From: Gammaproteobacteria bacterium
GTDB lineage: Bacteria; Pseudomonadota; Gammaproteobacteria; Enterobacterales; Psychrobiaceae
Assembly (NCBI GenBank): GCA_013214945.1
Contig: JABSRT010000002.1
Coordinates: 124,001 to 188,000, forward strand
Direction: 5' to 3'
DNA: 64,000 bases
Shown: positions 1 through 64,000 of the stretch, one piece after another
Layout: every line of letters starts with the position of its first letter
How positions within the stretch are numbered: the stretch's first letter is position 1
Notes under the pieces: model-generated
Database searches by the model: none
The model's input: the letters and a program-made list of their open reading frames with translations, nothing else
Told to the model about the DNA's origin: nothing
Made by a program: the position numbers and the translations under genes

Positions 1-1
1 A

Positions 2-1114
2 ATCATTGTCGCCACTATTGCTTTTGGCATGGGCATCGACAAAAGTAATATTCGGTTTGTCGCGCATTATGATTTACCAAAATCAATTGAGAATTATGCC
101 CAGGAAATCGGCCGAGCAGGGCGTGATGGCGCCAGTTCACAGTGCTTAGTGTTAGCCAATAACGATAATATCAATGTATTAGAGAACTTTGTTTACGGTG
201 ATACCCCTGAGCCGCAGGCGATTAAATACGTGCTGGCGCAAATCGCGCAGCACTCAAGTGCGCAATCAAGCCAACAGTCAGAGCAATGGGAAGTTATCGA
301 TCATAGCCTGTCTAGCGCGGCTAATATTCGTTTGCTAAGCTTGAAAACGTTATTGGTATATTTAGAAATTCTAGGGGTGATTAAACCGCTTTATAATTAC
401 TTTGCCGAGTATAAATACAAACAATTAGTGGCACAGCCGCAAATTGTGGATCAATTTAAGGGCGAGCGCGCTGACTTTGTACGCGCTATATTCGACAGTG
501 CTGACAAGAAAAAACTTTGGGCTACGGTTAATTTCGATACCCTTAATAGCCAATATGCCAGTGAGCGCAGCCGAGTGGTTAGTGCGCTTGATTATATGGA
601 TCAGCAAGGATTGATTGAGCTGCAAACTAAACAGCTGACTCAGGTTTATCAGGTATTAGAATCGAACTTTGATCTTGAACAGCTTGCCGCTAAGCTGGCC
701 AAACGCTTTATTGATAAAGAAACCAGCGAAATTGACCGAATTCATCAATTGTTGGCCTTTTTTGCCAGTGATAGCTGCTTGTCGCAGCAGTTATGCCATT
801 ACTTTGCCGATTCTCGACTTACCCAAGCCTGTGGTCATTGCTCAACGTGTGCTGGTTTGGTGGCTCAACTGCCGCCGGCGCCAGAGCTACCGCCATTAGC
901 ACAGTTAAACTTTAGCCAATTAACTCAAGCGATCAGTGACAAGCTCGGTGAGCAAGTTAGCGCGGTATTGTTGGCGCGGTTTTTGTGTGGCTTGCCAACC
1001 CCAATATTCACTCGCTTGCGGGCTCGTTCTTTAACGGGGTTTGCGCAGCTCGAACGTTATCGCTTTGCCGAGGTTAAGGAATGGGTTGCAACGCAATTTA
1101 ATAGTAAAGGTTGA
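2..1114 (+). CDS. RecQ-family ATP-dependent DNA helicase, C-terminal part (5' end outside window)
   Basis: The reading frame is open from the first bases, so the gene starts upstream of the window and its Walker A and DEAH motifs are not visible. What remains begins in the second RecA domain with the AFGMGIDK segment and the motif VI arginine finger region [10 protein letters not shown], both characteristic of RecQ helicases. A cysteine cluster near residues 255-280 of the visible part (C..C..CGHCSTC) matches the RecQ zinc-binding subdomain and is followed by a short winged-helix-like region. No HRDC domain is apparent after it, so this may be a RecQ paralogue rather than canonical RecQ. The expected role is 3'-5' unwinding in recombination and repair. 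The family call is firm; the exact orthologue is not. Confidence 0.88.
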
Positions 1115-1208
1115 AATATAAGCATTTAGTATAGTGTTTTATTGATTGGGGCAAGTTAAGATTGGCTGACAATAATATAAGATAAAACTTAACATTAGAG
1201 GGATTATA

Positions 1209-2480
1209 ATGAAGTTAGAATCGTTAGCACTACACCATGGATATGAGTCAGAATCAACCACCAAGGCTGCCGCGGTACCCTTGTATCAGACCACATCTTT
1301 TACCTTTGACGATACTCAGCATGGCGCTGATTTATTCGATCTTAAAGTTGCCGGTAATATTTATACCCGAATCATGAATCCAACCAGCAGTGTGCTTGAA
1401 CAACGAGTCGCTGCAATGGAAGGCGGTATTGGTGCGTTGGCTGTCGCGTCGGGCATGGCCGCTATTACTTACGCTATTCAATGTATTTGCGAAGTGGGCA
1501 CTAATATTGTCAGCACTAGCCAGCTTTATGGTGGCAGTTATAACCTGTTTGCTCATACCTTTCCCAAGCAAGGCATTGACGTGAGAATGGTCTCGTTTGA
1601 TGACTTTGACGGTTTTGAGCGAGCGATTGATGCCAACACCCGCGCGATATTTTGTGAATCGATCGGCAACCCAGCAGGCAACATTGTTGATATTGAAAAA
1701 TTAGCAGCAATTGCTCATAAACATGGCCTGCCATTGATTGTTGATAATACCGTGGCGACCCCATATTTATGTCGACCGTTTGAACTGGGCGCCGACATTG
1801 TGGTTCATTCATTAACCAAATATATTGGCGGTCATGGCACCTCTATTGGTGGCATTATTGTCGACTCTGGCAAGTTTGACTGGGTGGCCAACAAAGAACG
1901 CTTTGCGATGATGAACGAACCCGATCCGTCATATCATGGCGTGGTATATACCGAAGCCTTAGGCGAAGCGGCGTATATTGGTCGTTGTCGCGTAGTACCG
2001 CTACGAAATACTGGTGCGGCTATTTCACCTTTTAACTCGTTTTTAATTTTGCAGGGGCTGGAAACCTTAGGTTTACGGATGGATCGTCATTGTGAAAATG
2101 CGATGGCGCTAGCGCACTACTTGAATAGCCACGAAAAAATAGAATGGGTAAATTATGCCGCATTACCCGATAGTCCATATTATGAGGTGTGCCAGAAAAT
2201 TACTGGTGGCCGAGCATCTGGAATTTTAAGTTTTGGCCTTAAAGGCGGTCTTGAAGGCGGCGGTAAATTTATTGATGGCCTCAAGATGATCTTACGTTTG
2301 GTCAATATTGGCGATGCTAAATCATTAGCCTGTCATCCGGCATCTACTACGCACCGTCAGCTCAATGATCAAGAATTAGCGGCAGCGGGTGTTAGCCGCG
2401 ACTTAGTCCGTATTTCAGTCGGTATTGAGAGCATTGAAGATATTATCGCCGATGTGAGCCAAGCACTAGATTTAGTGTAA
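1209..2480 (+). CDS. metY: O-acetylhomoserine sulfhydrylase / aminocarboxypropyltransferase (PLP enzyme)
   Basis: This 423-residue protein belongs to the Cys/Met metabolism PLP-dependent family and makes homocysteine (or methionine) from O-acetylhomoserine and sulfide (or methanethiol). The N-terminus (YQTTSFTFD), the segment YTRIMNPT, the glycine-rich region GALAVASGMAA and the PLP-lysine motif VVHSLTKYIGGHG are typical. The insertion GKFDWVANKERF and the total length near 425 separate MetY from the shorter (about 390) MetB/MetC/MetZ enzymes. The ATG at 1209 follows a GAGGG ribosome site at 1198-1202. The gene stands alone with a terminator behind it. No MetJ box was recognised upstream. Confidence 0.93.
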   Translation: MKLESLALHHGYESESTTKAAAVPLYQTTSFTFDDTQHGADLFDLKVAGNIYTRIMNPTSSVLEQRVAAMEGGIGALAVASGMAAITYAIQCICEVGTNIVSTSQLYGGSYNLFAHTFPKQGIDVRMVSFDDFDGFERAIDANTRAIFCESIGNPAGNIVDIEKLAAIAHKHGLPLIVDNTVATPYLCRPFELGADIVVHSLTKYIGGHGTSIGGIIVDSGKFDWVANKERFAMMNEPDPSYHGVVYTEALGEAAYIGRCRVVPLRNTGAAISPFNSFLILQGLETLGLRMDRHCENAMALAHYLNSHEKIEWVNYAALPDSPYYEVCQKITGGRASGILSFGLKGGLEGGGKFIDGLKMILRLVNIGDAKSLACHPASTTHRQLNDQELAAAGVSRDLVRISVGIESIEDIIADVSQALDLV

Positions 2481-2510
2481 GGCGCAGTTAATTTAGCTAA
2501 GTTGAAAGTC

Positions 2511-2538
2511 GCCGCTGCTGGTAAGCCGCGGCTTTTTT
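2511..2538 (+). terminator. Rho-independent terminator after metY
   Basis: GCCGC at 2511-2515 pairs with GCGGC at 2528-2532 and is followed by six T residues. It lies 30 bases after the metY stop, in the right orientation. Confidence 0.65.
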
Positions 2539-2617
2539 ATGCGTGGCATACAATTGATTGCCTCGGCTGCTGCTAAGGCTTAATATTAAGTATTAATAAC
2601 AGTAACAAACATAGAGT

Positions 2618-2971
2618 ATGACAATGATTAGAGCGTGTTACGTGGTGTTGGCAAGTTTGGCGTTGACTGGTTGTTATCGAAACTGGCCACAGGTCGATGC
2701 CTTAACCAATAAAGTGACTTGTGAGACGACCAAGTCACAGGCGAGCAGCTTGGCGCAGAAATTTGACGCGACAGTGGCATGGGATCCGACTTATCTGGTC
2801 TTGTCGGTGGTCAAAGAACAAGATGCACTGGCATTGCAATTTGTGCCAGTGACCTATGGTTCTAAAGTGTTAAGGCTCGACACTTTGTCGGTCGCCCGCT
2901 CGAACATTCGTTATTTCGGGCTGCACCGCCAGCAAGGCGATGTTGAGGTTTTATTACGCTGTAAAAGTTAG
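2618..2971 (+). CDS. Small putative lipoprotein of unknown function
   Basis: The 117-residue product begins with a short hydrophobic stretch ending in LALTGC, a clear lipobox with Cys19 as the likely lipidated residue, so it should be a membrane-anchored lipoprotein. The mature part has no motif I recognise; two further cysteines (in VTCETT and near the C-terminus in LLRCKS) could form a disulfide in the periplasm. ATG codons at 2618 and 2624 are both possible starts and no strong ribosome site decides between them. The gene is convergent with the drug exporter that ends at 2983, only 11 bases away. Function unknown. Confidence 0.7.
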   Translation: MTMIRACYVVLASLALTGCYRNWPQVDALTNKVTCETTKSQASSLAQKFDATVAWDPTYLVLSVVKEQDALALQFVPVTYGSKVLRLDTLSVARSNIRYFGLHRQQGDVEVLLRCKS

Positions 2972-2982
2972 CAGCCGTTACT

Positions 2983-4203
2983 TTAATCTTCTATCAGGTG
3001 CCATTGCCGTCCTTGTTCAGACAACAAAATCAGTAAACCCGGTAATAAAGAAAACATCAGTAATGACAATAACATCACCGGGCTTATGTCCAATCGCTGT
3101 AATAAACCAACAATCGCACTCGCGCCACTCATTTGAAATAATCCCAACAATGCCGCGGCAGTACCGGCTCTGTCACCAAAGGGTGCCAATGCGGTACCCG
3201 CAGCAGAACCCAAGGTCCAAGCAAAGCCGATTGATGAGAAAAATATTGGTACCATAAAGGCCCAGGGTTCGTTGATGCCGCTTAAACCAAACATCAGCAA
3301 GCCAGAAAATATTAATACGCTTAAACCTAGAATTAATGCTGGGCGAGAACCGTACTTGGCCATGAACACCGGGGCGGTAAAACACGCGATAATATTAAAG
3401 AAGGCGTTAAGGCTAAACCAGCCCGTAAACTGGGCCATCGTTAATCCCTGCTCAATCATTAACAATACTGGAGCCGAAGTAACATAGGCTAAAATAACAG
3501 CCATCGCTAACATGCATAAACAAGCATGAAAAATAAATATAGGGTGTTTAAGTACACTAAAGTAGCGACTAAGACTAATCAAGCGACCTTGAGTATTAGT
3601 ATGGGCTGGGCGAGTTTCTTTAAAGTAAACACTAATGATGACCAAGCTAACGAGCGCAAAGGCAGCCATGAAACTAAAGTTAGAGCGCCAGCCAAATTGG
3701 TGAGTTAACCAGCCACCAAAAATTGGGGCTAAGGCCGGAATAAAACAAATAGCGCCGTTAAGGTAGCTGATCATTTGACCACTGCGCTTGGCGCCAAAGC
3801 TGTCGCGAACCGCAGCAAAAGCGGCTACCGAGGTCGCACAAGCGCCGAGCCCTTGAATAACTCGGGCTGTTAGCATTAGCTCAATATGTTGGGCATACCA
3901 AGCTAATAATGAGCTAAGACCATAAATTGCAATACCTGCTAAAGCGATGGGCCTGCGGCCATAACGATCGGCTAAAGGGCCTGCAAATAGCTGCCCAAAA
4001 CCAAGGCTGAACATAAACCAAGTAATAGTATCTTGCGCTAAAGTCGCTGACACACCTAAGTCTTGGCTAATTTGCGGCAGCGCCGGTAGATAGATGTCGA
4101 TCGCCAACGGGCTAAATAACACCAGTAACACCATTAGTGCGATAATCCGGGTATCATTGTGGCTGGTTTGTTGTTGGCTTGTCGCGCATTGTTGAATCGT
4201 CAT
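2983..4203 (-). CDS. MFS multidrug exporter, Bcr/CflA family
   Basis: A 406-residue polytopic membrane protein with about twelve hydrophobic segments. The first helix carries LLVLFSPLAIDIYLPALPQI, the hallmark of Bcr/CflA drug:H+ antiporters, and the loop motif ADRYGRRPIALAG after helix 2 is the conserved MFS motif A. Helix 5 has GGWLTHQFGWR, resembling the antiporter motif C region. Family members export bicyclomycin, chloramphenicol or sulfonamides and some export cysteine; the substrate cannot be told here. A long intergenic region separates its start from the LysE-family gene on the other strand. Confidence 0.9.
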   Translation of the reverse strand: MTIQQCATSQQQTSHNDTRIIALMVLLVLFSPLAIDIYLPALPQISQDLGVSATLAQDTITWFMFSLGFGQLFAGPLADRYGRRPIALAGIAIYGLSSLLAWYAQHIELMLTARVIQGLGACATSVAAFAAVRDSFGAKRSGQMISYLNGAICFIPALAPIFGGWLTHQFGWRSNFSFMAAFALVSLVIISVYFKETRPAHTNTQGRLISLSRYFSVLKHPIFIFHACLCMLAMAVILAYVTSAPVLLMIEQGLTMAQFTGWFSLNAFFNIIACFTAPVFMAKYGSRPALILGLSVLIFSGLLMFGLSGINEPWAFMVPIFFSSIGFAWTLGSAAGTALAPFGDRAGTAAALLGLFQMSGASAIVGLLQRLDISPVMLLSLLMFSLLPGLLILLSEQGRQWHLIED

Positions 4204-4568
4204 TAGCTACCTCATATTAATAAGGCTGATATTTTAGAGGCATGTGATCCTAAAAGAAATACCCATGTGTGATCTTTGCGAGTAGTAACGAAAATAAAGT
4301 CTCAAAAGGTCATTAATCCAGCCAGCAATGACAGTTGCGGCAGGGCAAGCGCAATATAATTTAGATGCATATTACGTAAACTCGCGGTGAATATGTCTGT
4401 AGACGTTCAATTTTTCGTCCATGAAAAATACGGTTTACTCCACATGCACCGATATCGTGACCAATACCTGCGTTATATTTAAAACGCTCTGCCGTGACAG
4501 TTGCGGATTATACGGTGATTATTTAGACTAACCCTAAAGAGCACAATTTGTATTTACTCGGAGACAAT
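4204..4568. other. Intergenic region between divergent exporters
   Basis: This 365-base stretch must hold the promoters of the Bcr/CflA gene (leftward) and the LysE gene (rightward). No coding frame is convincing. A 12-base direct repeat, TGACAGTTGCGG, occurs at 4329-4340 and 4495-4506. I could not assign promoters confidently. Confidence 0.4.
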
Positions 4569-5201
4569 ATGGATCTTAATACGTTGCTGGTGTTTGGACT
4601 GGCATCATTATCAATTAACTTAATTCCCGGTCCCGATGTTGTTTATATTGTGTCAAATACCATGAAAGGGCAGCTAAAATTAGGTATTGAGGCTGCGTTA
4701 GGCCTAGGCGTTGGTTACTTGCTGCATACGGTAGCTGCAGTCTTGGGCTTGTCGGCGTTAATCCTCAGCTCGACCTTGCTGTTTAACATTGTTAAATATA
4801 TCGGCGCGGCCTATTTATTGTATTTAGGGATTTCATCAATACTCAACGCCTATCGTGGCCAATCTAGCTTTATCGCTAAAGACAGTGTCAACGACAGCAC
4901 CAGCCAAAATGTTTTTAAGCAGGGGGTTATTGTTAGTATCTTTAATCCGAAAGTAGCAATGTTCTTTTTAGCCTTTTTACCGCAGTTTATTGATATAACG
5001 TCAGCGACGGCGACTAAAGAATTGGTGGTGCTTGGTTTGTTATTTACGGTGTTAGCGACTGGTTGTAATGTTGTTTATGCGTGTTTGGGCCATGTTATGT
5101 TTAATAATGCCCAAGCGTTGAAGTACGCGAGAGGCATTGAAGCGGGATCTGGTTTTATCTTGCTTGGTTTAGGCACTAAAGTCGCGTTGAGCGATCATTA
5201 A
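4569..5201 (+). CDS. LysE/RhtB family amino-acid exporter
   Basis: The 210-residue membrane protein opens with MDLNTLLVFGLASLSINLIPGPD, the conserved first helix of LysE/RhtB exporters with its PGPD signature, and has about six hydrophobic helices. The internal motif QGVIVSIFNPKVAMFFLAFLPQF is also typical of the family (NPK). A longer reading from 4548 is possible, but ATG 4569 has a GGAG site just upstream and puts the family's usual first residues at the N-terminus, so it is preferred. The likely role is export of a small amino acid or homoserine lactone/threonine-like compound; the substrate is not readable. Confidence 0.88.
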   Translation: MDLNTLLVFGLASLSINLIPGPDVVYIVSNTMKGQLKLGIEAALGLGVGYLLHTVAAVLGLSALILSSTLLFNIVKYIGAAYLLYLGISSILNAYRGQSSFIAKDSVNDSTSQNVFKQGVIVSIFNPKVAMFFLAFLPQFIDITSATATKELVVLGLLFTVLATGCNVVYACLGHVMFNNAQALKYARGIEAGSGFILLGLGTKVALSDH

Positions 5202-5285
5202 GCATTATATTACCGCCGATCCGCCAATATTTTATACGAACTGGCTGAATTATCGGCGGTTGATGTAATTTAAGCATAAAAGAAC

Positions 5286-5313
5286 TTTACCTTTAAGTTC
5301 CCTTATGTATAAT
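5286..5313 (+). promoter_or_regulatory. Probable sigma-70 promoter of tRNA-Trp
   Basis: TTTACC at 5286-5291 and a perfect TATAAT at 5308-5313 are separated by 16 bases, 13 bases ahead of the tRNA. The spacing puts the start near 5320, giving a very short 5' leader. Confidence 0.6.
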
Positions 5314-5326
5314 TCATTTCGTTCGC

Positions 5327-5403
5327 AGGGGTGTGGCTCCAATTGGTAGAGCAGCGGATTCCAAATCCGATGGTTGGGAGTTCGAGTCTCTCCACCCCTG
5401 CCA
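5327..5403 (+). tRNA. tRNA-Trp (anticodon CCA)
   Basis: The sequence folds as a full cloverleaf: acceptor AGGGGTG pairs with CACCCCT, the D arm is GCTC/GAGC, the anticodon loop is TTCCAAA with CCA in the centre, and the T arm is GGGAG-TTCGAGT-CTCTC. A G discriminator and an encoded CCA tail end the gene at 5403. It closely resembles E. coli tRNA-Trp as I remember it. The outermost anticodon-stem pair appears to be G/A, and the D loop is one base longer than in E. coli. It stands alone, not in an array. Confidence 0.97.
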
Positions 5404-5410
5404 CATTTAG

Positions 5411-5446
5411 AAAGCCCGGTTATGTTAAGTCATGGCCGGGCTTTTG
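5411..5446 (+). terminator. Rho-independent terminator after tRNA-Trp
   Basis: AAAGCCCGG at 5411-5419 and CCGGGCTTT at 5436-5444 form a perfect 9-bp stem followed by T residues, seven bases after the tRNA 3' end. Confidence 0.85.
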
Positions 5447-5924
5447 TCGTTTTAGTCTTAAATATAAACGCCCACAGCTTAGCACAGCATATTCTATTAT
5501 CTCTGAACAATAATCATCTATTTAATCAAAATGGTATCACTTGCTATTATTGTGCAATATGCTGCTGCATTAGTCTAATCTCGATGTTGAAACTTCGCGA
5601 GCGTCTTATACTCGTTTTTCTAACTTAGCCAGAGAACATCATTTCGTTTAGTAACGATAGCGAATGCACCAACCATCTATTGCACATTCTTGCTTTTATC
5701 AATGACCGCATCTACTCTTTTTATATCGACACTTGATTTTTTGCAGTGTCACAGAGGCTCTCTGACGCTAGTATTTTCATTAATGAAGATACTTTATATC
5801 TCTATTTTCTCATACGTGAATAATTTTTTGCTAGCTGCCGCACTTTTAGCCACGACAATTGCAATTGGATTGGACGATAAAAGCAATATATATATATCGA
5901 TGATTTAAACAGGATGGACCCGTA
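5447..5924. other. AT-rich gap between tRNA-Trp and the toroid gene
   Basis: Nearly 480 bases without a convincing gene. The stretch is visibly richer in A and T than its surroundings. A possible small membrane protein (ATG 5702 to 5908, about 68 residues) is not supported by a ribosome site or recognisable motif. An imperfect inverted repeat, GTCACAGAG with CTCTCTGAC, lies around 5747-5766, and a TATATATAT run around 5886-5896 precedes the next gene. No copy of the tRNA 3' end was found, so there is no sign of an attachment-site duplication. Confidence 0.4.
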
Positions 5925-7130
5925 ATGTTAAAAAAGATCAAAGCAATTAAAAACAAACTGGAATTTGAAATTTCATTGCCGATGAAAACCCGCGCAGCAC
6001 GCCGGCAAGATCATCAAGGATTGAGTCAGACCGATCCGGGCTCCCAAGCATGTATCATCGCGGCGGTGGGGTGGTTGAAAACCGCGCAGCAATGCTCTGC
6101 TTCAGATGACGGCGGTTATGCGCGAGACTTTAATCTTGTCACCGATCGTTGGTCAACATCTTACCCTGAAACGACGGGCTACATTATCCCGACCTTGCTG
6201 ACATACGCTCAACGTTTTAACGATCACGAAGCAAAATTAAGTGCTATTCTGGCTCTTGATTGGTGTGTCGATATTCAATTAGCTTGTGGTGGATTTCAGG
6301 CGGGAAAAATTGATGCGACTCCCGTTGTGCCAGTGACTTTTAATACTGGGCAAATTTTGATTGGCTTAGTTAGCGGCGTGACCGAGGTCGGAGATAAGTA
6401 TCGCGCGGCGATGTTAATGGCTGGCGACTGGTTAGTTAAGACCATTGATGATGATGGTTGTTGGCGTAAACATGCCACGCCCTATGCTGCTCCAGGAGAA
6501 AAAGCCTATGAAACGCATGTGTCTTGGGGATTGTTTGAAGCGGCAAAAATAGAGCCTGACAGGTTATACGGTGAAACGGGACTCAAGCAAGTAAAGTGGG
6601 CCCTAACTAAGCAAACCGCCAATGGCTGGTTTGGTTCGTGCTGTCTCGATCAGCCACAGGCGCCGCTTACTCATACGCTTGGATATGTGTTGCGCGGTGT
6701 TATCGAGGGTTACCTGTGGAGCAAGGATCAACAGTTACTAGACGCGGCTTTACTTACTGCCAATGCGTTAGCTGAGCAGGTAGCAGACGATGGTTATTTG
6801 GCCGGACGGTTTGACCCGCAGTGGCAACCCGAAGTTGAATGGGTTTGTTTAACCGGTAGCAGTCAAATTGCCGCATGTTTGTTTATTTTAAATGATGTAA
6901 AAGCTAATCCAAAGTTGTTGTTGGCGGCTAAGCGTTTAACCGCTTATGTTCGACGCTCAATGGTGGTGCAAGGGGACAAATCAATCCAAGGTGGCGTAAA
7001 AGGCGCCTTCCCGCTCGATGGTGCTTACGGTAATTACCAGTATTTAAACTGGGCCGCAAAGTTTTTTATTGATGCCGCTATGATGGATATTAAGGTTGAT
7101 GAAAATGAAAGCATTGTTACAGTTAACTAA
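5925..7130 (+). CDS. Alpha/alpha-toroid protein (terpenoid-cyclase / glycosidase-like fold), function unknown
   Basis: The 401-residue protein shows repeated helical hairpins with glycine-aromatic turns, for example GGYARDFNL, ETTGYIIP, CGGFQAG, DDGCWRK, NGWFGSCC and DDGYLAG. This pattern is seen in alpha/alpha-toroid proteins such as six-hairpin glycosidases, polysaccharide lyases and prenyltransferase-like folds. No signal peptide is seen, so it should be cytoplasmic. An AGGATGG ribosome site precedes ATG 5925. Its 3' end overlaps the start of the AAC(3)-like gene by 32 bases, so the two are almost certainly co-translated. From memory, relatives of this pair occur in surface-polysaccharide loci, which would suggest glycan modification; that is inference and no glycan cluster is visible here. 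Confidence 0.6.
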   Translation: MLKKIKAIKNKLEFEISLPMKTRAARRQDHQGLSQTDPGSQACIIAAVGWLKTAQQCSASDDGGYARDFNLVTDRWSTSYPETTGYIIPTLLTYAQRFNDHEAKLSAILALDWCVDIQLACGGFQAGKIDATPVVPVTFNTGQILIGLVSGVTEVGDKYRAAMLMAGDWLVKTIDDDGCWRKHATPYAAPGEKAYETHVSWGLFEAAKIEPDRLYGETGLKQVKWALTKQTANGWFGSCCLDQPQAPLTHTLGYVLRGVIEGYLWSKDQQLLDAALLTANALAEQVADDGYLAGRFDPQWQPEVEWVCLTGSSQIAACLFILNDVKANPKLLLAAKRLTAYVRRSMVVQGDKSIQGGVKGAFPLDGAYGNYQYLNWAAKFFIDAAMMDIKVDENESIVTVN

Positions 7131-8028
7131 AGACAGCGTTAAAAAAGTACTTAAAGCTGTACATCGGATTCGTCGCCAGTTTGAAGTAAAAAATAGCGCA
7201 AAAACTATTACGCTTGAACAGTTAATTACAGATATTGCGAAATTAGGGATAAAAAAAGGCGATACCTTATTTGTTCACTCTTCTTTAAAAAGTTTGGGTT
7301 ATGTCGAAGGAGGGCCACGCACTTTAATTGAAGCGCTTTATCAGGTGGTATCGCCATCGGGCACCATTATATTTCCGACCTACTATCTGCCAGGCGGAAC
7401 TATTTATGCCACCTGTAAAATGGAAGATTATATCTTTGACCCGCGTAAACATGGCACTAATATTGGGCGCTTGCCTGAAGCTGTTTTGAAATACCCAGGA
7501 GTTGAGCGCAGTTTACATCCCACTCATTCTGTATCTGCGATCGGGGCAAATAGTAAATTTATCACCGAAGCTCATCATTTGGCTCCTTCGGTCTTTGGTG
7601 AAGGTTCACCCTGGGCTCGATTTCTTGAACTAAAAGGCAAGGTTTTAGGTTTGGGTGTATCGATGGGACCGATCACCTTTTATCATATGCTCGAAGACAG
7701 CTTAGCTGATGACTTTCCTTTGCCGGTCCGAATGGCCGAATGTCAGCTTAAATGTCGTAACGAAAATAATGAGGTGATTGAAGTGCCTATCCGTCCGTTA
7801 GATATCGATTTTTTGCCGCGGCGCATTGATAATAAAGGACGCAGTGATCTTCGTGAGTACTTTTGGCAAGAGTTCACCAGTAAAGAGCTATTAACGATTG
7901 CTCAGGTTGGACAGTCAACTTCGTGGGCGATTGACGGCAATGATTTTTATCGTCATTTAGAAAGGTTGAATGACGAAGGTATTACTATTTATGCGACGCC
8001 AGAGCAATTAGCCGCACGACCCATTTGA
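7099..8028 (+). CDS. AAC(3)-family (aminoglycoside 3-N-acetyltransferase fold) acetyltransferase
   Basis: The protein of about 309 residues carries the signature of the AAC(3)/FrbF/YokD family: GDTLFVHSSLKSLGYVEGG near the N-terminus, IIFPTYY, and LHPTHSVSAIG with the histidine expected to activate the acceptor amine. The family transfers acetyl from acetyl-CoA to an amino group. Only some members act on aminoglycoside antibiotics; others acetylate amino sugars or small metabolites. ATG 7099 and 7105 both follow a TAAGG site; TTG 7096 is less likely. Overlap with the toroid gene argues for a shared substrate rather than antibiotic resistance. Confidence 0.8.
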   Translation: MKMKALLQLTKDSVKKVLKAVHRIRRQFEVKNSAKTITLEQLITDIAKLGIKKGDTLFVHSSLKSLGYVEGGPRTLIEALYQVVSPSGTIIFPTYYLPGGTIYATCKMEDYIFDPRKHGTNIGRLPEAVLKYPGVERSLHPTHSVSAIGANSKFITEAHHLAPSVFGEGSPWARFLELKGKVLGLGVSMGPITFYHMLEDSLADDFPLPVRMAECQLKCRNENNEVIEVPIRPLDIDFLPRRIDNKGRSDLREYFWQEFTSKELLTIAQVGQSTSWAIDGNDFYRHLERLNDEGITIYATPEQLAARPI

Positions 8029-8120
8029 CCACTCTTCTTCTACTAGACAACATAACAAGAAGTCGGATGGCGTAGGTTGATTTAATGATAGTGTTGGTCT
8101 TAATCGGTACATCATCGCAC

Positions 8121-8157
8121 AAGCCCAGTTTTGCTTAGTCATCACTGGGCTTTTTTT
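8121..8157 (+). terminator. Rho-independent terminator closing the toroid/acetyltransferase operon
   Basis: AAGCCCAGT at 8121-8129 pairs perfectly with ACTGGGCTT at 8144-8152 and is followed by a run of T residues. It lies about 90 bases after the acetyltransferase stop. Confidence 0.85.
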
Positions 8158-8311
8158 ATCACTAAATATTAAAGTCATGATCCGAGCCATGAAAACGCGA
8201 TAGGTTGTAAAATCAATAAGCTAGTAACAACTAAAAGCAGAGAATATAGCAAAGTTAGGGCCGAAAATAAGACCTTGTCAGCGAAAAAACAAATCTTGTT
8301 GCTCGTCTTAT

Positions 8312-8340
8312 TTGTGCTTTTGCACATTATGTACTATATT
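8312..8340 (+). promoter_or_regulatory. Candidate promoter of the rbs operon
   Basis: TTGTGC at 8312-8317 and TATATT at 8335-8340 are separated by 17 bases. The -10 is good and the -35 weak, as expected for an activated or derepressed promoter. Transcription would start near 8347, exactly at the edge of the palindromic operator. Confidence 0.45.
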
Positions 8341-8347
8341 CCGCATT

Positions 8348-8383
8348 TGCCATCGAAACGTTTGCGTAAACGTTTCGATGGCA
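8348..8383 (+). promoter_or_regulatory. Composite LacI/RbsR-type operator upstream of rbsD
   Basis: A 36-base palindrome with one mismatched base pair at the centre. Its left half is TGCCATCGAAACGTTTGC and its right half is the near-exact reverse complement. It contains two copies of the eight-base palindrome AAACGTTT at 8356-8363 and 8368-8375, whose centres are 12 bases apart. LacI/GalR-family regulators bind sites with a central CG in this kind of context, and rbsR is encoded at the end of the same operon, so RbsR is the likely ligand. The site overlaps or directly follows the predicted start point, so bound repressor would block initiation or escape. Confidence 0.8.
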
Positions 8384-8470
8384 GTTGTAATTGATGTTGA
8401 AACACTGTTTCAGCTCAATTGGACGATGGATCCACCGTAGATCATCAATAATCATAATCAAGGCGTCACC

Positions 8471-8890
8471 ATGAAGAAAAACTCACTCATTAATGCCGAG
8501 CTGTCTCACCTAGTAGCACGGCTTGGTCATACTGATGAAATTACGATCTGTGATGCGGGTTTACCGATCCCAGCTATAACGCAACGGATTGATCTTGCCC
8601 TTATCCCTGGGGTGCCAACTTTTATCGCGACTGTCAAAGCGGTATTGAGTGAGATGCAAATAGAGGGTGTGATATTAGCTAAAGAGTTGAGCAGTATCAG
8701 CCCTGAACTGCATCAACAGTTGCTAGATGTTATTGCCAATGAGCAAGCATTAACGGATAACAAAATTGTGATCTCTTATATCGACCATGAGCAATTTAAG
8801 CAGCAGACTCACGCGAGCAAAGCGGTGATCCGTACTGGAGAATGTACCCCTTATGCGAATGTTATTTTTCAATCAGGCGTAGCTTTTTAG
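8471..8890 (+). CDS. rbsD: D-ribose pyranase
   Basis: This 139-residue protein interconverts the beta-pyranose and beta-furanose forms of D-ribose, supplying furanose to ribokinase. The N-terminal segment ARLGHTDEI places the catalytic His at residue 20, as in the E. coli enzyme, and DAGLPIP and the C-terminal [17 protein letters not shown] are family signatures. Length matches E. coli RbsD (139). It is the first gene of rbsDACBKR, about 90 bases downstream of the palindromic operator. Confidence 0.96.
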
Positions 8891-8937
8891 CAGGGCTAAC
8901 TAAGTGTATTTATCTACAAATAAGCGTAGGGACTGAC

Positions 8938-10443
8938 ATGACGCAACCAATTTTAAAACTCAGTGGCATTGTAAAATCATTTCCAGGGGTTAAAGCGCTC
9001 GATAATGCGTGTCTTAATGTCTACCCTGGCCGAGTCATGGCTGTGCTTGGTGAAAATGGCGCTGGTAAGTCAACTTTAATGAAAGTGTTGACCGGAATTT
9101 ATTCGATTGATCAGGGCGAGATTTATTATCAGGGCCAAGTGGTAAGTTTTGATGGTCCGCGCCATTCTCAGGCGGTGGGCATTAGTATTATTCATCAAGA
9201 GCTCAACTTGTTGCCCGAGCTGACCATTGCTGAAAATATCTTCTTAGGGCGTGAAAAAACCAATGCCTTTGGCGGCATAAAGTGGGCCCAAATGTATCAG
9301 GACGCCGATGCCTTATTGCAGCGGTTAAATGTTAAACACAGCTCGCGTCAATTATTGGGTGAACTGAGTTTAGGAGAGCAGCAAATGGTAGAAATTGCCA
9401 AAGCGCTCTCATTTAAATCACGGGTCATCATCATGGATGAGCCAACCGATGCATTAACCGAGACCGAAACTCAATCGTTATTTCAGGTCATCAAGGAATT
9501 ACGTAATGATGGCTGTGGCGTTGTGTATATTTCGCATCGACTAAAAGAGATTTTTGAGATTTGTGACGATATTACCGTATTACGTGATGGCAAGTTTATT
9601 GCCCAAACCCAGGTAACCGACATCGATGAAGACGGCTTAATCGAAATGATGGTTGGCCGTCGCTTAGACGAATTATATCCCCGGGTTGACGCGGATCATG
9701 GCACTACTTGCCTCGAGGTGAAAAACCTTAACGCACCTGGCCTTAATGATATTAGTTTTAGTTTAGATCATGGCGAGATCCTCGGGATCTCTGGCTTGAT
9801 GGGCGCTGGTCGAACCGAGCTAATGAAAACGATCTACGGGGCGCTTGCTCGTCAGTCAGGCGAAGTTATTATCGACGGTAAGTCTATCTGTCCGAAAACA
9901 CCGCTCGAAGGTTTGGCCAATGGTATTGCTTATATATCGGAAGATCGAAAAGGCGATGGCTTAATTTTGGGCTTGTCGGTTAAAGAAAATATGTCTCTTT
10001 GCGCCTTAAAGCAGCTATCGAAAGGCGTTCAGCTCGATCATGCCAAAGAAGTTGCGGCGGTCGAAGATTTTATTGGTTTATTTAATATAAAAACGCCAAG
10101 TCGTGAGCAAATAATTGGTAATTTGTCCGGAGGCAATCAACAAAAAGTGGCAATAGCCAAGGGGTTAATGACTCAGCCTAAGGTACTTATTCTTGATGAG
10201 CCAACCCGTGGGGTAGATGTCGGCGCGAAGAAGGAAATTTATCAGTTAATTAACCAGTTTAAAGCCAAAGGCATGAGCATTATTTTGGTGTCGTCAGAAA
10301 TGCCGGAAATTCTGGGCATGAGTGATCGTATTTTAGTGATGCATCAAGGCGGTATCAGCGGTGAATTTATGGCCGACCATGCAACGCAGGAAAAACTGAT
10401 GGCGTGCGCCGTTGGTAAAAATATTAATGAGGTAGCACAATGA
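8938..10443 (+). CDS. rbsA: Ribose ABC transporter, ATP-binding subunit
   Basis: The 501-residue protein has two fused nucleotide-binding domains. The first has Walker [13 protein letters not shown], signature LSLGEQQM and Walker [12 protein letters not shown]. The second has the degenerate Walker [13 protein letters not shown], signature LSGGNQQK and [14 protein letters not shown], the arrangement of carbohydrate importers of the RbsA/MglA/XylG group. ATG 8938 follows a TAGGGA site and matches the family's usual N-terminus; an upstream extension to 8842 would run through rbsD. The stop overlaps the rbsC start by four bases. Confidence 0.96.
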
Positions 10444-11441
10444 GCGGTAAGGCCATGAGTAAAAAACAGCAGGCGGCGACTAGCAATCAGCTAATAGGTA
10501 ACAAGCTTTTTAGTAAAGCATGGTTAATCGATCAAAAATCACTGATCGCATTAATTTTGTTGATTACTGTCGTGTCTTTTCTTAACCCTAATTTTTTCAC
10601 GATGGGTAATATTCTTAATATTTTAAGACAAACATCGGTTAATGCCATTATCGCTGTCGGCATGACCCTAGTGATCTTAACCGCAGGTATTGATTTAAGC
10701 GTCGGCTCAATTTTAGCGCTGTGTGGTGCCTTTGCCGCCACATTAATCAGCATGGAAGTGCCGGTGATGTTTGCTGTGCCTATCGCATTATTAGCGGGCG
10801 CAGGCCTAGGTGCTCTTAGTGGAGTGATTATTGCCAAAGGCAAGGTACAGGCTTTTATTGCGACCTTGGTGACCATGACATTATTGCGTGGCGTTACCAT
10901 GGTGTATACCGATGGTCGACCTATTTCTACTGGTTTCACTGATGTTGCCGATGACTTCTCATGGATCGGAACCGGTTACTTACTGGGACTTCCGGTACCA
11001 GTTTGGTTGATGATCATAGTCTTTGGCGCGGTGTGGTATTTATTAAACCATACCCGATTTGGACGTTACGTTTATGCCTTAGGTGGCAATGAATCAGCAA
11101 CGCGTTTGTCGGGCATCGATGTCGACAAGGTCAAAATTGGGGTTTATGCAATTTGTGGCATGTTAGCGGCTTTAGCTGGCTTAATTGTTGCGTCTCGGCT
11201 GTCATCAGCCCAGCCTACGGCAGGCATGGGCTACGAACTAGATGCAATTGCGGCAGTGGTACTCGGAGGCACTAGTCTTGCTGGGGGCCGCGGCCGAATT
11301 ATGGGCACGTTGATTGGTGCCTTGATCATAGGCTTTTTAAATAACGCATTAAATTTGTTAGACGTTTCTTCTTATTACCAAATGATCGCTAAAGCAGTCG
11401 TTATTCTGCTAGCGGTGTTAGTCGATACCAAAAATAAATAA
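10440..11441 (+). CDS. rbsC: Ribose ABC transporter, permease subunit
   Basis: The 333-residue polytopic protein has the permease motifs of sugar importers: [35 protein letters not shown] and [23 protein letters not shown] near the C-terminus. It starts with ATG in an ATGA overlap with the rbsA stop; an alternative ATG at 10455 would give 328 residues, closer to E. coli (321). A GAGGT site lies ahead of 10440. It should form the ribose channel in the inner membrane with two RbsC and one RbsA. Confidence 0.96.
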
Positions 11442-11509
11442 CCCCATCTGTTATTGCCTCGGCGCTATTGTCGTGGCAGCAGATTTAACAATAAAAAAAG
11501 GAAAATCGA

Positions 11510-12388
11510 ATGAAAAAGTTAGCAACCCTAGTAACAGCAGCAGTGGTTTCAGCCTCAGTTAGCTCAGCCGCTTTAGCGCAAGACACTTTAGCGATGGTAG
11601 TATCTACCTTGAACAACCCATTCTTTGTAACCATGAAAGAAGGCGCAGAAGTTAAAGCTAAAGAATTAGGCTACAAACTAATCGTGCTTGATTCACAAAA
11701 CGATCCAAGCAAAGAATTAGCGAATGTTGAAGATCTTACGGTACGTGGCGTTAAAGCTATCTTAATTAACCCAACCGATTCAGATGCAGTATCAAATGCC
11801 ATTCGCATTGCTAATCGCGCTGGTGTGCCAGTACTAACATTAGACCGTGGTGCAAGCCGTGGTGAAGTCGTTAGCCATATTGCTTCTGACAACGTTGCTG
11901 GTGGTGCACTAGCCGGTCAATATATTGCTGACACATTGGGCGCTAATGTTAAAGTAATCCAATTAGAAGGTATTGCTGGTACTTCTGCTGCTCGTGAGCG
12001 TGGCCAAGGATTTATGCAAGCAGTTGCAAGCAACAAGATGGAATTACTGGGTAGTCAGCCTGCTGATTTCGACCGTGCAAAAGGACTTAACGTGATGGAA
12101 AACATGCTAGCCGCTAACCCAAATGTGCAAGCTGTTTTCGCTCAAAATGATGAAATGGCATTAGGCGCATTACGTGCAATACAAGCATCAGGTAAAAAAG
12201 TATTAATCGTTGGTTTTGACGGCACTAAAGACGGCGTTGCAGCAGTTAAGCGTGGCATCCTTGGCGCAACTATTGCCCAACAGCCTGCACTAATTGGTGC
12301 GTTAGGTATCGAAACAGCTGACAAAGTATTAAAAGGTCAAACTGTTGCTAAGAGCATTCCAGTATCACTGCAAGTGATCACTAAGTAA
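11510..12388 (+). CDS. rbsB: Periplasmic D-ribose-binding protein
   Basis: The 292-residue protein has a Sec signal peptide ([20 protein letters not shown], cleavage after ALA before QDTLAM) and the periplasmic-binding-protein fold of the RbsB family: [16 protein letters not shown] at the mature N-terminus, [40 protein letters not shown] and [13 protein letters not shown]. These segments line the ribose pocket in E. coli RbsB. Codon use looks biased toward common codons, consistent with high expression. An AAAAGGAAAA ribosome site precedes it, and a long hairpin follows. Confidence 0.96.
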
Positions 12389-12400
12389 TAGCAAGATGGC

Positions 12401-12453
12401 GAGCGTTCTAGTCAGGCGGTATAAAGTGTGACTAGAGAGCTCCGCCGTTTTTT
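12401..12453 (+). terminator. Stem-loop between rbsB and rbsK (attenuator or mRNA-stabilising hairpin)
   Basis: GAGC-gt-TCTAGTC at 12401-12413 pairs with GACTAGA-ga-GCTC at 12430-12442, interrupted only by a two-base internal mismatch, with T residues from 12448. It lies inside the operon, right after rbsB. Such hairpins often protect the abundant binding-protein message or allow partial termination before the kinase gene. Confidence 0.7.
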
Positions 12454-12476
12454 ATTTCTGATGATAAGGTTAACAA

Positions 12477-13397
12477 ATGAGTAAGTTAGTTGTTTTGGGT
12501 AGCGTAAACGCTGACCATGTGCTTGAAGTTGCTACTTTTGCGCAGCCAGGGGAAACTTTGCTAGGGCATGGTTATCGCATTATCCCTGGAGGTAAAGGGG
12601 CTAATCAGGCTGTTGCTGCGGCGCGCTTAGGTGCTGATATTGCCTTTATTGCCTGTGTTGGTGATGACGCATTTGGCCATCAAATGATTAAAGATTTTAG
12701 CGCGGATGGCATCGATACTCATGCGGTGATGGTTGAAAAAAACCAACTTACCGGCGTCGCGATGATTCAAGTAGCCGCAACCGGAGAAAACAGCATTTGC
12801 ATTGCTGCTGAAGCAAATAGTTGTTTAACACCACAACGGTTAGCACCTCATCATGCACTGATTGAAAATGCTAATATTTTATTAATGCAGCTAGAAACAC
12901 CCATTGCCACCATTGAAGCCGCGGCTAAGATCGCGCATCAAGCTGGCACGCAAGTGGTGTTAAATCCAGCCCCTGCTCAGCAATTGTCTGATCAGTTGTT
13001 AGCGCTGGTTGATATGATCACCCCTAATGAAACCGAAGCACAAATACTGACTGGTATTAAGGTCGTTGATATGGATTCGGCGCAAACCGCCGCTAATGTA
13101 TTACATGACAAAGGCATTAATTTAGTGCTGATCACCTTAGGCAGTGAAGGCGTTTGGCTGAGTCAAGCCGGCGTAGGCCAGCAAGTTAAAGGGTTTAGTG
13201 TTACTGCGACCGATACCACTGCAGCAGGCGATACTTTTAATGGTGCATTGCTCGTGGCATTACAAAATGATAAGTCACTTGATGACGCTATTGTCTTTGC
13301 TCACGCTGCTGCTGCAATATCAGTAACACGCAAAGGTGCACAAACATCTATTCCGCAACAAGACGAAGTGATTCGTTTTTTGCAACAACACAGTTAA
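12477..13397 (+). CDS. rbsK: Ribokinase
   Basis: The 306-residue PfkB-family sugar kinase phosphorylates ribose to ribose 5-phosphate with ATP. The N-terminus VLGSVNADHV, the signature GGKGANQAVAAARLGA, NPAPAQQL, TPNETEAQILTG and the catalytic-base motif TTAAGDTFNGAL (Asp252) are all present. Length equals the E. coli enzyme (309) within a few residues. It follows the stem-loop after rbsB and precedes rbsR. Confidence 0.96.
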   Translation: MSKLVVLGSVNADHVLEVATFAQPGETLLGHGYRIIPGGKGANQAVAAARLGADIAFIACVGDDAFGHQMIKDFSADGIDTHAVMVEKNQLTGVAMIQVAATGENSICIAAEANSCLTPQRLAPHHALIENANILLMQLETPIATIEAAAKIAHQAGTQVVLNPAPAQQLSDQLLALVDMITPNETEAQILTGIKVVDMDSAQTAANVLHDKGINLVLITLGSEGVWLSQAGVGQQVKGFSVTATDTTAAGDTFNGALLVALQNDKSLDDAIVFAHAAAAISVTRKGAQTSIPQQDEVIRFLQQHS

Positions 13398-13468
13398 TTA
13401 GCGCTGAGTTATTACCAGCTTGTTTTATAATGTATTAGCTATTTTGGTCTGATTAATAAGGGTATTTT

Positions 13469-14473
13469 ATGGCGACAATTAAAGATGTGGCAAAACATGC
13501 CGGCGTATCAACGTCGACCGTTAGTCATGTGCTCAATAAAACTCGCTATGTTAGTGATGGTGTTTCAGCCCGGGTTAAAACGGCGGTCGATGAACTGCGT
13601 TATGCCCCTTCAGCGTTGGCGCGCAGTTTAAAGATTAACAGCACCAAAACTTTTGGCATGCTGGTGACCACCTCAACCAATCCATTTTTTGGTGAAGTGC
13701 TAAAGGGCGTTGAATTGCGCTGCTACGAGCAAGGTTATACGCTTATTTTGTGTAATACCGAAGGCGATATAACACGGATGCACGCGAACCTTGATACCTT
13801 GTTGCAAAAACGGGTCGATGGTCTGTTATTAATGTGCAGCGAAGTAGAAAGCCAAGGGTTTAACTTGTTTGAACGTCACAAGCCCGTGCCTACGGTAGTG
13901 ATGGACTGGGGCCCGACTCATTTTCCCTGTGATAAAATACAGGATAACTCCCATCGCGGTGGTTACATTGCCACTCAGCATTTAATTGCTAAAGGCCATA
14001 CTGAAATCGGTTGCATTACCGGCGTGCTCGATAAACTGACCGCCCAGCAACGTTATTCGGGTTTTACCCAGGCAATGAACGAAGCGGGACTGGCGATTAA
14101 TCCGGCTTGGATTGCTGCTGGTGATTTTGAATGTGAAGGTGGTGAGCAGGCGTTTGCTACCTTGTATGCCAGAGGGCCATTGCCATCGGCGTTATTTGTT
14201 TGTAACGACATGATGGCGTTAAGCGTTATCAATGCCGCGAGTAAAAAAGGACTGTCAGTACCCGATGATTTATCAATTATTGGTTATGACGATATTAACT
14301 TAGCCAAATACATGACCCCGTCGTTGACCACTATCCATCAACCTAAGCATCGTTTAGGTCAGCAAGCCGTTGATACATTGCTCGATAAAATAAAAACCAA
14401 ACGACAAAACAATCAAGTGATTAAGCTCGAACCTGCCCTGGTTGAGCGAGACAGTGTTAAAACCCTAACTTAA
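13469..14473 (+). CDS. rbsR: LacI-family ribose operon repressor
   Basis: The 334-residue protein has an N-terminal helix-turn-helix (ATIKDVAKHAGVSTSTVSHVLN) with hinge helix (SALARSLK) and a periplasmic-binding-protein-like effector domain (FGMLVTTSTNPFFGEVLKGVE and FVCNDMMALSVINAA). It closely resembles E. coli RbsR in its N-terminal residues. Its position at the end of rbsDACBK and the AAACGTTT-based palindrome ahead of rbsD make it the expected repressor of this operon, relieved by ribose. Confidence 0.93.
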   Translation: MATIKDVAKHAGVSTSTVSHVLNKTRYVSDGVSARVKTAVDELRYAPSALARSLKINSTKTFGMLVTTSTNPFFGEVLKGVELRCYEQGYTLILCNTEGDITRMHANLDTLLQKRVDGLLLMCSEVESQGFNLFERHKPVPTVVMDWGPTHFPCDKIQDNSHRGGYIATQHLIAKGHTEIGCITGVLDKLTAQQRYSGFTQAMNEAGLAINPAWIAAGDFECEGGEQAFATLYARGPLPSALFVCNDMMALSVINAASKKGLSVPDDLSIIGYDDINLAKYMTPSLTTIHQPKHRLGQQAVDTLLDKIKTKRQNNQVIKLEPALVERDSVKTLT

Positions 14474-14528
14474 ATGTTTATCTTGCTATGATATTAGTTA
14501 GCTTTTTCGCTAATAAATACTCATTGTA

Positions 14529-14571
14529 GCTGCACAACAAAACGGGACTAAAAACCGGACTATTGTGCAGC
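14529..14571. repeat. Inverted repeat between convergent rbsR and aldehyde dehydrogenase
   Basis: GCTGCACAA at 14529-14537 and TTGTGCAGC at 14563-14571 are perfect inverted copies with a short CGG/CCG pairing inside. It lies between two converging genes, so it may stop transcription from either side, although no clear T run follows. Just downstream, 14620-14660 holds near-repeats of AGAGACTT. Confidence 0.5.
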
Positions 14572-14645
14572 ACTTCAATCGGCTAAATTACCGCTGAGTT
14601 AAATATTGAGCCAAGAGAATTAATCTAGAGACTTAACCTAGAAAC

Positions 14646-16058
14646 TTAAACAAGAGACTTCACCACATTGATAACCTTTAATTGGGTAAACTCATGTAAA
14701 CCTTGCTCAGTAAACTCGACGCCAATTCCAGACTCTTTAGCGCCAGCGAAAGGAGCGAATGGGCCAAATACTGCATGCTGATTTATCCAAGCGGTGCCAC
14801 ATTCGAGCTTATTGGCAAGCTCAGTCGCCAATTTAATATCATTTGACCAAACCGAACCACCCAAACCAAATTTAGTATTGTTAGCACGGTTGATCACTTC
14901 GTCGAGATCATCAAAAACCATCACGGGTAAGATCGGACCGAAGGGTTCCTCGTCGACTAGAATGTTACCTTCTGTTATTTCGCTGACAATGGTCGGCTCA
15001 ACGAAATAACCATTGCCTTGGATTACCTTGCCACCTGCTGTAACCGTTCCGTGCGTATGAGCGGTGTCGAGCAACAGTTTTATCTTATTGTATTGAGCTT
15101 CATTTTGGATTGGACCCATAGTGATACCGGGTTGAGAACCGCAGCCAACGACCGTCTGTTTAGCAAGCAGCGATAATTGCGTAACCATTTCTTGATAAAT
15201 AGAACGATGAACATAAAGACGCTTTAAGGCAATACATACTTGTCCGGCATTCATAAAGGCACTGTGAAAAATCAGCGGGGCAACTTTTTTCGGATCAACA
15301 TCGCCAAGTACGATGCCTGCGTCATTGCCACCAAGTTCGAGGGTAATACGTTTTAAATTTTGTGCGGCAGCCGCAGCCACTTTTTTACCGGTTACTGTTG
15401 ATCCAGTAAAGCTGATTTTAGCGACATCAGGATGAGCCGTTAATAAATGACCAAGGTCGTTATTGTCGGTTAACACATTGACCACGCCGGCAGGAAATAT
15501 TTGCTGACAATATTCACCAAGCTTAAGTGAGCTTAGTGGGGTAGTGGCAGCTGGCTTTAAAATAAAACTGTTACCGGCAAGTACCGCTGGCGCTAATTTA
15601 AAAGCGGCAATCATCAGCGGAAAATTCCAAGGGACAATACCAACAACTACCCCTAATGGCACGCGGTGAACTTCGATGCGATTATCGGCATCATCATTAA
15701 GCACAGTAACAGGCAGAGTCATCGCAGCGAAGGCACGTAAGAAAACGCAACTGTAGCTTACTTCAAATGCAGCTTCGCTTAGTGGTTTGCCTTGTTCCTG
15801 AGTGATTAATGACGCGAGTTCATCGGCATGTTGTTCTAATTTATCAGCCAGCTGAAGGATCATTCGCTGTCGGGCTGAAATATCACTAAATTGCCAAGTT
15901 GTTTGAGCTATTTTTGCCTGAGTTACCGCGTGCTCAATTAAGTCGGGTGTCGCTTTGGGACAAGTGGCAAACACTTCGGCAGTTGCTGGATTGATGACTG
16001 ATAATTGCTCGCTGCTTTGTACAAGTTCACCGTCGATTAGTAATGAGTATATAGACAT
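14646..16058 (-). CDS. NAD(P)-dependent aldehyde dehydrogenase
   Basis: The 470-residue enzyme belongs to the aldehyde dehydrogenase superfamily. The oxyanion Asn is in PWNFP (Asn145), the cofactor-binding segment is FTGSTVTGKKVA (about 217-228), the general base Glu241 is in LELGGND, and the nucleophile Cys275 is in NAGQVCIA. The family oxidises aldehydes to acids. It is the last gene of the leftward run behind the aromatic amine dehydrogenase subunits, nine bases from the acyl-CoA synthetase gene, so the likely substrate is the arylaldehyde released from an amine such as tyramine, tryptamine or phenylethylamine. The substrate is inferred from context only. Confidence 0.87.
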   Translation of the reverse strand: MSIYSLLIDGELVQSSEQLSVINPATAEVFATCPKATPDLIEHAVTQAKIAQTTWQFSDISARQRMILQLADKLEQHADELASLITQEQGKPLSEAAFEVSYSCVFLRAFAAMTLPVTVLNDDADNRIEVHRVPLGVVVGIVPWNFPLMIAAFKLAPAVLAGNSFILKPAATTPLSSLKLGEYCQQIFPAGVVNVLTDNNDLGHLLTAHPDVAKISFTGSTVTGKKVAAAAAQNLKRITLELGGNDAGIVLGDVDPKKVAPLIFHSAFMNAGQVCIALKRLYVHRSIYQEMVTQLSLLAKQTVVGCGSQPGITMGPIQNEAQYNKIKLLLDTAHTHGTVTAGGKVIQGNGYFVEPTIVSEITEGNILVDEEPFGPILPVMVFDDLDEVINRANNTKFGLGGSVWSNDIKLATELANKLECGTAWINQHAVFGPFAPFAGAKESGIGVEFTEQGLHEFTQLKVINVVKSLV

Positions 16059-16067
16059 AATAAATCC

Positions 16068-17744
16068 TTATTGATTATTTTTTAGTTGCTGTATCATCGT
16101 TTCACGCATCTTAAATTTTTGAATTTTACCGGTTACCGTCATTGGATAATCTTGCACAAACTCGATATAACGGGGAACCTTATAGTGGGTTATTTTCCCT
16201 TGGCAAAAGGTTCTGACTTGCTCGCCGGTTAGGGTGTTACTCACTTTGGTTTTTATCCAAGCACAGATCTCTTCGCCCATATGTATATCTGGCACGCCAA
16301 AAACCTGTACCTCCTGAATATCGGGGTGGCTATATAAAAACTCTTCTACCTCACGTGGATAAATGTTTTCTCCGCCGCGGATCACCATGTCTTTTATCCG
16401 ACCGACTATTGTCAGGTAACCTGCTGCGTCCATTACCCCGAGGTCGCCAGAATGTAACCATCCTGCATCATCGATAGTTTTTGCCGTTTGCTCGGGATCA
16501 TTCCAGTAACCTTTCATTACCGAATAACCACGGGTGCAAACTTCACCTTTTTGGCCAATGGCAACGACGTGATTCTCATCGTTAATAATTTTTACCTCGA
16601 TCCTTGGTACTGCCCGGCCTACTGTATTGACTCGTTTTTCGATCGGATCATGTGGTAGCGTTAAGTGATTAAGCGGGCTAAGTTCTGTTTGTCCGTAACC
16701 TATTAATATCTCGCTCATATTCATTTGCTTGATCACTCGGTTCATTACTTCTACCGGGCATGGGGCGCCAGCCATGATGCCTGTTCGCAATGTTTTTAAG
16801 TTAAAAGACGAAAATTGAGGATGATCAAGTTCACTAATAAACATCGTTGGCACACCGTGTAAGGCGGTGCATTTCTCTTGCTCACATGCTTTTAGCGTAA
16901 GCAAGGGATCAAAAGCGTCGTTGGGGTACACAATGGTTGCCCCATGCGTAATACAGGTAAGGTTGCCCAGCACCATGCCAAAACAATGATAGAGTGGCAC
17001 GGGAATACAAAGCCGGTCTTGATCGCTAAATTTCATGCCGACCCCACAAAGGTAGGCATTGTTTAAAATATTACAGTGACTTAAAGTCGCACCTTTGGGA
17101 AAGCCGGTGGTGCCACTGGTAAACTGAATGTTAATTGGATCGTCGGGCAACAATTGCTGCTGTATTTTAGCCATTTGTTGGTGCTGCTGCTCGGTCCCGC
17201 AAGCCGCAACATCGCTAAAATTGAACATGCCCGGGCTGATTTCATCCCCCATTCGGATCACGAGACGTAGCTCAGGTAATAACGCAGACTTTAGTTTGCC
17301 AGGCTGTGATAGCGACAGTTCCGGTAGTAGCTGTTGCAGCATGTCTAAGTAATCACTGCTTTTAAATTTAGGCGCAGTCACTATCGCTTTGCACTCGACT
17401 TTTTTTAAAGCATATTCGAGTTCTGATATGCGATATGCCGGATTTAGACAGACTAAAATAACGCCAATTTTCGCACTGGCCATCTGGGTTATTAACCAAT
17501 CTGCGCTGTTGGGTCCCCAGATCCCTAGTCGGTCACCTTTCTCTAAGCCTAGCTTTAGTAAGCCGGTGGCAAAAAGGTCAACCTGTTGTTGCAGTTCACG
17601 ATAAGTCCACCGAATGTCTTGATGGCAAGATACCAGCGCTTGATTGTCAGGAAAACGACTGACAATCAGATCAAAATATTGACCTAAGGTTTGATAAATC
17701 AGCTGGTCATTAGCTGCGCCACACAAGTAGCTTTGAGTTAACAT
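16068..17744 (-). CDS. AMP-binding acyl-CoA synthetase
   Basis: The 558-residue protein is an adenylate-forming enzyme that activates a carboxylic acid with ATP and joins it to CoA. The P-loop FTSGTTGFPKG is at about 208-218, the aromatic pocket segment YGQTELSP follows, and the A8 motif region GRIKDMVIRGGENIYPREVE and the A10 catalytic lysine region TVTGKIQKFKMRE lie near the C-terminus. It is longer and different from the phenylacetate-specific PaaK type and looks like the medium-chain/aryl FadD-like group. Next to the aldehyde dehydrogenase it could activate the aryl acid made from amines. Substrate unknown. Confidence 0.85.
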   Translation of the reverse strand: MLTQSYLCGAANDQLIYQTLGQYFDLIVSRFPDNQALVSCHQDIRWTYRELQQQVDLFATGLLKLGLEKGDRLGIWGPNSADWLITQMASAKIGVILVCLNPAYRISELEYALKKVECKAIVTAPKFKSSDYLDMLQQLLPELSLSQPGKLKSALLPELRLVIRMGDEISPGMFNFSDVAACGTEQQHQQMAKIQQQLLPDDPINIQFTSGTTGFPKGATLSHCNILNNAYLCGVGMKFSDQDRLCIPVPLYHCFGMVLGNLTCITHGATIVYPNDAFDPLLTLKACEQEKCTALHGVPTMFISELDHPQFSSFNLKTLRTGIMAGAPCPVEVMNRVIKQMNMSEILIGYGQTELSPLNHLTLPHDPIEKRVNTVGRAVPRIEVKIINDENHVVAIGQKGEVCTRGYSVMKGYWNDPEQTAKTIDDAGWLHSGDLGVMDAAGYLTIVGRIKDMVIRGGENIYPREVEEFLYSHPDIQEVQVFGVPDIHMGEEICAWIKTKVSNTLTGEQVRTFCQGKITHYKVPRYIEFVQDYPMTVTGKIQKFKMRETMIQQLKNNQ

Positions 17745-17760
17745 AAATATCTATCCTTTG

Positions 17761-17865
17761 TTAATTACTGCCGTAAAAACGCCCATCAGACCAGCGCGGC
17801 TGGCTCATGTTAAATTTGCCAGCCATTTCCGTAGCTGGATCCGAAAGAGTTAATACCAAGATCAT
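17761..17865 (-). pseudogene. Possible short ORF or gene remnant between cytochrome and acyl-CoA synthetase genes
   Basis: The 156-base gap contains a frame of 34 codons from ATG 17865 to TAA 17761, and the frame stays open further upstream to about 17915. The peptide (MILVLTLSDPATEMAGKFNM..., ending GRFYGSN) has the look of protein-coding sequence rather than random translation. I do not recognise it. It could be the C-terminal relic of a lost gene or a genuine small protein. No strong ribosome site was seen. Confidence 0.25.
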
Positions 17866-17900
17866 CAATTTAATGTCATTGGTAATATCGATGCGCTTGC

Positions 17901-18359
17901 CTATGACGGCTTGGCTAGGTTTTCTATTTTCTTAATTAAATCGGCTCTAACTTCAGCGGCATTAGCACCGAGAGGGTTTTTTCTAAACGTTGAAACTTCT
18001 TGCACACTGAATGGTTTTTTTATTGTTTTACTGCGTCCTTGCGTTCGAATTAACCAATTAAGAATATCGGCAGTGTCTTGATCAGAAAGGGCCGAACGGC
18101 TAACGCCAGGCACCTGAATGAGGTATTGACGACCACCATCTACTTCAAGAAATCGATCGATAAATCCATTCATGTCGGGTACTGATGCATGAGTTGCCTT
18201 GGCCTCTGGTCCGTGGCAACCGCGGCAATTCATTGCATAATTAAACTCGGCTCTTTGCGCGGTGGTAACGACACTAACTTGTGCTGATTTAGGCTCGATT
18301 TCAGCGTTGGCGTTGTTCGTCGTAATGATTAAGACGCATAAAACAATAATTTTTTTCAT
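17901..18359 (-). CDS. Monoheme c-type cytochrome of the amine dehydrogenase locus
   Basis: The 152-residue protein has a Sec signal peptide (MKKIIVLCVLIITTNNANA) and a single heme-binding motif CRGCH (Cys45, Cys48, His49). A Met in VPDMNGF (Met63) is a plausible sixth ligand but another Met is possible. It should lie in the periplasm. It follows the light-chain gene by ten bases, so it may carry electrons from the TTQ enzyme toward the respiratory chain, or take part in maturation. It is far too small and has one heme only, so it is not a MauG-type diheme enzyme. From memory, the Alcaligenes aau cluster also has a small c-type cytochrome gene after aauA. Confidence 0.8.
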   Translation of the reverse strand: MKKIIVLCVLIITTNNANAEIEPKSAQVSVVTTAQRAEFNYAMNCRGCHGPEAKATHASVPDMNGFIDRFLEVDGGRQYLIQVPGVSRSALSDQDTADILNWLIRTQGRSKTIKKPFSVQEVSTFRKNPLGANAAEVRADLIKKIENLAKPS

Positions 18360-18369
18360 GTAAACCTCT

Positions 18370-18945
18370 TTAATCAGCTGCTAGGCCTAAAATAACGGCT
18401 GTTGAGCACACATAGGTTTCACTAGAGCTACCGATACACCAATTGGTATCGTTGTTGGCATATACTCGATACATCGGTTTGTCATTTTCATTTCTATTAC
18501 ATAAACAACGTCCGCACGAAGTTTTGCCGCAACAATCGTTATAAGAAATAATGTAGTGTTTACCGTCTGCCGGATTAAGGCAGGTACCAATCCAGGTAAT
18601 CGGTGACATTTCCGTGCCTGGGGGGCAAGACGAAGTGGTGCCGCCACAGCATGAGCACAAGAAACCATCGATGGCACAATGGCGCCAGTAATCGCAACTC
18701 GTTGGATCGCCGGGATCATTGTCATTGCCGGTTGTTTGCCCGGCAACCCCTGGATAACCGCCAGAGGCACCTGAGCTGCCAGCGGCTTTGGCGACCGGTA
18801 ATAAAGGAATGCTGCTGACCCCGACTAACCCAACGCCTAGTTTGGTAATAAAGCTGCGACGAGAACTGAGCTGAGCAACTTTACGTGCTGAGTTTTCGAC
18901 TCTTTTGTCTAAACTCTTGGTCAATAATTTATCGAACAACTTCAT
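18370..18945 (-). CDS. aauA: Aromatic amine dehydrogenase light (beta) subunit, TTQ-bearing
   Basis: The 191-residue precursor has a twin-arginine signal (SSRRSFITKLG, Arg29-Arg30) and a cysteine-rich mature part. The motif CDYWRHCAIDGFLCSCCGG and the segments SPITWIGTC and SYNDCCGKTSCGRCLCN match methylamine/aromatic amine dehydrogenase light chains, and FLCSCCGG with WIGTC is closer to the aromatic enzyme as I remember it. Trp118 and Trp169 are 51 residues apart, the spacing of the pair that forms tryptophan tryptophylquinone (57/108 in Paracoccus MauA). Asp137 sits at the position of the catalytic Asp (+19 from the first Trp). All elements for an active cofactor are present. The subunit is exported folded by Tat. 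Confidence 0.92.
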   Translation of the reverse strand: MKLFDKLLTKSLDKRVENSARKVAQLSSRRSFITKLGVGLVGVSSIPLLPVAKAAGSSGASGGYPGVAGQTTGNDNDPGDPTSCDYWRHCAIDGFLCSCCGGTTSSCPPGTEMSPITWIGTCLNPADGKHYIISYNDCCGKTSCGRCLCNRNENDKPMYRVYANNDTNWCIGSSSETYVCSTAVILGLAAD

Positions 18946-18956
18946 AATCTTCTCCT

Positions 18957-20120
18957 TTATTGAGTGGCGTGAAGTACAATGGGCATCACGCCAATCGCGC
19001 CAATCATTCGAATGTGTTTACCGTTTTGTGCGCTATAAACATCAAGGTTCATGTCTGCATTAGTCACGACCAACAGAGGTTTTTCACCTGTGGTCACTTC
19101 AATTGATACACCATGGTTTTTTAACGATATTGTTTTTATCTTTTTGTGGCTCTTGGCGTTAAATACCCAAACTTCAGTGCCACCATCTTTATGGCTACCG
19201 TTATATCCGTCTTGGTGCATCAAGATATAAATTTGTCCGTCGGGGTGACTGGTACTAATTTGCCAACCGCCAGGGCGCCAGTTTTTTTGACGTTCGCTGT
19301 CTGTCACCAATGACCAAGTGGGTAATATTTTTGGTTGTGATTGAGAAAAATCTATCGGTTGCATTTTTCCAAGGAAGCTTGGGAAGTAAGCCGTATCATT
19401 AATGTAGACACTCTTTTCAAACAGAGGATCGCTGGCAGCGTCGAAAAATGGAGGGATCGTAAACTGCTCAATAATTTCTCCTTGACGGTCAAACTGAAAA
19501 CTCAGTAGGCCACCATCAGCACACAAACTGCTAAAACCGCGCTGGCCGGTTGGATAAATCAGGCTGCAGCCGGGGATATCAATGGTATTTAAAATTTTTC
19601 GCTGCTCAACATCAATGATTGATATAGAAGCGGCAGGGGTAAAATTAAATACTAATAGAAAGTCATCGTTATCAACTAACTGTAACGAATTTTTCTCGGT
19701 AACAACTTGGCCGCGTTTGCCCCCGGGTAGGATTAACTCAGCGATAACCGCTAAATTGTCTTTATCGGAAATGGTTAAGACGTCGGTGCGTTTTCCTCGG
19801 GTACCTCTACTGTAAAAGGTTTCGGTCGAGTAGAGCTCATTTCGCGAGCTTGAAGCAATAAAGCTGCCAAATTGAGCTGAAGTGATTGTGCCCTTGTAGT
19901 GCTTGTTAACGCTACCGACATCGACAAGTATAACCTTGCCTTCGGTGAGAGAAATAAAGTTTGGGTCATGTGCAAAAATCCAGCTAGATGGATACTTAAT
20001 GGGTAATTTTTCTATCTTGCCCATTGTTTCATTTTCTAGATCTGCGGCTTGCAGCGTGAAACTTGCTAGTAAAAGAACCTTAAATAGGGTTCTGTTTGCT
20101 AATACAATCAAATTGAACAT
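18957..20120 (-). CDS. aauB: Aromatic amine dehydrogenase heavy (alpha) subunit
   Basis: The 387-residue protein has an N-terminal hydrophobic signal (LFKVLLLASFTLQA before ADLEN) and repeated beta-strand blades typical of the seven-bladed propeller of amine dehydrogenase heavy chains, such as IFAHDPNFISL near the start of the mature part, LVDVGS, and WQISTSHPDGQIYILMHQDGYNGSHKDGGTEVWVFNAKSHK in pieces around residues 280-325. The last segment resembles the conserved H-G-G-E/T-W region of the family. It comes first in the leftward run, 11 bases before the light chain. Its ribosome site (TAGGA) lies inside a copy of the locus's palindromic operator. Together the subunits deaminate primary aromatic amines in the periplasm. 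Confidence 0.88.
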   Translation of the reverse strand: MFNLIVLANRTLFKVLLLASFTLQAADLENETMGKIEKLPIKYPSSWIFAHDPNFISLTEGKVILVDVGSVNKHYKGTITSAQFGSFIASSSRNELYSTETFYSRGTRGKRTDVLTISDKDNLAVIAELILPGGKRGQVVTEKNSLQLVDNDDFLLVFNFTPAASISIIDVEQRKILNTIDIPGCSLIYPTGQRGFSSLCADGGLLSFQFDRQGEIIEQFTIPPFFDAASDPLFEKSVYINDTAYFPSFLGKMQPIDFSQSQPKILPTWSLVTDSERQKNWRPGGWQISTSHPDGQIYILMHQDGYNGSHKDGGTEVWVFNAKSHKKIKTISLKNHGVSIEVTTGEKPLLVVTNADMNLDVYSAQNGKHIRMIGAIGVMPIVLHATQ

Positions 20121-20137
20121 AGTTCGGTCGTCCTAAA
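20118..20137. promoter_or_regulatory. TetR-type operator copy 1, overlapping the aauB start
   Basis: This copy of the 20-base palindrome (consensus TTTAGnnCGnnCGnnCTAAA) reads CATAG on the left arm and CTAAA on the right, with CG pairs at the conserved positions. It covers the aauB start codon (20118-20120) and its TAGGA ribosome site, read on the minus strand. Confidence 0.75.
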
Positions 20138-20260
20138 TTCAGATTAAAAAAGAAGATTAACTAAGTGAAGTGAGGCACTTAAATTAATCCCAATTTATAA
20201 CAACGACAACAAACAGTCTTAGCCATGTCCCAATAGTGATATTATGTGGGTAAGGTCTGT

Positions 20261-20280
20261 TTTAGTTCGGTCGTCCTAAA
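20261..20280. promoter_or_regulatory. TetR-type operator copy 2, in the aauB/tetR divergent region
   Basis: A perfect-arm copy: TTTAG, CG, CG and CTAAA at the consensus spacing. Sixteen bases (TTCGGTCGTCCTAAAT) are identical to copy 1. It lies between aauB and the divergent regulator gene and could control both promoters. Confidence 0.8.
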
Positions 20281-20394
20281 TTAAATTTACACAGGGCGAA
20301 CAAAAAAGCAACATAAAATTAACATGCGAGTTGTTAGTGAATGGACAGGAAACAAATAAATTACTGAATAATAAATAGATTGAGAATAATATTG

Positions 20395-21024
20395 ATGACA
20401 AAAAAAACAATGCCAAGAACGACTAGATATGAACGTGGTAAAGAAACCTATTTATCAATTATCACCGCTGCAACTGATGTATTTACGACAGAGGGTTATG
20501 GCGCGTTATCGATTAGAAAAGTGGCGGCGAAGGCGCAAATTAGTATTGGTAACTTAACCTATCATTTCCCTAACAAGCAATGCTTGGTCGAAGCGATGTT
20601 TGAAGATTTGTTAGAAGCGTATCTTGTTGAATTTGATGGCTACCTAAGTGATACCGAGGCTTGCCCGACGAAACAGCTAACCAGTATTGTTGCATATATT
20701 TTTAACGATTTAGCCAGTCCGCGTACTACGGTCGTGTTTCCTGAGCTATGGGCTTTGGCTAATCATGAAAAATATGCAGCATTAGTGGTTGAGCAAGTCT
20801 ATCAAAAGGCGCGGAGCGCTTTTACCAAATTAATCCCGCAGATTAATCCCGCGCTATCGACTCAGCAGATTGAAGATCTTGCATTATTTATGTCGGCCTC
20901 TCTTGAGGGGCACACGATGTTTGTCGGGGCTAACAAGCAATTTACCGCGTCAATTGAGCGTTTAACTGCGATTGCACAGGCATCGTTTATTGAGCTCATT
21001 AAAAATCCGCCGAGCGATCAATAA
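20395..21024 (+). CDS. TetR-family regulator of the amine dehydrogenase locus
   Basis: The protein of about 209 residues has an N-terminal TetR helix-turn-helix (AATDVFTTEGYGALSIRKVAAKAQISIGNLTYHFPNK in its usual order, with the recognition helix ending YHFPNK) and a variable ligand-binding domain. ATG 20395 is preferred over the TTG codons at 20380 and 20392 because it is the first ATG and precedes KKTMPRTTR, a plausible basic leader. It sits between the two arms of the locus, and three palindromes lie ahead of its neighbours. It is the obvious candidate to bind them, probably as a repressor relieved by an amine or its product. Confidence 0.88.
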   Translation: MTKKTMPRTTRYERGKETYLSIITAATDVFTTEGYGALSIRKVAAKAQISIGNLTYHFPNKQCLVEAMFEDLLEAYLVEFDGYLSDTEACPTKQLTSIVAYIFNDLASPRTTVVFPELWALANHEKYAALVVEQVYQKARSAFTKLIPQINPALSTQQIEDLALFMSASLEGHTMFVGANKQFTASIERLTAIAQASFIELIKNPPSDQ

Positions 21025-21126
21025 AATATTTTTTGATATTTCACCTTGTTGATTAATAACAAATAGACAAATTAAATGTTGTTTATTTGTTAAAAAATCT
21101 CGACATGGGGAAAAAACCTGTCAATA

Positions 21127-21146
21127 TTTAGCACGACCGACCTAAA
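21127..21146. promoter_or_regulatory. TetR-type operator copy 3, upstream of aauE
   Basis: TTTAG-ca-CG-ac-CG-ac-CTAAA fits the palindromic consensus with both arms perfect, although the variable bases differ from copies 1 and 2. It lies 20 bases ahead of aauE, just before its AAGGA ribosome site, so it would bring the maturation genes under the same control as the structural genes. Confidence 0.78.
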
Positions 21147-21165
21147 TTCAAAATAAGGATGTCTT

Positions 21166-21699
21166 ATGTCAGACTTAACCATAGAACTTGCGATCGTCTT
21201 ATTTTTTTGCTGGCTTTTTTGCTCATCGGCATTTGAAAAATACCGCAATATTGAGGATTACATCAATATTGTTGGCCAATTCAACATACCTGGTATTGGT
21301 TATCAAAAACATTGGGTGTGGGTATTAATTACTGGTGAAGGATTAGCTGCGCTGTCGTTGATTATATCGACCAAGTACCCAGTTTTTTGCAGCTTAGCTG
21401 TGGCGATACTCTTACTCTATTTTTCGGTAATAGCCGCGAATTTACTCCAAAATAGAAGCGATCTGAAATGCGGTTGTTCGGGGGCTGCGAAGCAGCAAAC
21501 CATTAGTAATATCCATTTATGGCGCTTAGCCATTCTGATTAGCATGTTGCTGTTAGTTGCAATTCCGGCTGCTACACGTGTGCTCAATTGGCTTGATATA
21601 TTCACGGTGCTATCAAGTTCAGTAATTCTAGTTATGTTTTATTTGGCAAGTGATTTACTGATTGAAAATGACTACAAACTAAGAAAACTAAGGAACTAA
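21166..21699 (+). CDS. aauE: MauE/AauE-like membrane protein for amine dehydrogenase maturation
   Basis: The 177-residue protein has about four or five hydrophobic segments and the cysteine motif LKCGCSGAAK between helices, as in the MauE family (MauE/DoxX-like). MauE and MauD are needed to make stable light chain, probably by disulfide formation in its six disulfides. It starts at ATG 21166 after an AAGGA site and is followed four bases later by aauD. It should act in the inner membrane, passing electrons or oxidising equivalents across to MauD. Confidence 0.87.
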   Translation: MSDLTIELAIVLFFCWLFCSSAFEKYRNIEDYINIVGQFNIPGIGYQKHWVWVLITGEGLAALSLIISTKYPVFCSLAVAILLLYFSVIAANLLQNRSDLKCGCSGAAKQQTISNIHLWRLAILISMLLLVAIPAATRVLNWLDIFTVLSSSVILVMFYLASDLLIENDYKLRKLRN

Positions 21700-21703
21700 C
21701 AAA

Positions 21704-22294
21704 ATGAATTCATTAATAATTTCTAATATTGTATTGTGGCTAGCCGTTGTCGGACTTAGTCTGGTTGTTTTTGCCTTAACGCGTCAAATTGGTGTTTTAT
21801 ATGAAAGAGTAGCGCCGGCAGGAGCTTTGGCGATGAGCCAAAAACTCAAGGTAGGAGATCTGGCGCCAACAATGGATTTAATGACCGTCACTAATCATCC
21901 GATTACCATTGCACCTAAAAATCCGACTAAGAGTCAGCTACTATTTTTTGTCGCACCTGGTTGTCCAATCTGTAAATCGTTATTTCCGATCTTAAAATCG
22001 AGTTATCGGGTTGAGAAGGATTGGCTTGATATTGTCTTGGCCAGTGATGGTGACGATCAAAAACAGTTAGCAATGATCGAGCAATATAAATTACAACAAC
22101 TACCATTTGTATTGTCAAAAGAATTGGGACAGCAATACGCTGTGGCTAAATTACCCTTTGCTGTACTAATCGATCAACAGGGGAAAATAGCCAGTTTAGG
22201 ATTGGTTAATAGCCGCGAGCATCTTGAAAGTTTGTTCGAAGCGAAGGAGCGTGGCGTAGCATCGTTGCAAGATTACTTGGCACAAAAGGCTTAA
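21704..22294 (+). CDS. aauD: MauD/AauD-like periplasmic thioredoxin-fold protein
   Basis: The 196-residue protein is anchored by an N-terminal membrane helix (IISNIVLWLAVVGLSLVVFAL) and has a thioredoxin-like domain with the active-site motif APGCPICKSLFP (CPIC near residue 87-90) and a cis-proline region KLPFAVLID. This is the pattern of MauD, the disulfide isomerase-like factor for the light chain. It is co-transcribed with aauE. A terminator follows the gene, closing this rightward arm. Confidence 0.89.
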   Translation: MNSLIISNIVLWLAVVGLSLVVFALTRQIGVLYERVAPAGALAMSQKLKVGDLAPTMDLMTVTNHPITIAPKNPTKSQLLFFVAPGCPICKSLFPILKSSYRVEKDWLDIVLASDGDDQKQLAMIEQYKLQQLPFVLSKELGQQYAVAKLPFAVLIDQQGKIASLGLVNSREHLESLFEAKERGVASLQDYLAQKA

Positions 22295-22327
22295 TTAAGA
22301 CCGAATTTTAGCTTTAATCATAATGCC

Positions 22328-22356
22328 ATCCAAGGGGGAATGCTCCTTGGATTTTT
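22328..22356 (+). terminator. Rho-independent terminator after aauD
   Basis: ATCCAAGG at 22328-22335 pairs with CCTTGGAT at 22345-22352, followed by T residues. It lies 34 bases after the aauD stop. Confidence 0.8.
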
Positions 22357-22675
22357 GGCGTTGAGCTTTACACGTTGTAACAGCCAAAATAAAATAGACA
22401 TCAATAACAGTCTCTCTAACGAGAGATCAATCACTTTACGCAGTTTGTATGCCCAGCATAACCCAAACCCCTCTCGTTATACATTGATTGAAAATTATTC
22501 TAACGTACCGCTAGTCACTAAAGGGTATAATAAATGCTTATCAGATTAGGCGCTTTGTGGTTGAATGGGCTGTTAAGTGGTGGAGTTTTGTTTATCCCTA
22601 TCTTTGAGTTTAATTAACAGCAATACTCATCGTTTTATCATAAAATTCTAGCGATAAATATCTAAGGGGATATTG

Positions 22676-23125
22676 ATGGCAAACTATCAAAAATCTGCCG
22701 AGGCCATTGCGGCACTTAGCGAAGAACAATACCGAGTCACCCAGCAAAGTGGCACTGAGCATCCTGGCACTGGCGAATATCTTCATACCAGTGAACCGGG
22801 GCTTTATGTTGATATCGTTTCAGGCGAGCCGTTGTTTGCGTCAGCCGACAAATTCGAATCTGGCTGCGGCTGGCCAAGTTTTACGAAAGCGGTTGATACG
22901 AGCTATGTTAACGAAGTAAGCGATGCCACTCATGGCATGGTGCGGGTTGAAGTGCGCTCAACTCATGGCGACAGTCACTTAGGCCATGTATTTAACGATG
23001 GCCCAAGCACCAGCGGTGGGCTGCGCTATTGCATCAATTCAGCGTCTTTGCGCTTTGTACCACGAGATGAAATGACCAACCAAGGTTATGGCGCTTATAT
23101 TAATCAAGTAGAGGATTTAGGATAA
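22676..23125 (+). CDS. msrB: Peptide-methionine (R)-S-oxide reductase
   Basis: The 149-residue enzyme reduces the R form of methionine sulfoxide. It has the family segments [12 protein letters not shown] and [10 protein letters not shown], and the catalytic Cys in [13 protein letters not shown]. The two CXXC pairs that bind zinc in E. coli MsrB are missing: the corresponding places read VDIVSGEP and VRSTHGDSH. It is therefore a zinc-free type. ATG 22676 follows an AGGGGA site. Its stop overlaps the msrA start (TAATG), so the two enzymes are translationally coupled. Confidence 0.94.
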
Positions 23126-23631
23126 TGGCAAACGAACGGGCAGTATTAGCGGGTGGATGTTTTTGGGGCATGCAGGATCTTATTCGCAAGTTATCTGGCG
23201 TAACGGCGACGCGGGTTGGTTATACCGGTGGTGATGTCGCCAACGCGACCTACCGTGATCATGGCAGCCATGCCGAAGGCATTGAAATTTTATTTGATAA
23301 TGAGATCATCAGTTATCGCAAAGTGTTAGAGTTTTTCTTTCAAATTCACGATCCAACCACCGAACTGCGTCAGGGCAATGATCTTGGTACGGCTTATCGT
23401 TCGGCTATTTATTATGTCGACGAGGCGCAGCGCCTTGAAGCACTTCGCACGATAGGCGACGTTAATGCCGCAGGAATTTGGCCGGGCAAGGTGGTGACTG
23501 AGCTTGAGTTAGTGAGTGATTTTTGGGAAGCCGAACCAGAGCATCAAGACTATCTTGAGCAGCGACCAGATGGCTATACTTGTCATTTCCCTCGCCCAGA
23601 CTGGGTGTTACCAACGAGCGATAGCCAGTGA
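23125..23631 (+). CDS. msrA: Peptide-methionine (S)-S-oxide reductase
   Basis: The 168-residue protein carries the MsrA active-site motif [10 protein letters not shown] with the nucleophilic Cys near residue 13, the YTGG turn and the segment [11 protein letters not shown], followed by FFQIHDPT. It reduces the S form of methionine sulfoxide, complementing MsrB. It begins at an ATG overlapping the msrB stop. No signal peptide is present, so it acts in the cytoplasm. Confidence 0.95.
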
Positions 23632-23695
23632 TCTTGGTTGCTATAATACGCTTAACTCGTCAGTCATCAATTAATCATTTAGCGGAAGTAACAGC

Positions 23696-25183
23696 ATGAG
23701 CGAAGTCCAAATTGAATCTGGATTAAACGTTGATAATAGTTATGCCGAGCAATTAACCGGCTTTTATGTGGAAGGGGCAGGTGAGAAAGCGCCAACTCCG
23801 CAGTTGGTAAAACTCAATAGTTCACTGGCTAAGCAGCTAGGCTTTGATCTTGCTAATTTGTCCGATCCTGATTTAGCCGCGATGCTATCGGGTGGCATCA
23901 CGCCAGTGGGTGCTTGCCCGTTATCACAAGTTTATGCGGGTCATCAATTTGGCGGCTTTAGTCCGCAGTTAGGCGATGGTCGCGCGTTGTTATTAGCTGA
24001 AGTTATCGACACTCAAGGCCAGCGGCTTGATATTCACTTAAAAGGTTCAGGCCTGACGCCATTTTCACGTGGTGGTGACGGCAAGGCGGTATTAGGTCCC
24101 GTTTTACGTGAGTATATTCTCGCCGAGGCGATGCATGCCCTCAATATACCGACCACTCGAGCATTAGCGGCAGTAACAACTGGCGAGCAGATTATGCGTA
24201 GTGGTTTGTTGCCTGGTGCCGTTATCGCACGCGTCGCGAGCAGTCACATTAGAGTCGGCACTTTCCAGTTCTTTTCCGCCCGAGGCGAACAAGAACAAGT
24301 CAAAAAATTAGCCGACTATACAATAGCGCGCCACTTCCCACAGCTAAAAGGCACCAGTGATTGTTACTTGGGCTTATTACGGGCAGTGCTAGCAGTGCAA
24401 GTGACATTGATTGCCAAATGGATGGCGGTTGGTTTTGTTCACGGGGTAATGAATACCGACAATATGACGATTTGTGGTGAGACAATTGATTATGGCCCTT
24501 GTGCTTTTATCGACAATTATCACCCTGAAGCGCTCTTTAGTTCGATAGATCAGCAAGGGCGTTATGCTTACGGTAATCAGCCTGGCATTGCTCAATGGAA
24601 TTTGGCTCGATTTGCCGAATGTTTATTGCCACTAATTGACGATGATATCGACGAGGCGGTTAAGCAAGCTTCAGAGGTCATTAATGGCTTTAGCGATTGT
24701 TATCAGCAGCAGTGGCTTGCGGGCATGCGCGGTAAACTAGGTTTAACTAGCCCCCAAGAAAACGACTTAACCTTAGTTAATGAGCTACTTGACATGATGG
24801 CGCAGCAGCAGGTTGATTTTACCCAACTATTTCGTGCGTTAGCCAAGGTCGTACTGGGCGATAATGATGCTGCGGTTAAGCTATTTAGCGATACTGAATC
24901 ATTTATGCAATGGCAGGCACTCTGGTTGGCGCGTTTAACCGAGCAAGCTGACAGTAGCGATGTGATAGCAGCGGCGATGAATGCGCTAAATCCAATCTAT
25001 ATTCCTCGTAATCACCAGGTGGAAAAAGCGTTACAAGCTGCTGAAAATGATGGCGACTTTGCTCCTTTTGAACAGCTTATGACGGTATTGGCGCAGCCGT
25101 TTACACCGCGCCAAGGTTTAGAAGAGTATGAGTTAGCTGCCCCAGCTGAGTTCGGGCGTTATCGAACCTTTTGCGGGACTTAA
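23696..25183 (+). CDS. selO: Protein adenylyltransferase SelO (YdiU/UPF0061)
   Basis: The 495-residue pseudokinase-fold protein transfers AMP to Ser, Thr or Tyr of target proteins. Family signatures are VYAGHQFGGFSPQLGDGRALLL, HLKGSGLTPFSRGGDGKAVL in pieces around residues 80-125, FVHGVMNTDNM and DYGPCAFIDNY. The protein ends FCGT, so a Cys stands third from the end, near the position of the selenocysteine or Cys in other SelO proteins. SelO AMPylation is linked to redox stress, which fits its place directly after msrB-msrA (64-base gap). A stem-loop follows. Confidence 0.93.
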   Translation: MSEVQIESGLNVDNSYAEQLTGFYVEGAGEKAPTPQLVKLNSSLAKQLGFDLANLSDPDLAAMLSGGITPVGACPLSQVYAGHQFGGFSPQLGDGRALLLAEVIDTQGQRLDIHLKGSGLTPFSRGGDGKAVLGPVLREYILAEAMHALNIPTTRALAAVTTGEQIMRSGLLPGAVIARVASSHIRVGTFQFFSARGEQEQVKKLADYTIARHFPQLKGTSDCYLGLLRAVLAVQVTLIAKWMAVGFVHGVMNTDNMTICGETIDYGPCAFIDNYHPEALFSSIDQQGRYAYGNQPGIAQWNLARFAECLLPLIDDDIDEAVKQASEVINGFSDCYQQQWLAGMRGKLGLTSPQENDLTLVNELLDMMAQQQVDFTQLFRALAKVVLGDNDAAVKLFSDTESFMQWQALWLARLTEQADSSDVIAAAMNALNPIYIPRNHQVEKALQAAENDGDFAPFEQLMTVLAQPFTPRQGLEEYELAAPAEFGRYRTFCGT

Positions 25184-25205
25184 GTAAGCTAAATTCCATC
25201 TCGTG

Positions 25206-25244
25206 CCATTAACATTGAATGAAAATTCCATTCGATGTTAATGG
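25206..25244. terminator. Long stem-loop between convergent selO and EamA genes
   Basis: Sixteen bases at 25206-25221 (CCATTAACATTGAATG) pair with 25229-25244 with one mismatch, around a seven-base loop. It sits exactly between the converging genes. It has no T run, but its strength suggests a two-way stop or 3'-end protection. Confidence 0.6.
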
Positions 25245-26150
25245 CTAGCTTTGGTCGCGGTAGTTAACCTGCGAGGTGCCATTGCCTGTTGCTGGTTTAG
25301 CGAACTTGGCTATTAGCTGACTTTTGTTGGCAATTAATGCCCCGAGCATAATCAAGCTTAAGGCAATTAAAATGTTGCTGGTCCAAGCATTGAAACCCGC
25401 TACAGATAAAGCAATCGATGAGATTAACGGCGCGCAAAAACTCAGTGATGCCAGTAAGGTTTTATTGCCCTGTTTTAGCCCTATATCCCATAAATAAAAG
25501 GCACCGCCAACGGGCCCAAGGCCAAGCAGCGCAATGCCAAACCATTGTGAATAACTGAACTGCCAGTTAGATGGTTCAAGTGCTAAATGCGCGATGAACG
25601 CCAATACCGACACCGCCAACGATAACCAACCAATGTCTTCAACTTCGTTATCAGACCTTGTTAAATACCACGAGTAACTCGACCAAATAATCGCACAGAA
25701 AATAGCTAACACATAACCTAACAAGTATTGCTGATTCAACGCTAAGCCACTGTCGCCGACTAAAATAAAGCAAATGCCAATAAAGCCGATGACGCTGCCG
25801 ATCACTGCATTGAATAACGTTGCTTTTGAAGCGACAAATACCGCAAGCAACATTGGCCATAAATAGACTATTAGGCTCACTTCGATGGCGGGGGCCGATT
25901 TTAATGCCATAAAAAACAGAAAGTGAAAACCGAACAAACCCGTTATGCCAAACAGCCACTGCGTTATGGTTAATGTCGGTTTTCTAAATAATGGCTGTCG
26001 CGTGACTAGGCGTTTGATAACAACAATTAGGGCTGACACTAAAAAGCACAGCGATAATAATTGAAAAGCTGGGATTTCAGTAGTCGCTGTGCCCAAAAGG
26101 GCTAGCGACCCCCACATTGTAATTGCCAGTAAACCATAGAAGGTGGCCAT
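25245..26150 (-). CDS. EamA/DMT-family exporter, YddG-like
   Basis: The protein of about 301 residues has ten hydrophobic helices in two repeated EamA halves (YGLLAITMWGSLALLG at the start; LLGYVLAIFCAIIWSSYSWYLTRSDN at the start of the second half). This resembles YddG, the aromatic amino-acid/metabolite exporter. Reading could extend upstream to 26192, but ATG 26150 places the first helix at the N-terminus as in the family and follows a weak CGGA site. The AraC-type gene on the same strand just upstream is a likely regulator. Substrate unknown. Confidence 0.83.
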   Translation of the reverse strand: MATFYGLLAITMWGSLALLGTATTEIPAFQLLSLCFLVSALIVVIKRLVTRQPLFRKPTLTITQWLFGITGLFGFHFLFFMALKSAPAIEVSLIVYLWPMLLAVFVASKATLFNAVIGSVIGFIGICFILVGDSGLALNQQYLLGYVLAIFCAIIWSSYSWYLTRSDNEVEDIGWLSLAVSVLAFIAHLALEPSNWQFSYSQWFGIALLGLGPVGGAFYLWDIGLKQGNKTLLASLSFCAPLISSIALSVAGFNAWTSNILIALSLIMLGALIANKSQLIAKFAKPATGNGTSQVNYRDQS

Positions 26151-26283
26151 AATATTAGTCCGTTGTTGTAATGTAGGCCAATATTGTAACAAGCTTAATA
26201 CTCTAAATGTATGCTATAAGGACGCAATTGTAGGCAGGTAAGACGCAGTTGTTTGATTTGATTTCTGGTTGATTACTTTAAGA

Positions 26284-26997
26284 TTATCGTAAAAAGGCGC
26301 TGGGAGAACGACCAAAATAAGCCTTAAATTTTCGACTAAAAGCTGAAGGGTTAGTAGAGCCAATGGCTAAAGCAATTTGTTGAATGGGTAAATCTGAGTG
26401 GCTTAGCAATGCTTTCGCTTTTTCCATTTTACATTGGTTAATGTAGCTTAAGGTTGTTTGGCCTGTGCTTTGTTTGAATATTTTTTTGTATTGGGTGGTA
26501 CTTAAGCAAGCTAATTTGGCTAATTGCTCAATCGAATAAACTTGGCTCAAATCTGATGTGATCAGATCAATGACTTTTTCTATTCGACGGTCAATGCGAG
26601 ACAAGCACGTTTGCTGAGCGAGCAGTTGATAAAAAAGATCAAACAGACTCGATTCAAGTCGATCATTAACTTGATGGGCTAATTGCTGAGCAACAAATTG
26701 AATATAAGCCATCAGTGGCGCCGAGATTGATATTTTTTGATGATTGAATTTATCAATGTTGTCGGGTAACTCGGTCATATCTGCGACTAAAAAACTTGCC
26801 GTTTCAGTGGCTCTAAATTGATGGACTTGACCCGCTTTAATGATCACGCAGTCGCCAAGGCAGATTAGTCCAGCGTAATCACCGACCCTAATATCAATCG
26901 AACCGTGCATAGGCAGCACTAGTTGGTGATACAGATGGCTATGACAGCTGACATTATTAGTATAAGAACGAATGGAGAGTTGGTTGTGTTTGATCAC
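26284..26997 (-). CDS. AraC-family transcriptional regulator
   Basis: The 237-residue protein has an N-terminal cupin-like sensing part (VLPMHGSIDIRVGDYAGLICLGD... KAGQVHQFRATE in order) and a C-terminal AraC double helix-turn-helix (YSIEQLAKLACLSTTQYKKIFKQ and QIALAIGSTNPSAFSRKFKAYFG). It lies upstream of the EamA exporter on the same strand and probably controls it; the ligand cannot be read. No other operon partner is evident. Confidence 0.88.
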   Translation of the reverse strand: MIKHNQLSIRSYTNNVSCHSHLYHQLVLPMHGSIDIRVGDYAGLICLGDCVIIKAGQVHQFRATETASFLVADMTELPDNIDKFNHQKISISAPLMAYIQFVAQQLAHQVNDRLESSLFDLFYQLLAQQTCLSRIDRRIEKVIDLITSDLSQVYSIEQLAKLACLSTTQYKKIFKQSTGQTTLSYINQCKMEKAKALLSHSDLPIQQIALAIGSTNPSAFSRKFKAYFGRSPSAFLR

Positions 26998-27205
26998 GTT
27001 AATCCTGCTGTTATTGCTCTTTAATTTAGGCGCCAGATGAATATTTAGTTAGCAGTAATAGCTTAACTCGTTTATAGCTTGTTATACAGACCATCTCGAT
27101 TGGCTCGTTTTATCCAGAGCAGGGATATACTTACACTGGATAAATAAGCGCAGGTGGGTAATAAGTAAAGTTTAGTCAAAAATAGGACAATTTTAATGAG
27201 AAATC

Positions 27206-27234
27206 TTGTCAGATTTAACATAGCGAGCTACACT
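27206..27234 (+). promoter_or_regulatory. Candidate promoter of the HPr-rel-A operon
   Basis: TTGTCA at 27206-27211 and TACACT at 27229-27234 with a 17-base spacer, 28 bases before the first ATG, which has its own AAGGA site. The match to sigma-70 is fair (5/6 and 4/6). Confidence 0.5.
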
Positions 27235-27262
27235 TTTTTTATTCATCTAAAAAGGATCTCTG

Positions 27263-27976
27263 ATGCTTAATACGGACCCCGGCAAGTCTAGTGACGAAAA
27301 CTTGCGAACTTCAAGCACCATTAATAGTAATAATGCCCCCTCCTGTAAGGCTCAAGTTAGTCGTCGCTCTTTTTTGATCAAAGGTGTAGTAACAGCTCCA
27401 ATATTAGCGAGTTTCGTCAATAAACCGCTATGGGCAGCTGATGATAATTGCATTAACTCTGGCAGTATGTCTGGTAACTTATCTAACCATAATTGTGCCG
27501 CGGTTGCGCGTAGTGCCAGCTGGTGGGCCGATGCATCGGACTCATTATGGAATGGTATAGAATTTAATAGTGCAACTTTACTGCCTTCAAGTAAATTTTA
27601 TCAAGTGATCCAGACAGCACCGTTAAAGCTCAGCGCCAATAACAAATACCATGAAAAAATTAGTGGTGTGTTTGTTTTTCAAAGTTTAGATACTGATAGC
27701 AATAAATTATCTCTACGCGATGTTTTAAGAAACGGTCCACAGGTTGATCGAGAGTTACTAGCAGCGTTACTCAATATTGGTCATCCTGGGATCGCTTATG
27801 ACGGCTACGCAGATCCATTACTTTTGATCCGTGACTATCAGGATGTTAAAGATAATTATCTGATGAGTTTGAATTCTGGTGCCTCGCAAGCGATTTTAAA
27901 TGGGATGTTTGATACTTTTGCTGCAAGTTTAGCTAATATAAATCGAGATTATGACAATTTACCCGGCGTGCCATAA
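27263..27976 (+). CDS. Tat-signal protein of unknown function, first gene of the HPr-rel-A operon
   Basis: The 237-residue protein has a long N-region, then a twin-arginine signal SRRSFLIKG (Arg34-Arg35) with a hydrophobic core (VVTAPILASFV) and a likely cleavage site after PLWA. The mature part begins DDNC and has two cysteines (Cys63, Cys78), then SASWWADASDSLWNGI and a block of short hydrophobic helices; I do not recognise a family. It should be exported folded, perhaps with a cofactor or partner. Its 3' end overlaps the PqqD-like gene by 26 bases, so it belongs functionally to the kinase system that follows. It could be the substrate or a sensor. No function can be assigned. Confidence 0.8.
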   Translation: MLNTDPGKSSDENLRTSSTINSNNAPSCKAQVSRRSFLIKGVVTAPILASFVNKPLWAADDNCINSGSMSGNLSNHNCAAVARSASWWADASDSLWNGIEFNSATLLPSSKFYQVIQTAPLKLSANNKYHEKISGVFVFQSLDTDSNKLSLRDVLRNGPQVDRELLAALLNIGHPGIAYDGYADPLLLIRDYQDVKDNYLMSLNSGASQAILNGMFDTFAASLANINRDYDNLPGVP

Positions 27977-28247
27977 GCACTTGAAGTTTCGGCCTGATAT
28001 TGCAATGCTCTATCATAGCTTTGATGATGGAGTGGTTTTGTTTGATCCGGACTCTTCAAACACGACGCTTTATCACACCATTGTATTGTGGTTAATTGAG
28101 CTAACGGCAACAGATGAGTTTGAGTATGAGCAGGTGCTTAATCGTCTGATTGATGATTATAAAAACGACGACCCGATGGAACTGTCGCAACTATTGGACC
28201 GTACATTAAACTCACTAATGAAGTTAGGATTTGTTCAAAGGATTTGA
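27951..28247 (+). CDS. PqqD-like peptide chaperone of an HPr-rel-A type system
   Basis: The 98-residue protein has the winged-helix pattern of PqqD-like (RiPP recognition element) proteins: FRPDIAMLYHSFDDGVVLFDPDSSNTTLYHTIVLWLIELTA in order, followed by LIDDY and LNSLMKLGFVQ. PqqD-like proteins hold leader peptides of modified peptides, but in this system a peptide partner is not established. ATG 27951 lies inside the upstream gene; a TTG at 27981 would give MKFRPDIA and is also plausible. It is followed by an HprK-related kinase, the arrangement that, from memory, NCBI calls the HPr-rel-A system. Confidence 0.75.
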   Translation: MTIYPACHKHLKFRPDIAMLYHSFDDGVVLFDPDSSNTTLYHTIVLWLIELTATDEFEYEQVLNRLIDDYKNDDPMELSQLLDRTLNSLMKLGFVQRI

Positions 28248-29155
28248 CTCTGATTTTATCAACATATAGCAAAAAGGAATTTTGCCGGCTGGTTAAAACG
28301 ACCGGACTCAATATTAAAATTGGGCCGTTTAATATCAAGCTGACTTCCAATGTTCCGACATTTCTGGACAACTTCTATTTCCTCTATAGCGACTGCGTTA
28401 TAGTGGGTGATGATCAATACATCGATTTTCATATCTGCCTTAAGCCGCCGAGCATTTTTCGGCGCTGGTATCGGCCGCAAGTTAATTTTTTTATAAATGA
28501 ATTTCGTCCCTTTAAACCCTTACCTATCGACCAAACCATGGCTTTTTTTGAATGGGGCTTAAATTGGACGATTGCCCAGCAAGCATTGCAATATCTTATT
28601 ATTCACTCTGCGGTTGTTGAAAAAGAGGGTAAAGCGATTATTTTACCTGGTATGCCTGGAGCAGGTAAAAGCACGCTTTGTGCGGCATTGGTTCATCATG
28701 GTTGGCGTTTGTTGTCAGACGAGCAGGCGTTGATTAGCCAAGACGCTACTGAAATTGTTCCGCTTGCTCGACCAATTAATCTCAAAAACCAATCAATAGA
28801 AGTGATTAAAGAGTTTTGTCCTGATGCAAAATTTGGCCAAGTGTTTGCACAAACCTCCAAAGGTGATATTTGCCATGTAAAACCACCGGTAAGCGCTATC
28901 GAGCAAATAGCGGTTAATGCCCAGCCATTTGCAATCGTATTTCCGAGTTACGAGCACGGGCTGGATCAAACTAAGTTGACAACAATGGCTAAAGGGGAGA
29001 CCTTAATTGAACTTATTAACCATTGCTTTAATTATACGATCCTTGGTCTTGATGGTTTCAAACGCTTAAGTACTTTGGTTGAAAATAGTCAGTGTTTTAG
29101 TTTGTCCTACTCGGACTTAAACAGTGCTATTTCGACACTTGACGAGTTGTACTAA
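28244..29155 (+). CDS. HprK-related kinase A
   Basis: The 303-residue protein has a P-loop, GMPGAGKST (136-144), preceded by HSAVVE (His121) and followed by LLSDE (157-161), the layout of the HPr kinase/phosphorylase C-terminal domain; the bacterial HprK signature itself is not fully present. It starts with a non-ATG codon (TTG 28244, overlapping the previous stop; CTG 28250 is an alternative) because no ATG occurs until about residue 99. AAAGGA lies just ahead. The target is unknown; no HPr gene or PTS gene is in the window. Confidence 0.78.
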   Translation: MTLILSTYSKKEFCRLVKTTGLNIKIGPFNIKLTSNVPTFLDNFYFLYSDCVIVGDDQYIDFHICLKPPSIFRRWYRPQVNFFINEFRPFKPLPIDQTMAFFEWGLNWTIAQQALQYLIIHSAVVEKEGKAIILPGMPGAGKSTLCAALVHHGWRLLSDEQALISQDATEIVPLARPINLKNQSIEVIKEFCPDAKFGQVFAQTSKGDICHVKPPVSAIEQIAVNAQPFAIVFPSYEHGLDQTKLTTMAKGETLIELINHCFNYTILGLDGFKRLSTLVENSQCFSLSYSDLNSAISTLDELY

Positions 29156-30264
29156 TGTTATTAGCTGGAATATTTAAGATGGAAAAGTCAATTTTAAATC
29201 GGCTATTGCAAACGCCAATTATAGCTCAGTCATTTTCGGATCCTCAGTGGGATCTGTGTTTGCGTCAAGCACAGGCAGCAAACTTATTAGGGCGATTGAA
29301 TTTTCTGCTGCAACAACACGATAATTTACAATACCTGCCGCAGCGGGCGTTAAATCACCTTGCCGCCGCTGTGCTGCGCAGCAATAAACAGCACCAAGAC
29401 ATCAGGGCCGAAGCTAAACGATTGTCGAGTCACTTATCTGAGCACGGCCTTGAAATAACCTTTTTAAAGGGCGCTGCTTATGTATTAACGGGCATTGCCA
29501 GTCAAGGGCGGATATGTTCAGACATTGATATATTGGTTAAAAAATCTCAATTAAGCCAAGTGGAGCGGCGGTTAGAAGATGTCGGTTGGGCCCCTGAAGC
29601 GGTTAGTGATTATGATAAAAAATATTACCGACAGTGGATGCACGAAATTCCGCCGATGATCCATTTGGGTCGGCAGACTATTTTAGATGTCCATCATAAT
29701 ATCGTGCCATTAACGGCGAAAAAATTACCCAATGCCCACCAATTATTAGAAAGCCGCTGTGCTACCGATGATCAACAAGCACATTATGTGTTATCTCCGA
29801 TGGATATGATTTTACACAGTGCTGTTCATCTGTTTTCTGAAGGGGAACTTGATAAAGGGTTAAGAGATTTAACCGATTTGGATTTATTATTTAAGTACTA
29901 CTTTGATGATCCTGGCTTAGATCATTACCGCAGCAAGCAGCTGTTTGCGCGAGCCCAGCAGCTCAATCTTGAAACCAGTTTGTGTTATGCGCTGCGATAT
30001 TGTCATCAAGTACTTAAAACCGAGTTGCCTGCACACTCTTTAATACAAAACCCGAATAATCCGGTTAAATTATTGATACTCGATTATTGCTATCAACATA
30101 CCTTAGTGCCTTACCATAGTAGTTGCCAAGGATTGCACTTTGAGCTGGCCTGTTTAATTTTGTATTTGCGTAGCCACATCAAAAAAATGCCTTTGAAATT
30201 ACTACTGCCTCACCTCTCGATTAAATGGTGGCAACGCGCAAAAAAACTATTTGTAGTAACTTAA
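29155..30264 (+). CDS. Nucleotidyltransferase-family protein (HPr-rel-A operon)
   Basis: The 369-residue protein has the core of the uncharacterised nucleotidyltransferase family: ITFLKGAAYVLTGIASQGRICSDIDILVKK (about 102-131), with the DxD (Ser-Asp-Ile-Asp) acid pair expected to bind metal, and a helical C-terminal half with MDMILHSAVHLF, as in this family. It begins at ATG 29155, overlapping the kinase stop (TAATG). The family is found beside sugar- and peptide-modification genes; the nucleotide and acceptor are unknown. The gene ends the operon; a two-way terminator follows. Confidence 0.78.
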   Translation: MLLAGIFKMEKSILNRLLQTPIIAQSFSDPQWDLCLRQAQAANLLGRLNFLLQQHDNLQYLPQRALNHLAAAVLRSNKQHQDIRAEAKRLSSHLSEHGLEITFLKGAAYVLTGIASQGRICSDIDILVKKSQLSQVERRLEDVGWAPEAVSDYDKKYYRQWMHEIPPMIHLGRQTILDVHHNIVPLTAKKLPNAHQLLESRCATDDQQAHYVLSPMDMILHSAVHLFSEGELDKGLRDLTDLDLLFKYYFDDPGLDHYRSKQLFARAQQLNLETSLCYALRYCHQVLKTELPAHSLIQNPNNPVKLLILDYCYQHTLVPYHSSCQGLHFELACLILYLRSHIKKMPLKLLLPHLSIKWWQRAKKLFVVT

Positions 30265-30315
30265 TTTTTAACAAGAATTCAGGTTACTTAAGCTTCATCC
30301 AGATGACTTAAAATA

Positions 30316-30349
30316 AAAAAAGGTACTAAGCAATGCTTAATACCTTTTT
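30316..30349. terminator. Bidirectional terminator between the HPr-rel-A operon and metQ
   Basis: AAAAAGGTA-c-TAAGC pairs with GCTTA-a-TACCTTTTT around a three-base loop, with A and T runs on both sides, so it can end transcription from both converging operons. Confidence 0.8.
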
Positions 30350-30401
30350 ATCAGGAGCTTTTAATTAGGATCGTTAACAGAACCTTTAATTAAAGAAAGG
30401 A

Positions 30402-31220
30402 TTACCAGCCTTTAACTATGCCACCCTTGAACGTTTTAAAAGCAGCGTTATAAACTTCTTCAGTTTGGTAAGCCTTAACAAAGTTTTGAACGTTTTGTGC
30501 TTGCACGTTATCGCTACGAGCAACGACTAAGTTAACAAATGGTGAGTCTTTGTCTTCAACAAATAAACCATCTTTAGCAGGCGTTAAATCGATAGCGCTT
30601 GCGAACGTCGTATTAATCACAGCCAGCGCAACATCGTCTAATGAACGGGGTAACTGTGCCGGTTCTAATTCAATGATTTTAAGATTCTTTTCACTGCTAA
30701 CAATATCAAGCACGGTTGAATTAAGACCCGTACCTTCTTTAAGCGTGATTAGGCCTTGTCTCTCTAGCAACACTAATGAACGACCAAGGCTGCTTGGCAC
30801 GCTTGATAACGCAATTAGGTCGCCATCTTTAAGTTCGTCTAATGTTTTAATCTTGTTTGAGTAACCCGCGATTGGGTAAACCAACGTGTTACCGGCAATA
30901 GCAAACTTATAACCGCGGTCAGCTATTTGCTGATCAAGATATGGCTTGTGTTGGAATGCATTGGCGTCAATAGAGCCTTCATCTAGTGCTGCGTTAGGCG
31001 TGATGTAATCAGAAAAAGTCACTAGCGTAACCTCTAAGCCATACTTCTCTTTAGCAACTTTAGCCGCAATTTCAGCAACCTGAGCTTCTGAACCAGCCAT
31101 AACGCCAATAGTTACTTTGTTATTATCTACCACAGCGGCTTCTTGCTCGCCACAACCGACTAAGGCGATAGTTGATGCTAAACCTAAAGCGGTTAAGACT
31201 TTTTTTAGATTAAATTTCAT
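30402..31220 (-). CDS. metQ: Methionine-binding lipoprotein
   Basis: The 272-residue protein has a lipoprotein signal (ALVGCGEQ, Cys23) and the MetQ/NlpA fold: VTIGVMAGSEAQVAEIAAKVAKEKYGLEVTLVTFSDY, NAFQHKPYLD, PNALDEGSIDAN and the C-terminal YQTEEVYNAAFKTFKGG. It captures D/L-methionine outside the inner membrane for MetNI. It is the last gene of metNIQ, 36 bases after metI. Confidence 0.94.
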   Translation of the reverse strand: MKFNLKKVLTALGLASTIALVGCGEQEAAVVDNNKVTIGVMAGSEAQVAEIAAKVAKEKYGLEVTLVTFSDYITPNAALDEGSIDANAFQHKPYLDQQIADRGYKFAIAGNTLVYPIAGYSNKIKTLDELKDGDLIALSSVPSSLGRSLVLLERQGLITLKEGTGLNSTVLDIVSSEKNLKIIELEPAQLPRSLDDVALAVINTTFASAIDLTPAKDGLFVEDKDSPFVNLVVARSDNVQAQNVQNFVKAYQTEEVYNAAFKTFKGGIVKGW

Positions 31221-31256
31221 GGTCTTTCCTTTAATAAAAATAATAATAAAAATATA

Positions 31257-31943
31257 TTAGCGGTGATCAACACGTTTAACGAGGTGATCACCTATTGATT
31301 GAATCAGTTGCACCAACACCACTAAAATAACGACGGTGATCATCATCACTGTGCTATCAAAGCGTTGGTAACCATAACGAATGCCAACATCACCTAAACC
31401 GCCACCACCTACAGTGCCCGCCATTGCCGAGTATCCCACTAAGGTAACGAGGGTGATGGTAACTGCATTGATAATGCCCGGTAGTGCTTCTGGCAACATA
31501 ACCTTGGTAATGATTTGATGTGGTTTTGCGCCCATTGCTTGGGCCGCTTCAACTAAACCTGAAGGTATCTCTAATAATGCGCCTTCTACTAATCGCGCAA
31601 TAAATGGAATAGCTCCAATGGTCAGCGGCACAATGGCTGCGGCGGTACCAATTGAGGTGCCGACCAAAAAGCGAGTTAGCGGAATGAGCACCACTAACAA
31701 AATAATAAACGGGATCGAGCGCCCGACATTAACCACCATGCCAATGGATTTATTAAGCGCGATATTCTCCATCAAACCATTTTTCTTACTGATGTGTAAT
31801 AACACACCAAGTGGAATGCCAAAAACAAAACCAAGTAAACCAGAGACGATTACCATGGTGAGTGTTTGGCCTAGTGAGTCGACTAGCAGTTCGATTAAAC
31901 GAGTATTTTCTGTCCACCAAGTGGCCACAGCATTAAGCGACAT
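31257..31943 (-). CDS. metI: Methionine ABC transporter permease
   Basis: A membrane protein of about 228 residues with five hydrophobic helices and the binding-protein-dependent transport motif near [33 protein letters not shown], as in MetI. ATG 31943 follows an AGAGG site; an upstream TTG adds two residues. It overlaps the end of metN by 11 bases, consistent with translational coupling. Two copies form the pore. Confidence 0.94.
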
Positions 31944-32967
31944 AACCAAGCACCTCTACTTCTACTTTTTGATCTTTCAAATAATTAATTGATTGGGTAA
32001 CGGCTGCTGGAGTACCGATAAATTCGGCTAACATTAAGCCAAATTTAACGCCGCCAACATAGTCCATGTTTGAGTTGAGAATGCTAACATCGATATTAAA
32101 CTCGCGAGCAATATGGCTAATGATTGGTGCATCGACCGAAGCGCCAGTAAACTCTAACCGAATCAGTGGGTAGCTGTTGGCGACTTGAGTCTTTTGCAGC
32201 AATGCCTGATAATCTTCTGGGATCGAAAGATCTAAGGTCGAGCGAATAAACTCACGGGCAAGATCCGTTTTAGGATGAGCAAAAATATCGCCCACTTTAC
32301 CTTGTTCAACCAGCTTGCCATCACCAATAATCGCCACTTCTTGACAGATGCCTTTGACGACAGCCATTTCGTGGGTAATTAATAAAATGGTGAGGTTTAA
32401 CTCTTTATTAATTTTACGTAATAATTTTAAAATCGACTGAGTGGTTGCTGGATCAAGTGCGCTAGTCGCCTCATCACATAATAATACTTTGGGATCTGAC
32501 GCTAATGCTCGAGCAATTGCTACGCGCTGCTTTTGACCACCACTTAAGTTGGCTGGATAAGTATTACGCTTGTCGGTAATGCCAACTAAAGCGAGTAAAC
32601 TTTCTACTTTGGCTTTTATCACTGGTTTAGTGATACCTGCTAACTCTAACGGCAGGGCTATATTGTCAAAGACCGTACGAGAGGACAGTAGATTAAAATG
32701 CTGGAAGATCATCCCAATTTTACGGCGAGTTAAGGTTAACTCCTGCTTCGACAGTGTCGTTAAATCAATACCGTCAACTATGATGCTGCCATTGGTTGGC
32801 CGCTCAAGCAGATTAACACAGCGAATAAGGGTACTTTTACCGGCACCAGATGCGCCAATAACACCAAAGATAGTGCCTTGAGCTATGGTCAGGTTTATAT
32901 CACAAAGTGCATTAATCGCTTTGTCACCTTGATAAAATACCTTGTTAACATTGTTTATTTCTATCAT
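31933..32967 (-). CDS. metN: Methionine ABC transporter ATP-binding protein
   Basis: The 344-residue ATPase has Walker [13 protein letters not shown], the signature [15 protein letters not shown] and Walker [14 protein letters not shown], then a C-terminal ACT-like NIL domain (from about residue 265) that binds methionine and inhibits transport in E. coli MetN. ATG 32967 gives MIEINNV, preceded by AGGAAG; a longer reading to 33000 lacks this support. Length equals E. coli (343). A MetJ box lies about 95 bases upstream. Confidence 0.95.
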
Positions 32968-33061
32968 CGAACTTCCTGAAATTAAATATGAGTTACGCAA
33001 TTATCTGCTACCGGGAATAACAACACCGTGCTGACTACTACGTAACAATAGTTGGATGGTA

Positions 33062-33077
33062 AGACATCTAGACGGCC
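33062..33077 (-). promoter_or_regulatory. MetJ box upstream of metNIQ
   Basis: AGACATCT-AGACGGCC is two adjacent eight-base met boxes (consensus AGACGTCT); the first matches 7 of 8 bases and the second 5 of 8. Its position upstream of metN fits repression by MetJ with S-adenosylmethionine. No SAM riboswitch was seen. Confidence 0.6.
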
Positions 33078-33601
33078 AAATCAATCACTAATTATATTCT
33101 ATTTGCTATAAGTTAGATTTTTGGGATGCAGTGGGTGTTATTGGTTTAATTTCGTACAAACATTAGCGGGCTTCAATTGTTTTTTTTCGGTGTCATTATC
33201 GAGGTAATACAGCGCTATTTTTTACTCTTCATCGACGTCGTCGGACAATCGTTTACCAAAGAAATCGTTCGAGCTGTTGTCATGAGGGTTGGTTAGTCAG
33301 GAAGTTCGTTATTGCTTAAAGAATAAACAAGTGAATAAATGATTTTTCTCGCTGTTTTTTGCTGGGGCTAATTTAGCTTGTTTTTGTGCGCATCCGTCGT
33401 GTTTTTGTTTGTAATGTTTAGGGTTTTAAATTATTTTAATCGTTATACAAGGTGTTAGAGCTTTACACTGTTCATAAGGTCTTTTTGAGTCTATTTTCAA
33501 AAGTAGCTAACTAATTCGGTGATGTTCCAACTACCATATAATGTTAGATAAGGAAGCTGCTGCCATGATCGTTGAAAGACTAAAAAAATACTAATAAAAA
33601 A
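33078..33601. other. Gene-free region between metN and the helicase IV-like gene
   Basis: About 520 bases with no convincing gene. A ten-codon frame, ATG 33565 to TAA 33594, is preceded by AAGGA at 33550-33554 and may be a leader peptide or chance. No terminator or known RNA motif was recognised. The region must hold the promoter of the rightward gene. Confidence 0.35.
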
Positions 33602-33640
33602 CAGATTAAGGTTAAAGATTAAGGTTAAAGATTAAGGTTA
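33602..33640 (+). repeat. Three tandem 13-base repeats ahead of the helicase gene
   Basis: The unit AAGATTAAGGTTA occurs three times in a row (the first copy starts with C instead of A). Each copy contains TAAGG, so each may act as a ribosome site for the TTG start at 33645. Confidence 0.85.
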
Positions 33641-33644
33641 AATA

Positions 33645-36539
33645 TTGAGTACTCAGACAGTTAAAAATAGTTGGTTTGGTCATTTACGAGACTTAGTGTG
33701 TATGGGGTCGACCACACTCACTGTGACACCTGATGGCATGCAGTGGTCAGATGCTAAAAACAGCAACACATTTATGTGGTCGCAATTAAAAAGTCCACCC
33801 ACTTTTACCATGGGCTGGTTGGGTAGCAAGCTGGTATTTATCGTCGACGGTAAAGAATATAGAAAATATTATCTCAGCTATAGCGCAAAACAGGCATTCG
33901 AATCAGCAACAGCTACGCAGTGGGTCAATGCTAATCAAAGCAGCCTAATAGAGTTTATTGGCAAGATCGAACGTTTAGTCAGCCGTCGTTATTTACGCCA
34001 GTCATACCTGCATTCAATTAAACAATCTGCTGCCAATGAATGCGAGCGCTGGTTACCTTGGGCCCAAACGACCGGTTTAAGTACTGAGTTACGAGGCGCG
34101 CTTAATAAGCTAATCACCATTGACCAGTGGCAGAGCCAATCGGTAAGCGATGTTCAAGCGGCTTATGTCCGTGAGCAACTCAATAATTATCAGCATTTCT
34201 TCGATACGGTTGAGGCTAATCCGTTAACCCAGAAACAACGTGAAGCTTGTGTTATCGACGATGATAACAATCTGTTACTTGCGGGGGCAGGAACCGGTAA
34301 AACAAGCGTAATGGTAGGGCGGGCAGGTTATTTACTTGCAAGCAACCAAGCTGCTCCTTGTGATATTTTATTATTGGCCTATGGTAAAAATGCGGCCAAG
34401 GAGATGGATCAGCGGATTAAAGACAAACTCGATAATGATCGGATTAAGGCAAGTACTTTTCATGGTTTAGGCATGAAAGTGATAAGTTCGGTTGAAGGCG
34501 TTAAACCGAGTTTATCGCCATGGGTTAATGATCCGAAAGCCAAAGATAAGTGGGTCCAAAACACCCTTGAATCTTTGATGACAGCGGCTGATTATCGGCA
34601 CAAGTTATTAGAGTATTTCGTTAAGTATTATTACGTCGAGAAAAGTGACTATGAATTTGAATCGATGGGGCACTATTTAGATTACTTGAGCGCTAACGAT
34701 ATTCGATCACTTAAAGGCGATTTAGTGAAGAGCTTTGGTGAACTGTACATTGCCAATTGGTTATTTAGCATGGGCATCGAATACCAATACGAAGCACGTT
34801 ATCAGCATAAAGTAAGTTGTTTAGACTTTATGCAATATCAGCCCGACTTTTATTTACCAGAATATGATATTTATATTGAATATTATGGTATTGATGAAGT
34901 AGGCAATACCGCGCCATATATTGATAAAGAACAATATCACGCGGCAATGCAGTGGAAGCGTAGTATTCATCAGCAGCATCAAACGACTCTAGTAGAGTTA
35001 TTCTACTATCAACATCGCGATGAAACCTTACTCGATATACTTGCGCAACAGCTAGCATCACTCGATGTAAAAAGTGTGCCGCTACCCGATGAGGCAATGT
35101 TAGCAACCTTAAATGAGTTAGGTCGAGTGACCGAACTAGCTAAGTTGTTTTCACAATTAATTGGCTTATATAAATCAGCCTGTTTAGATCAAAATGGCTT
35201 AGAAACAGCTATCGCTAATTCAGCCGATGCCAAGCAAACGAACAAAGCATTTGAGTTGTTACAACCCGTGTTAGAACGATACCAGACCTTATTAGTTAAG
35301 CATGATTATATTGATTTTGAAGACATGATTGCTAAAGCCTTAACCTATATTGAACAAGGCAAGTTCAGCTCACCATGGCGTTATATTATGGTTGATGAAT
35401 TTCAGGATATATCGGAACCTAGGGCTAGGCTTGTTCGTGCGTTACGAGATAGTAACGTCGGCTCATCGCTATTTTGTGTCGGCGATGATTGGCAGGCTAT
35501 TTATCGATTTAGTGGTGCCGATGTTGGATTAACCACCGGTTTTACCCAATATTTTGGACCAACGACCACGTCCGTTTTAGATAAAACCTTTCGCTTTAAT
35601 AATAGCATTGGCGATGTTTCCAGTAAGTTTGTGACCCAAAACCCGGTGCAGCTAACCAAAACGATTACCTCAGAAGCACAAATAAGCCAGCCTGCTGTTT
35701 CAATTGTTAGGTCCAATGCTGTTTCAATTGCAGACGCAAGCGCGTTACAGCAAGTGTTAGCGGCTATTTCTGACAAGGTGTCCGACAGCGCAACCGTTTA
35801 TTTATTAGCGCGCTTTTGGTTTCATTTACCGGACCAACAACAAGAACGGCAATTAAATAGCTTGTTTCCTAAGCTGAAAATTAAGGGTCTTTCTATTCAT
35901 ACCTCTAAAGGCAATGAAGCTGATTATGTCGTGTTAATGGGCATGGTTAAAGGTAAGCAAGGCTTCCCGTCAGCCAAGGTTACACCGCCCTTGTTAGATG
36001 CATTACTGCCAGCCGTTGAGGCCTATGCTTATGCTGAAGAGCGTCGTTTATTCTATGTTGCACTAACCAGAGCGCGTCATCGTGTTTATGTGTTGGCTGA
36101 TATGACGGTGTGTAGTGAATTTGTCACTGAGTTAATTGATAACGAATATGAGGTTGAGCTTGATGAATTTGCAACATCGTTTGTTCAACGCTTAATGAAA
36201 GAGATTAAATGTATGCGCTGCCGTAGCGGCTCGTTAGTCGAGCGGTTAAGTAAGTTTGGCGTTTTCTACTCGTGTTCTAATTATCCACGATGCAAACACA
36301 AAGAAAAGGGCTGCTCAAGCTGCGCTAGCCCGATGACCAGAGAGCAAGTGACTGGGTTTAAAGTGTGCTTGAGCGATCAATGTAATAATTTCACGCCCTT
36401 GTGTGATATTTGCGGCGGAGAAATGGCTTTGCGTAAGGGGCCCCGCGGTGAATTTTGGGGCTGTCGTAATTATCGCGCTAAAGAAAAACCAAGTTGTGGC
36501 CATACTAAACAGCGAGATGAAATAGTATTGCCTGTGTAG
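33645..36539 (+). CDS. Helicase IV-like SF1 helicase with inserted nuclease-like domain and zinc ribbons
   Basis: The 964-residue protein begins with the N-terminal domain of helicase IV (VTPDGMQWSD... WLGSKLVFIVDG), then the SF1 helicase motifs: Walker A AGAGTGKTS near residue 213, DEFQDIS and GDDWQAIYRFSGA, and YAEERRLFYVALTRARHR near the end. Between the halves, residues about 363-430 look like a PD-(D/E)xK nuclease: Glu366 in SFGELYIANWL, then QPDFYLPEYDIYIEYYG with Asp401 and Glu412. From about residue 855 three topoisomerase-type CxxC zinc ribbons follow. E. coli HelD (684) lacks both extras. Start is TTG 33645; the first internal ATG would cut conserved sequence. Likely role: DNA repair or recombination. 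Confidence 0.85.
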   Translation: MSTQTVKNSWFGHLRDLVCMGSTTLTVTPDGMQWSDAKNSNTFMWSQLKSPPTFTMGWLGSKLVFIVDGKEYRKYYLSYSAKQAFESATATQWVNANQSSLIEFIGKIERLVSRRYLRQSYLHSIKQSAANECERWLPWAQTTGLSTELRGALNKLITIDQWQSQSVSDVQAAYVREQLNNYQHFFDTVEANPLTQKQREACVIDDDNNLLLAGAGTGKTSVMVGRAGYLLASNQAAPCDILLLAYGKNAAKEMDQRIKDKLDNDRIKASTFHGLGMKVISSVEGVKPSLSPWVNDPKAKDKWVQNTLESLMTAADYRHKLLEYFVKYYYVEKSDYEFESMGHYLDYLSANDIRSLKGDLVKSFGELYIANWLFSMGIEYQYEARYQHKVSCLDFMQYQPDFYLPEYDIYIEYYGIDEVGNTAPYIDKEQYHAAMQWKRSIHQQHQTTLVELFYYQHRDETLLDILAQQLASLDVKSVPLPDEAMLATLNELGRVTELAKLFSQLIGLYKSACLDQNGLETAIANSADAKQTNKAFELLQPVLERYQTLLVKHDYIDFEDMIAKALTYIEQGKFSSPWRYIMVDEFQDISEPRARLVRALRDSNVGSSLFCVGDDWQAIYRFSGADVGLTTGFTQYFGPTTTSVLDKTFRFNNSIGDVSSKFVTQNPVQLTKTITSEAQISQPAVSIVRSNAVSIADASALQQVLAAISDKVSDSATVYLLARFWFHLPDQQQERQLNSLFPKLKIKGLSIHTSKGNEADYVVLMGMVKGKQGFPSAKVTPPLLDALLPAVEAYAYAEERRLFYVALTRARHRVYVLADMTVCSEFVTELIDNEYEVELDEFATSFVQRLMKEIKCMRCRSGSLVERLSKFGVFYSCSNYPRCKHKEKGCSSCASPMTREQVTGFKVCLSDQCNNFTPLCDICGGEMALRKGPRGEFWGCRNYRAKEKPSCGHTKQRDEIVLPV

Positions 36540-36614
36540 CGCTACAGCAGATGCATAACAAATACGATGTGCACGTTGTTACGACGTGCATAAATTTAAC
36601 GTTTTGATAGCCAC

Positions 36615-36648
36615 AAAAAAAGCCCAATCAACTTTCATTGATTGGGCT
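36615..36648 (-). terminator. Rho-independent terminator after fis
   Basis: AGCCCAATCA at 36621-36630 and TGATTGGGCT at 36639-36648 form a perfect ten-base stem; read leftward it ends in a run of T residues (36615-36621 on the plus strand is A). It closes the dusB-fis operon and may also stop the rightward helicase gene. Confidence 0.88.
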
Positions 36649-36676
36649 TTGCTTTGAACACGTTACTAAGCGTTGC

Positions 36677-36985
36677 TTAGTTCATGCCGTATTTTTTAAG
36701 CTTCTTACGTAAAGTACCACGGTTGATACCTAGTAAGTTTGCTGCGCGAGTCTGGTTGCCACGAGTAAACTGCATAGTTAGGTCAAGTAGTGGACGTTCC
36801 ATTTCACATAAAACCATTTCGTAAACTTCAGTTGGCTCTTCACCATCTAATTGAGCAAAAAAGTTACTTACCGCACGTTTTACTGAGTCACGTAGTAATT
36901 GTGGCTTAACGGTACCATTAGCAAGTTGAATAGGATCAATTGATAGTGGAGTTTCAGTGGTAGTTGTAGGAGTTTGATCAAACAT
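36677..36985 (-). CDS. fis: Nucleoid protein Fis
   Basis: The 102-residue protein ends with the Fis helix-turn-helix, [25 protein letters not shown], nearly identical to the E. coli C-terminus, and has the central [13 protein letters not shown]. It bends DNA and controls rRNA, tRNA and growth-phase genes. It follows dusB by 17 bases, the classic dusB-fis operon. The length is close to E. coli (98). Confidence 0.96.
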
Positions 36986-37002
36986 GTAAATTTGCTCTTC
37001 TG

Positions 37003-37962
37003 TTAAATATTGTCGGTGAAAAATTTATCTAAGACGACAAGCTGCTCGCTTGCCGTTTCTATTTTAAATAACTCTTGACGTAAATCACTACGTCGCTCCT
37101 TGAGATACCAGCCAATGTGCTTTCGTGCTATTCGCACCCCTAAAAAATCACCATAAAACTGGTGAAGGGCTTGCACATGGTCAAGTAATGTCTCACGAAC
37201 TTCAGTAGTAGTAACTGGAGTAAGCTTGTTTCCTGTTGTTAAAAAATGATTAATCTGTTGGAACAACCAAGGGTTACCTTGAGCTCCTCGACCAATCATA
37301 ATAGCGTCGGCACCTGTGTAGTCTAAGACGTCACGGGCTTTTTCCGGGCTAGTAATATCGCCATTGGCAACCACAGGTATTGAAATCGCCTGTTTAATTG
37401 CTTTAATGGTGTCAAACTCAGCAAAACCTTTATACATACAAGCTTTGGTTCTGCCGTGTACTGCAAGGGATGCAATGCCAGCATCTTGTGCTAGCTGCGC
37501 AATAGCAATGCCATTACGATTATTGGTATCCCAACCAGTGCGAATTTTTAAGGTTACCGGTACATTTACGGCGTTAACCACGCTATCGAGAATCTCTTTA
37601 ACTAATTCTGGATATTGCAGTAAAGCTGATCCCGCTAACTTCTTATTGACCTTTTTAGCTGGACAACCCATATTAATATCGATTATCTGCGCGCCTTGTT
37701 CAACGTTGAACTGAGCAGCGAAAGCCATTTCCTGAGGATCCGAACCTGCAATCTGAACGCTACGAACACCCGCTTTATCGGTGTGGCTCATTCGCTGCAT
37801 TGATTTGCTGCTTTGCCATACCTTAGGGTTCGACGAACACATTTCAGAGACCGTCATGCCGGCGCCAAGTTTAAAACACAACTCGCGAAACGGTTTATCA
37901 GTAATTCCGGCCATTGGGGCTAAAATGAGCGGATTGGCTAATTGGTACTGACCAATCTTCAT
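37003..37962 (-). CDS. dusB: tRNA-dihydrouridine synthase B
   Basis: The 319-residue flavin enzyme reduces uridine 17 or related positions in tRNA. It carries the family start [21 protein letters not shown], the catalytic Cys100 in [16 protein letters not shown], and [10 protein letters not shown], with [11 protein letters not shown] near residue 225. It heads the dusB-fis operon; a 274-base region upstream presumably carries its promoter, which in relatives is strongly growth-rate controlled. Confidence 0.95.
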
Positions 37963-38236
37963 ACGGGTAACATCTCTACGTCTTCAGGGCTGCGTATACT
38001 ACGCATTTTTAATGGATTAAGAAAGCTCAATATTTAAACGAAAAGTAATTATTTATCTTGACAGTGAAAAAGTGTGATACCGATACAAAAAATAAGAAGT
38101 TTTAACCAGAGCTAGGCCTACTCTGGCATTGCTAACTGTCGTTATTGTTTATTATTGGTATCAAAATGGTGGTTTTTGTAATAGAAGTTAACACGATGTA
38201 ACGGACGATTGGCGCGGTAAAGCGCCAGTCGTATTA
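37963..38236. other. dusB-fis promoter region
   Basis: This 274-base gap between dusB and prmA (same strand) shows no gene. It should hold the dusB-fis promoter; I could not define its elements with confidence. Confidence 0.4.
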
Positions 38237-39118
38237 TTAGCGCTTTATGCCGTTTAAACGAATCCATTCGTCATGTTCGGTTGCCGGGGCCATGTCGAAC
38301 CACTGGCTGTAAACTTCTAATAATTTATCAGCTTGTGAGGGTAATAAGCCTGAAAGCGCTAGCGGGCCGCCAGATTTTACTAAGCCTTGCATTGCTGGCG
38401 CTAATTGTTCTAGCGGTCCGGCTAAGATGTTAGCAACCAGCACATCAGCTAAAATATTGTCTGGTTGATCTTGAGGTAGGTAAAGCTCAATTTTATCTTC
38501 CACGCCATTACGACGGGCATTTTCTTTACTGGCTAGAATTGCTTGTGGGTCGATGTCGATACCGATTACACGCTTCGCGCCTAATTTTAGTGCCGCAATG
38601 GCTAAAATCCCTGAGCCACAACCAAAATCGACAACAGTTTTATCGGTTAAGTCTAAACCGTCTAGCCAAGTTAAACATAGCGCGGTCGTTGGGTGAGTAC
38701 CGGTGCCAAACGCTAAACCAGGATCTAACATCACGTTCACGGCTTGTGGATCGGGTACGTCGCGCCAGCTTGGGCAAATCCACAAACGTTGGCCAAATTT
38801 CATTGGGTGGAAATTGTCCATCCATTCACGAACCCAGTCTTTATCTTCTAGTGGCTCAATTTTATGAGCAAAATCATTACCAAGTTCAGGCTGAGCACTT
38901 AAAAAATCGACCACGGCGATCATATCTTGCTCGCCTTCATAAAGCGCAACAATATCAGTATCGCCCCATAAACGTGTTTCACCCGGTAAAGGCTCAAACA
39001 CTGGGTTATCCTTGGCATCTAAGAAGGTGACAGATAAAGCACCGCTGTCGCTGAGAATATCACCAAGATGTTCGGCTGTTTTGTCGGTGGCGTTTAGTTT
39101 TAATTGGATCCAAGGCAT
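38237..39118 (-). CDS. prmA: Ribosomal protein L11 methyltransferase
   Basis: The 293-residue enzyme methylates L11 with S-adenosylmethionine. An N-terminal L11-recognition domain ([32 protein letters not shown] in order) is followed by the Rossmann methyltransferase with [19 protein letters not shown] and [21 protein letters not shown], then the NILAGPL motif IV. Length matches E. coli PrmA (293). It lies between accC and dusB, the usual gammaproteobacterial order. Confidence 0.96.
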
Positions 39119-39183
39119 CGGGTAATCCGTATGAGTCTGTAATAATGGCGCCGATTATAGCCTAACCGCCAATTAACGCCCAT

Positions 39184-39214
39184 AAAAAAACCAGCGTGAA
39201 CGCTGGTTTTTTTT
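39184..39214. terminator. Bidirectional terminator between accC and prmA
   Basis: ACCAGCG and CGCTGGT form a seven-base stem at 39190-39207 flanked by an A run and a T run. It lies right after the accC stop and ahead of prmA, on the same strand. Confidence 0.88.
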
Positions 39215-39234
39215 AAATTGCGAGCAAGCGCTAG

Positions 39235-40575
39235 TTACATACCTAATTTCTTTTCAAGGTAGTGAATGTTGGCGCCACCATTTTGAAAGTTTTCATCTTC
39301 CATAATGCTTTGCTGTAGCGGAGTATTGGTTTTAATACCTTCAACCACTAGTTCGCTCAAGGCATTACGCATTCTGGCAATGGCGATGCCACGGTTTTCA
39401 CCGTAAGTGATTAACTTACCGATCATTGAATCGTAATGAGGTGGAACTGTGTAACCGGCGTAGATGTGAGAATCCCAACGGATCCCTAAACCACCTGGCG
39501 CATGGAAACGCTTGATTTCACCTGGACTTGGAATGAAAGACACCGGATCCTCAGCATTAATACGACATTCAATCGCATGGCCACGAATTTTAACTTCATC
39601 TTGAGTAATAGATAACGGCTGACCAGCAGCGATCCGCAATTGCTCTTTGATTAAGTCAATACCAGTTACCATTTCAGTAACACAATGCTCAACTTGAATA
39701 CGGGTGTTCATTTCAATGAAATAGAACTCGCCGTTTTCATAAAGAAACTCAAAGGTGCCCGCACCACGGTAACCGATATCAACACAAGCCTTAGCACAGC
39801 GATCGCCAATGAAGCGGCGAATTTCTTCGGTAATGCCCGGTGCTGGTGCTTCTTCAACTACTTTTTGATGACGACGTTGCATTGAGCAATCGCGCTCGCC
39901 TAAATGGATCGCATGGCCTTGACCATCCGCTAAAACTTGAACTTCGATGTGACGAGGATTTTCAAGGAATTTTTCCATGTAAAGCTTGCCATTATTAAAA
40001 CAGGCAATGGCTTCGGCTTTGGTTAGCGCGATAGTTTCAATGAGTTCAGCTTCACTGCGAACTACGCGCATACCACGACCACCGCCGCCGCCAGAGGCTT
40101 TAACGATAATAGGGTAACCGATGCGTTTAGCGATTTTTTTATTAAGCGCTTCATCTTCGCCTAACACACCGTCAGAACCAGGTACTGTTGGTACGCCAGC
40201 TTTACGCATGGCTTCAATGGCAGAAACTTTATCACCCATCAGGCGAATAGTATCGGCTTTAGGGCCAATGAAAATAAAGCCTGATTGCTCAATTTGCTCT
40301 GCAAAGTCAGCATTTTCAGCTAAAAATCCGTAACCAGGGTGGATAGCAACAGCGCCAGTCACTTCGGCTGCACTGATAATAGCTGGGATGTTCAAATAGC
40401 TTTTGGCCGCAGGAGCTGGACCAATACATATTGTTTCGTCAGCCAACAGCACGTGTTTTAATTCACGATCGGCGGTTGAATGGATAGCAACAGTTTTAAT
40501 GCCCATTTCTTTACAGGCGCGCAAGATCCGTAATGCGATTTCGCCACGGTTAGCGATAACAATTTTATCTAACAT
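39235..40575 (-). CDS. accC: Acetyl-CoA carboxylase, biotin carboxylase subunit
   Basis: The 446-residue ATP-grasp enzyme carboxylates biotin on AccB. It shows [21 protein letters not shown] at the N-terminus, the glycine-rich ATP loop [14 protein letters not shown], the [23 protein letters not shown] region and [21 protein letters not shown] with the catalytic Arg. Length matches E. coli AccC (449). It is 12 bases after accB and ends the aroQ-accB-accC operon. Confidence 0.97.
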
Positions 40576-40587
40576 GACAAATAGCCT

Positions 40588-41022
40588 TTATTCGATGATT
40601 ACTAGAACCTGATCAAACTCAACCGCTGCACCATCTTCAACTTCGATAGCAACAACAGTGCCGGCTTTGTCGGCTTCAATTTGATTCATCATTTTCATTG
40701 CTTCAACGATGCATAGAGTATCGCCAACTTTAACCTTACTGCCCACTTCAATAAATGGCTTAGCATCAGGTGATGCCGCGCGGTAGAAGCTACCAACCAT
40801 AGGTGATTTCACTTGATGTCCAGTAACAACGGCTGGCGCAGCTTCAGCAGCAACAGGAGCTGCAACAGGAGCGGCGACGGCAACTGGTGCAACAGCAACA
40901 GGCGCTGCTACAGGCGCAGCACGACTGATGCGTACAGACTCTTCACCTTCAGAAATCTCAAGTTCAGTGATACCTGACTCTTCAACTAGTTCGATCAATT
41001 TTTTTATTTTACGGATATCCAT
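40588..41022 (-). CDS. accB: Biotin carboxyl carrier protein
   Basis: The 144-residue protein has the N-terminal [23 protein letters not shown], an Ala/Pro/Val-rich flexible linker (residues about 35-66) and the C-terminal biotinyl domain with the target lysine in [13 protein letters not shown] (Lys110). It carries the carboxyl group for acetyl-CoA carboxylase. It lies between aroQ and accC. Confidence 0.97.
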
Positions 41023-41036
41023 GATTTTTCTCTTTT

Positions 41037-41489
41037 TTATTCAGTGGGGGGCTGTGATAAGTGATTCACAGCCGCATGTAAGGCATATTCATAACCCGCA
41101 CCGCCTAAGCCACAAATAACTCCGATCGCGACATCGCTGAAGTACGAGTGGTGACGAAAAGCTTCACGTTTATGAACATTTGATAAATGAATTTCTATAA
41201 AAGGGATGTTAACGGCTAAAATAGCATCACGCAGCGCGACACTAGTATGAGTGAACGCTGCAGGGTTGATAATAATAAAGTCGGCATCGGTTTGATGAAT
41301 AGCATCAATTAACTCAAATTCGGCATTTGATTGAATATGGGTTAATGAAACATTCAGCTCCTGTGCTTGCTCTGTTAATTTGGTCACTATTTGTGCTAGT
41401 GTTTGCTGACCGTAGTGGCCAGGCTCACGACGCCCTAACATATTTAAGTTTGGACCATTCACCAATAAAATGCGTCTATTTTCGCTCAT
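41037..41489 (-). CDS. aroQ: Type II 3-dehydroquinate dehydratase
   Basis: The 150-residue enzyme makes 3-dehydroshikimate in the shikimate pathway. It has [17 protein letters not shown] with the catalytic Tyr, the segment [17 protein letters not shown], the active-site His in [27 protein letters not shown], and a usual length. It is the first gene of the aroQ-accB-accC operon. Confidence 0.96.
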
Positions 41490-41786
41490 CTCGCTGACAT
41501 CCTCTGAGTATATCTAACAACGTCTTAATAACTTTATTCTCTAGTGCAACTAAACTTAAAATTGCATGAAAATTGCAGATATTACTTTATCTAAGCACAG
41601 TATATACAATTGCTGTCTTTTAGCAGCAAAATACTGGTCTTATCACCTACGATGGTGTTTGAACTGAATATAAAGAGCAAGTGTCACTTTTTCTGATTTT
41701 AGTTCAAAAATACTTTTTTGTTTATTGGTAATAGGTCGATGTCCTGCCTCTCCAATTTACCCTGAATGAACTTTAACGTCATGGAG
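41490..41786. other. Promoter region of aroQ-accBC
   Basis: This 297-base gap carries no gene I can support. It should contain the leftward promoter of aroQ-accB-accC; the sensor kinase gene ends on the other side at 41787. No hairpin or repeated element was clear. Confidence 0.35.
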
Positions 41787-43130
41787 CTAATAATGTAGCT
41801 TGGGAAAGATGATGACAAATTTAGCGCCGAGCAGATCAGATTGTTCAATGTTTAATTGCGCTTGGTAGCTTTTTGCAATATCAACGACCACCGCCATGCC
41901 AATGCCTTGCCCTTGCTCTTGAGTGTCTAGCCGAGCGCCGCGCTGGATTATTTCTTTAGCTTCGACCTCGTCGAGGCCAACGCCATTATCTTCGACAATT
42001 AATTGTAATTGGTCTGCTTGCTCGACCACCGATACTTTGACCTCACCAGCACCGTATTTATAGGCATTGTCCATCAGGTTACCTAGCAGCTCCATTAAAT
42101 CACCTTGATCGCCCTGAAAATAACTGCTTTGCTTAATTCTTACTTCACACATCACCGCTTTGTCGCGATAGACTTTGTCGAGTGCATTTTTTATTTGCAG
42201 TACGTGATCAAGAATATTAACCCGGGTGATGCCAGTAACTTGCTGGGAAACAACGGCACGTTGCAGTTGGTATCGGACAATTTGATCCATCCGCTGGGTT
42301 TGTTGCCTGGTAATGTTAACCAGGTCACGACTATTGTCATGCGCGGCATTGCTGAGTACCGCCAAAGGTGTTTTTAGCGAGTGGGCTAAGTCACCTAGGC
42401 GTTGATGATAACGTTCGCGCTGTTTTCGTTCGCTATCGATCAAACGGTTGAGATTGCCGGTTAAACGGCTTAATTCATTGGGGTAATCATCGCTTAATGC
42501 CTCAATATATCCCTCTTCAATTTTCTTTAATTCAGTGGCTAAATGCTGTAATGGCTTTAGTCCACGACTGAGTAATAAATGCTGCGCGGCTAATAAGATC
42601 ACTGCTACGCCGCCGAGCCACAGCCATAAATCTTGTCGAAAGCTACTTAAAGATGATTGGTATGGCGCGTTATCTTCCATTACTACAAAGGTATATTGAT
42701 AATCTTTGCCGCCACTTTCTTCAATCGTGCCATAAGCGGCGACAAAGAGCTCTAGTCCACTGTGGCTGTTGTCGGTGCCAAATGAACGTTTGCCCGGCTT
42801 TTGTGGGTAGGCGGTAATTGGCGAGATATCTAACGCTGACTTTGAACGCCATAACTCGAGACCAGCGCGATCTAGTACATAACCATACAAACCAGAACTG
42901 ACCTGATTAAAACGTGGTTCTTGCTGGTAGACCGGAATGGTGAGGTATTTGCCTTGTTGTTCGGAATTAGAGATCAGGCTAATGATGTGTAACTGGAGTT
43001 TTTCTTGGCTGGCAGAACGAGCAGCGCGGCTAAAGGCTGAGTCCAATACCGCGGCGGTAATACTAAAAAACACCAGCAGTAACAGGCTAGCCATAATTAA
43101 TATTCTGGCGCGTAAAGAGTAGCGATTCAA
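41787..43130 (-). CDS. PhoQ-like sensor histidine kinase
   Basis: The 447-residue inner-membrane kinase has two membrane helices (about residues 9-30 and 168-188) around a periplasmic sensor region of some 135 residues, a HAMP-like linker, the phosphoacceptor box LGDLAHSLKTPLAVL (His250) and the ATP-binding N box MELLGNLMDNAYKYG plus GQGIGMAVVVDI. The arrangement resembles PhoQ, whose sensor detects Mg2+, peptides and acid; the signal here is not shown. It follows the response regulator by a 154-base gap with a hairpin, which is wider than usual. Confidence 0.85.
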   Translation of the reverse strand: MNRYSLRARILIMASLLLLVFFSITAAVLDSAFSRAARSASQEKLQLHIISLISNSEQQGKYLTIPVYQQEPRFNQVSSGLYGYVLDRAGLELWRSKSALDISPITAYPQKPGKRSFGTDNSHSGLELFVAAYGTIEESGGKDYQYTFVVMEDNAPYQSSLSSFRQDLWLWLGGVAVILLAAQHLLLSRGLKPLQHLATELKKIEEGYIEALSDDYPNELSRLTGNLNRLIDSERKQRERYHQRLGDLAHSLKTPLAVLSNAAHDNSRDLVNITRQQTQRMDQIVRYQLQRAVVSQQVTGITRVNILDHVLQIKNALDKVYRDKAVMCEVRIKQSSYFQGDQGDLMELLGNLMDNAYKYGAGEVKVSVVEQADQLQLIVEDNGVGLDEVEAKEIIQRGARLDTQEQGQGIGMAVVVDIAKSYQAQLNIEQSDLLGAKFVIIFPKLHY

Positions 43131-43224
43131 ACGGTAACCCTCATGAGTTCAATATTCATCGATAGGTCGATTGGAAATAACGGCATGGGTGCGCCACCTA
43201 TTCTTTATGCTTGTTTATAAGCAA

Positions 43225-43252
43225 AGTGTAACGACAAGGCCGCCGTTACACT
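43225..43252 (-). other. Hairpin between response regulator and sensor kinase
   Basis: AGTGTAACG and CGTTACACT form a perfect nine-base stem in the 154-base gap between the two genes. A second small stem, GCTTgtttatAAGC, lies at 43209-43222. No T run follows, so it may be an RNA-processing or attenuating element rather than a terminator. Confidence 0.5.
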
Positions 43253-43284
43253 AGGTGTTTTATTTATTTTAGGCGCGAGCTATG

Positions 43285-43968
43285 TTAGCCATTAGCTAGC
43301 GCTGGGTTGATCCGGTAGCCTCGTCCACGCAAGGTTTCAATCGGGATTAAGCTGCCGTCAGGGTCGAGTTTTTTTCGCAACCGACGAATGAACACTTCAA
43401 TGACGTTTGAATCTCGATCGTAATCTTGATCATAAATATGTTCGGTGAGTACTGTCTTTGAAACCACTTGATGCGGATGGGTCAGTAAGTATTCAATCAC
43501 CTTATACTCATAGGCGGTTAATTCAACGTCAACGCCGTTAAGTGAAACAGATTGCGCGTTTAAATCTAGGCAAATAGGGCCGAAATTTTGGGTTGCCGAC
43601 GCCATGCCGACACTGCGGCGCAATAATGCTTTGACGCGGGCTTGTAGTTCGTCCATTTCAAAAGGTTTGGTTAGGTAATCGTCGGCACCAGAGTCGAGCC
43701 CAAGTACTTTCTCTTGCCATTGGTCGCGCGCTGTTAAAATGATAATAGGAAAGTTTTTTTCCTGAGCCCGTAATTGTTTGATCACTTCAATGCCATCAAT
43801 TTTTGGCAACCCCAAATCAATAATGGCTAAATCGTAAGGATATTCAGTGCCCTGAAATAGACCGTCTTCACCGTCGACTGCCGTGTCTATTGCATAACCT
43901 TGCTTGGTTAAATTGCCCGACAATTGTTCTCGTAATAATGGCTCATCTTCAATGATTAAAATTCGCAT
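43285..43968 (-). CDS. PhoP-like response regulator (OmpR family)
   Basis: The 227-residue protein has a receiver domain with the acid pocket Glu7-Asp8, the phosphoacceptor Asp51 in IIDLGLPKIDG and the KPF lysine in DDYLTKPF, then an OmpR-type winged helix (VELTAYEYKVIEYLLTHPHQVVSK, DRDSNVIEVFIRRLRKKL). ARDQWQEKV resembles PhoP as I remember it. It lies between a PepSY-domain gene and the sensor kinase, all on the same strand. Confidence 0.87.
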   Translation of the reverse strand: MRILIIEDEPLLREQLSGNLTKQGYAIDTAVDGEDGLFQGTEYPYDLAIIDLGLPKIDGIEVIKQLRAQEKNFPIIILTARDQWQEKVLGLDSGADDYLTKPFEMDELQARVKALLRRSVGMASATQNFGPICLDLNAQSVSLNGVDVELTAYEYKVIEYLLTHPHQVVSKTVLTEHIYDQDYDRDSNVIEVFIRRLRKKLDPDGSLIPIETLRGRGYRINPALANG

Positions 43969-43977
43969 TTTATTCCC

Positions 43978-44238
43978 TTATTTTTGAGGCTCTTTTTTCA
44001 AAAACTCACCAGTATTTGTATCGATATATACTGTTTTTATTCTGCCATTTTTTAGTAATAATTTTATTTTAAAATAACTGGTATTGCTTGCATCAATTGA
44101 TTTTACGGCTAATACCTTAGCGTGATACTTGAGGCGAGCCTGTTGTGTTGCTTCGCGTTCATTGATAACGCCAGCGATTGCACCAGCTTGCAACAAAATA
44201 AAGCTTAGTGGAAGAAGAATTATATTTCGTAATGCCAT
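43978..44238 (-). CDS. Small periplasmic PepSY-domain protein
   Basis: The 86-residue protein has a signal-like N-terminus (MALRNIILLPLSFILLQAGAIA) and a PepSY-like repeat: INEREATQQARLKYHAKVLAVKSID, then FKIKLLLKNGRIKTVYIDTNTGEFL. PepSY proteins are thought to inhibit peptidases or sense metals and peptides near two-component systems. ATG 44238 has a GAGAAAG site; a longer reading from 44274 adds 12 residues without support. It is ten bases ahead of the response regulator and likely co-transcribed. Confidence 0.78.
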   Translation of the reverse strand: MALRNIILLPLSFILLQAGAIAGVINEREATQQARLKYHAKVLAVKSIDASNTSYFKIKLLLKNGRIKTVYIDTNTGEFLKKEPQK

Positions 44239-44574
44239 TTCTTTCTCAGTTTTTAAAGTAAACCAAAACACCATAAATAACCAGTAGTCTTAAGTTAGAC
44301 GTTAGATCTAGGTTATTTGGTGAGCGACAATAGCAATTCTCGTTCCTCGAGCACACACCATAACTGGTGCTGCCTGTCCTTAGGTTTGTTGCTTTGATCA
44401 ATTACTCAATCATCGTCAATAAATAAGTTGGTTGTGTCATCAACATGTTGCATAACCATAGTACAAAGTCTTCAAGGTGTTTATGACAAAACAAACAACT
44501 AAATAGGCTCGCTGAATGCTAGAATCGTAGTGACATTATGGCGTTTAGATTCTGAACTTTGGCTGAATTAACAA
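44239..44574. other. Promoter region of the PepSY-PhoP/PhoQ-like operon
   Basis: This 336-base gap lies upstream of the PepSY gene and downstream of the cysteine desulfurase stop. No gene or strong hairpin is evident; a promoter for the two-component operon is expected but was not resolved. Confidence 0.35.
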
Positions 44575-45777
44575 TCAGAAGAAAGTACTGGACTTTATAA
44601 CTGCTGCGATGAAACAGTCAACATCATTTTGCGTATTATAGGGGGCAAATGACGCGCGAATTGTACCATTTAATTGCAAAGATTCCATCAATGGCATTGC
44701 ACAATGATGACCCGCACGCACCGCAATGTTTTGTTGATCTAATAAGGTTGCGATATCGGACGGATGCTCATCGCTAAAAACGAAACTAATGATACTCAAT
44801 TTGTTTTCAATATTGCCAACAATGGTCAGGCCATCGATTGTTAGCAATGCTGCCGCTGCTTGGCGCATTAGGTTGTTTTCGTAGCTACAAAGCTGCTGGC
44901 GATCAAATTGCGCTAAAAAATCAATCGCAGCTGCAAGGCCAATAACACCACTAATATTAGGTGTGCCGGGTTCAAATTTAAACGGTAACTGGTTAAATGT
45001 GGTGCCGCTAAAACTAACCCGTTTAATCATTTCACCGCCGCCTTGCCAAGGCGGCATTGCTTCAAGCAGCTGCTGCTTGCCATAAAGCACGCCGATACCG
45101 GTCGGGCCATAGAGTTTATGGCCCGAAAAAACATAAAAGTCACAATCGAGCTCAACCACGTTTACTTCAATGTGCGCTATCGCTTGGGCCCCGTCAATTA
45201 CGGTCACAGCGCCAACATCTTTGGCCAGCGCAATTAATTGCTCTATCGGGTTGATAACGCCAGTGACATTTGAGGCATGAGCAACGGCGACTATTTTTAC
45301 TTGGTCGGTGATAATGGCTTGTGCTTGAACGATATCTAGCTCGGCGTCGTCGGTCAGATTAATAACCTTTATTTCGGCACCCGTCTGCTGTGCTAGCAAT
45401 TGCCAAGGCACGATGTTGGCGTGGTGTTCACTAACGGCAACGACTATTTGATCGCCCGGTTTAAGCGTTGAACGGCCATAACTTTGGGCAATTAAATTAA
45501 TCGCTTCGGTGGCTCCTTTAGTAAAGATAACTTCTTTACTGGAATGAGCATGAATAAATTTGGCCACCGTGGTGCGAGCCAATTCAAATTGCGCGGTGGC
45601 TTTGGCACTTAACTGATGCGCCGCGCGGTGAACGTTGGCATTACTGCTACTATAAAAAGTAGATATAGCATCAATGACTTGTTGTGGCTTTTGCGCTGTT
45701 GCCGCACTGTCGAGGTAAATTAGCTTACTGTTACAAATTAACGGAAAGTGGCGACGAAAATCTTCAGGGTTGAACAT
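44575..45777 (-). CDS. csdA: CsdA/SufS-type cysteine desulfurase
   Basis: The 400-residue PLP enzyme takes sulfur from cysteine to form a persulfide for iron-sulfur cluster or tRNA thiolation pathways. Motifs: MFNPEDFRRHFPLI at the start, TKGATEAINLIA, the PLP lysine in FYVFSGHKLYGPTGIGVLYG, and the catalytic Cys in VRAGHHCAMPLM. No sufABCD genes and no csdE are nearby, so CsdA is favoured over SufS. ATG 45777 is preferred; an upstream extension to 45867 runs into uvrA. It follows uvrA by 14 bases. Confidence 0.88.
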   Translation of the reverse strand: MFNPEDFRRHFPLICNSKLIYLDSAATAQKPQQVIDAISTFYSSSNANVHRAAHQLSAKATAQFELARTTVAKFIHAHSSKEVIFTKGATEAINLIAQSYGRSTLKPGDQIVVAVSEHHANIVPWQLLAQQTGAEIKVINLTDDAELDIVQAQAIITDQVKIVAVAHASNVTGVINPIEQLIALAKDVGAVTVIDGAQAIAHIEVNVVELDCDFYVFSGHKLYGPTGIGVLYGKQQLLEAMPPWQGGGEMIKRVSFSGTTFNQLPFKFEPGTPNISGVIGLAAAIDFLAQFDRQQLCSYENNLMRQAAAALLTIDGLTIVGNIENKLSIISFVFSDEHPSDIATLLDQQNIAVRAGHHCAMPLMESLQLNGTIRASFAPYNTQNDVDCFIAAVIKSSTFF

Positions 45778-45791
45778 AGTAGCAATTGACC

Positions 45792-48620
45792 TTAAACCAG
45801 CGGTTTTAAAAAACGTGCTGTATGTGATGTTGGATGCTGGGCAATTTCTTCGGGAGTGCCGGTACACAATATTTGACCGCCACCTGCGCCGCCTTCAGGG
45901 CCTAAATCAATCACCCAGTCGGCAGTTTTTATCACATCAAGGTTATGCTCAATCACGACAATGGTATTGCCATGGTCGCGTAAGCGGTGCAACACATCGA
46001 GCAACATCTGAATGTCCTTAAAATGCAGACCTGTGGTTGGTTCATCAAGAATATACAGGGTTTGCCCGGTGTCTCGTTTCGAGAGCTCTTTGGCAAGTTT
46101 AACTCGCTGTGCTTCACCACCCGATAAAGTAATGGCCGATTGTCCTAATTTTATATAAGACAAACCGACATCCATTAAGGTTTGCAGTTTGCGCGAAATC
46201 GCGGGAACAGGTTTAAAGAATACGTTGGCATCTTCGACGGTCATCTCTAATACCTGATGAATGCTTTTGCCTTTATAGAGTATTTCAAGAGTCTCACGGT
46301 TATAACGTTTAGAACTACAGACATCACAAGGTACGTAAACATCAGGTAAAAAGTGCATTTCAACCTTAATTAAACCATCACCCTGACAAGACTCACAACG
46401 ACCCCCTTTAACATTAAAGCTAAAGCGACCTGGTTTGTAACCTCGTGAACGTGATTCTTGAGTGGCGGCAAAAAGTTCACGGATCGGGGTGAAAATACCA
46501 GTATAGGTTGCTGGATTAGAGCGTGGCGTTCGACCAATTGGGCTTTGGTCGATGTCGACCACTTTGTCACAATTGTCCAAGCCTTCAATTCTATCGTAAG
46601 GAGCTGGTTCGTCATTAACCGCTTTATTAAGTGCTAAATGGGCAATGCGGTAGAAGGTATCGTTAATTAGGGTTGATTTACCTGAGCCTGAAACACCAGT
46701 AATACAAGTAAACAAGCCATTTGGAATAGCTAAATCAACCGATTTTAGATTGTTGCCGCTCGCGCCAAAAAGCTTAATCCATTTGTCACTGGCTTTGGTC
46801 CGCACAGCAGGATATTCAATCTGTTTAACACCAGATAAATACTGCCCAGTTAACGATTCCGGAGTATCAATAATGTCTTGGTAACTGCCTTGTGCGATAA
46901 TTTCGCCGCCGTGAACACCAGCGCCGGGGCCAATGTCGATAATGTAATCGGCACTGCGAATAGCGTCTTCATCGTGCTCGACCACAATCACGGTATTGCC
47001 AAGATCACGTAAATGATTAAGCGTTTTTAACAAGCGTTCGTTATCGCGTTGATGTAAACCAATCGAAGGTTCGTCAAGCACATACATTACGCCGACTAAT
47101 CCTGCGCCAATTTGGCTGGCCAAACGGATCCGCTGTGCTTCACCGCCCGATAAAGTGTCGGCGCCGCGTGATAGGCTCAGATAATTCAAACCAACATTAA
47201 CTAAAAATCCGAGTCGGTCATGAATTTCTTTTAAGATTTTTTCAGCGATTTTGGCCCGTTGACCACTAAATTCAAGTTGTTCAAAATAATCGAAACATTC
47301 GCCAATCGAATATTCTGTTATTTCGGGCAGGTTAACTTTGCCAATAAAGACATTGCGCGCCTCTAAACGTAAGCGGCTGCCATTACAACTTGGACAAGAT
47401 TGCTGATTAAGGTATTTAGCCAGCTCTTCCCGGACTGAATTCGATTCAGTCTCGCGGTAGCGGCGATCCATGTTATTAATAATCCCTTCAAAGGGATGAT
47501 TACGAATAACCACATCACCACGGTCATTCATGTACTTAAACTCAAGAGATTTATTGCCGCTGCCGTATAACACCAGATCTTTATGTTCTTGAGGCAGTGA
47601 AGCGTATGGTACTTCTAAATCGAATCCGTAGTGCTCGCTTAGTGAACTTAGCATTTGAAAGTAATAAAAATTGCGACGATCCCAGCCGCGGATCGCGCCA
47701 CCGCCTAAACTGAGTTCGTCGTTAACAATCAATCGCTGTGGATCAAAAAATTGTTTAATGCCTAAGCCGTCACAGCTGCCACAAGCACCAGCCGGGTTAT
47801 TAAACGAAAATAATCGCGGCTCAAGTTCTGCCATTGAATAACCACAATGAGAACAGGCAAAATTAGCTGAAAACAAAACAGGTTCAATGTCACTGTCGTC
47901 ATCCATCGCGACAATGCTTGCGACGCCACCCGACAAATCGAGCGCCGTTTCAAATGACTCGGCTAAACGCTGTTGTAAATCATCACGCACTTTAAAACGG
48001 TCAACCACCACTTCAATATCGTGCTTTTTTTGCAGTTCCAGTTTCGGTGGATCGCTTAAATCGCATACTTCGCCATCAATGCGAGCACGAATAAAGCCTT
48101 GAGCGGCCAAGTTATCTAATAATTTGGCATGTTCACCTTTACGTTGTTGGACCACAGGTGCCAGTAACATCAGTTTGCTGCCCTCGGGCAGGGATAAAAC
48201 CTTGTCGACCATTTGGCTCACGGTTTGAGCGGCCAGCGGGGTATCGTGGGTTGGACAGCGTGGTTCGCCAACTCGGGCAAACAGCAGTCGCAAGTAATCG
48301 TGAATCTCGGTAATGGTGCCGACGGTTGAACGCGGGTTATGTGAGGTCGATTTTTGCTCAATCGAAATAGCTGGGCTTAAGCCTTCAATTGAATCGACAT
48401 CTGGTTTTTCCATTAAGGATAAAAACTGCCTGGCGTAAGCCGACAAGGATTCAACATAACGGCGTTGTCCTTCGGCATAGAGTGTGTCGAAGGCGAGCGA
48501 TGACTTACCCGAACCTGATAATCCGGTAATCACCACCAACTTATCGCGTGGAATAGTTAAATTGATATTTTTAAGATTGTGGGTTCTGGCGCCCCGTATT
48601 TCAATATTATTTACTCGCAC
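45792..48620 (-). CDS. uvrA: Excinuclease ABC subunit A
   Basis: The 942-residue damage-recognition ATPase has duplicated ABC domains: Walker [15 protein letters not shown] near the start and [14 protein letters not shown] near residue 640, signatures [12 protein letters not shown] and [12 protein letters not shown], and zinc cysteines such as [30 protein letters not shown] and CESCQGDG. Length matches E. coli UvrA (940). It is divergent from the MFS gene, the normal gammaproteobacterial order. I found no convincing LexA box in the divergent region. Confidence 0.98.
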
Positions 48621-48850
48621 TAATCCATTCCTGTCACAACACTATTATCGAACGGGCTAGTATCGCATAATCAATGGGTTTTTACTGTCAAAATTAATCA
48701 ACTTAGCTTGTTCGTTGAACGACCCGCTGTTTTATTGAGCTTATCATTGCGAAAATTGATAAACATCATCTCTTGGCTAATCGTCCCTTGGGGATTAAAA
48801 TAAGCTCATGCTACAATCCGCATTTTATTAACGAGAGCCTTGGTTATATT

Positions 48851-50218
48851 ATGGATTATTCCAGTGGTTTAAATTCGATCGAAAAGCGCGCCGCCATTTC
48901 ATTAGCGCTGGTTTTTGGCTTAAGAATGCTCGGGTTATTCATGATTATGCCGGTATTTGCGGTCTACGGTCAGCAACTAGACGGTTATTCTCCGATGTGG
49001 GTTGGACTAGCGATTGGTGCTTATGGTTTGACGCAAGCATTGTTACAAATTCCGATGGGCATGCTCTCGGATCGTTACGGGCGCAAGCCGATTATTCTTA
49101 TTGGTTTAGTGATTTTCTGCATCGGCAGCCTTATCGCTGGATTCTCTGATTCTGTTTATGGCGTTACCATCGGGCGCGCAGTTCAAGGCATGGGCGCTAT
49201 TGCGAGTACTATTTTGGCCTTAGCCGCTGACGTAACCCGAGACGAGCAACGGCCCAAAGTAATGGCCACCATCGGCATGTGTATTGGTTTGTCGTTTGCG
49301 GTGTCGTTAATCGTTGGCCCGATATTGGTTGATAGCATTGGTTTGTCAGGACTGTTTAATGTGACTGCACTGCTGGCTATTGTGGGCATGTTAGTGGTGC
49401 TATTTATTGCGCCTAATGCGGTGAGTAAAGCGCCCAAAGGTGATACCCGTGCCGCGCCTGAATTGATTTTAGATTTGCTCAAAGATGGCCAATTGTTACG
49501 CTTAGACATTGGCATCTTTGTTTTGCATTTAGTGCTTACCTCAATCTTTGTTGTTTTACCTTTGATGTTGCTTAAGCTCGATTTCTCAATTCACGATCAT
49601 TGGCAATTATACTTTCCAACGTTGCTTATCTCTTTTGTGTTGATGGTGCCATTAATCATTATTGGTGCAAAAAATAAAAGCATGAAGCAAATGTACCGCT
49701 GGTCTTTGTTGTTGCTGGCGATGTCTTTGGTGATGATGTTTACTTTACAAGACTCATTACCAGGGCTATTTGTCGCAGTGGTGGCATTTTTTACCGCCTT
49801 TAATTATTTAGAAGCCTCGTTACCATCACTTATCGCAAAGTTTGCACCAGCCGGAAAGAAAGGCACCGCGATGGGGATTTATTCATCGAGCCAGTTTTTT
49901 GGTGCCTTTTGGGGCGGCATATTAGGCGGCGTTTGTTTTCAGTGGTTTGGTCTAGGCGGGGTCTTTGCCACGTCAACCACCTTGGTATTGCTGTGGTGGT
50001 TTTACGCCAAGGGCATGGTCAATCCTAAGGTGCTAAAAAGCTATACTTTAGACGCGAACGCTGATGATCAACACAGTGCCGAGCAAATGGCTGGTAGGTT
50101 AATGTCATTGCCCGGAGTAAGTGAGGCTATTGTCATCTTTGACGACAAAGCCGCATATTTAAAAGTTGATGCTAAATTATTTAATGTCAGCAGTGCACGG
50201 ACTGTGTTGCTTGGTTAG
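48851..50218 (+). CDS. MFS transporter, YajR-like
   Basis: The 455-residue protein has twelve helices, the motif A loop LSDRYGRKPIILIG, and an added C-terminal domain of about 65 residues (MAGRLMSLPGVSEAIVIFDDKAAYLKVDAKLFNVSS), resembling the soluble YAM domain of E. coli YajR (454 residues). Substrate unknown. ATG 48851 begins MDYSSGLNSIEKRAAISLALVFG; a longer reading from 48773 passes through the likely promoter. It lies between uvrA and ssb. Confidence 0.87.
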   Translation: MDYSSGLNSIEKRAAISLALVFGLRMLGLFMIMPVFAVYGQQLDGYSPMWVGLAIGAYGLTQALLQIPMGMLSDRYGRKPIILIGLVIFCIGSLIAGFSDSVYGVTIGRAVQGMGAIASTILALAADVTRDEQRPKVMATIGMCIGLSFAVSLIVGPILVDSIGLSGLFNVTALLAIVGMLVVLFIAPNAVSKAPKGDTRAAPELILDLLKDGQLLRLDIGIFVLHLVLTSIFVVLPLMLLKLDFSIHDHWQLYFPTLLISFVLMVPLIIIGAKNKSMKQMYRWSLLLLAMSLVMMFTLQDSLPGLFVAVVAFFTAFNYLEASLPSLIAKFAPAGKKGTAMGIYSSSQFFGAFWGGILGGVCFQWFGLGGVFATSTTLVLLWWFYAKGMVNPKVLKSYTLDANADDQHSAEQMAGRLMSLPGVSEAIVIFDDKAAYLKVDAKLFNVSSARTVLLG

Positions 50219-50368
50219 TGTTATTGGCTTGTCGAAGATAAAATGAATAAATTTGGGATGATGTTTACGATTAACATATCAGTTTAGCGTAATTTTATTT
50301 GAGTAAACCACATGCTGTGTTACTCTTTGACGCTAGTCAAAATGTCGCAAAAAATTTAGGGGATAAGC

Positions 50369-51010
50369 ATGGCCAGTAAAGGCGTGAATAAAGTAATTTT
50401 AGTCGGAAACTTGGGTAAAGATCCTGAGATCCGCTACATGCCGAACGGCGGTGCAGTAGCTAACTTAACATTAGCGACCTCAGAGTCATGGCGCGATAAA
50501 GCCACCGGCGAGCAAAAAGAGAAAACCGAATGGCATAACGTGTCTATTTTCGGCAAGCTTGCTGAAATTGCGGGTGAGTACTTACGCAAAGGCTCTCAAA
50601 TTTACATTGAAGGTGCATTGCAAACGCGTAAATGGAAAGATCAAAGTGGTCAAGACCGTTATACCACTGAAATAGTGGTACAAGGTTTTAACGGTACTAT
50701 GCAAATGCTTGGCGGACGTCAAGGTGGTGGTCAAGGTCAGCAACAAGGCGGATACCAGCAGCAAGGCGGTCAAAATCAAGGCCAGCAGGGCGGATACCAG
50801 CAACAAGCACCACAACAGCAAGGTGGATACCAGCAGCAATCGGCACCACAGCAAGCGCCAGCTCCACAAGCTAACTTTGGTGGCCAGCAATCACAGCAAG
50901 GTGGTTTCCAGCAACAAGCTCCTGCTCAGCAGCCTGCGCAACAACCAGCCCAGCAGCCAGCTCAAGCACCTGATTTAGACGATGGTTGGGATGACGATAT
51001 CCCGTTCTAG
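50369..51010 (+). CDS. ssb: Single-stranded DNA-binding protein
   Basis: The 213-residue protein has an OB-fold N-terminal domain ([39 protein letters not shown] in order, [29 protein letters not shown]) covering about residues 1-110, a long Gly/Gln/Pro-rich linker (residues about 118-202) with repeated GGYQQQ units, and the acidic tip DDDIPF that binds partner proteins. The linker is longer than in E. coli SSB (178). It follows the YajR-like gene and is closed by a terminator. Confidence 0.97.
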
Positions 51011-51058
51011 ATCATATAAAACAATAAAGTGTCAATTTAGACATCGAAAATCATAAAA

Positions 51059-51085
51059 ACCCAGCGTAATTGCTGGGTTTTTTTA
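51059..51085 (+). terminator. Rho-independent terminator after ssb
   Basis: ACCCAGC at 51059-51065 pairs with GCTGGGT at 51072-51078, followed by a T run. It lies 48 bases after the ssb stop. Confidence 0.85.
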
Positions 51086-51217
51086 TGCGAGTATTTTATA
51101 ACCAGTCATGATGAGATATTATGAGAGCGACTATATAAAATCATCATCTTTCAGTGACTTGTTACACCAATCTACGCTCAGTGGTGATCATGTTATTCGA
51201 TAAAAGGAATTAAGCAC

Positions 51218-52189
51218 ATGGGATCGCAAAGGAACGAACTGCTCAGTTTAATTGAGCAGCATCGCGGGGTTCAAGACAACATGACAGACGCCGTCAAGAT
51301 GTCAGGCATCTTGCCGCAGCCAACAGCGTGGGCCTGCTTTATTAATAGCCTCTTGTTGTGGGTTGGCTGTATTACGCTGGGCTTGTCGTTTATTTTCTTT
51401 TTAGCCCACAACTGGTCTCACATGAGCCGCTTGGTCAAATTTGCTTTGGTCGAGTCAGCTTTGGTGCTGGCGATATTGGCCTATTTAAGAGTTCAAATTT
51501 ACTCGGTAAGTAGCAGTGCAGCGTTAATGCTGGGGGCTATTTTACTTGGTGCGTTAATGGCCTTTTTTGGCCAAACCTATCAAACCGGTGCCGATCCATG
51601 GCAGCTATTTTTTTATTGGGCAATGTTAATAACGCCATGGGCGTTGATTTCGCGTTTTGTCGCGATTTGGCTGATGTGGCTAGTATTACTTAATCTATCA
51701 ATAGGGCTATATTGTGATGTGAACGGTAATCCACTGTCGTCGATTGTTGAGGGGCGGGTCAGTGTAGTGTGGTTAATTTTTGGGTTTAATACCTTTAGTT
51801 TTGTGGTGTGGGTTGGGTTAAGCCAGAAATTACAATGGCTGCAAAAACAGTGGGCGATTAGGCTTCTGGCGACCGTTGCTGGCATTACCATTACCAGTTT
51901 AGCTTTAGGCTATATTCTAGAATCAAGCGGGCCAAGTGTATTAGCGCTGGCGGCTTGGGCGGTGTTTTTATCATCGCTCTACTATGTCTATCGAGTACGA
52001 CAAATCGATCTATTCATGCTCGCGGGTTCATGCCTGAGCGTTATTGTCGTTATTGTGACGTTTATAGGTAAAGAAGTCTTAGAGCACGGTGATGAGTTCG
52101 CCTTTTTATTGCTGTCGGGTCTTGTTATTGGTTTGGGGACCGGGGCCGCATTTTGGCTCAAGCAAGTCCAGCAGGAGGCACAGCTATGA
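51218..52189 (+). CDS. DUF2157-type membrane protein
   Basis: The 323-residue protein has an N-terminal soluble part of about 40 residues (LLSLIEQHRGVQDNMTDAVKMSG) followed by eight or more hydrophobic helices. This layout, and the two genes that follow (DUF4401-like and GDYXXLXY-type), match a conserved trio of unknown function often annotated as DUF2157. No enzymatic motif is visible. ATG 51218 follows an AAAGGAA site. Its stop overlaps the next gene's start (ATGA). Confidence 0.72.
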   Translation: MGSQRNELLSLIEQHRGVQDNMTDAVKMSGILPQPTAWACFINSLLLWVGCITLGLSFIFFLAHNWSHMSRLVKFALVESALVLAILAYLRVQIYSVSSSAALMLGAILLGALMAFFGQTYQTGADPWQLFFYWAMLITPWALISRFVAIWLMWLVLLNLSIGLYCDVNGNPLSSIVEGRVSVVWLIFGFNTFSFVVWVGLSQKLQWLQKQWAIRLLATVAGITITSLALGYILESSGPSVLALAAWAVFLSSLYYVYRVRQIDLFMLAGSCLSVIVVIVTFIGKEVLEHGDEFAFLLLSGLVIGLGTGAAFWLKQVQQEAQL

Positions 52190-53241
52190 CGATTAAAACA
52201 AGTGAATTATGGCTCAAGCTTGAAGAAAAAGGCATTATTCAAGCTGATGACGCGAAGCATATTGCTGTCATTTCACCATGGTATATCAAAGTGTTACTGG
52301 CTATCTCAGGTTGGTTAGGTGCGCTATTTCTATTGTGCTTTGTATTTATTGCACTGTTTTGGTTTATCGAAAGTTTGGTGGCTTCTCTTTTTGTCAGTGT
52401 CGTGCTGATATTTATCGCTTATCGGATACTGTTAAGGCCCAATAATGAGTTTTATGAACACTTAGGCTTGGCAATCAGTATTAGTGGTCAGGTGTTGTTT
52501 ATTCGGGTGATAAGTGATTGGGAATCTTCTTTGATGATTTCACTAACGCTAGCCATTTTTCAGGGCCTGCTAACGTACTTTATGCCGAGTTTTTTACATC
52601 GTTTTTTCTCAACGATTTTTACCGCGGGAGCTTTGGCTGCAAGCTTAGCGATATTAGGCGCGCCGCAATTGATGGCTAGTGGCTTAATTTTTGTAACTGC
52701 ATGGCTTTGTTTAAATGAATTTAGCTTTGCTAAGCAATACCAGCGAGTTAGCGCAGTGATGTACGGATTAGTCGTATCGACGCTACTGTTAAACTGCAAC
52801 GCACTTTTTGGCACCGATGTTGATAGCTCATTGCACCGCCTGAGTGAAACAGCCATGCAAATGCCGGGCTGGGTTAGCGACGCAATTTATATTATTGCGC
52901 TTGTTTTTACCGTGTGGCAGTTACTGGTGGCAAATCGTGTCGGGTTAAACACGGGATTTTCCAAGTTGGTATTACTCTTTGCACTGCTCTTAGGCTTGGT
53001 GACATTAAATGCGCCGGGTATTGGGGTTTGTTTAGTTATTTTACTGGTTGGCTTTGCGCATAGTAATCGGGTATTGGTTGGGCTGGCGATTAGTTCGTTG
53101 GTAGTCTATAGCTCGACCTATTACTTCATGATGGAAGAAACGCTGTTGTATAAATCTGGCCTATTACTGGTGGTAGCTGCTTTGATGTTGCTCGGACGAT
53201 TTTTGCTTAATAGCACTCTGCTACAGCTTAAGGATAAGTAA
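52186..53241 (+). CDS. DUF4401-type membrane protein
   Basis: The 351-residue protein begins with a short soluble stretch (MTIKTSELWLKLEEKGII) and then carries about ten hydrophobic helices, consistent with the DUF4401 family. ATG 52186 overlaps the previous stop by four bases and has an AGGAGG site; an earlier in-frame start at 52153 would lie within the preceding gene. Its stop is one base before the GDYXXLXY-type gene. Function unknown. Confidence 0.7.
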   Translation: MTIKTSELWLKLEEKGIIQADDAKHIAVISPWYIKVLLAISGWLGALFLLCFVFIALFWFIESLVASLFVSVVLIFIAYRILLRPNNEFYEHLGLAISISGQVLFIRVISDWESSLMISLTLAIFQGLLTYFMPSFLHRFFSTIFTAGALAASLAILGAPQLMASGLIFVTAWLCLNEFSFAKQYQRVSAVMYGLVVSTLLLNCNALFGTDVDSSLHRLSETAMQMPGWVSDAIYIIALVFTVWQLLVANRVGLNTGFSKLVLLFALLLGLVTLNAPGIGVCLVILLVGFAHSNRVLVGLAISSLVVYSSTYYFMMEETLLYKSGLLLVVAALMLLGRFLLNSTLLQLKDK

Positions 53242-53242
53242 G

Positions 53243-53752
53243 ATGCAAAAAATAATCGCAATGGTGGCATTGGTCTTGTCATTACTCGTTATCAATTGGT
53301 CAATTTACCAAAAAGAACAATTATTGGAAAACGGTCAAAGGGTTTTGCTTAAACTGGCACCGGTCGATCCCCGTTCATTAATGCAGGGCGACTACATGGC
53401 ATTACGATTTGATATGGCCAATAAAATTCAATCGACGCTAAAAGAGGCTGGCGTGACCGGTTCCGATAATCCGTATAATAAGTCGTACAATGGTCACATT
53501 AATATTGAATTAGACCAAGATGATGTCGGCTCTTTTGTCAATCTTGTGACTGACGATGTCGCTAAAACTGAGGTGGTTTTACAGTTTAGATTGCGGCAAG
53601 GGAAAATTAAATTTGCGACCAATGCTTATTTTTTTGAAGAGGGCAGCGCCAAGCAATTGGAAGGGGCGCAATACGGCGAATTTAGGGTTAATCATCAGGG
53701 CGAGTTATTACTTATCGCTTTACTTGATAAAGACTTAAATAAGTTAGGTTAA
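53243..53752 (+). CDS. GDYXXLXY-domain protein
   Basis: The 169-residue protein has one N-terminal membrane helix (IIAMVALVLSLLVINWSIYQKEQ) and the diagnostic motif GDYMALRF (GDYxxLxY-like) in LAPVDPRSLMQGDYMALRFDM. It follows the DUF4401-like gene at one-base spacing, completing the trio. The part after the helix should face the periplasm. It may help assemble or modulate the two membrane proteins, but no function is known to me. Confidence 0.75.
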   Translation: MQKIIAMVALVLSLLVINWSIYQKEQLLENGQRVLLKLAPVDPRSLMQGDYMALRFDMANKIQSTLKEAGVTGSDNPYNKSYNGHINIELDQDDVGSFVNLVTDDVAKTEVVLQFRLRQGKIKFATNAYFFEEGSAKQLEGAQYGEFRVNHQGELLLIALLDKDLNKLG

Positions 53753-53833
53753 CGCGTTAGTGATAAAAACAACTGGGTAGTATCGATTGGTGTTTAATGT
53801 AATTGGCATAATCGAAGTAAAGGTTTAATTAAT

Positions 53834-54445
53834 ATGCTTAAAATTAGGCGGATCAGCAACTCAATCGATCCGGCATGGCTGCAAAGTCGTCAAATATACC
53901 GTGACCAATTCCCAAGTGATGAGCGCGAACCTGAAGCTGTGCTCTGTGCTGGCATTGACAGTGGGGAGTATCAGTTATGGGTTGGCGAATATGACGGGAC
54001 CGTTGTCGGCTTTTACATTTTAAGCCTTTACCCGGTTCACAACTATGTGCTTTTTTCTTATTTAGCGGTGGCGGGGCAACATCAAGGACAGGGCATTGGC
54101 CGTGAGCTATGTCGCCATGCTATCGCAACCACGCAAACCGCTGCGACTTGTAAGTGGTTATTTGTCGAAGCTCAAGCGCGCCAAGCACGTTATTACGGCG
54201 GTTTAGGCTTTTTAATGTTGGACTATCAATATTTGGCACCTTGTTTTGACAGTCGCGAGAGTATTGCCATGTCATTGTTAGTGGTAGCGGTTAATAATCA
54301 AACCAAACATATTGAAATTAATGAACTTAATGATATTGTAGAGCACATGTTTGTCGTCGGTTATCAATTAGAACCCGGCGATTTAAGACTGCAACAGCAG
54401 TTATCTTGTCATCAATCAACCATTGCACTTATTGCATGGCCATAA
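53834..54445 (+). CDS. GNAT-family N-acetyltransferase
   Basis: The 203-residue protein has the GNAT acetyl-CoA loop in LAVAGQHQGQGIGRELCRHAI (Q/R-x-x-G-x-G/A pattern, about residues 76-96), preceded by VVGFYILSLYPVHNYVLFSYLAV and followed by RYYGGLGF, a common motif V end. About 60 residues follow the domain without similarity I recognise. The acceptor is unknown. It starts an apparent pair with the large unknown gene that follows. Confidence 0.8.
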   Translation: MLKIRRISNSIDPAWLQSRQIYRDQFPSDEREPEAVLCAGIDSGEYQLWVGEYDGTVVGFYILSLYPVHNYVLFSYLAVAGQHQGQGIGRELCRHAIATTQTAATCKWLFVEAQARQARYYGGLGFLMLDYQYLAPCFDSRESIAMSLLVVAVNNQTKHIEINELNDIVEHMFVVGYQLEPGDLRLQQQLSCHQSTIALIAWP

Positions 54446-54461
54446 CAGTGGAAGTTACGAC

Positions 54462-56636
54462 ATGCGCAAATCTGAGCCTCTTAATGTTTTAGCTAAATTG
54501 TTTAGTTATTTAACGGATGAATCATTTCTTGATGGTCGAAGTTGGGCGTTGGCGCAACTTCGAGAGCACTCAGTGGAGCTGTATCAAGACATTTCCTTGT
54601 TTGATCATAATCAAAGTCAGCCATTAGCGGGCCAACATACTGATTCAACCCTGTTATTGATTTATAGCGCGCAATATTTTAATGCTCGGATCATGATTGA
54701 AAATAGCTACCATTATCGTGACGCCAATCAAATGATCAAATTGGCTTGTGCCGCTTTAGCTCAAGTCAGTGATGGCATCAATAGTGAATTTATCCAAGCT
54801 TTATCCCGGTTTAGCCAGCTGCAGCATTGGCTGTGCGAAATCGACCGCGGTATTTACAACAGTTATGCCGATACCTTAGCCGTGGCGAGTGGCCAGTTGA
54901 TCGATGATACGCAGGTAATAAAGCAATTAAGCTGCAACTTTGATCAAGCATCGTTAGTGTTATTTAATGACAACTTACGCGAGCTGCTCGACGCTTATGC
55001 CCATTATGGAATAGCGATACAATATATTGCGCAATTGAATTTAATTAAGTGGGATGATCGATCTGAATTTGGCAAACAATTAGCGACAATTAAGCCGCTA
55101 TTTGATCAACAAGTTAGTGCGTTAGAGGCAATGGGCCAGCATATTTTAGCGGGTGATTTGTGCCCGCACTTTCCGATATTACAGCAGTTTCTGGCGCAAA
55201 GAACCGCCGACGAAGGCAAGTTAGTTGTCAGCCAAGGCAGGGTGGAGATAAACTATTTTTCCCGCTTAGGTTATGACTTTATTTTACCTTTTGAGCAGTT
55301 TGTGGCGACCCAGCAGCAATCAAATGGCGGTAGCAGCTTAGCGATTACAGCGTTATATTCTGATATCCCAGAGTGGGAGCCAATGTCTGACATTTGGTCT
55401 GGGTTAGCAGCCAATGGCATTGTAGAAACCTTGGGTTGGAACTTACCTGATTTGGTGATTAATTTTCGCGGTCACAAGCTCTCTTGTACGGTCGAGTTAA
55501 AATATTATAGTACGGGCATGTTTAATTTAAGCATTAATCTGCCGATTGAGCAGCAATGCATTAGCGGAGTGCGCCATGCGGCCAGTTTAGGAACCGCTTT
55601 TGCGCTTGATCAAGAGATGCTGTGGCACGATAACAAGCATTTTAGCTTTGTTGCCGAGTTGGCCGATTATATTTTTTCTCAACTCGATATTTTCGTCAAG
55701 CAATCAATACCGAGTGAGGCCGATACTTCGGGCGATTTATTATATTACAACGTTGAAAATAATCGTTTTGTGCAATTACAGGTAGATCGGGTGTTTCAGC
55801 AAACGCAGGACAACCGAGAATATTTAACCAGCGAGCAATTACTGCAGCATTGCGCATTTGTCGCATTAGTTTTACCCCAGCGAGAGGTTCGCAGCGCAAT
55901 TGACGATTGGGTTGCTTATGATACTAGCGCGATTAAGGCCAATAATATCGGCGCGGTGCGTTATAACAAAAATGATTTGTTGTTTTGCAATCAATTTGAA
56001 TCGGTGATTGCACTGACCGAGCAGCCGATGTGGGTGACCGAGCAAGCAGCAGAATCATTAAAGGTTGCGGCGATGATTATTAACTTGTTGCAAAGTGCCA
56101 ACACCCAGTTTAATCAGCAGCTTAAACTGGCAGATCTTAGTCAGCGAGCCACCAGTAAAAATTCAACGAAAGAACTGGTAGTAATAAGGAAAAAGCTGGC
56201 GACCCAACTGTTGAATTTAGTCCACTTTGAAGACAAAATTAAATGGTTATTTGAAATTATAAGCGCTGGCAGCATGATGACTTATCCCGATCATACCAAG
56301 CTGATGAAACAGATCTTAAATCATATGCAATTTGAACAATTGCACCAACGCAGCATTCATTTATTAACTTACATTGAAAGTCAGCACCAGCAAACCGTAC
56401 TAGAAATAGAAAATGTGGATGCTTTAATGGCTAGCAAAGAAAAACAGCGACTAAATTCAATTTTGTCGGGGGCAATGCTGTTGATTTCTGTTGGTGCATT
56501 AAAGGACTTTTTCGACATGATTAACGATGCTGAAATCGGTGTTGTGTTGTCTGGTTTTTCCAAGTTCAGCATTACCACCGGGGCCTTATTGTTTGTGTTG
56601 TATGCCTTAATGAAAGGGGCAAATTCGAAAGACTAA
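54462..56636 (+). CDS. Large protein of unknown function with C-terminal membrane helices
   Basis: The 724-residue protein is mostly soluble-looking, with helix-rich stretches (LREHSVELYQDISLFDHNQ, LLDAYAHYGIAIQYIAQLN) and Trp-rich turns (IPEWEPMSDIWSG). Near the C-terminus are two hydrophobic segments, LSGAMLLISVGALKDFF and FSITTGALLFVLYALM. I recognise no catalytic motif. ATG 54462 has a TGGAAG site eight bases upstream; an extension to 54423 overlaps the acetyltransferase gene. The closely preceding GNAT gene may be related in function. A stem-loop follows. Confidence 0.7.
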   Translation: MRKSEPLNVLAKLFSYLTDESFLDGRSWALAQLREHSVELYQDISLFDHNQSQPLAGQHTDSTLLLIYSAQYFNARIMIENSYHYRDANQMIKLACAALAQVSDGINSEFIQALSRFSQLQHWLCEIDRGIYNSYADTLAVASGQLIDDTQVIKQLSCNFDQASLVLFNDNLRELLDAYAHYGIAIQYIAQLNLIKWDDRSEFGKQLATIKPLFDQQVSALEAMGQHILAGDLCPHFPILQQFLAQRTADEGKLVVSQGRVEINYFSRLGYDFILPFEQFVATQQQSNGGSSLAITALYSDIPEWEPMSDIWSGLAANGIVETLGWNLPDLVINFRGHKLSCTVELKYYSTGMFNLSINLPIEQQCISGVRHAASLGTAFALDQEMLWHDNKHFSFVAELADYIFSQLDIFVKQSIPSEADTSGDLLYYNVENNRFVQLQVDRVFQQTQDNREYLTSEQLLQHCAFVALVLPQREVRSAIDDWVAYDTSAIKANNIGAVRYNKNDLLFCNQFESVIALTEQPMWVTEQAAESLKVAAMIINLLQSANTQFNQQLKLADLSQRATSKNSTKELVVIRKKLATQLLNLVHFEDKIKWLFEIISAGSMMTYPDHTKLMKQILNHMQFEQLHQRSIHLLTYIESQHQQTVLEIENVDALMASKEKQRLNSILSGAMLLISVGALKDFFDMINDAEIGVVLSGFSKFSITTGALLFVLYALMKGANSKD

Positions 56637-56668
56637 TTGAAAGCGGCGCTTTCAATAATTTGTTATTT
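56636..56668 (+). terminator. Probable terminator after the 724-residue gene
   Basis: ATTGAAAGC and GCTTTCAAT at 56636-56656 form a perfect nine-base stem with a three-base loop. The stem overlaps the gene's stop region, and only an uneven T-rich tail follows. Confidence 0.55.
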
Positions 56669-56775
56669 TTCTAACATGATCACTGTTCAGCGAGGATAGA
56701 TATAATTGTCAGCGCTGAGCTGAGTTTGGTTTATTTTAGGTTAGTGTTGGATTAAATCTTCACTATACTAAAAGA

Positions 56776-57213
56776 ATGATTAAATCTTACCCATTCTTTT
56801 ACGCTGTAATATCACGTTCGCGCTTAATGTTAGTGGTAGCGCGAACCACCAATGCGTTGGTGGTTGCATTATTGGCACTGGTATTTTTTTATAGTCAGGT
56901 TCACTGGAGCGTGATTGTCGCGGTAAGTATACTGGCGGGCTGCGGTTTAGAATATTGTGTACATATTACGTCGCCAACGATTGAAAAAATTAGTTTTAAT
57001 GAGCAAGGGACCGTGGTATTTCGTGATAAGACCGACTGTTACCGTGGCATTATTAGTGAGCGTAGTTTAGTGTGTGATTGGTGGTGTTTATTGCATATCA
57101 AACATCAGCAAGCTCAGCCTGATCTTTGGTTAACGTTGTGGCGTGATGCGATTGATGATCAAGCGTATCGCCGCTTATCGAGAGTTGTTCGAATTAAGCG
57201 GCGTTTAATTTAG
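56776..57213 (+). CDS. YgfX (CptA)-like membrane protein
   Basis: The 145-residue protein has two adjacent membrane helices (LVVALLALVFFYSQ and VIVAVSILAGCGLEYCV), then a soluble part ending WLTLWRDAIDDQAYRRLSRVVR, the order and C-terminal pattern of YgfX/CptA. In E. coli, YgfX is paired with SdhE (CptB); here no sdhE was found beside it. It is convergent with nadB, its usual neighbour. A TATACT -10-like element ends six bases before the ATG and no ribosome site is visible, so the message may be leaderless. Confidence 0.65.
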   Translation: MIKSYPFFYAVISRSRLMLVVARTTNALVVALLALVFFYSQVHWSVIVAVSILAGCGLEYCVHITSPTIEKISFNEQGTVVFRDKTDCYRGIISERSLVCDWWCLLHIKHQQAQPDLWLTLWRDAIDDQAYRRLSRVVRIKRRLI

Positions 57214-57222
57214 CGCGTGGTG

Positions 57223-58821
57223 TTATTGCGGTGGCGTTAAGATTGACGGTCCACTGTTTGGTAAACTATCTGGATAATCAAGATTGTAGTGTAAGCCGAC
57301 ACTTTCTTTGCGCGACATCGCACAAGCGATGATTAACTCAGCGACTTGCACCAAGTTGCGCAGTTCGAGCAAGTTGTTCGACACTTTGAAATTTTTGTAA
57401 TAATCATGAATTTCTTGTTGCAGCAACTCTACCCGGTGTTGAGCTCGCTCTAGCCGTTTGTCCGTTCTGACAATACCAACGTAATCCCACATAAATAGTC
57501 TAAGTTCGTGCCAGTTATGCTGAATAACTACCTCTTCGTCAGAATCACACACTTGAGACTCGTCCCACGGTGCTATATCTGCAACTACTGGACTATCGTG
57601 AAACTTGGCCTGAATATCTTTGGCGGCAGCTTGAGCAAAGACTAAACATTCGAGCAAAGAATTACTGGCCATTCGATTAGCGCCGTGCAAACCGGTATAA
57701 GCCACTTCGCCTATTGCATAAAGATTGCTGATGTCAGTCGCGCCATTTTTATCGGTCATCACACCACCACAGGTATAATGGGCCGCAGGCACGACGGGCA
57801 TCGCTTCTTTAGTAATATCGATGCCGAGATCAAGGCATTGGCGATAAATAGTGGGGAAATGCTTGATGATAAATTCATCGGTTTTATGGCTGATATCAAG
57901 GTATAAACAGTCAACACCGAGGCGTTTCATTTCAAAATCGATAGCGCGAGCGACAATATCACGTGGCGCTAATTCACCGCGCTTATCAAAGTCGTCCATA
58001 AACCGGCTGCCATCGGGACGCTTTAAGACCGCGCCTTCGCCACGCAGTGCCTCAGACAATAAAAAATTGTTTGATTGTGGGTGGTAAAGGCTCGTGGGAT
58101 GAAATTGGTTAAACTCCAAATTAGCCACACGACAACCTGCGCGCCATGCCATGGCAATGCCATCGCCGCTGGCTACGTCAGGGTTGCTAGTATATTGATA
58201 GACCTTGCTGGCTCCGCCAGTGGCGAGCGCGACGTGTTTGGCCTTGATGGTTTCGACATGTTCAGCTTGGCGATTCCAGACATAAGCACCAACGGCATAA
58301 GTTGTATCTTGATCCTTTGAGGTAATAATGTCGACCGCATTATAACGTTCTAGAATTTGAATGTTCGGGTGTTTCATCACTTGCGACTGTAAGGTCGTTT
58401 GAACCTCTTTGCCAGTCGCGTCGGCCGCGTGAAGAATGCGGCGATGACTGTGGCCACCTTCTTGGGTTAGGTGATAACGTTGCTCACCTAAGGCCGATTC
58501 TTCTTGATCGAAATCAGCGCCACACTCGATTAACCATTCTAATGATGATTTCGCATTTTTCGCCGTCATTTCAACGATTGAGCGATCGCACAGATTTGCG
58601 CCTGCGATCAACGTATCAGCCACGTGCGACTCAATGCTATCTTTTTTATCAAAGACGGCAGCGATGCCTCCTTGGGCATAAAAGGTTGAGCCATCATTAA
58701 GTAGTGCTTTGCTCAGCACGATAATTTTTGCCTCTTTGGCCAACTGTAATGCCAAAGTTAAGCCTGCCGCGCCACTACCGATAATTAATATGTCGCAGGA
58801 ATGTTCAATAACTTGTTTCAT
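57223..58821 (-). CDS. nadB: L-aspartate oxidase
   Basis: The 532-residue flavoenzyme oxidises L-aspartate to iminoaspartate for NAD synthesis. It has the FAD-binding [14 protein letters not shown] near the N-terminus, [12 protein letters not shown], the active-site [45 protein letters not shown] and the C-terminal helical domain. It starts 207 bases from the divergent rpoE gene, the usual gammaproteobacterial layout. Confidence 0.97.
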
Positions 58822-58941
58822 GTGATCGTTGCTTGAAAAGCCTTGGTATACTATGGTTGCTAAAATAGCATTATTTTTACTAATAAAAATAGCGTGATCC
58901 GCATTATTTTTTATAAAAATTAAAAAATGTATTCTTTTTTA

Positions 58942-58968
58942 GAACTTTTTAACAAATAGTGAGTCTAT
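58942..58968 (+). promoter_or_regulatory. Sigma-E-type promoter of rpoE
   Basis: GAACTT at 58942-58947 and TCTAT at 58964-58968 are separated by 16 bases, matching the sigma-E consensus (GAACTT, 16 bases, TCnnA-like). It lies 60 bases ahead of rpoE, in keeping with the known autoregulation of the rpoE operon. Confidence 0.75.
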
Positions 58969-59028
58969 TGTTGAGCGTTTACTTCGAGCAATCAGTAAAA
59001 TAGCAGATGAACTGGAGATAGTGCTTGA

Positions 59029-59607
59029 ATGAGCGAACAAAAAACAGACCAACAACTTGTTGAGTTGGTCCAGCAGGGAAATAAAGCTGCATTTGATTTA
59101 TTAGTCAGAAAATATCAGAACAGAGTTTTAAATTTAGTTAGTCGTTTTGTTAAAAACCAAGGCGATGTTCAGGACGTGGCTCAGGAAGCTTTTATTAAAG
59201 CTTATCGAGCGTTACCGGGTTTTAGAGGTGAAAGTGCGTTTTATACTTGGCTTTATCGCATTGCGGTAAATACAGCTAAGAACTATTTAGTGGCGCAAAA
59301 GCGTCGACCTTCTGGTTCTGATATTGATGCCATGGATGCAGAAAATTTTGATGGCAGTGATAATTTACGTGAAAATTCATCACCCGAGCGATTATTGTTA
59401 TCAGAAGAATTACGAAAGGTCGTGTTTGCGACCCTAGAGCAACTACCTGAAGATTTACGCACGGCAATTACGTTGCGTGAAATGGAGGGGTTAAGTTATG
59501 AGGATATTGCACAGGTGATGGAATGCCCAGTTGGGACAGTTCGCTCACGGATTTTTAGAGCACGCGAAGCGCTAGATAAGCAAATTGAACCACTAATGCA
59601 AAGGTAA
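59029..59607 (+). CDS. rpoE: RNA polymerase sigma-E factor
   Basis: The 192-residue ECF sigma factor carries region 2 (LVRKYQNRVLNLVSRFVKNQGDVQDVAQEAFIKAYRALPGFRGESAFYTWLYRIAVN in order) and region 4 (LPEDLRTAITLREMEGLSYEDIAQVMECPVGTVRSRIFRAREAL). It directs the envelope-stress response and is released from RseA by proteolysis. Its own promoter appears to be of the sigma-E type. Stop and rseA start are four bases apart. Confidence 0.97.
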   Translation: MSEQKTDQQLVELVQQGNKAAFDLLVRKYQNRVLNLVSRFVKNQGDVQDVAQEAFIKAYRALPGFRGESAFYTWLYRIAVNTAKNYLVAQKRRPSGSDIDAMDAENFDGSDNLRENSSPERLLLSEELRKVVFATLEQLPEDLRTAITLREMEGLSYEDIAQVMECPVGTVRSRIFRAREALDKQIEPLMQR

Positions 59608-59611
59608 AGTT

Positions 59612-60184
59612 ATGGTTGGTGAAAACAAGCAACAACTCTCAGAATATATTGATGATCTGTCTCTTTCAGATGACATGCTTAAACAGTTGGCTGAAAGCGG
59701 CGAATTGAAACAAACATTTACTCATTATCAATTGATTGGTCAAGCAATGCGTGATGAATTGCCACCGCAGATTGATCTCGATTTTTCCGCTAAAATTGCG
59801 GCGGCAATTGAACTTGAGCCAACCATTATCGCGCCTAAAGCTAGTCATGTTGATAATGCCGTCAAGACTCCCAAACAAGCGAAAATAATTCCTTTTATCA
59901 GTAAGTTTAGTCAATACGGTATTGCTGCTAGTGTGGCTGCGGCCTTAGTTATTGGGGTGCAGCAATTGAATATTGCAGATAGCTCAATCGCTCCTTCGCC
60001 AGTATTACAGACCGTGCCGATGGGTGGGTTTGTGTCGCCAGTTAGTTTGCAAGTCAATACTAAGTCAGCGGTTCAGCAGCGTAACGAGCAACAGCAACGC
60101 ATAGAGCGACGTCGTCAGGTTAATGCTTATATTCAAGATCATGTTTTACAACAGCGCATTAAATCTGAGGTAGTGGATAAATAA
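59612..60184 (+). CDS. rseA: Anti-sigma-E factor
   Basis: The 190-residue protein has an N-terminal cytoplasmic domain that binds sigma-E (EYIDDLSLSDDMLKQLAESGELKQTFTHYQLIGQAMRDELP in order) and one membrane helix near residues 103-120 (YGIAASVAAALVIGVQQL), with a periplasmic C-terminal part rich in Gln and Arg. It is cleaved by DegS and RseP upon stress. It lies between rpoE and rseB. Confidence 0.93.
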   Translation: MVGENKQQLSEYIDDLSLSDDMLKQLAESGELKQTFTHYQLIGQAMRDELPPQIDLDFSAKIAAAIELEPTIIAPKASHVDNAVKTPKQAKIIPFISKFSQYGIAASVAAALVIGVQQLNIADSSIAPSPVLQTVPMGGFVSPVSLQVNTKSAVQQRNEQQQRIERRRQVNAYIQDHVLQQRIKSEVVDK

Positions 60185-60223
60185 TCTGTGGCAAAGCATA
60201 AGTCATAACATTGAGGTGTTAAG

Positions 60224-61162
60224 TTGGTAAAAGTTTTTTTGATTGGCGTGGTATTTTATATTTTGATTGGGCGCTTTGCGTACGCTGAAAAGAATCCGCT
60301 GCAATGGTTAGCTCAAATGGACCTTGCATATCACAACAACAATTTTTCATTATCGATTACGCATCTACAACGTAATCGTGTCCAATCATTTTTATTTGAA
60401 CATGGCATTGTTGAAAGTAAACAAGTAGTTTACGTTAAATCATTAACAGGGCCAATTAGTTATAGCTATCGAATTGATAACCTCGTTACCTATATTGACC
60501 CGGAAGTTCAGCCGTACAGTGTGCATGCTAATACCATTGCCGTGCCATCCCCGTCATTTTTTATCAACAAGCAAGCGGCGATCGAAAGAAATTATAACGT
60601 TTCGTTAGCGGGAAAAGGGCGGGTTGCTGGGCGAGTGACTCAACTAGTCCGGTTAAAAGCGAAAGACAAAAATCGCTTTAATTATGTGTTGTGGCTCGAT
60701 ATTGAAACAGCCTTGTTACTGAGATACGACTCGTTTGATTTGCAAAATAACCTGATAGAACAGATGCAAGTTATTCAAGCGCAATGGTCCCCCCAGGCCA
60801 GTAATAAACTAACAGAATTAGTTGCGGCTGATATCCCTTCGCTTAAAATGGCCCCTGCAGGTGATGTAGAAACCCGATGGAAATTTAATTGGTTACCACA
60901 AGATTATCAAATAATAGCCACGGACAGTCACCGGTTGTTAACGACGACTCAGCCTGTCGATTATTTGATGTTAAGTGATGGCCTGTCAGAGGTCTCGGTT
61001 TATATTGCCCGTGCTGGTGAGGTTTCTTTTCCTGAACGTTTGATAACTCAAGGCGGCACGGCGGTGGCTCGTCATCGTCAAGGCTCGGTCGATATCACAG
61101 TCGTGGGTAAAATCCCCTTAGACACCGCAACTAAAATTGCACGTTCAATCACTCTTAAGTAA
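60224..61162 (+). CDS. rseB: Sigma-E regulator RseB
   Basis: The 312-residue periplasmic protein protects RseA from DegS. It has a signal (VFLIGVVFYILIGRFAYA), the family segments NPLQWLAQMDLAYHNNNFSLSITHLQ and DPEVQPYS, and a C-terminal MucB/RseB domain (APAGDVETRWKFNWLPQDYQ). Translation starts at TTG 60224 preceded by GAGGTG at 60212-60217; no in-frame ATG gives the signal peptide. It follows rseA by 39 bases. Confidence 0.92.
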   Translation: MVKVFLIGVVFYILIGRFAYAEKNPLQWLAQMDLAYHNNNFSLSITHLQRNRVQSFLFEHGIVESKQVVYVKSLTGPISYSYRIDNLVTYIDPEVQPYSVHANTIAVPSPSFFINKQAAIERNYNVSLAGKGRVAGRVTQLVRLKAKDKNRFNYVLWLDIETALLLRYDSFDLQNNLIEQMQVIQAQWSPQASNKLTELVAADIPSLKMAPAGDVETRWKFNWLPQDYQIIATDSHRLLTTTQPVDYLMLSDGLSEVSVYIARAGEVSFPERLITQGGTAVARHRQGSVDITVVGKIPLDTATKIARSITLK

Positions 61163-61200
61163 AATCCCCCTCTGGTATTAAACGAGGTAAGATTGAGGCG

Positions 61201-61617
61201 ATGATCAAACAACAAGCGTTAGTGACACAGGTGATGATTGGTCAGGTTGAAGTTGAAGTGGCCATTGAATCGAGTTGTAGTGGCTGTAACAGTGCCGATA
61301 ACTGTGGTGTTGGCACGGTGTCGAAAGCCTTTAGTGGCAAAACACAGCACTTAGAAATTGAGACTCAACGCATTTTGCATGTTGGGCAGTGGGTAACAAT
61401 TGCAACACAAGAGGGCAACCTATTGATGTTAGCAGCTTTGACTTATTTACTGCCGTTAGCTGGTTTGTTATTGGCCGGGTTAATAACCCAACCGTTGTTT
61501 GATTCTGAGGTCATTGCATTGATCATTAGCTTGAGCGGGGGTTACCTGTTTCATTTAATCGCTAAGCGACTGATTAATGCTCGCGAGGCTAAGTCACCGA
61601 CCATATCTATTTTGTGA
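61201..61617 (+). CDS. rseC: RseC/SoxR-reducing system protein
   Basis: The 138-residue membrane protein begins with a short cytoplasmic part with the cysteine cluster SSCSGCNSADNCGVGTVSKAF and then two hydrophobic helices (LLMLAALTYLLPLAGLLLAGL and VIALIISLSGGYLFHLIAKRL). This is the RseC family pattern; E. coli RseC helps reduce SoxR through iron-sulfur chemistry and modestly affects sigma-E. It ends the rpoE-rseABC operon. Confidence 0.91.
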   Translation: MIKQQALVTQVMIGQVEVEVAIESSCSGCNSADNCGVGTVSKAFSGKTQHLEIETQRILHVGQWVTIATQEGNLLMLAALTYLLPLAGLLLAGLITQPLFDSEVIALIISLSGGYLFHLIAKRLINAREAKSPTISIL

Positions 61618-61814
61618 CCGAACTGATTCTTACGTCAATAAAGCTCATTTCGCGTGCAAGCTTATTGGCTGGTACCATTAAAGCACGGTTAAGTTGAGCC
61701 GATAGATCAGCGCCCGCCTCACATCTATTAGCGATTAACTTTGGCAGCGCTTGATATTTACGGTAGAATTGCCGTTTTTCTTATTTCACTATCTTTTAGG
61801 TTGGCTACACATTA

Positions 61815-63605
61815 ATGAAGAACATACGTAATTTCTCAATTATAGCCCATATTGACCATGGTAAATCTACCTTATCGGATCGGTTGATTCAGTTTTGTGG
61901 TGGTTTGTCGGATCGTGAGATGGAATCCCAAGTTCTTGATTCAATGGATATCGAGCGCGAGCGTGGTATCACGATTAAATCGCAAAGTGTATCGTTAGAT
62001 TATAACGCCAAAGACGGTGAAACTTACCACCTTAACTTCATCGATACCCCTGGTCACGTTGATTTCACTTATGAAGTTTCACGTTCACTAGCGGCGTGTG
62101 AAGGTGCATTGCTTGTTGTTGATGCGGCACAGGGCGTTGAAGCACAAACACTGGCCAATTGTTACACCGCACTGGAAATGGATTTAGAAGTTGTTCCTGT
62201 GCTCAATAAAATTGATTTGCCGTCAGCAGATCCTGAAGCCGCTTCTGAAGAAATAGAAGACTTGGTTGGCATTGAAGCAATTGAAGCTGTGCGTTGTTCG
62301 GCTAAAACCGGTTTAGGCATTCAAGATGTTTTAGAAGAAATTGTTAGCAAGATGCCGGCACCCGTCGGTGATGTTGATGCGCCGCTGCAAGCACTGATTA
62401 TTGATTCGTGGTTTGATAACTACCAAGGCGTTGTTTCTTTAGTAAGAATCAAGCATGGCAAAGTTAAAGTCGGCGATAAAATGAAAGTGATGTCAACTGG
62501 TGATATTCATCAGATTGACAAAGTAGGGGTGTTTACGCCAAAGCAAACTGAAACTGGCGCCTTAAGCGCGGGCGAAGTAGGTTATATCATTGCTGGCATT
62601 AAAGAAATTCATGGCGCGCCCGTTGGTGATACTCTCACGTTGGCCCGTAACTCGGCCGCCGAACCATTACCTGGTTTTAAGCGAGCAACTCCGCAGGTTT
62701 ATGCCGGTTTATTTCCGATTAGTTCAGATGATTACGAAAACTTCCGCGATGCCTTAAATAAGCTAAGCCTAAACGATGCCTCGCTGCAATTTGAGCCAGA
62801 AAGCTCTAGTGCGTTAGGTTTTGGTTTCCGGATTGGTTTCTTGGGCATGTTGCACATGGAAATCATTCAAGAGCGGTTAGAACGAGAGTACGATCTTGAT
62901 TTAATCACGACGGCGCCAACAGTAAATTATGAAGTTATCACCACTTCAGGTGAAACTATCCAGGTTGCTAATCCATCTGATTTGCCGCCGGTGCAAAATA
63001 TTGAAGAAATTCGCGAACCTGTGGTTGAAGCCAATATCTTAGTCCCGCAAGAATACTTGGGCGCAGTTATCACGTTATGTATTGAAAAGCGTGGTGTGCA
63101 AACAAACTTGGTCTATCACGGCAAGCAGGTCGCAGTAACCTACGAATTGCCAATGGCTGAAGTAGTATTGGACTTTTTCGATCGACTAAAATCGACTTCA
63201 CGTGGTTACGCGTCACTTGATTATAACTTCAAGCATTTTCAAACATCGAACATGGTTCGAGTTGATATGTTGATTAACGGTGAGCGTGTTGATGCGTTAG
63301 CTATGATCACGCACCGTGACAATGCTCAGCGTCGTGGCCGTGCTGTGGTTGAAAAAATGAAAGAACTTATTCCCCGTCAAATGTTCGATATCGCGATTCA
63401 GTCAGCGATTGGTGGTCAAATTATTGCCCGAACCAACATTAAAGCATTACGTAAAGACGTGACCGCAAAATGTTATGGTGGTGATATTAGCCGTAAGAAA
63501 AAGCTACTTCAAAAGCAAAAAGCCGGTAAAAAGCGAATGAAGTCAGTGGGTAATGTTGAATTGCCGCAAGAAGCATTCTTGGCCGTATTGAAAGTCGGAG
63601 AGTAA
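61815..63605 (+). CDS. lepA: Elongation factor 4 (LepA)
   Basis: The 596-residue GTPase acts on ribosomes and in initiation. G-domain motifs are [24 protein letters not shown] and NKIDLPSA, followed by the LepA-specific C-terminal part ([22 protein letters not shown]). Length matches E. coli LepA (599). It lies 197 bases after rseC, and lepB starts three bases after its stop. Confidence 0.98.
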
Positions 63606-63608
63606 TTA

Positions 63609-64000
63609 ATGGCAGCCTATTTTGAATTGTTTTTAGTCTTAGCTACCGCATTTACCGGGGTAGTCTGGGCGATAGATCATTTTGTTTATTTACCTAAGCG
63701 TAAGGCCGCTGTTGCTGGTTTGCCAAGCGATATTGAGCAAGAAGCTAAAGACAAAGTATTGCTCGAGTCGATATTAGTAGAAAACTGTCGCGGTATTTTT
63801 CCGGTGATTGGTTTTGTGTTGGTATTACGGTCATTTATCTACGAACCTTTTCAAATTCCGTCGGGCTCAATGATGCCAACTTTATTGGTTGGTGATTTTA
63901 TTTTGGTTGAAAAGTTTGCTTATGGCATTAAATTGCCGGTGTTACGTAAAACCGTCATCGAAACGGGCAAGCCACAGCGTGGCGACTCGGTCGTTTTTAA
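63609..64000 (+). CDS. lepB: Signal peptidase I, N-terminal part (3' end outside window)
   Basis: The visible 130 residues begin with a membrane helix (YFELFLVLATAFTGVVWAIDHF) and continue through the second helix and catalytic site IPSGSMMPTL, with Ser87 as nucleophile, and FILVEKFAYGIKLPVLRKTVIETGKPQRGDSVVF. The general-base lysine would come next, after the window edge. It follows lepA by three bases, the lepA-lepB operon. It cleaves Sec signal peptides at the periplasmic face. Confidence 0.95.
   Translation, partial: MAAYFELFLVLATAFTGVVWAIDHFVYLPKRKAAVAGLPSDIEQEAKDKVLLESILVENCRGIFPVIGFVLVLRSFIYEPFQIPSGSMMPTLLVGDFILVEKFAYGIKLPVLRKTVIETGKPQRGDSVVF

Follow-up and report, generated by a model that had tools for sequence, protein, structure and literature searches.

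A recurrent four-gene operon of the HPr-rel-A type with a Tat-signal protein as possible substrate of an HprK-related kinase

The window, i.e., the whole stretch of 64,000 nucleotides that was analyzed, contains four same-strand ORFs, designated here T, P, K and N (Table 1), and the four overlapping genes described in the initial annotation are thereby confirmed. The overlaps between neighboring genes comprise 26 (T/P), 4 (P/K), and 1 (K/N) bases; therefore, the genes look translationally coupled. For P, a later ATG is a possible alternative start. The terminator-like stem between N and a metQ-like gene is weak evidence, as four such stems were found in the region versus 3.2 expected from shuffled sequences. 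The metQ-like neighbor had no match in eight other genomes of the genus in an empty-site comparison. The list of ORFs in the window comprised those of at least 60 amino acids, and scanning with Pfam and NCBIfam covered six genes, namely T, P, K, N, and two upstream neighbors. Among these six no HPr or other PTS protein was found, in line with the initial annotation, which had seen none.

Table 1. Features of the T-P-K-N operon (positions in the window)
Feature	Position	Strand	Basis
T, predicted exported Tat-signal protein, candidate substrate	27263..27976	+	ORF, 237 aa; relatives at 78/80 K loci
Putative extended Tat signal, T residues 33-58, SRRSFLIKGVVTAPILASFVNKPLWA, leader proposed for P	27359..27436	+	type I/II profile alignment
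Conserved mature start of T, C63-x-x-S66-x-x-x-S70 ... C78	27449..27496	+	alignment, T of window and named loci
P, PqqD-like (RRE-type) protein	27951..28247	+	98 aa; TIGR04353 full-model match, below cut-off
K, HprK-related kinase A	28244..29155	+	303 aa, TTG start; TIGR04352
N, nucleotidyltransferase-fold protein (NTP_transf_5)	29155..30264	+	369 aa; PF14907
Terminator-like 15-pair stem between N and metQ-like gene	30317..30349	- (strand per scan)	weak

Both enzyme assignments proposed from the sequence were upheld by family models. K matches HprK_rel_A (TIGR04352) with 359.6 bits (E 9.3e-108; cut-off 200), and its residues H121, K142, S143, D159, and E160 are invariant in all 75 aligned proteins. 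N matches NTP_transf_5 (PF14907) with 162.8 bits (cut-off 31.2); the aspartates of its SDID motif (D123 and D125) and a third one, D178, are present in 74 of the 74 aligned N proteins, and the AF2 model (pLDDT 93.5) has a nucleotidyltransferase fold. In genome G185 (locus L154), K and N are fused into one ORF of 706 amino acids. P covers the full length of PqqD_rel_X (TIGR04353; E 1e-6), its score of 29.6 bits being below the cut-off of 35.

The T protein of the window carries S33-R34-R35-S-F-L followed by a hydrophobic stretch, as read from the sequence. It has no match in Pfam or NCBIfam, including the Tat-signal models TIGR01409 and PF10518, and the family, of which 68 members were scanned, is undescribed in both databases; TIGR01409 matches four members and PF10518 one, all weakly. 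The bodies of T proteins are very diverse, with a median pairwise identity of 25%. The two main body types (I and II) do not align with each other, and their profiles are alignable only in the signal and the first Cys (39 columns, E 1.4e-10), one extended signal being common to the members. At the predicted mature start, C63 is conserved in 70 of 73 proteins from the window and named loci, S66 and S70 in 68 each, and C78 in 60; judging from this alignment, S66 and S70 are candidate target serines. The translated ORF of the window does not end in Ser. The AF2 model of T has a mean pLDDT of 73.7, with a best E of 0.9 in Foldseek and a best Z of 3.7 in VIA; such weak matches are no evidence for a new fold.

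Eighty named loci were collected with K alone as the query, and T is present at 78 of them, both misses being at contig ends. Independently of K, 398 genomes were searched with a T profile; 57 had a match, and 41 of these matches were located at most 3 kb from a K-profile match. The recurrence of the gene set in the named loci is thus more than chance, and, given both counts, T as a chance neighbor was rejected; conservation of the Tat gene with the other three is one of the two points, next to modification of T, on which the initial annotation had made its interpretation depend. The other 16 matches lie away from K, those in G342, G284, and G171 covering the body only. At loci L021, L022, and L028, K is found without adjacent T and P, no T was found at locus L158, and in some genomes T, P, and N are located on other contigs or in a different order. 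Loci L055 and L071 contain two T genes per single P-K-N set, and annotated Sphingomonas and Vibrio plasmids carry a gene of the nucleotidyltransferase family after K, as in the window. With P and N accounted for, similarity of T bodies tracks that of K (partial rho 0.39; 0/300 permutations); it does not track that of P (-0.11). Similarity of T signals weakly tracks P (0.11, 6 of 300 permutations) and also N (0.17). A distant cousin of the operon was observed at loci L150 and L151, where T-like, radical SAM, P-like, and K-like genes lie in a row, the radical SAM protein being encoded between T and P.

The genomes with K are also linked to the XrtA/PEP-CTERM exopolysaccharide system, a connection missed in the initial annotation. 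EpsB_2, the glycosyltransferase of this system, is encoded in 56 of 61 K genomes versus 24 of 337 others, and these 24 genomes with EpsB_2 and without K indicate that XrtA systems do not need K. At many loci T-P-K-N adjoins XrtA-system genes, while in the window genome the latter are on a different contig. The system is tied to floc formation in the available excerpts of PMC9850573 and has a PrsK-PrsR/sigma-54 regulon (PMC1569441). A PEP-CTERM regulatory box (17 nt, ending in TTTACA) was found in 27 of 75 regions upstream of T versus 0.46 expected, the window being included as a miss, and many T operons of the relatives have both the box and a sigma-54-like site upstream. The two motifs together precede 29 of 868 other ORFs, an unfiltered background, in which some ORFs may share the upstream region of T. 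Upstream of the window operon no box was found with up to 3 mismatches, the best site matching 8 of 13 positions.

The reading we favor, and consider evenly poised between right and wrong, is that T-P-K-N encodes a single exported protein, T, together with the machinery for its RiPP-like modification, with the Tat signal as the leader; the gene set probably decorates T before its exit from the cell. The export signal would double as a leader recognized by P, which would recruit T and present it to K. By analogy with lasso-peptide kinases and PsmN from the literature, K, as an HprK-type kinase, could phosphorylate a serine of T, S66 and S70 at the mature start being the best candidates, and N could cap the phosphate by attaching a ligand, such as a nucleotidyl or glycosyl group, to the phosphoserine. 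Since Tat exports folded proteins, T could fold and be completed in the cytoplasm, then exported to the matrix and, outside the cell, may work with the XrtA/PEP-CTERM exopolysaccharide. The idea of T as the target is strengthened by the signal-only likeness of its two body types and by the cousin cassette with radical SAM; the presence of T at K loci, the T-profile matches near K, the invariant residues of K and N, the K-N fusion, the similarity tracking, the EpsB_2 co-occurrence, the boxes, and the lasso-peptide precedent also count for this reading. Against it count the boxless window operon, P below its cut-off, Asp-Glu in K, the non-Ser end of T, the T bodies not tracking P, the T signals tracking N as well, the T matches away from K, the loci lacking T or having K apart from T and P, and the EpsB_2 genomes without K.

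Alternatively, and in our opinion rather unlikely, T could be a partner that is co-expressed and exported, acting in the matrix or as a sensor, with P, K, and N modifying another XrtA-system protein, such as a PEP-CTERM protein or a glycosyltransferase. Co-occurrence of K with XrtA genes, the dispersed or reordered genes of some genomes, and the diversity of T bodies would fit such a role, but T is found at nearly all K loci, its body similarity tracks K, two T genes can be served by one P-K-N set, and one signal retained across unlike bodies suggests a recognized element. The exopolysaccharide linkage is shared by a further scheme, in which T would serve as protein primer or anchor, K and N would add a phospho-sugar to it, and the matrix glycan would be attached or grown there. 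It agrees with the need for PsmN for hexose on phosphoserine, described in the available excerpts of PMC9266682, and with the weak listing of FKRP, a ligand-phosphate transferase, for the N model (E above 0.3). However, the excerpts of PMC9850573 present XrtA-type EpsB_2 as a lipid-carrier phosphotransferase, so that a protein primer is not required; we regard this scheme as improbable. Finally, K could be a classical regulator of HPr or an HPr-like protein, with incidental neighbors, as it matches the HPr(Ser) kinase/phosphatase model TIGR00679 (E 3.2e-6) and, by profile, HPrK structures (E 3e-5). The former match scores only 26.6 bits against a cut-off of 240, and the conserved gene set and the K-N fusion also oppose this explanation; classical HPr/PTS regulation was rejected on the score, and we consider it highly improbable.

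Returning to T as the modified substrate, a broader proposal, held tentatively and put below an even chance, is that of a new RiPP-like machinery class for folded full-size proteins. A conserved Tat signal would serve as both the export signal and the RRE leader, and unlike bodies (SPGYW, C-terminal C-x-x-S, or Cys-rich with radical SAM) would receive a phosphate and a cap in the cytoplasm before delivery to a matrix of exosortase-linked exopolysaccharide, with PrsK-PrsR as the controlling system in many species. If true, leader-guided RiPP-type modification would extend from small peptides to Tat-exported proteins.

Close known systems include lasso peptide clusters with a kinase and a nucleotidyltransferase (paeninodin PadeK, bsf BsfK/BsfB1/BsfN, pseudomycoidin PsmK/PsmN), a precedent also overlooked by the initial annotation, in which, according to the available excerpts (PMC9266682, PMC8498205, PMC7533575, PMC10368454), a PqqD-like RRE, an HprK-like kinase, and a nucleotidyltransferase are co-encoded, as in the window. 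The same excerpts describe phosphorylation of serine by HprK-type lasso-peptide kinases, accelerated by PqqD-like BsfB1 (PMC9266682, PMC8498205, PMC10368454), the site used by PadeK-type kinases being the terminal Ser (PMC9266682). The lasso kinase motif, H ... GKS ... D-D, ends in Asp-Asp in the excerpts of PMC10368454, whereas K retains H121, K142, S143, and the first Asp and has Asp-Glu at the end (D159-E160, 75/75). Lasso clusters act on a short peptide, whereas the candidate substrate here is a Tat protein of 237 amino acids. A lasso peptide cluster was rejected, as the B2 leader peptidase PF13471 has no matches in the window genome; looking on plasmids for relatives of K or N from lasso clusters led nowhere. 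Of the SynChlorMet cassette, ScmC is matched by K (34.3 bits) and ScmD by P (14.2 bits), both far below the cut-off. Radical SAM and PqqD peptide systems resemble the L150 and L151 cousins in the added radical SAM gene, which, according to the ORF list, is absent from the window operon.

HPr-rel-A exists as a database name, with no mention found in the literature searched, and its named models (TIGR04352 and TIGR04353) cover K and P only, T being without an NCBIfam or Pfam model. The window agrees with it in K above the cut-off, the PqqD-like gene before K, and the NTP_transf_5 gene after it, but P is below the cut-off; therefore, the assignment made earlier holds for an operon of HPr-rel-A type rather than for a strict member. 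Our analysis gives HPr-rel-A a putatively exported partner family, a candidate leader, and candidate target serines; the initial interpretation of a modification system with the Tat protein as target or partner is supported in part, through conservation of the Tat gene. HPr-rel-A also gains a biological context in the XrtA/PEP-CTERM exopolysaccharide (sticky matrix) system. T differs in having a putative Tat signal, the PEP-CTERM model being matched by none of the 68 T members, and the window operon is boxless and on another contig; the likeness to this system and its PrsK-PrsR/sigma-54 regulon (PMC1569441) lies in their joint occurrence in genomes, their neighboring positions at many loci, and a 17-nt box of that kind together with a sigma-54-like site at many T operons.

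The initial annotation had described four overlapping genes, and all four open reading frames (ORFs) are present, with overlaps of 26, 4, and 1 bases (see table). The kinase, K, scored 359.6 bits with the HprK-related kinase A model (TIGR04352, cut-off 200) and the last protein, N, 162.8 bits with NTP_transf_5 (PF14907, cut-off 31.2); the PqqD-like protein, P, matched PqqD_rel_X (TIGR04353) below cut-off (29.6 bits vs 35). H121, K142, D159, and E160 of K are conserved in 75 of 75 sequences, as are D123, D125, and D178 of N in 74 of 74. The predicted structure of N (pLDDT 93.5) has a nucleotidyltransferase fold, with MenT1 as the top match (E 2.8e-4), followed by ANT(2'')-Ia and LnuA; FKRP was among the structural matches at E above 0.3. 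In genome G185, K and N are fused into a single 706-aa ORF.

Coordinates of the features discussed
Feature	Sequence	Positions
Sigma-70-like site	Window	27206-27234
T, predicted Tat-signal protein	Window	27263-27976
P, PqqD-like protein	Window	27951-28247
K, HprK-related kinase A	Window	28244-29155
N, NTP_transf_5 protein	Window	29155-30264
Fused K and N	L154 (G185)	3968-6088
SPGYW-type T body domain and stretch analyzed	L131	1-1896
Cousin cassette	L150	1009-5059
Cousin cassette	L151	749-4806
Distant kinase and nucleotidyltransferase pair	L120	5404-7606
Distant kinase and nucleotidyltransferase pair	L121	5512-7636

The grouping of the Tat-protein gene, T, with the other three is borne out by loci gathered via K alone: an alignment of 20 K sequences yielded 189 candidate stretches with relatives, the best 80 loci were retained, and profiles of all four genes found T in 78 of them. 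The two loci without T (L039 and L079) have fewer than 400 bases available before P. The first T profile was built with a rule combining twin arginines and a hydrophobic stretch, which chose T in 74 of 115 loci (the 80 and 35 further ones), the window T being added; tested on the 41 loci left out of its building, it recovered T in 36 (E <= 1.1e-8), the match in L018 lying on the opposite strand. The commonest gene order is T-P-K-N; T follows N in L055, L071, and L098, and in L094, a locus cut off by the contig end, no N was observed. Among the 35 further loci, T and P are not beside K in L021, L022, and L028, and the respective genomes have a T match on another contig. Two T genes occur in L055, L071, and L099, and L108 has two divergent gene sets, which suggests that several cargoes may share a single set of enzymes.

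K was found above cut-off in 61 of 398 genomes sampled from the phylum, and no match was found in eight other genomes of the same genus, a patchy distribution. The genome holding the window has a single K match. A second T profile (69 rows), run over the same 398 genomes independently of K, matched 57, with T within 3 kb of a K-profile match in 41 and not near K in 16. Among the 61 genomes with K, 40 have a T match and 21 have none; seven of the latter have a type I T (one of the two main body types) detected via the other T profile (L006, L008, L012, L013, L018, L023, and L024). Of the rest, the loci of ten were fetched, G061, G149, G165, and G189 not being included. With L119, an annotated Sphingomonas plasmid locus, a T-like ORF precedes P in 10 of 11 loci (E <= 0.01 within a small ORF set); a profile search of the small ORF set of L158 found none ahead of P. 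All eight T-like sequences inspected (L119, L155-L157, and L159-L162) show an RR signal together with a C-terminal C-x-x-S; these alphaproteobacterial proteins are short and resemble type I in both features. In L131, from a genus relative without K, a far larger protein carries an SPGYW-type T body domain at its C-terminal end, and a Tat signal is absent from the stretch analyzed.

The window T matched nothing in Pfam or NCBIfam, and its AF2 model (mean pLDDT 73.7) gave no convincing structural match. Scanning of 68 type II members likewise revealed no convincing domain family but scattered single matches, with weak hits to the Tat-signal models TIGR01409 (4/68) and PF10518 (1/68). The 114 T bodies cluster as 84, 24, and six singletons, and alignment of the type I and type II profiles is limited to 39 columns (E 1.4e-10) covering the signal and the first Cys. 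The signal contains twin arginines (98% each) and a conserved tail, P-V-[LI]-L-T-L-x-S-[RG]-P-[AV]-[LMW]-A (35-76% per position). In the window and main-set loci, mostly type II, C63 (70/73), S66 and S70 (68/73 each), and N171 (67/73) are conserved. The type I alignment (24 proteins) shows an invariant Cys near the mature start and the C-terminal C-x-x-S; L077, L100, and L113 were aligned as type I, yet are separate in body clustering.

Over 72 loci, median pairwise identity is 25% for T, 22% for P, 45% for K, and 42% for N. The partial rank correlation of T body with K similarity is 0.39 (0 of 300 permutations as high), with N 0.04, and with P -0.11 (286/300); that of T signal is 0.11 with P (6/300), 0.17 with N, and 0.00 with K. 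These sequence correlations weakly fit a pairing of leader with P and of cargo with K, and residual phylogeny may contribute.

Gene clusters of the XrtA/PEP-CTERM system, linked to exosortase and exopolysaccharide, flank 35 of the 80 loci, at least two such clusters occurring in 24. Those counted were PrsT, PrsK, XrtA export protein, EpsB_2, XrtA ATPase, and chain-length protein, each identified from one scanned representative (that of the ATPase, at 320.1 bits, slightly below the cut-off of 324.5); 57 loci have flanking sequence of more than 5 kb on the upstream side of K and 4 kb on its downstream side. EpsB_2 is above cut-off in 80 of the 398 genomes, K in 61, and both in 56 (Fisher p 7e-43), and the association holds by genus (30/32 vs 17/180, p 4e-22). 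In the window's genome, XrtA, EpsB_2, and PrsK are above cut-off on contig C4, the T-P-K-N operon lies on C2, and there are nine PEP-CTERM matches.

Among hexamers in the regions preceding T of 75 operons (74 from the main set plus that of the window), TTTACA shows the strongest enrichment (37/75 vs 6.7 expected). A 17-nt box, [TC]GTC[GA]N6TTTACA, occurs in 27 of these regions vs 0.46 predicted by its frequency in other parts of the loci (control: at most 1 in 500 shuffles). Among 40 operons with a sigma-54-like site scoring >=10.7, TTTACA ends 30-95 nt ahead of it in 21 (0.57 expected), at a mean distance of 77 (sd 13). A passage of PMC1569441 describes PEP-CTERM motif 1 as a 17-nt element with TTTACA at its end, separated from sigma-54 motif 2 by 62.8 nt on average (32-92). 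The box was not found upstream of the window operon, and the sigma-70-like site there does not exceed chance expectation (10 sites vs 9.6). Elsewhere in that genome, a box lies within 200 nt upstream of the match ORF in four of eight fetched PEP-CTERM-match loci, in one of which (L137) the match is not at the ORF C-terminus.

In four f39-family genomes (L150-L153), a divergent N-like gene adjoins a T-like gene, after which come a P-like gene and a K-like gene scoring below cut-off. The T-like proteins have the same kind of signal and a different body, Cys-rich in three of the four loci; L153 has two T-like genes. In L150 and L151, the two examined further, a radical SAM/SPASM-type protein, below the cut-off of every listed model, is encoded between T and P. 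Radical SAM and PqqD-like proteins together are typical of peptide modification. A more distant kinase and nucleotidyltransferase pair occurs near polysaccharide genes on Rhodobacterales plasmids (L120 and L121), with no recognized T or P.

The open-access literature searched does not mention HPr-rel-A, which does not mean absence from print, or PGYWK-type motifs; HprK-related kinase, HPr kinase-related, TIGR04352, TIGR04353, NTP_transf_5, and PF14907 were not found there either, and no open-access paper found to combine PqqD and HPr kinase mentions exosortase. The simplest reading is that T would be phosphorylated under leader guidance and then capped, both before Tat export, each chemical step being one that we infer. 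Passages of PMC9266682, PMC8498205, and PMC10368454 describe HprK-type lasso-peptide kinases that phosphorylate serine, a reaction accelerated by a PqqD-like protein, and in PMC9266682 PsmN is required for addition of hexose to phosphoserine. No lasso peptidase (PF13471) was found in the window's genome. Kinase-bearing lasso clusters, as outlined in parts of PMC9266682, PMC8498205, PMC7533575, and PMC10368454, have the same kind of trio as P-K-N, whereas the window operon carries a predicted exported protein, T, instead of a short precursor.
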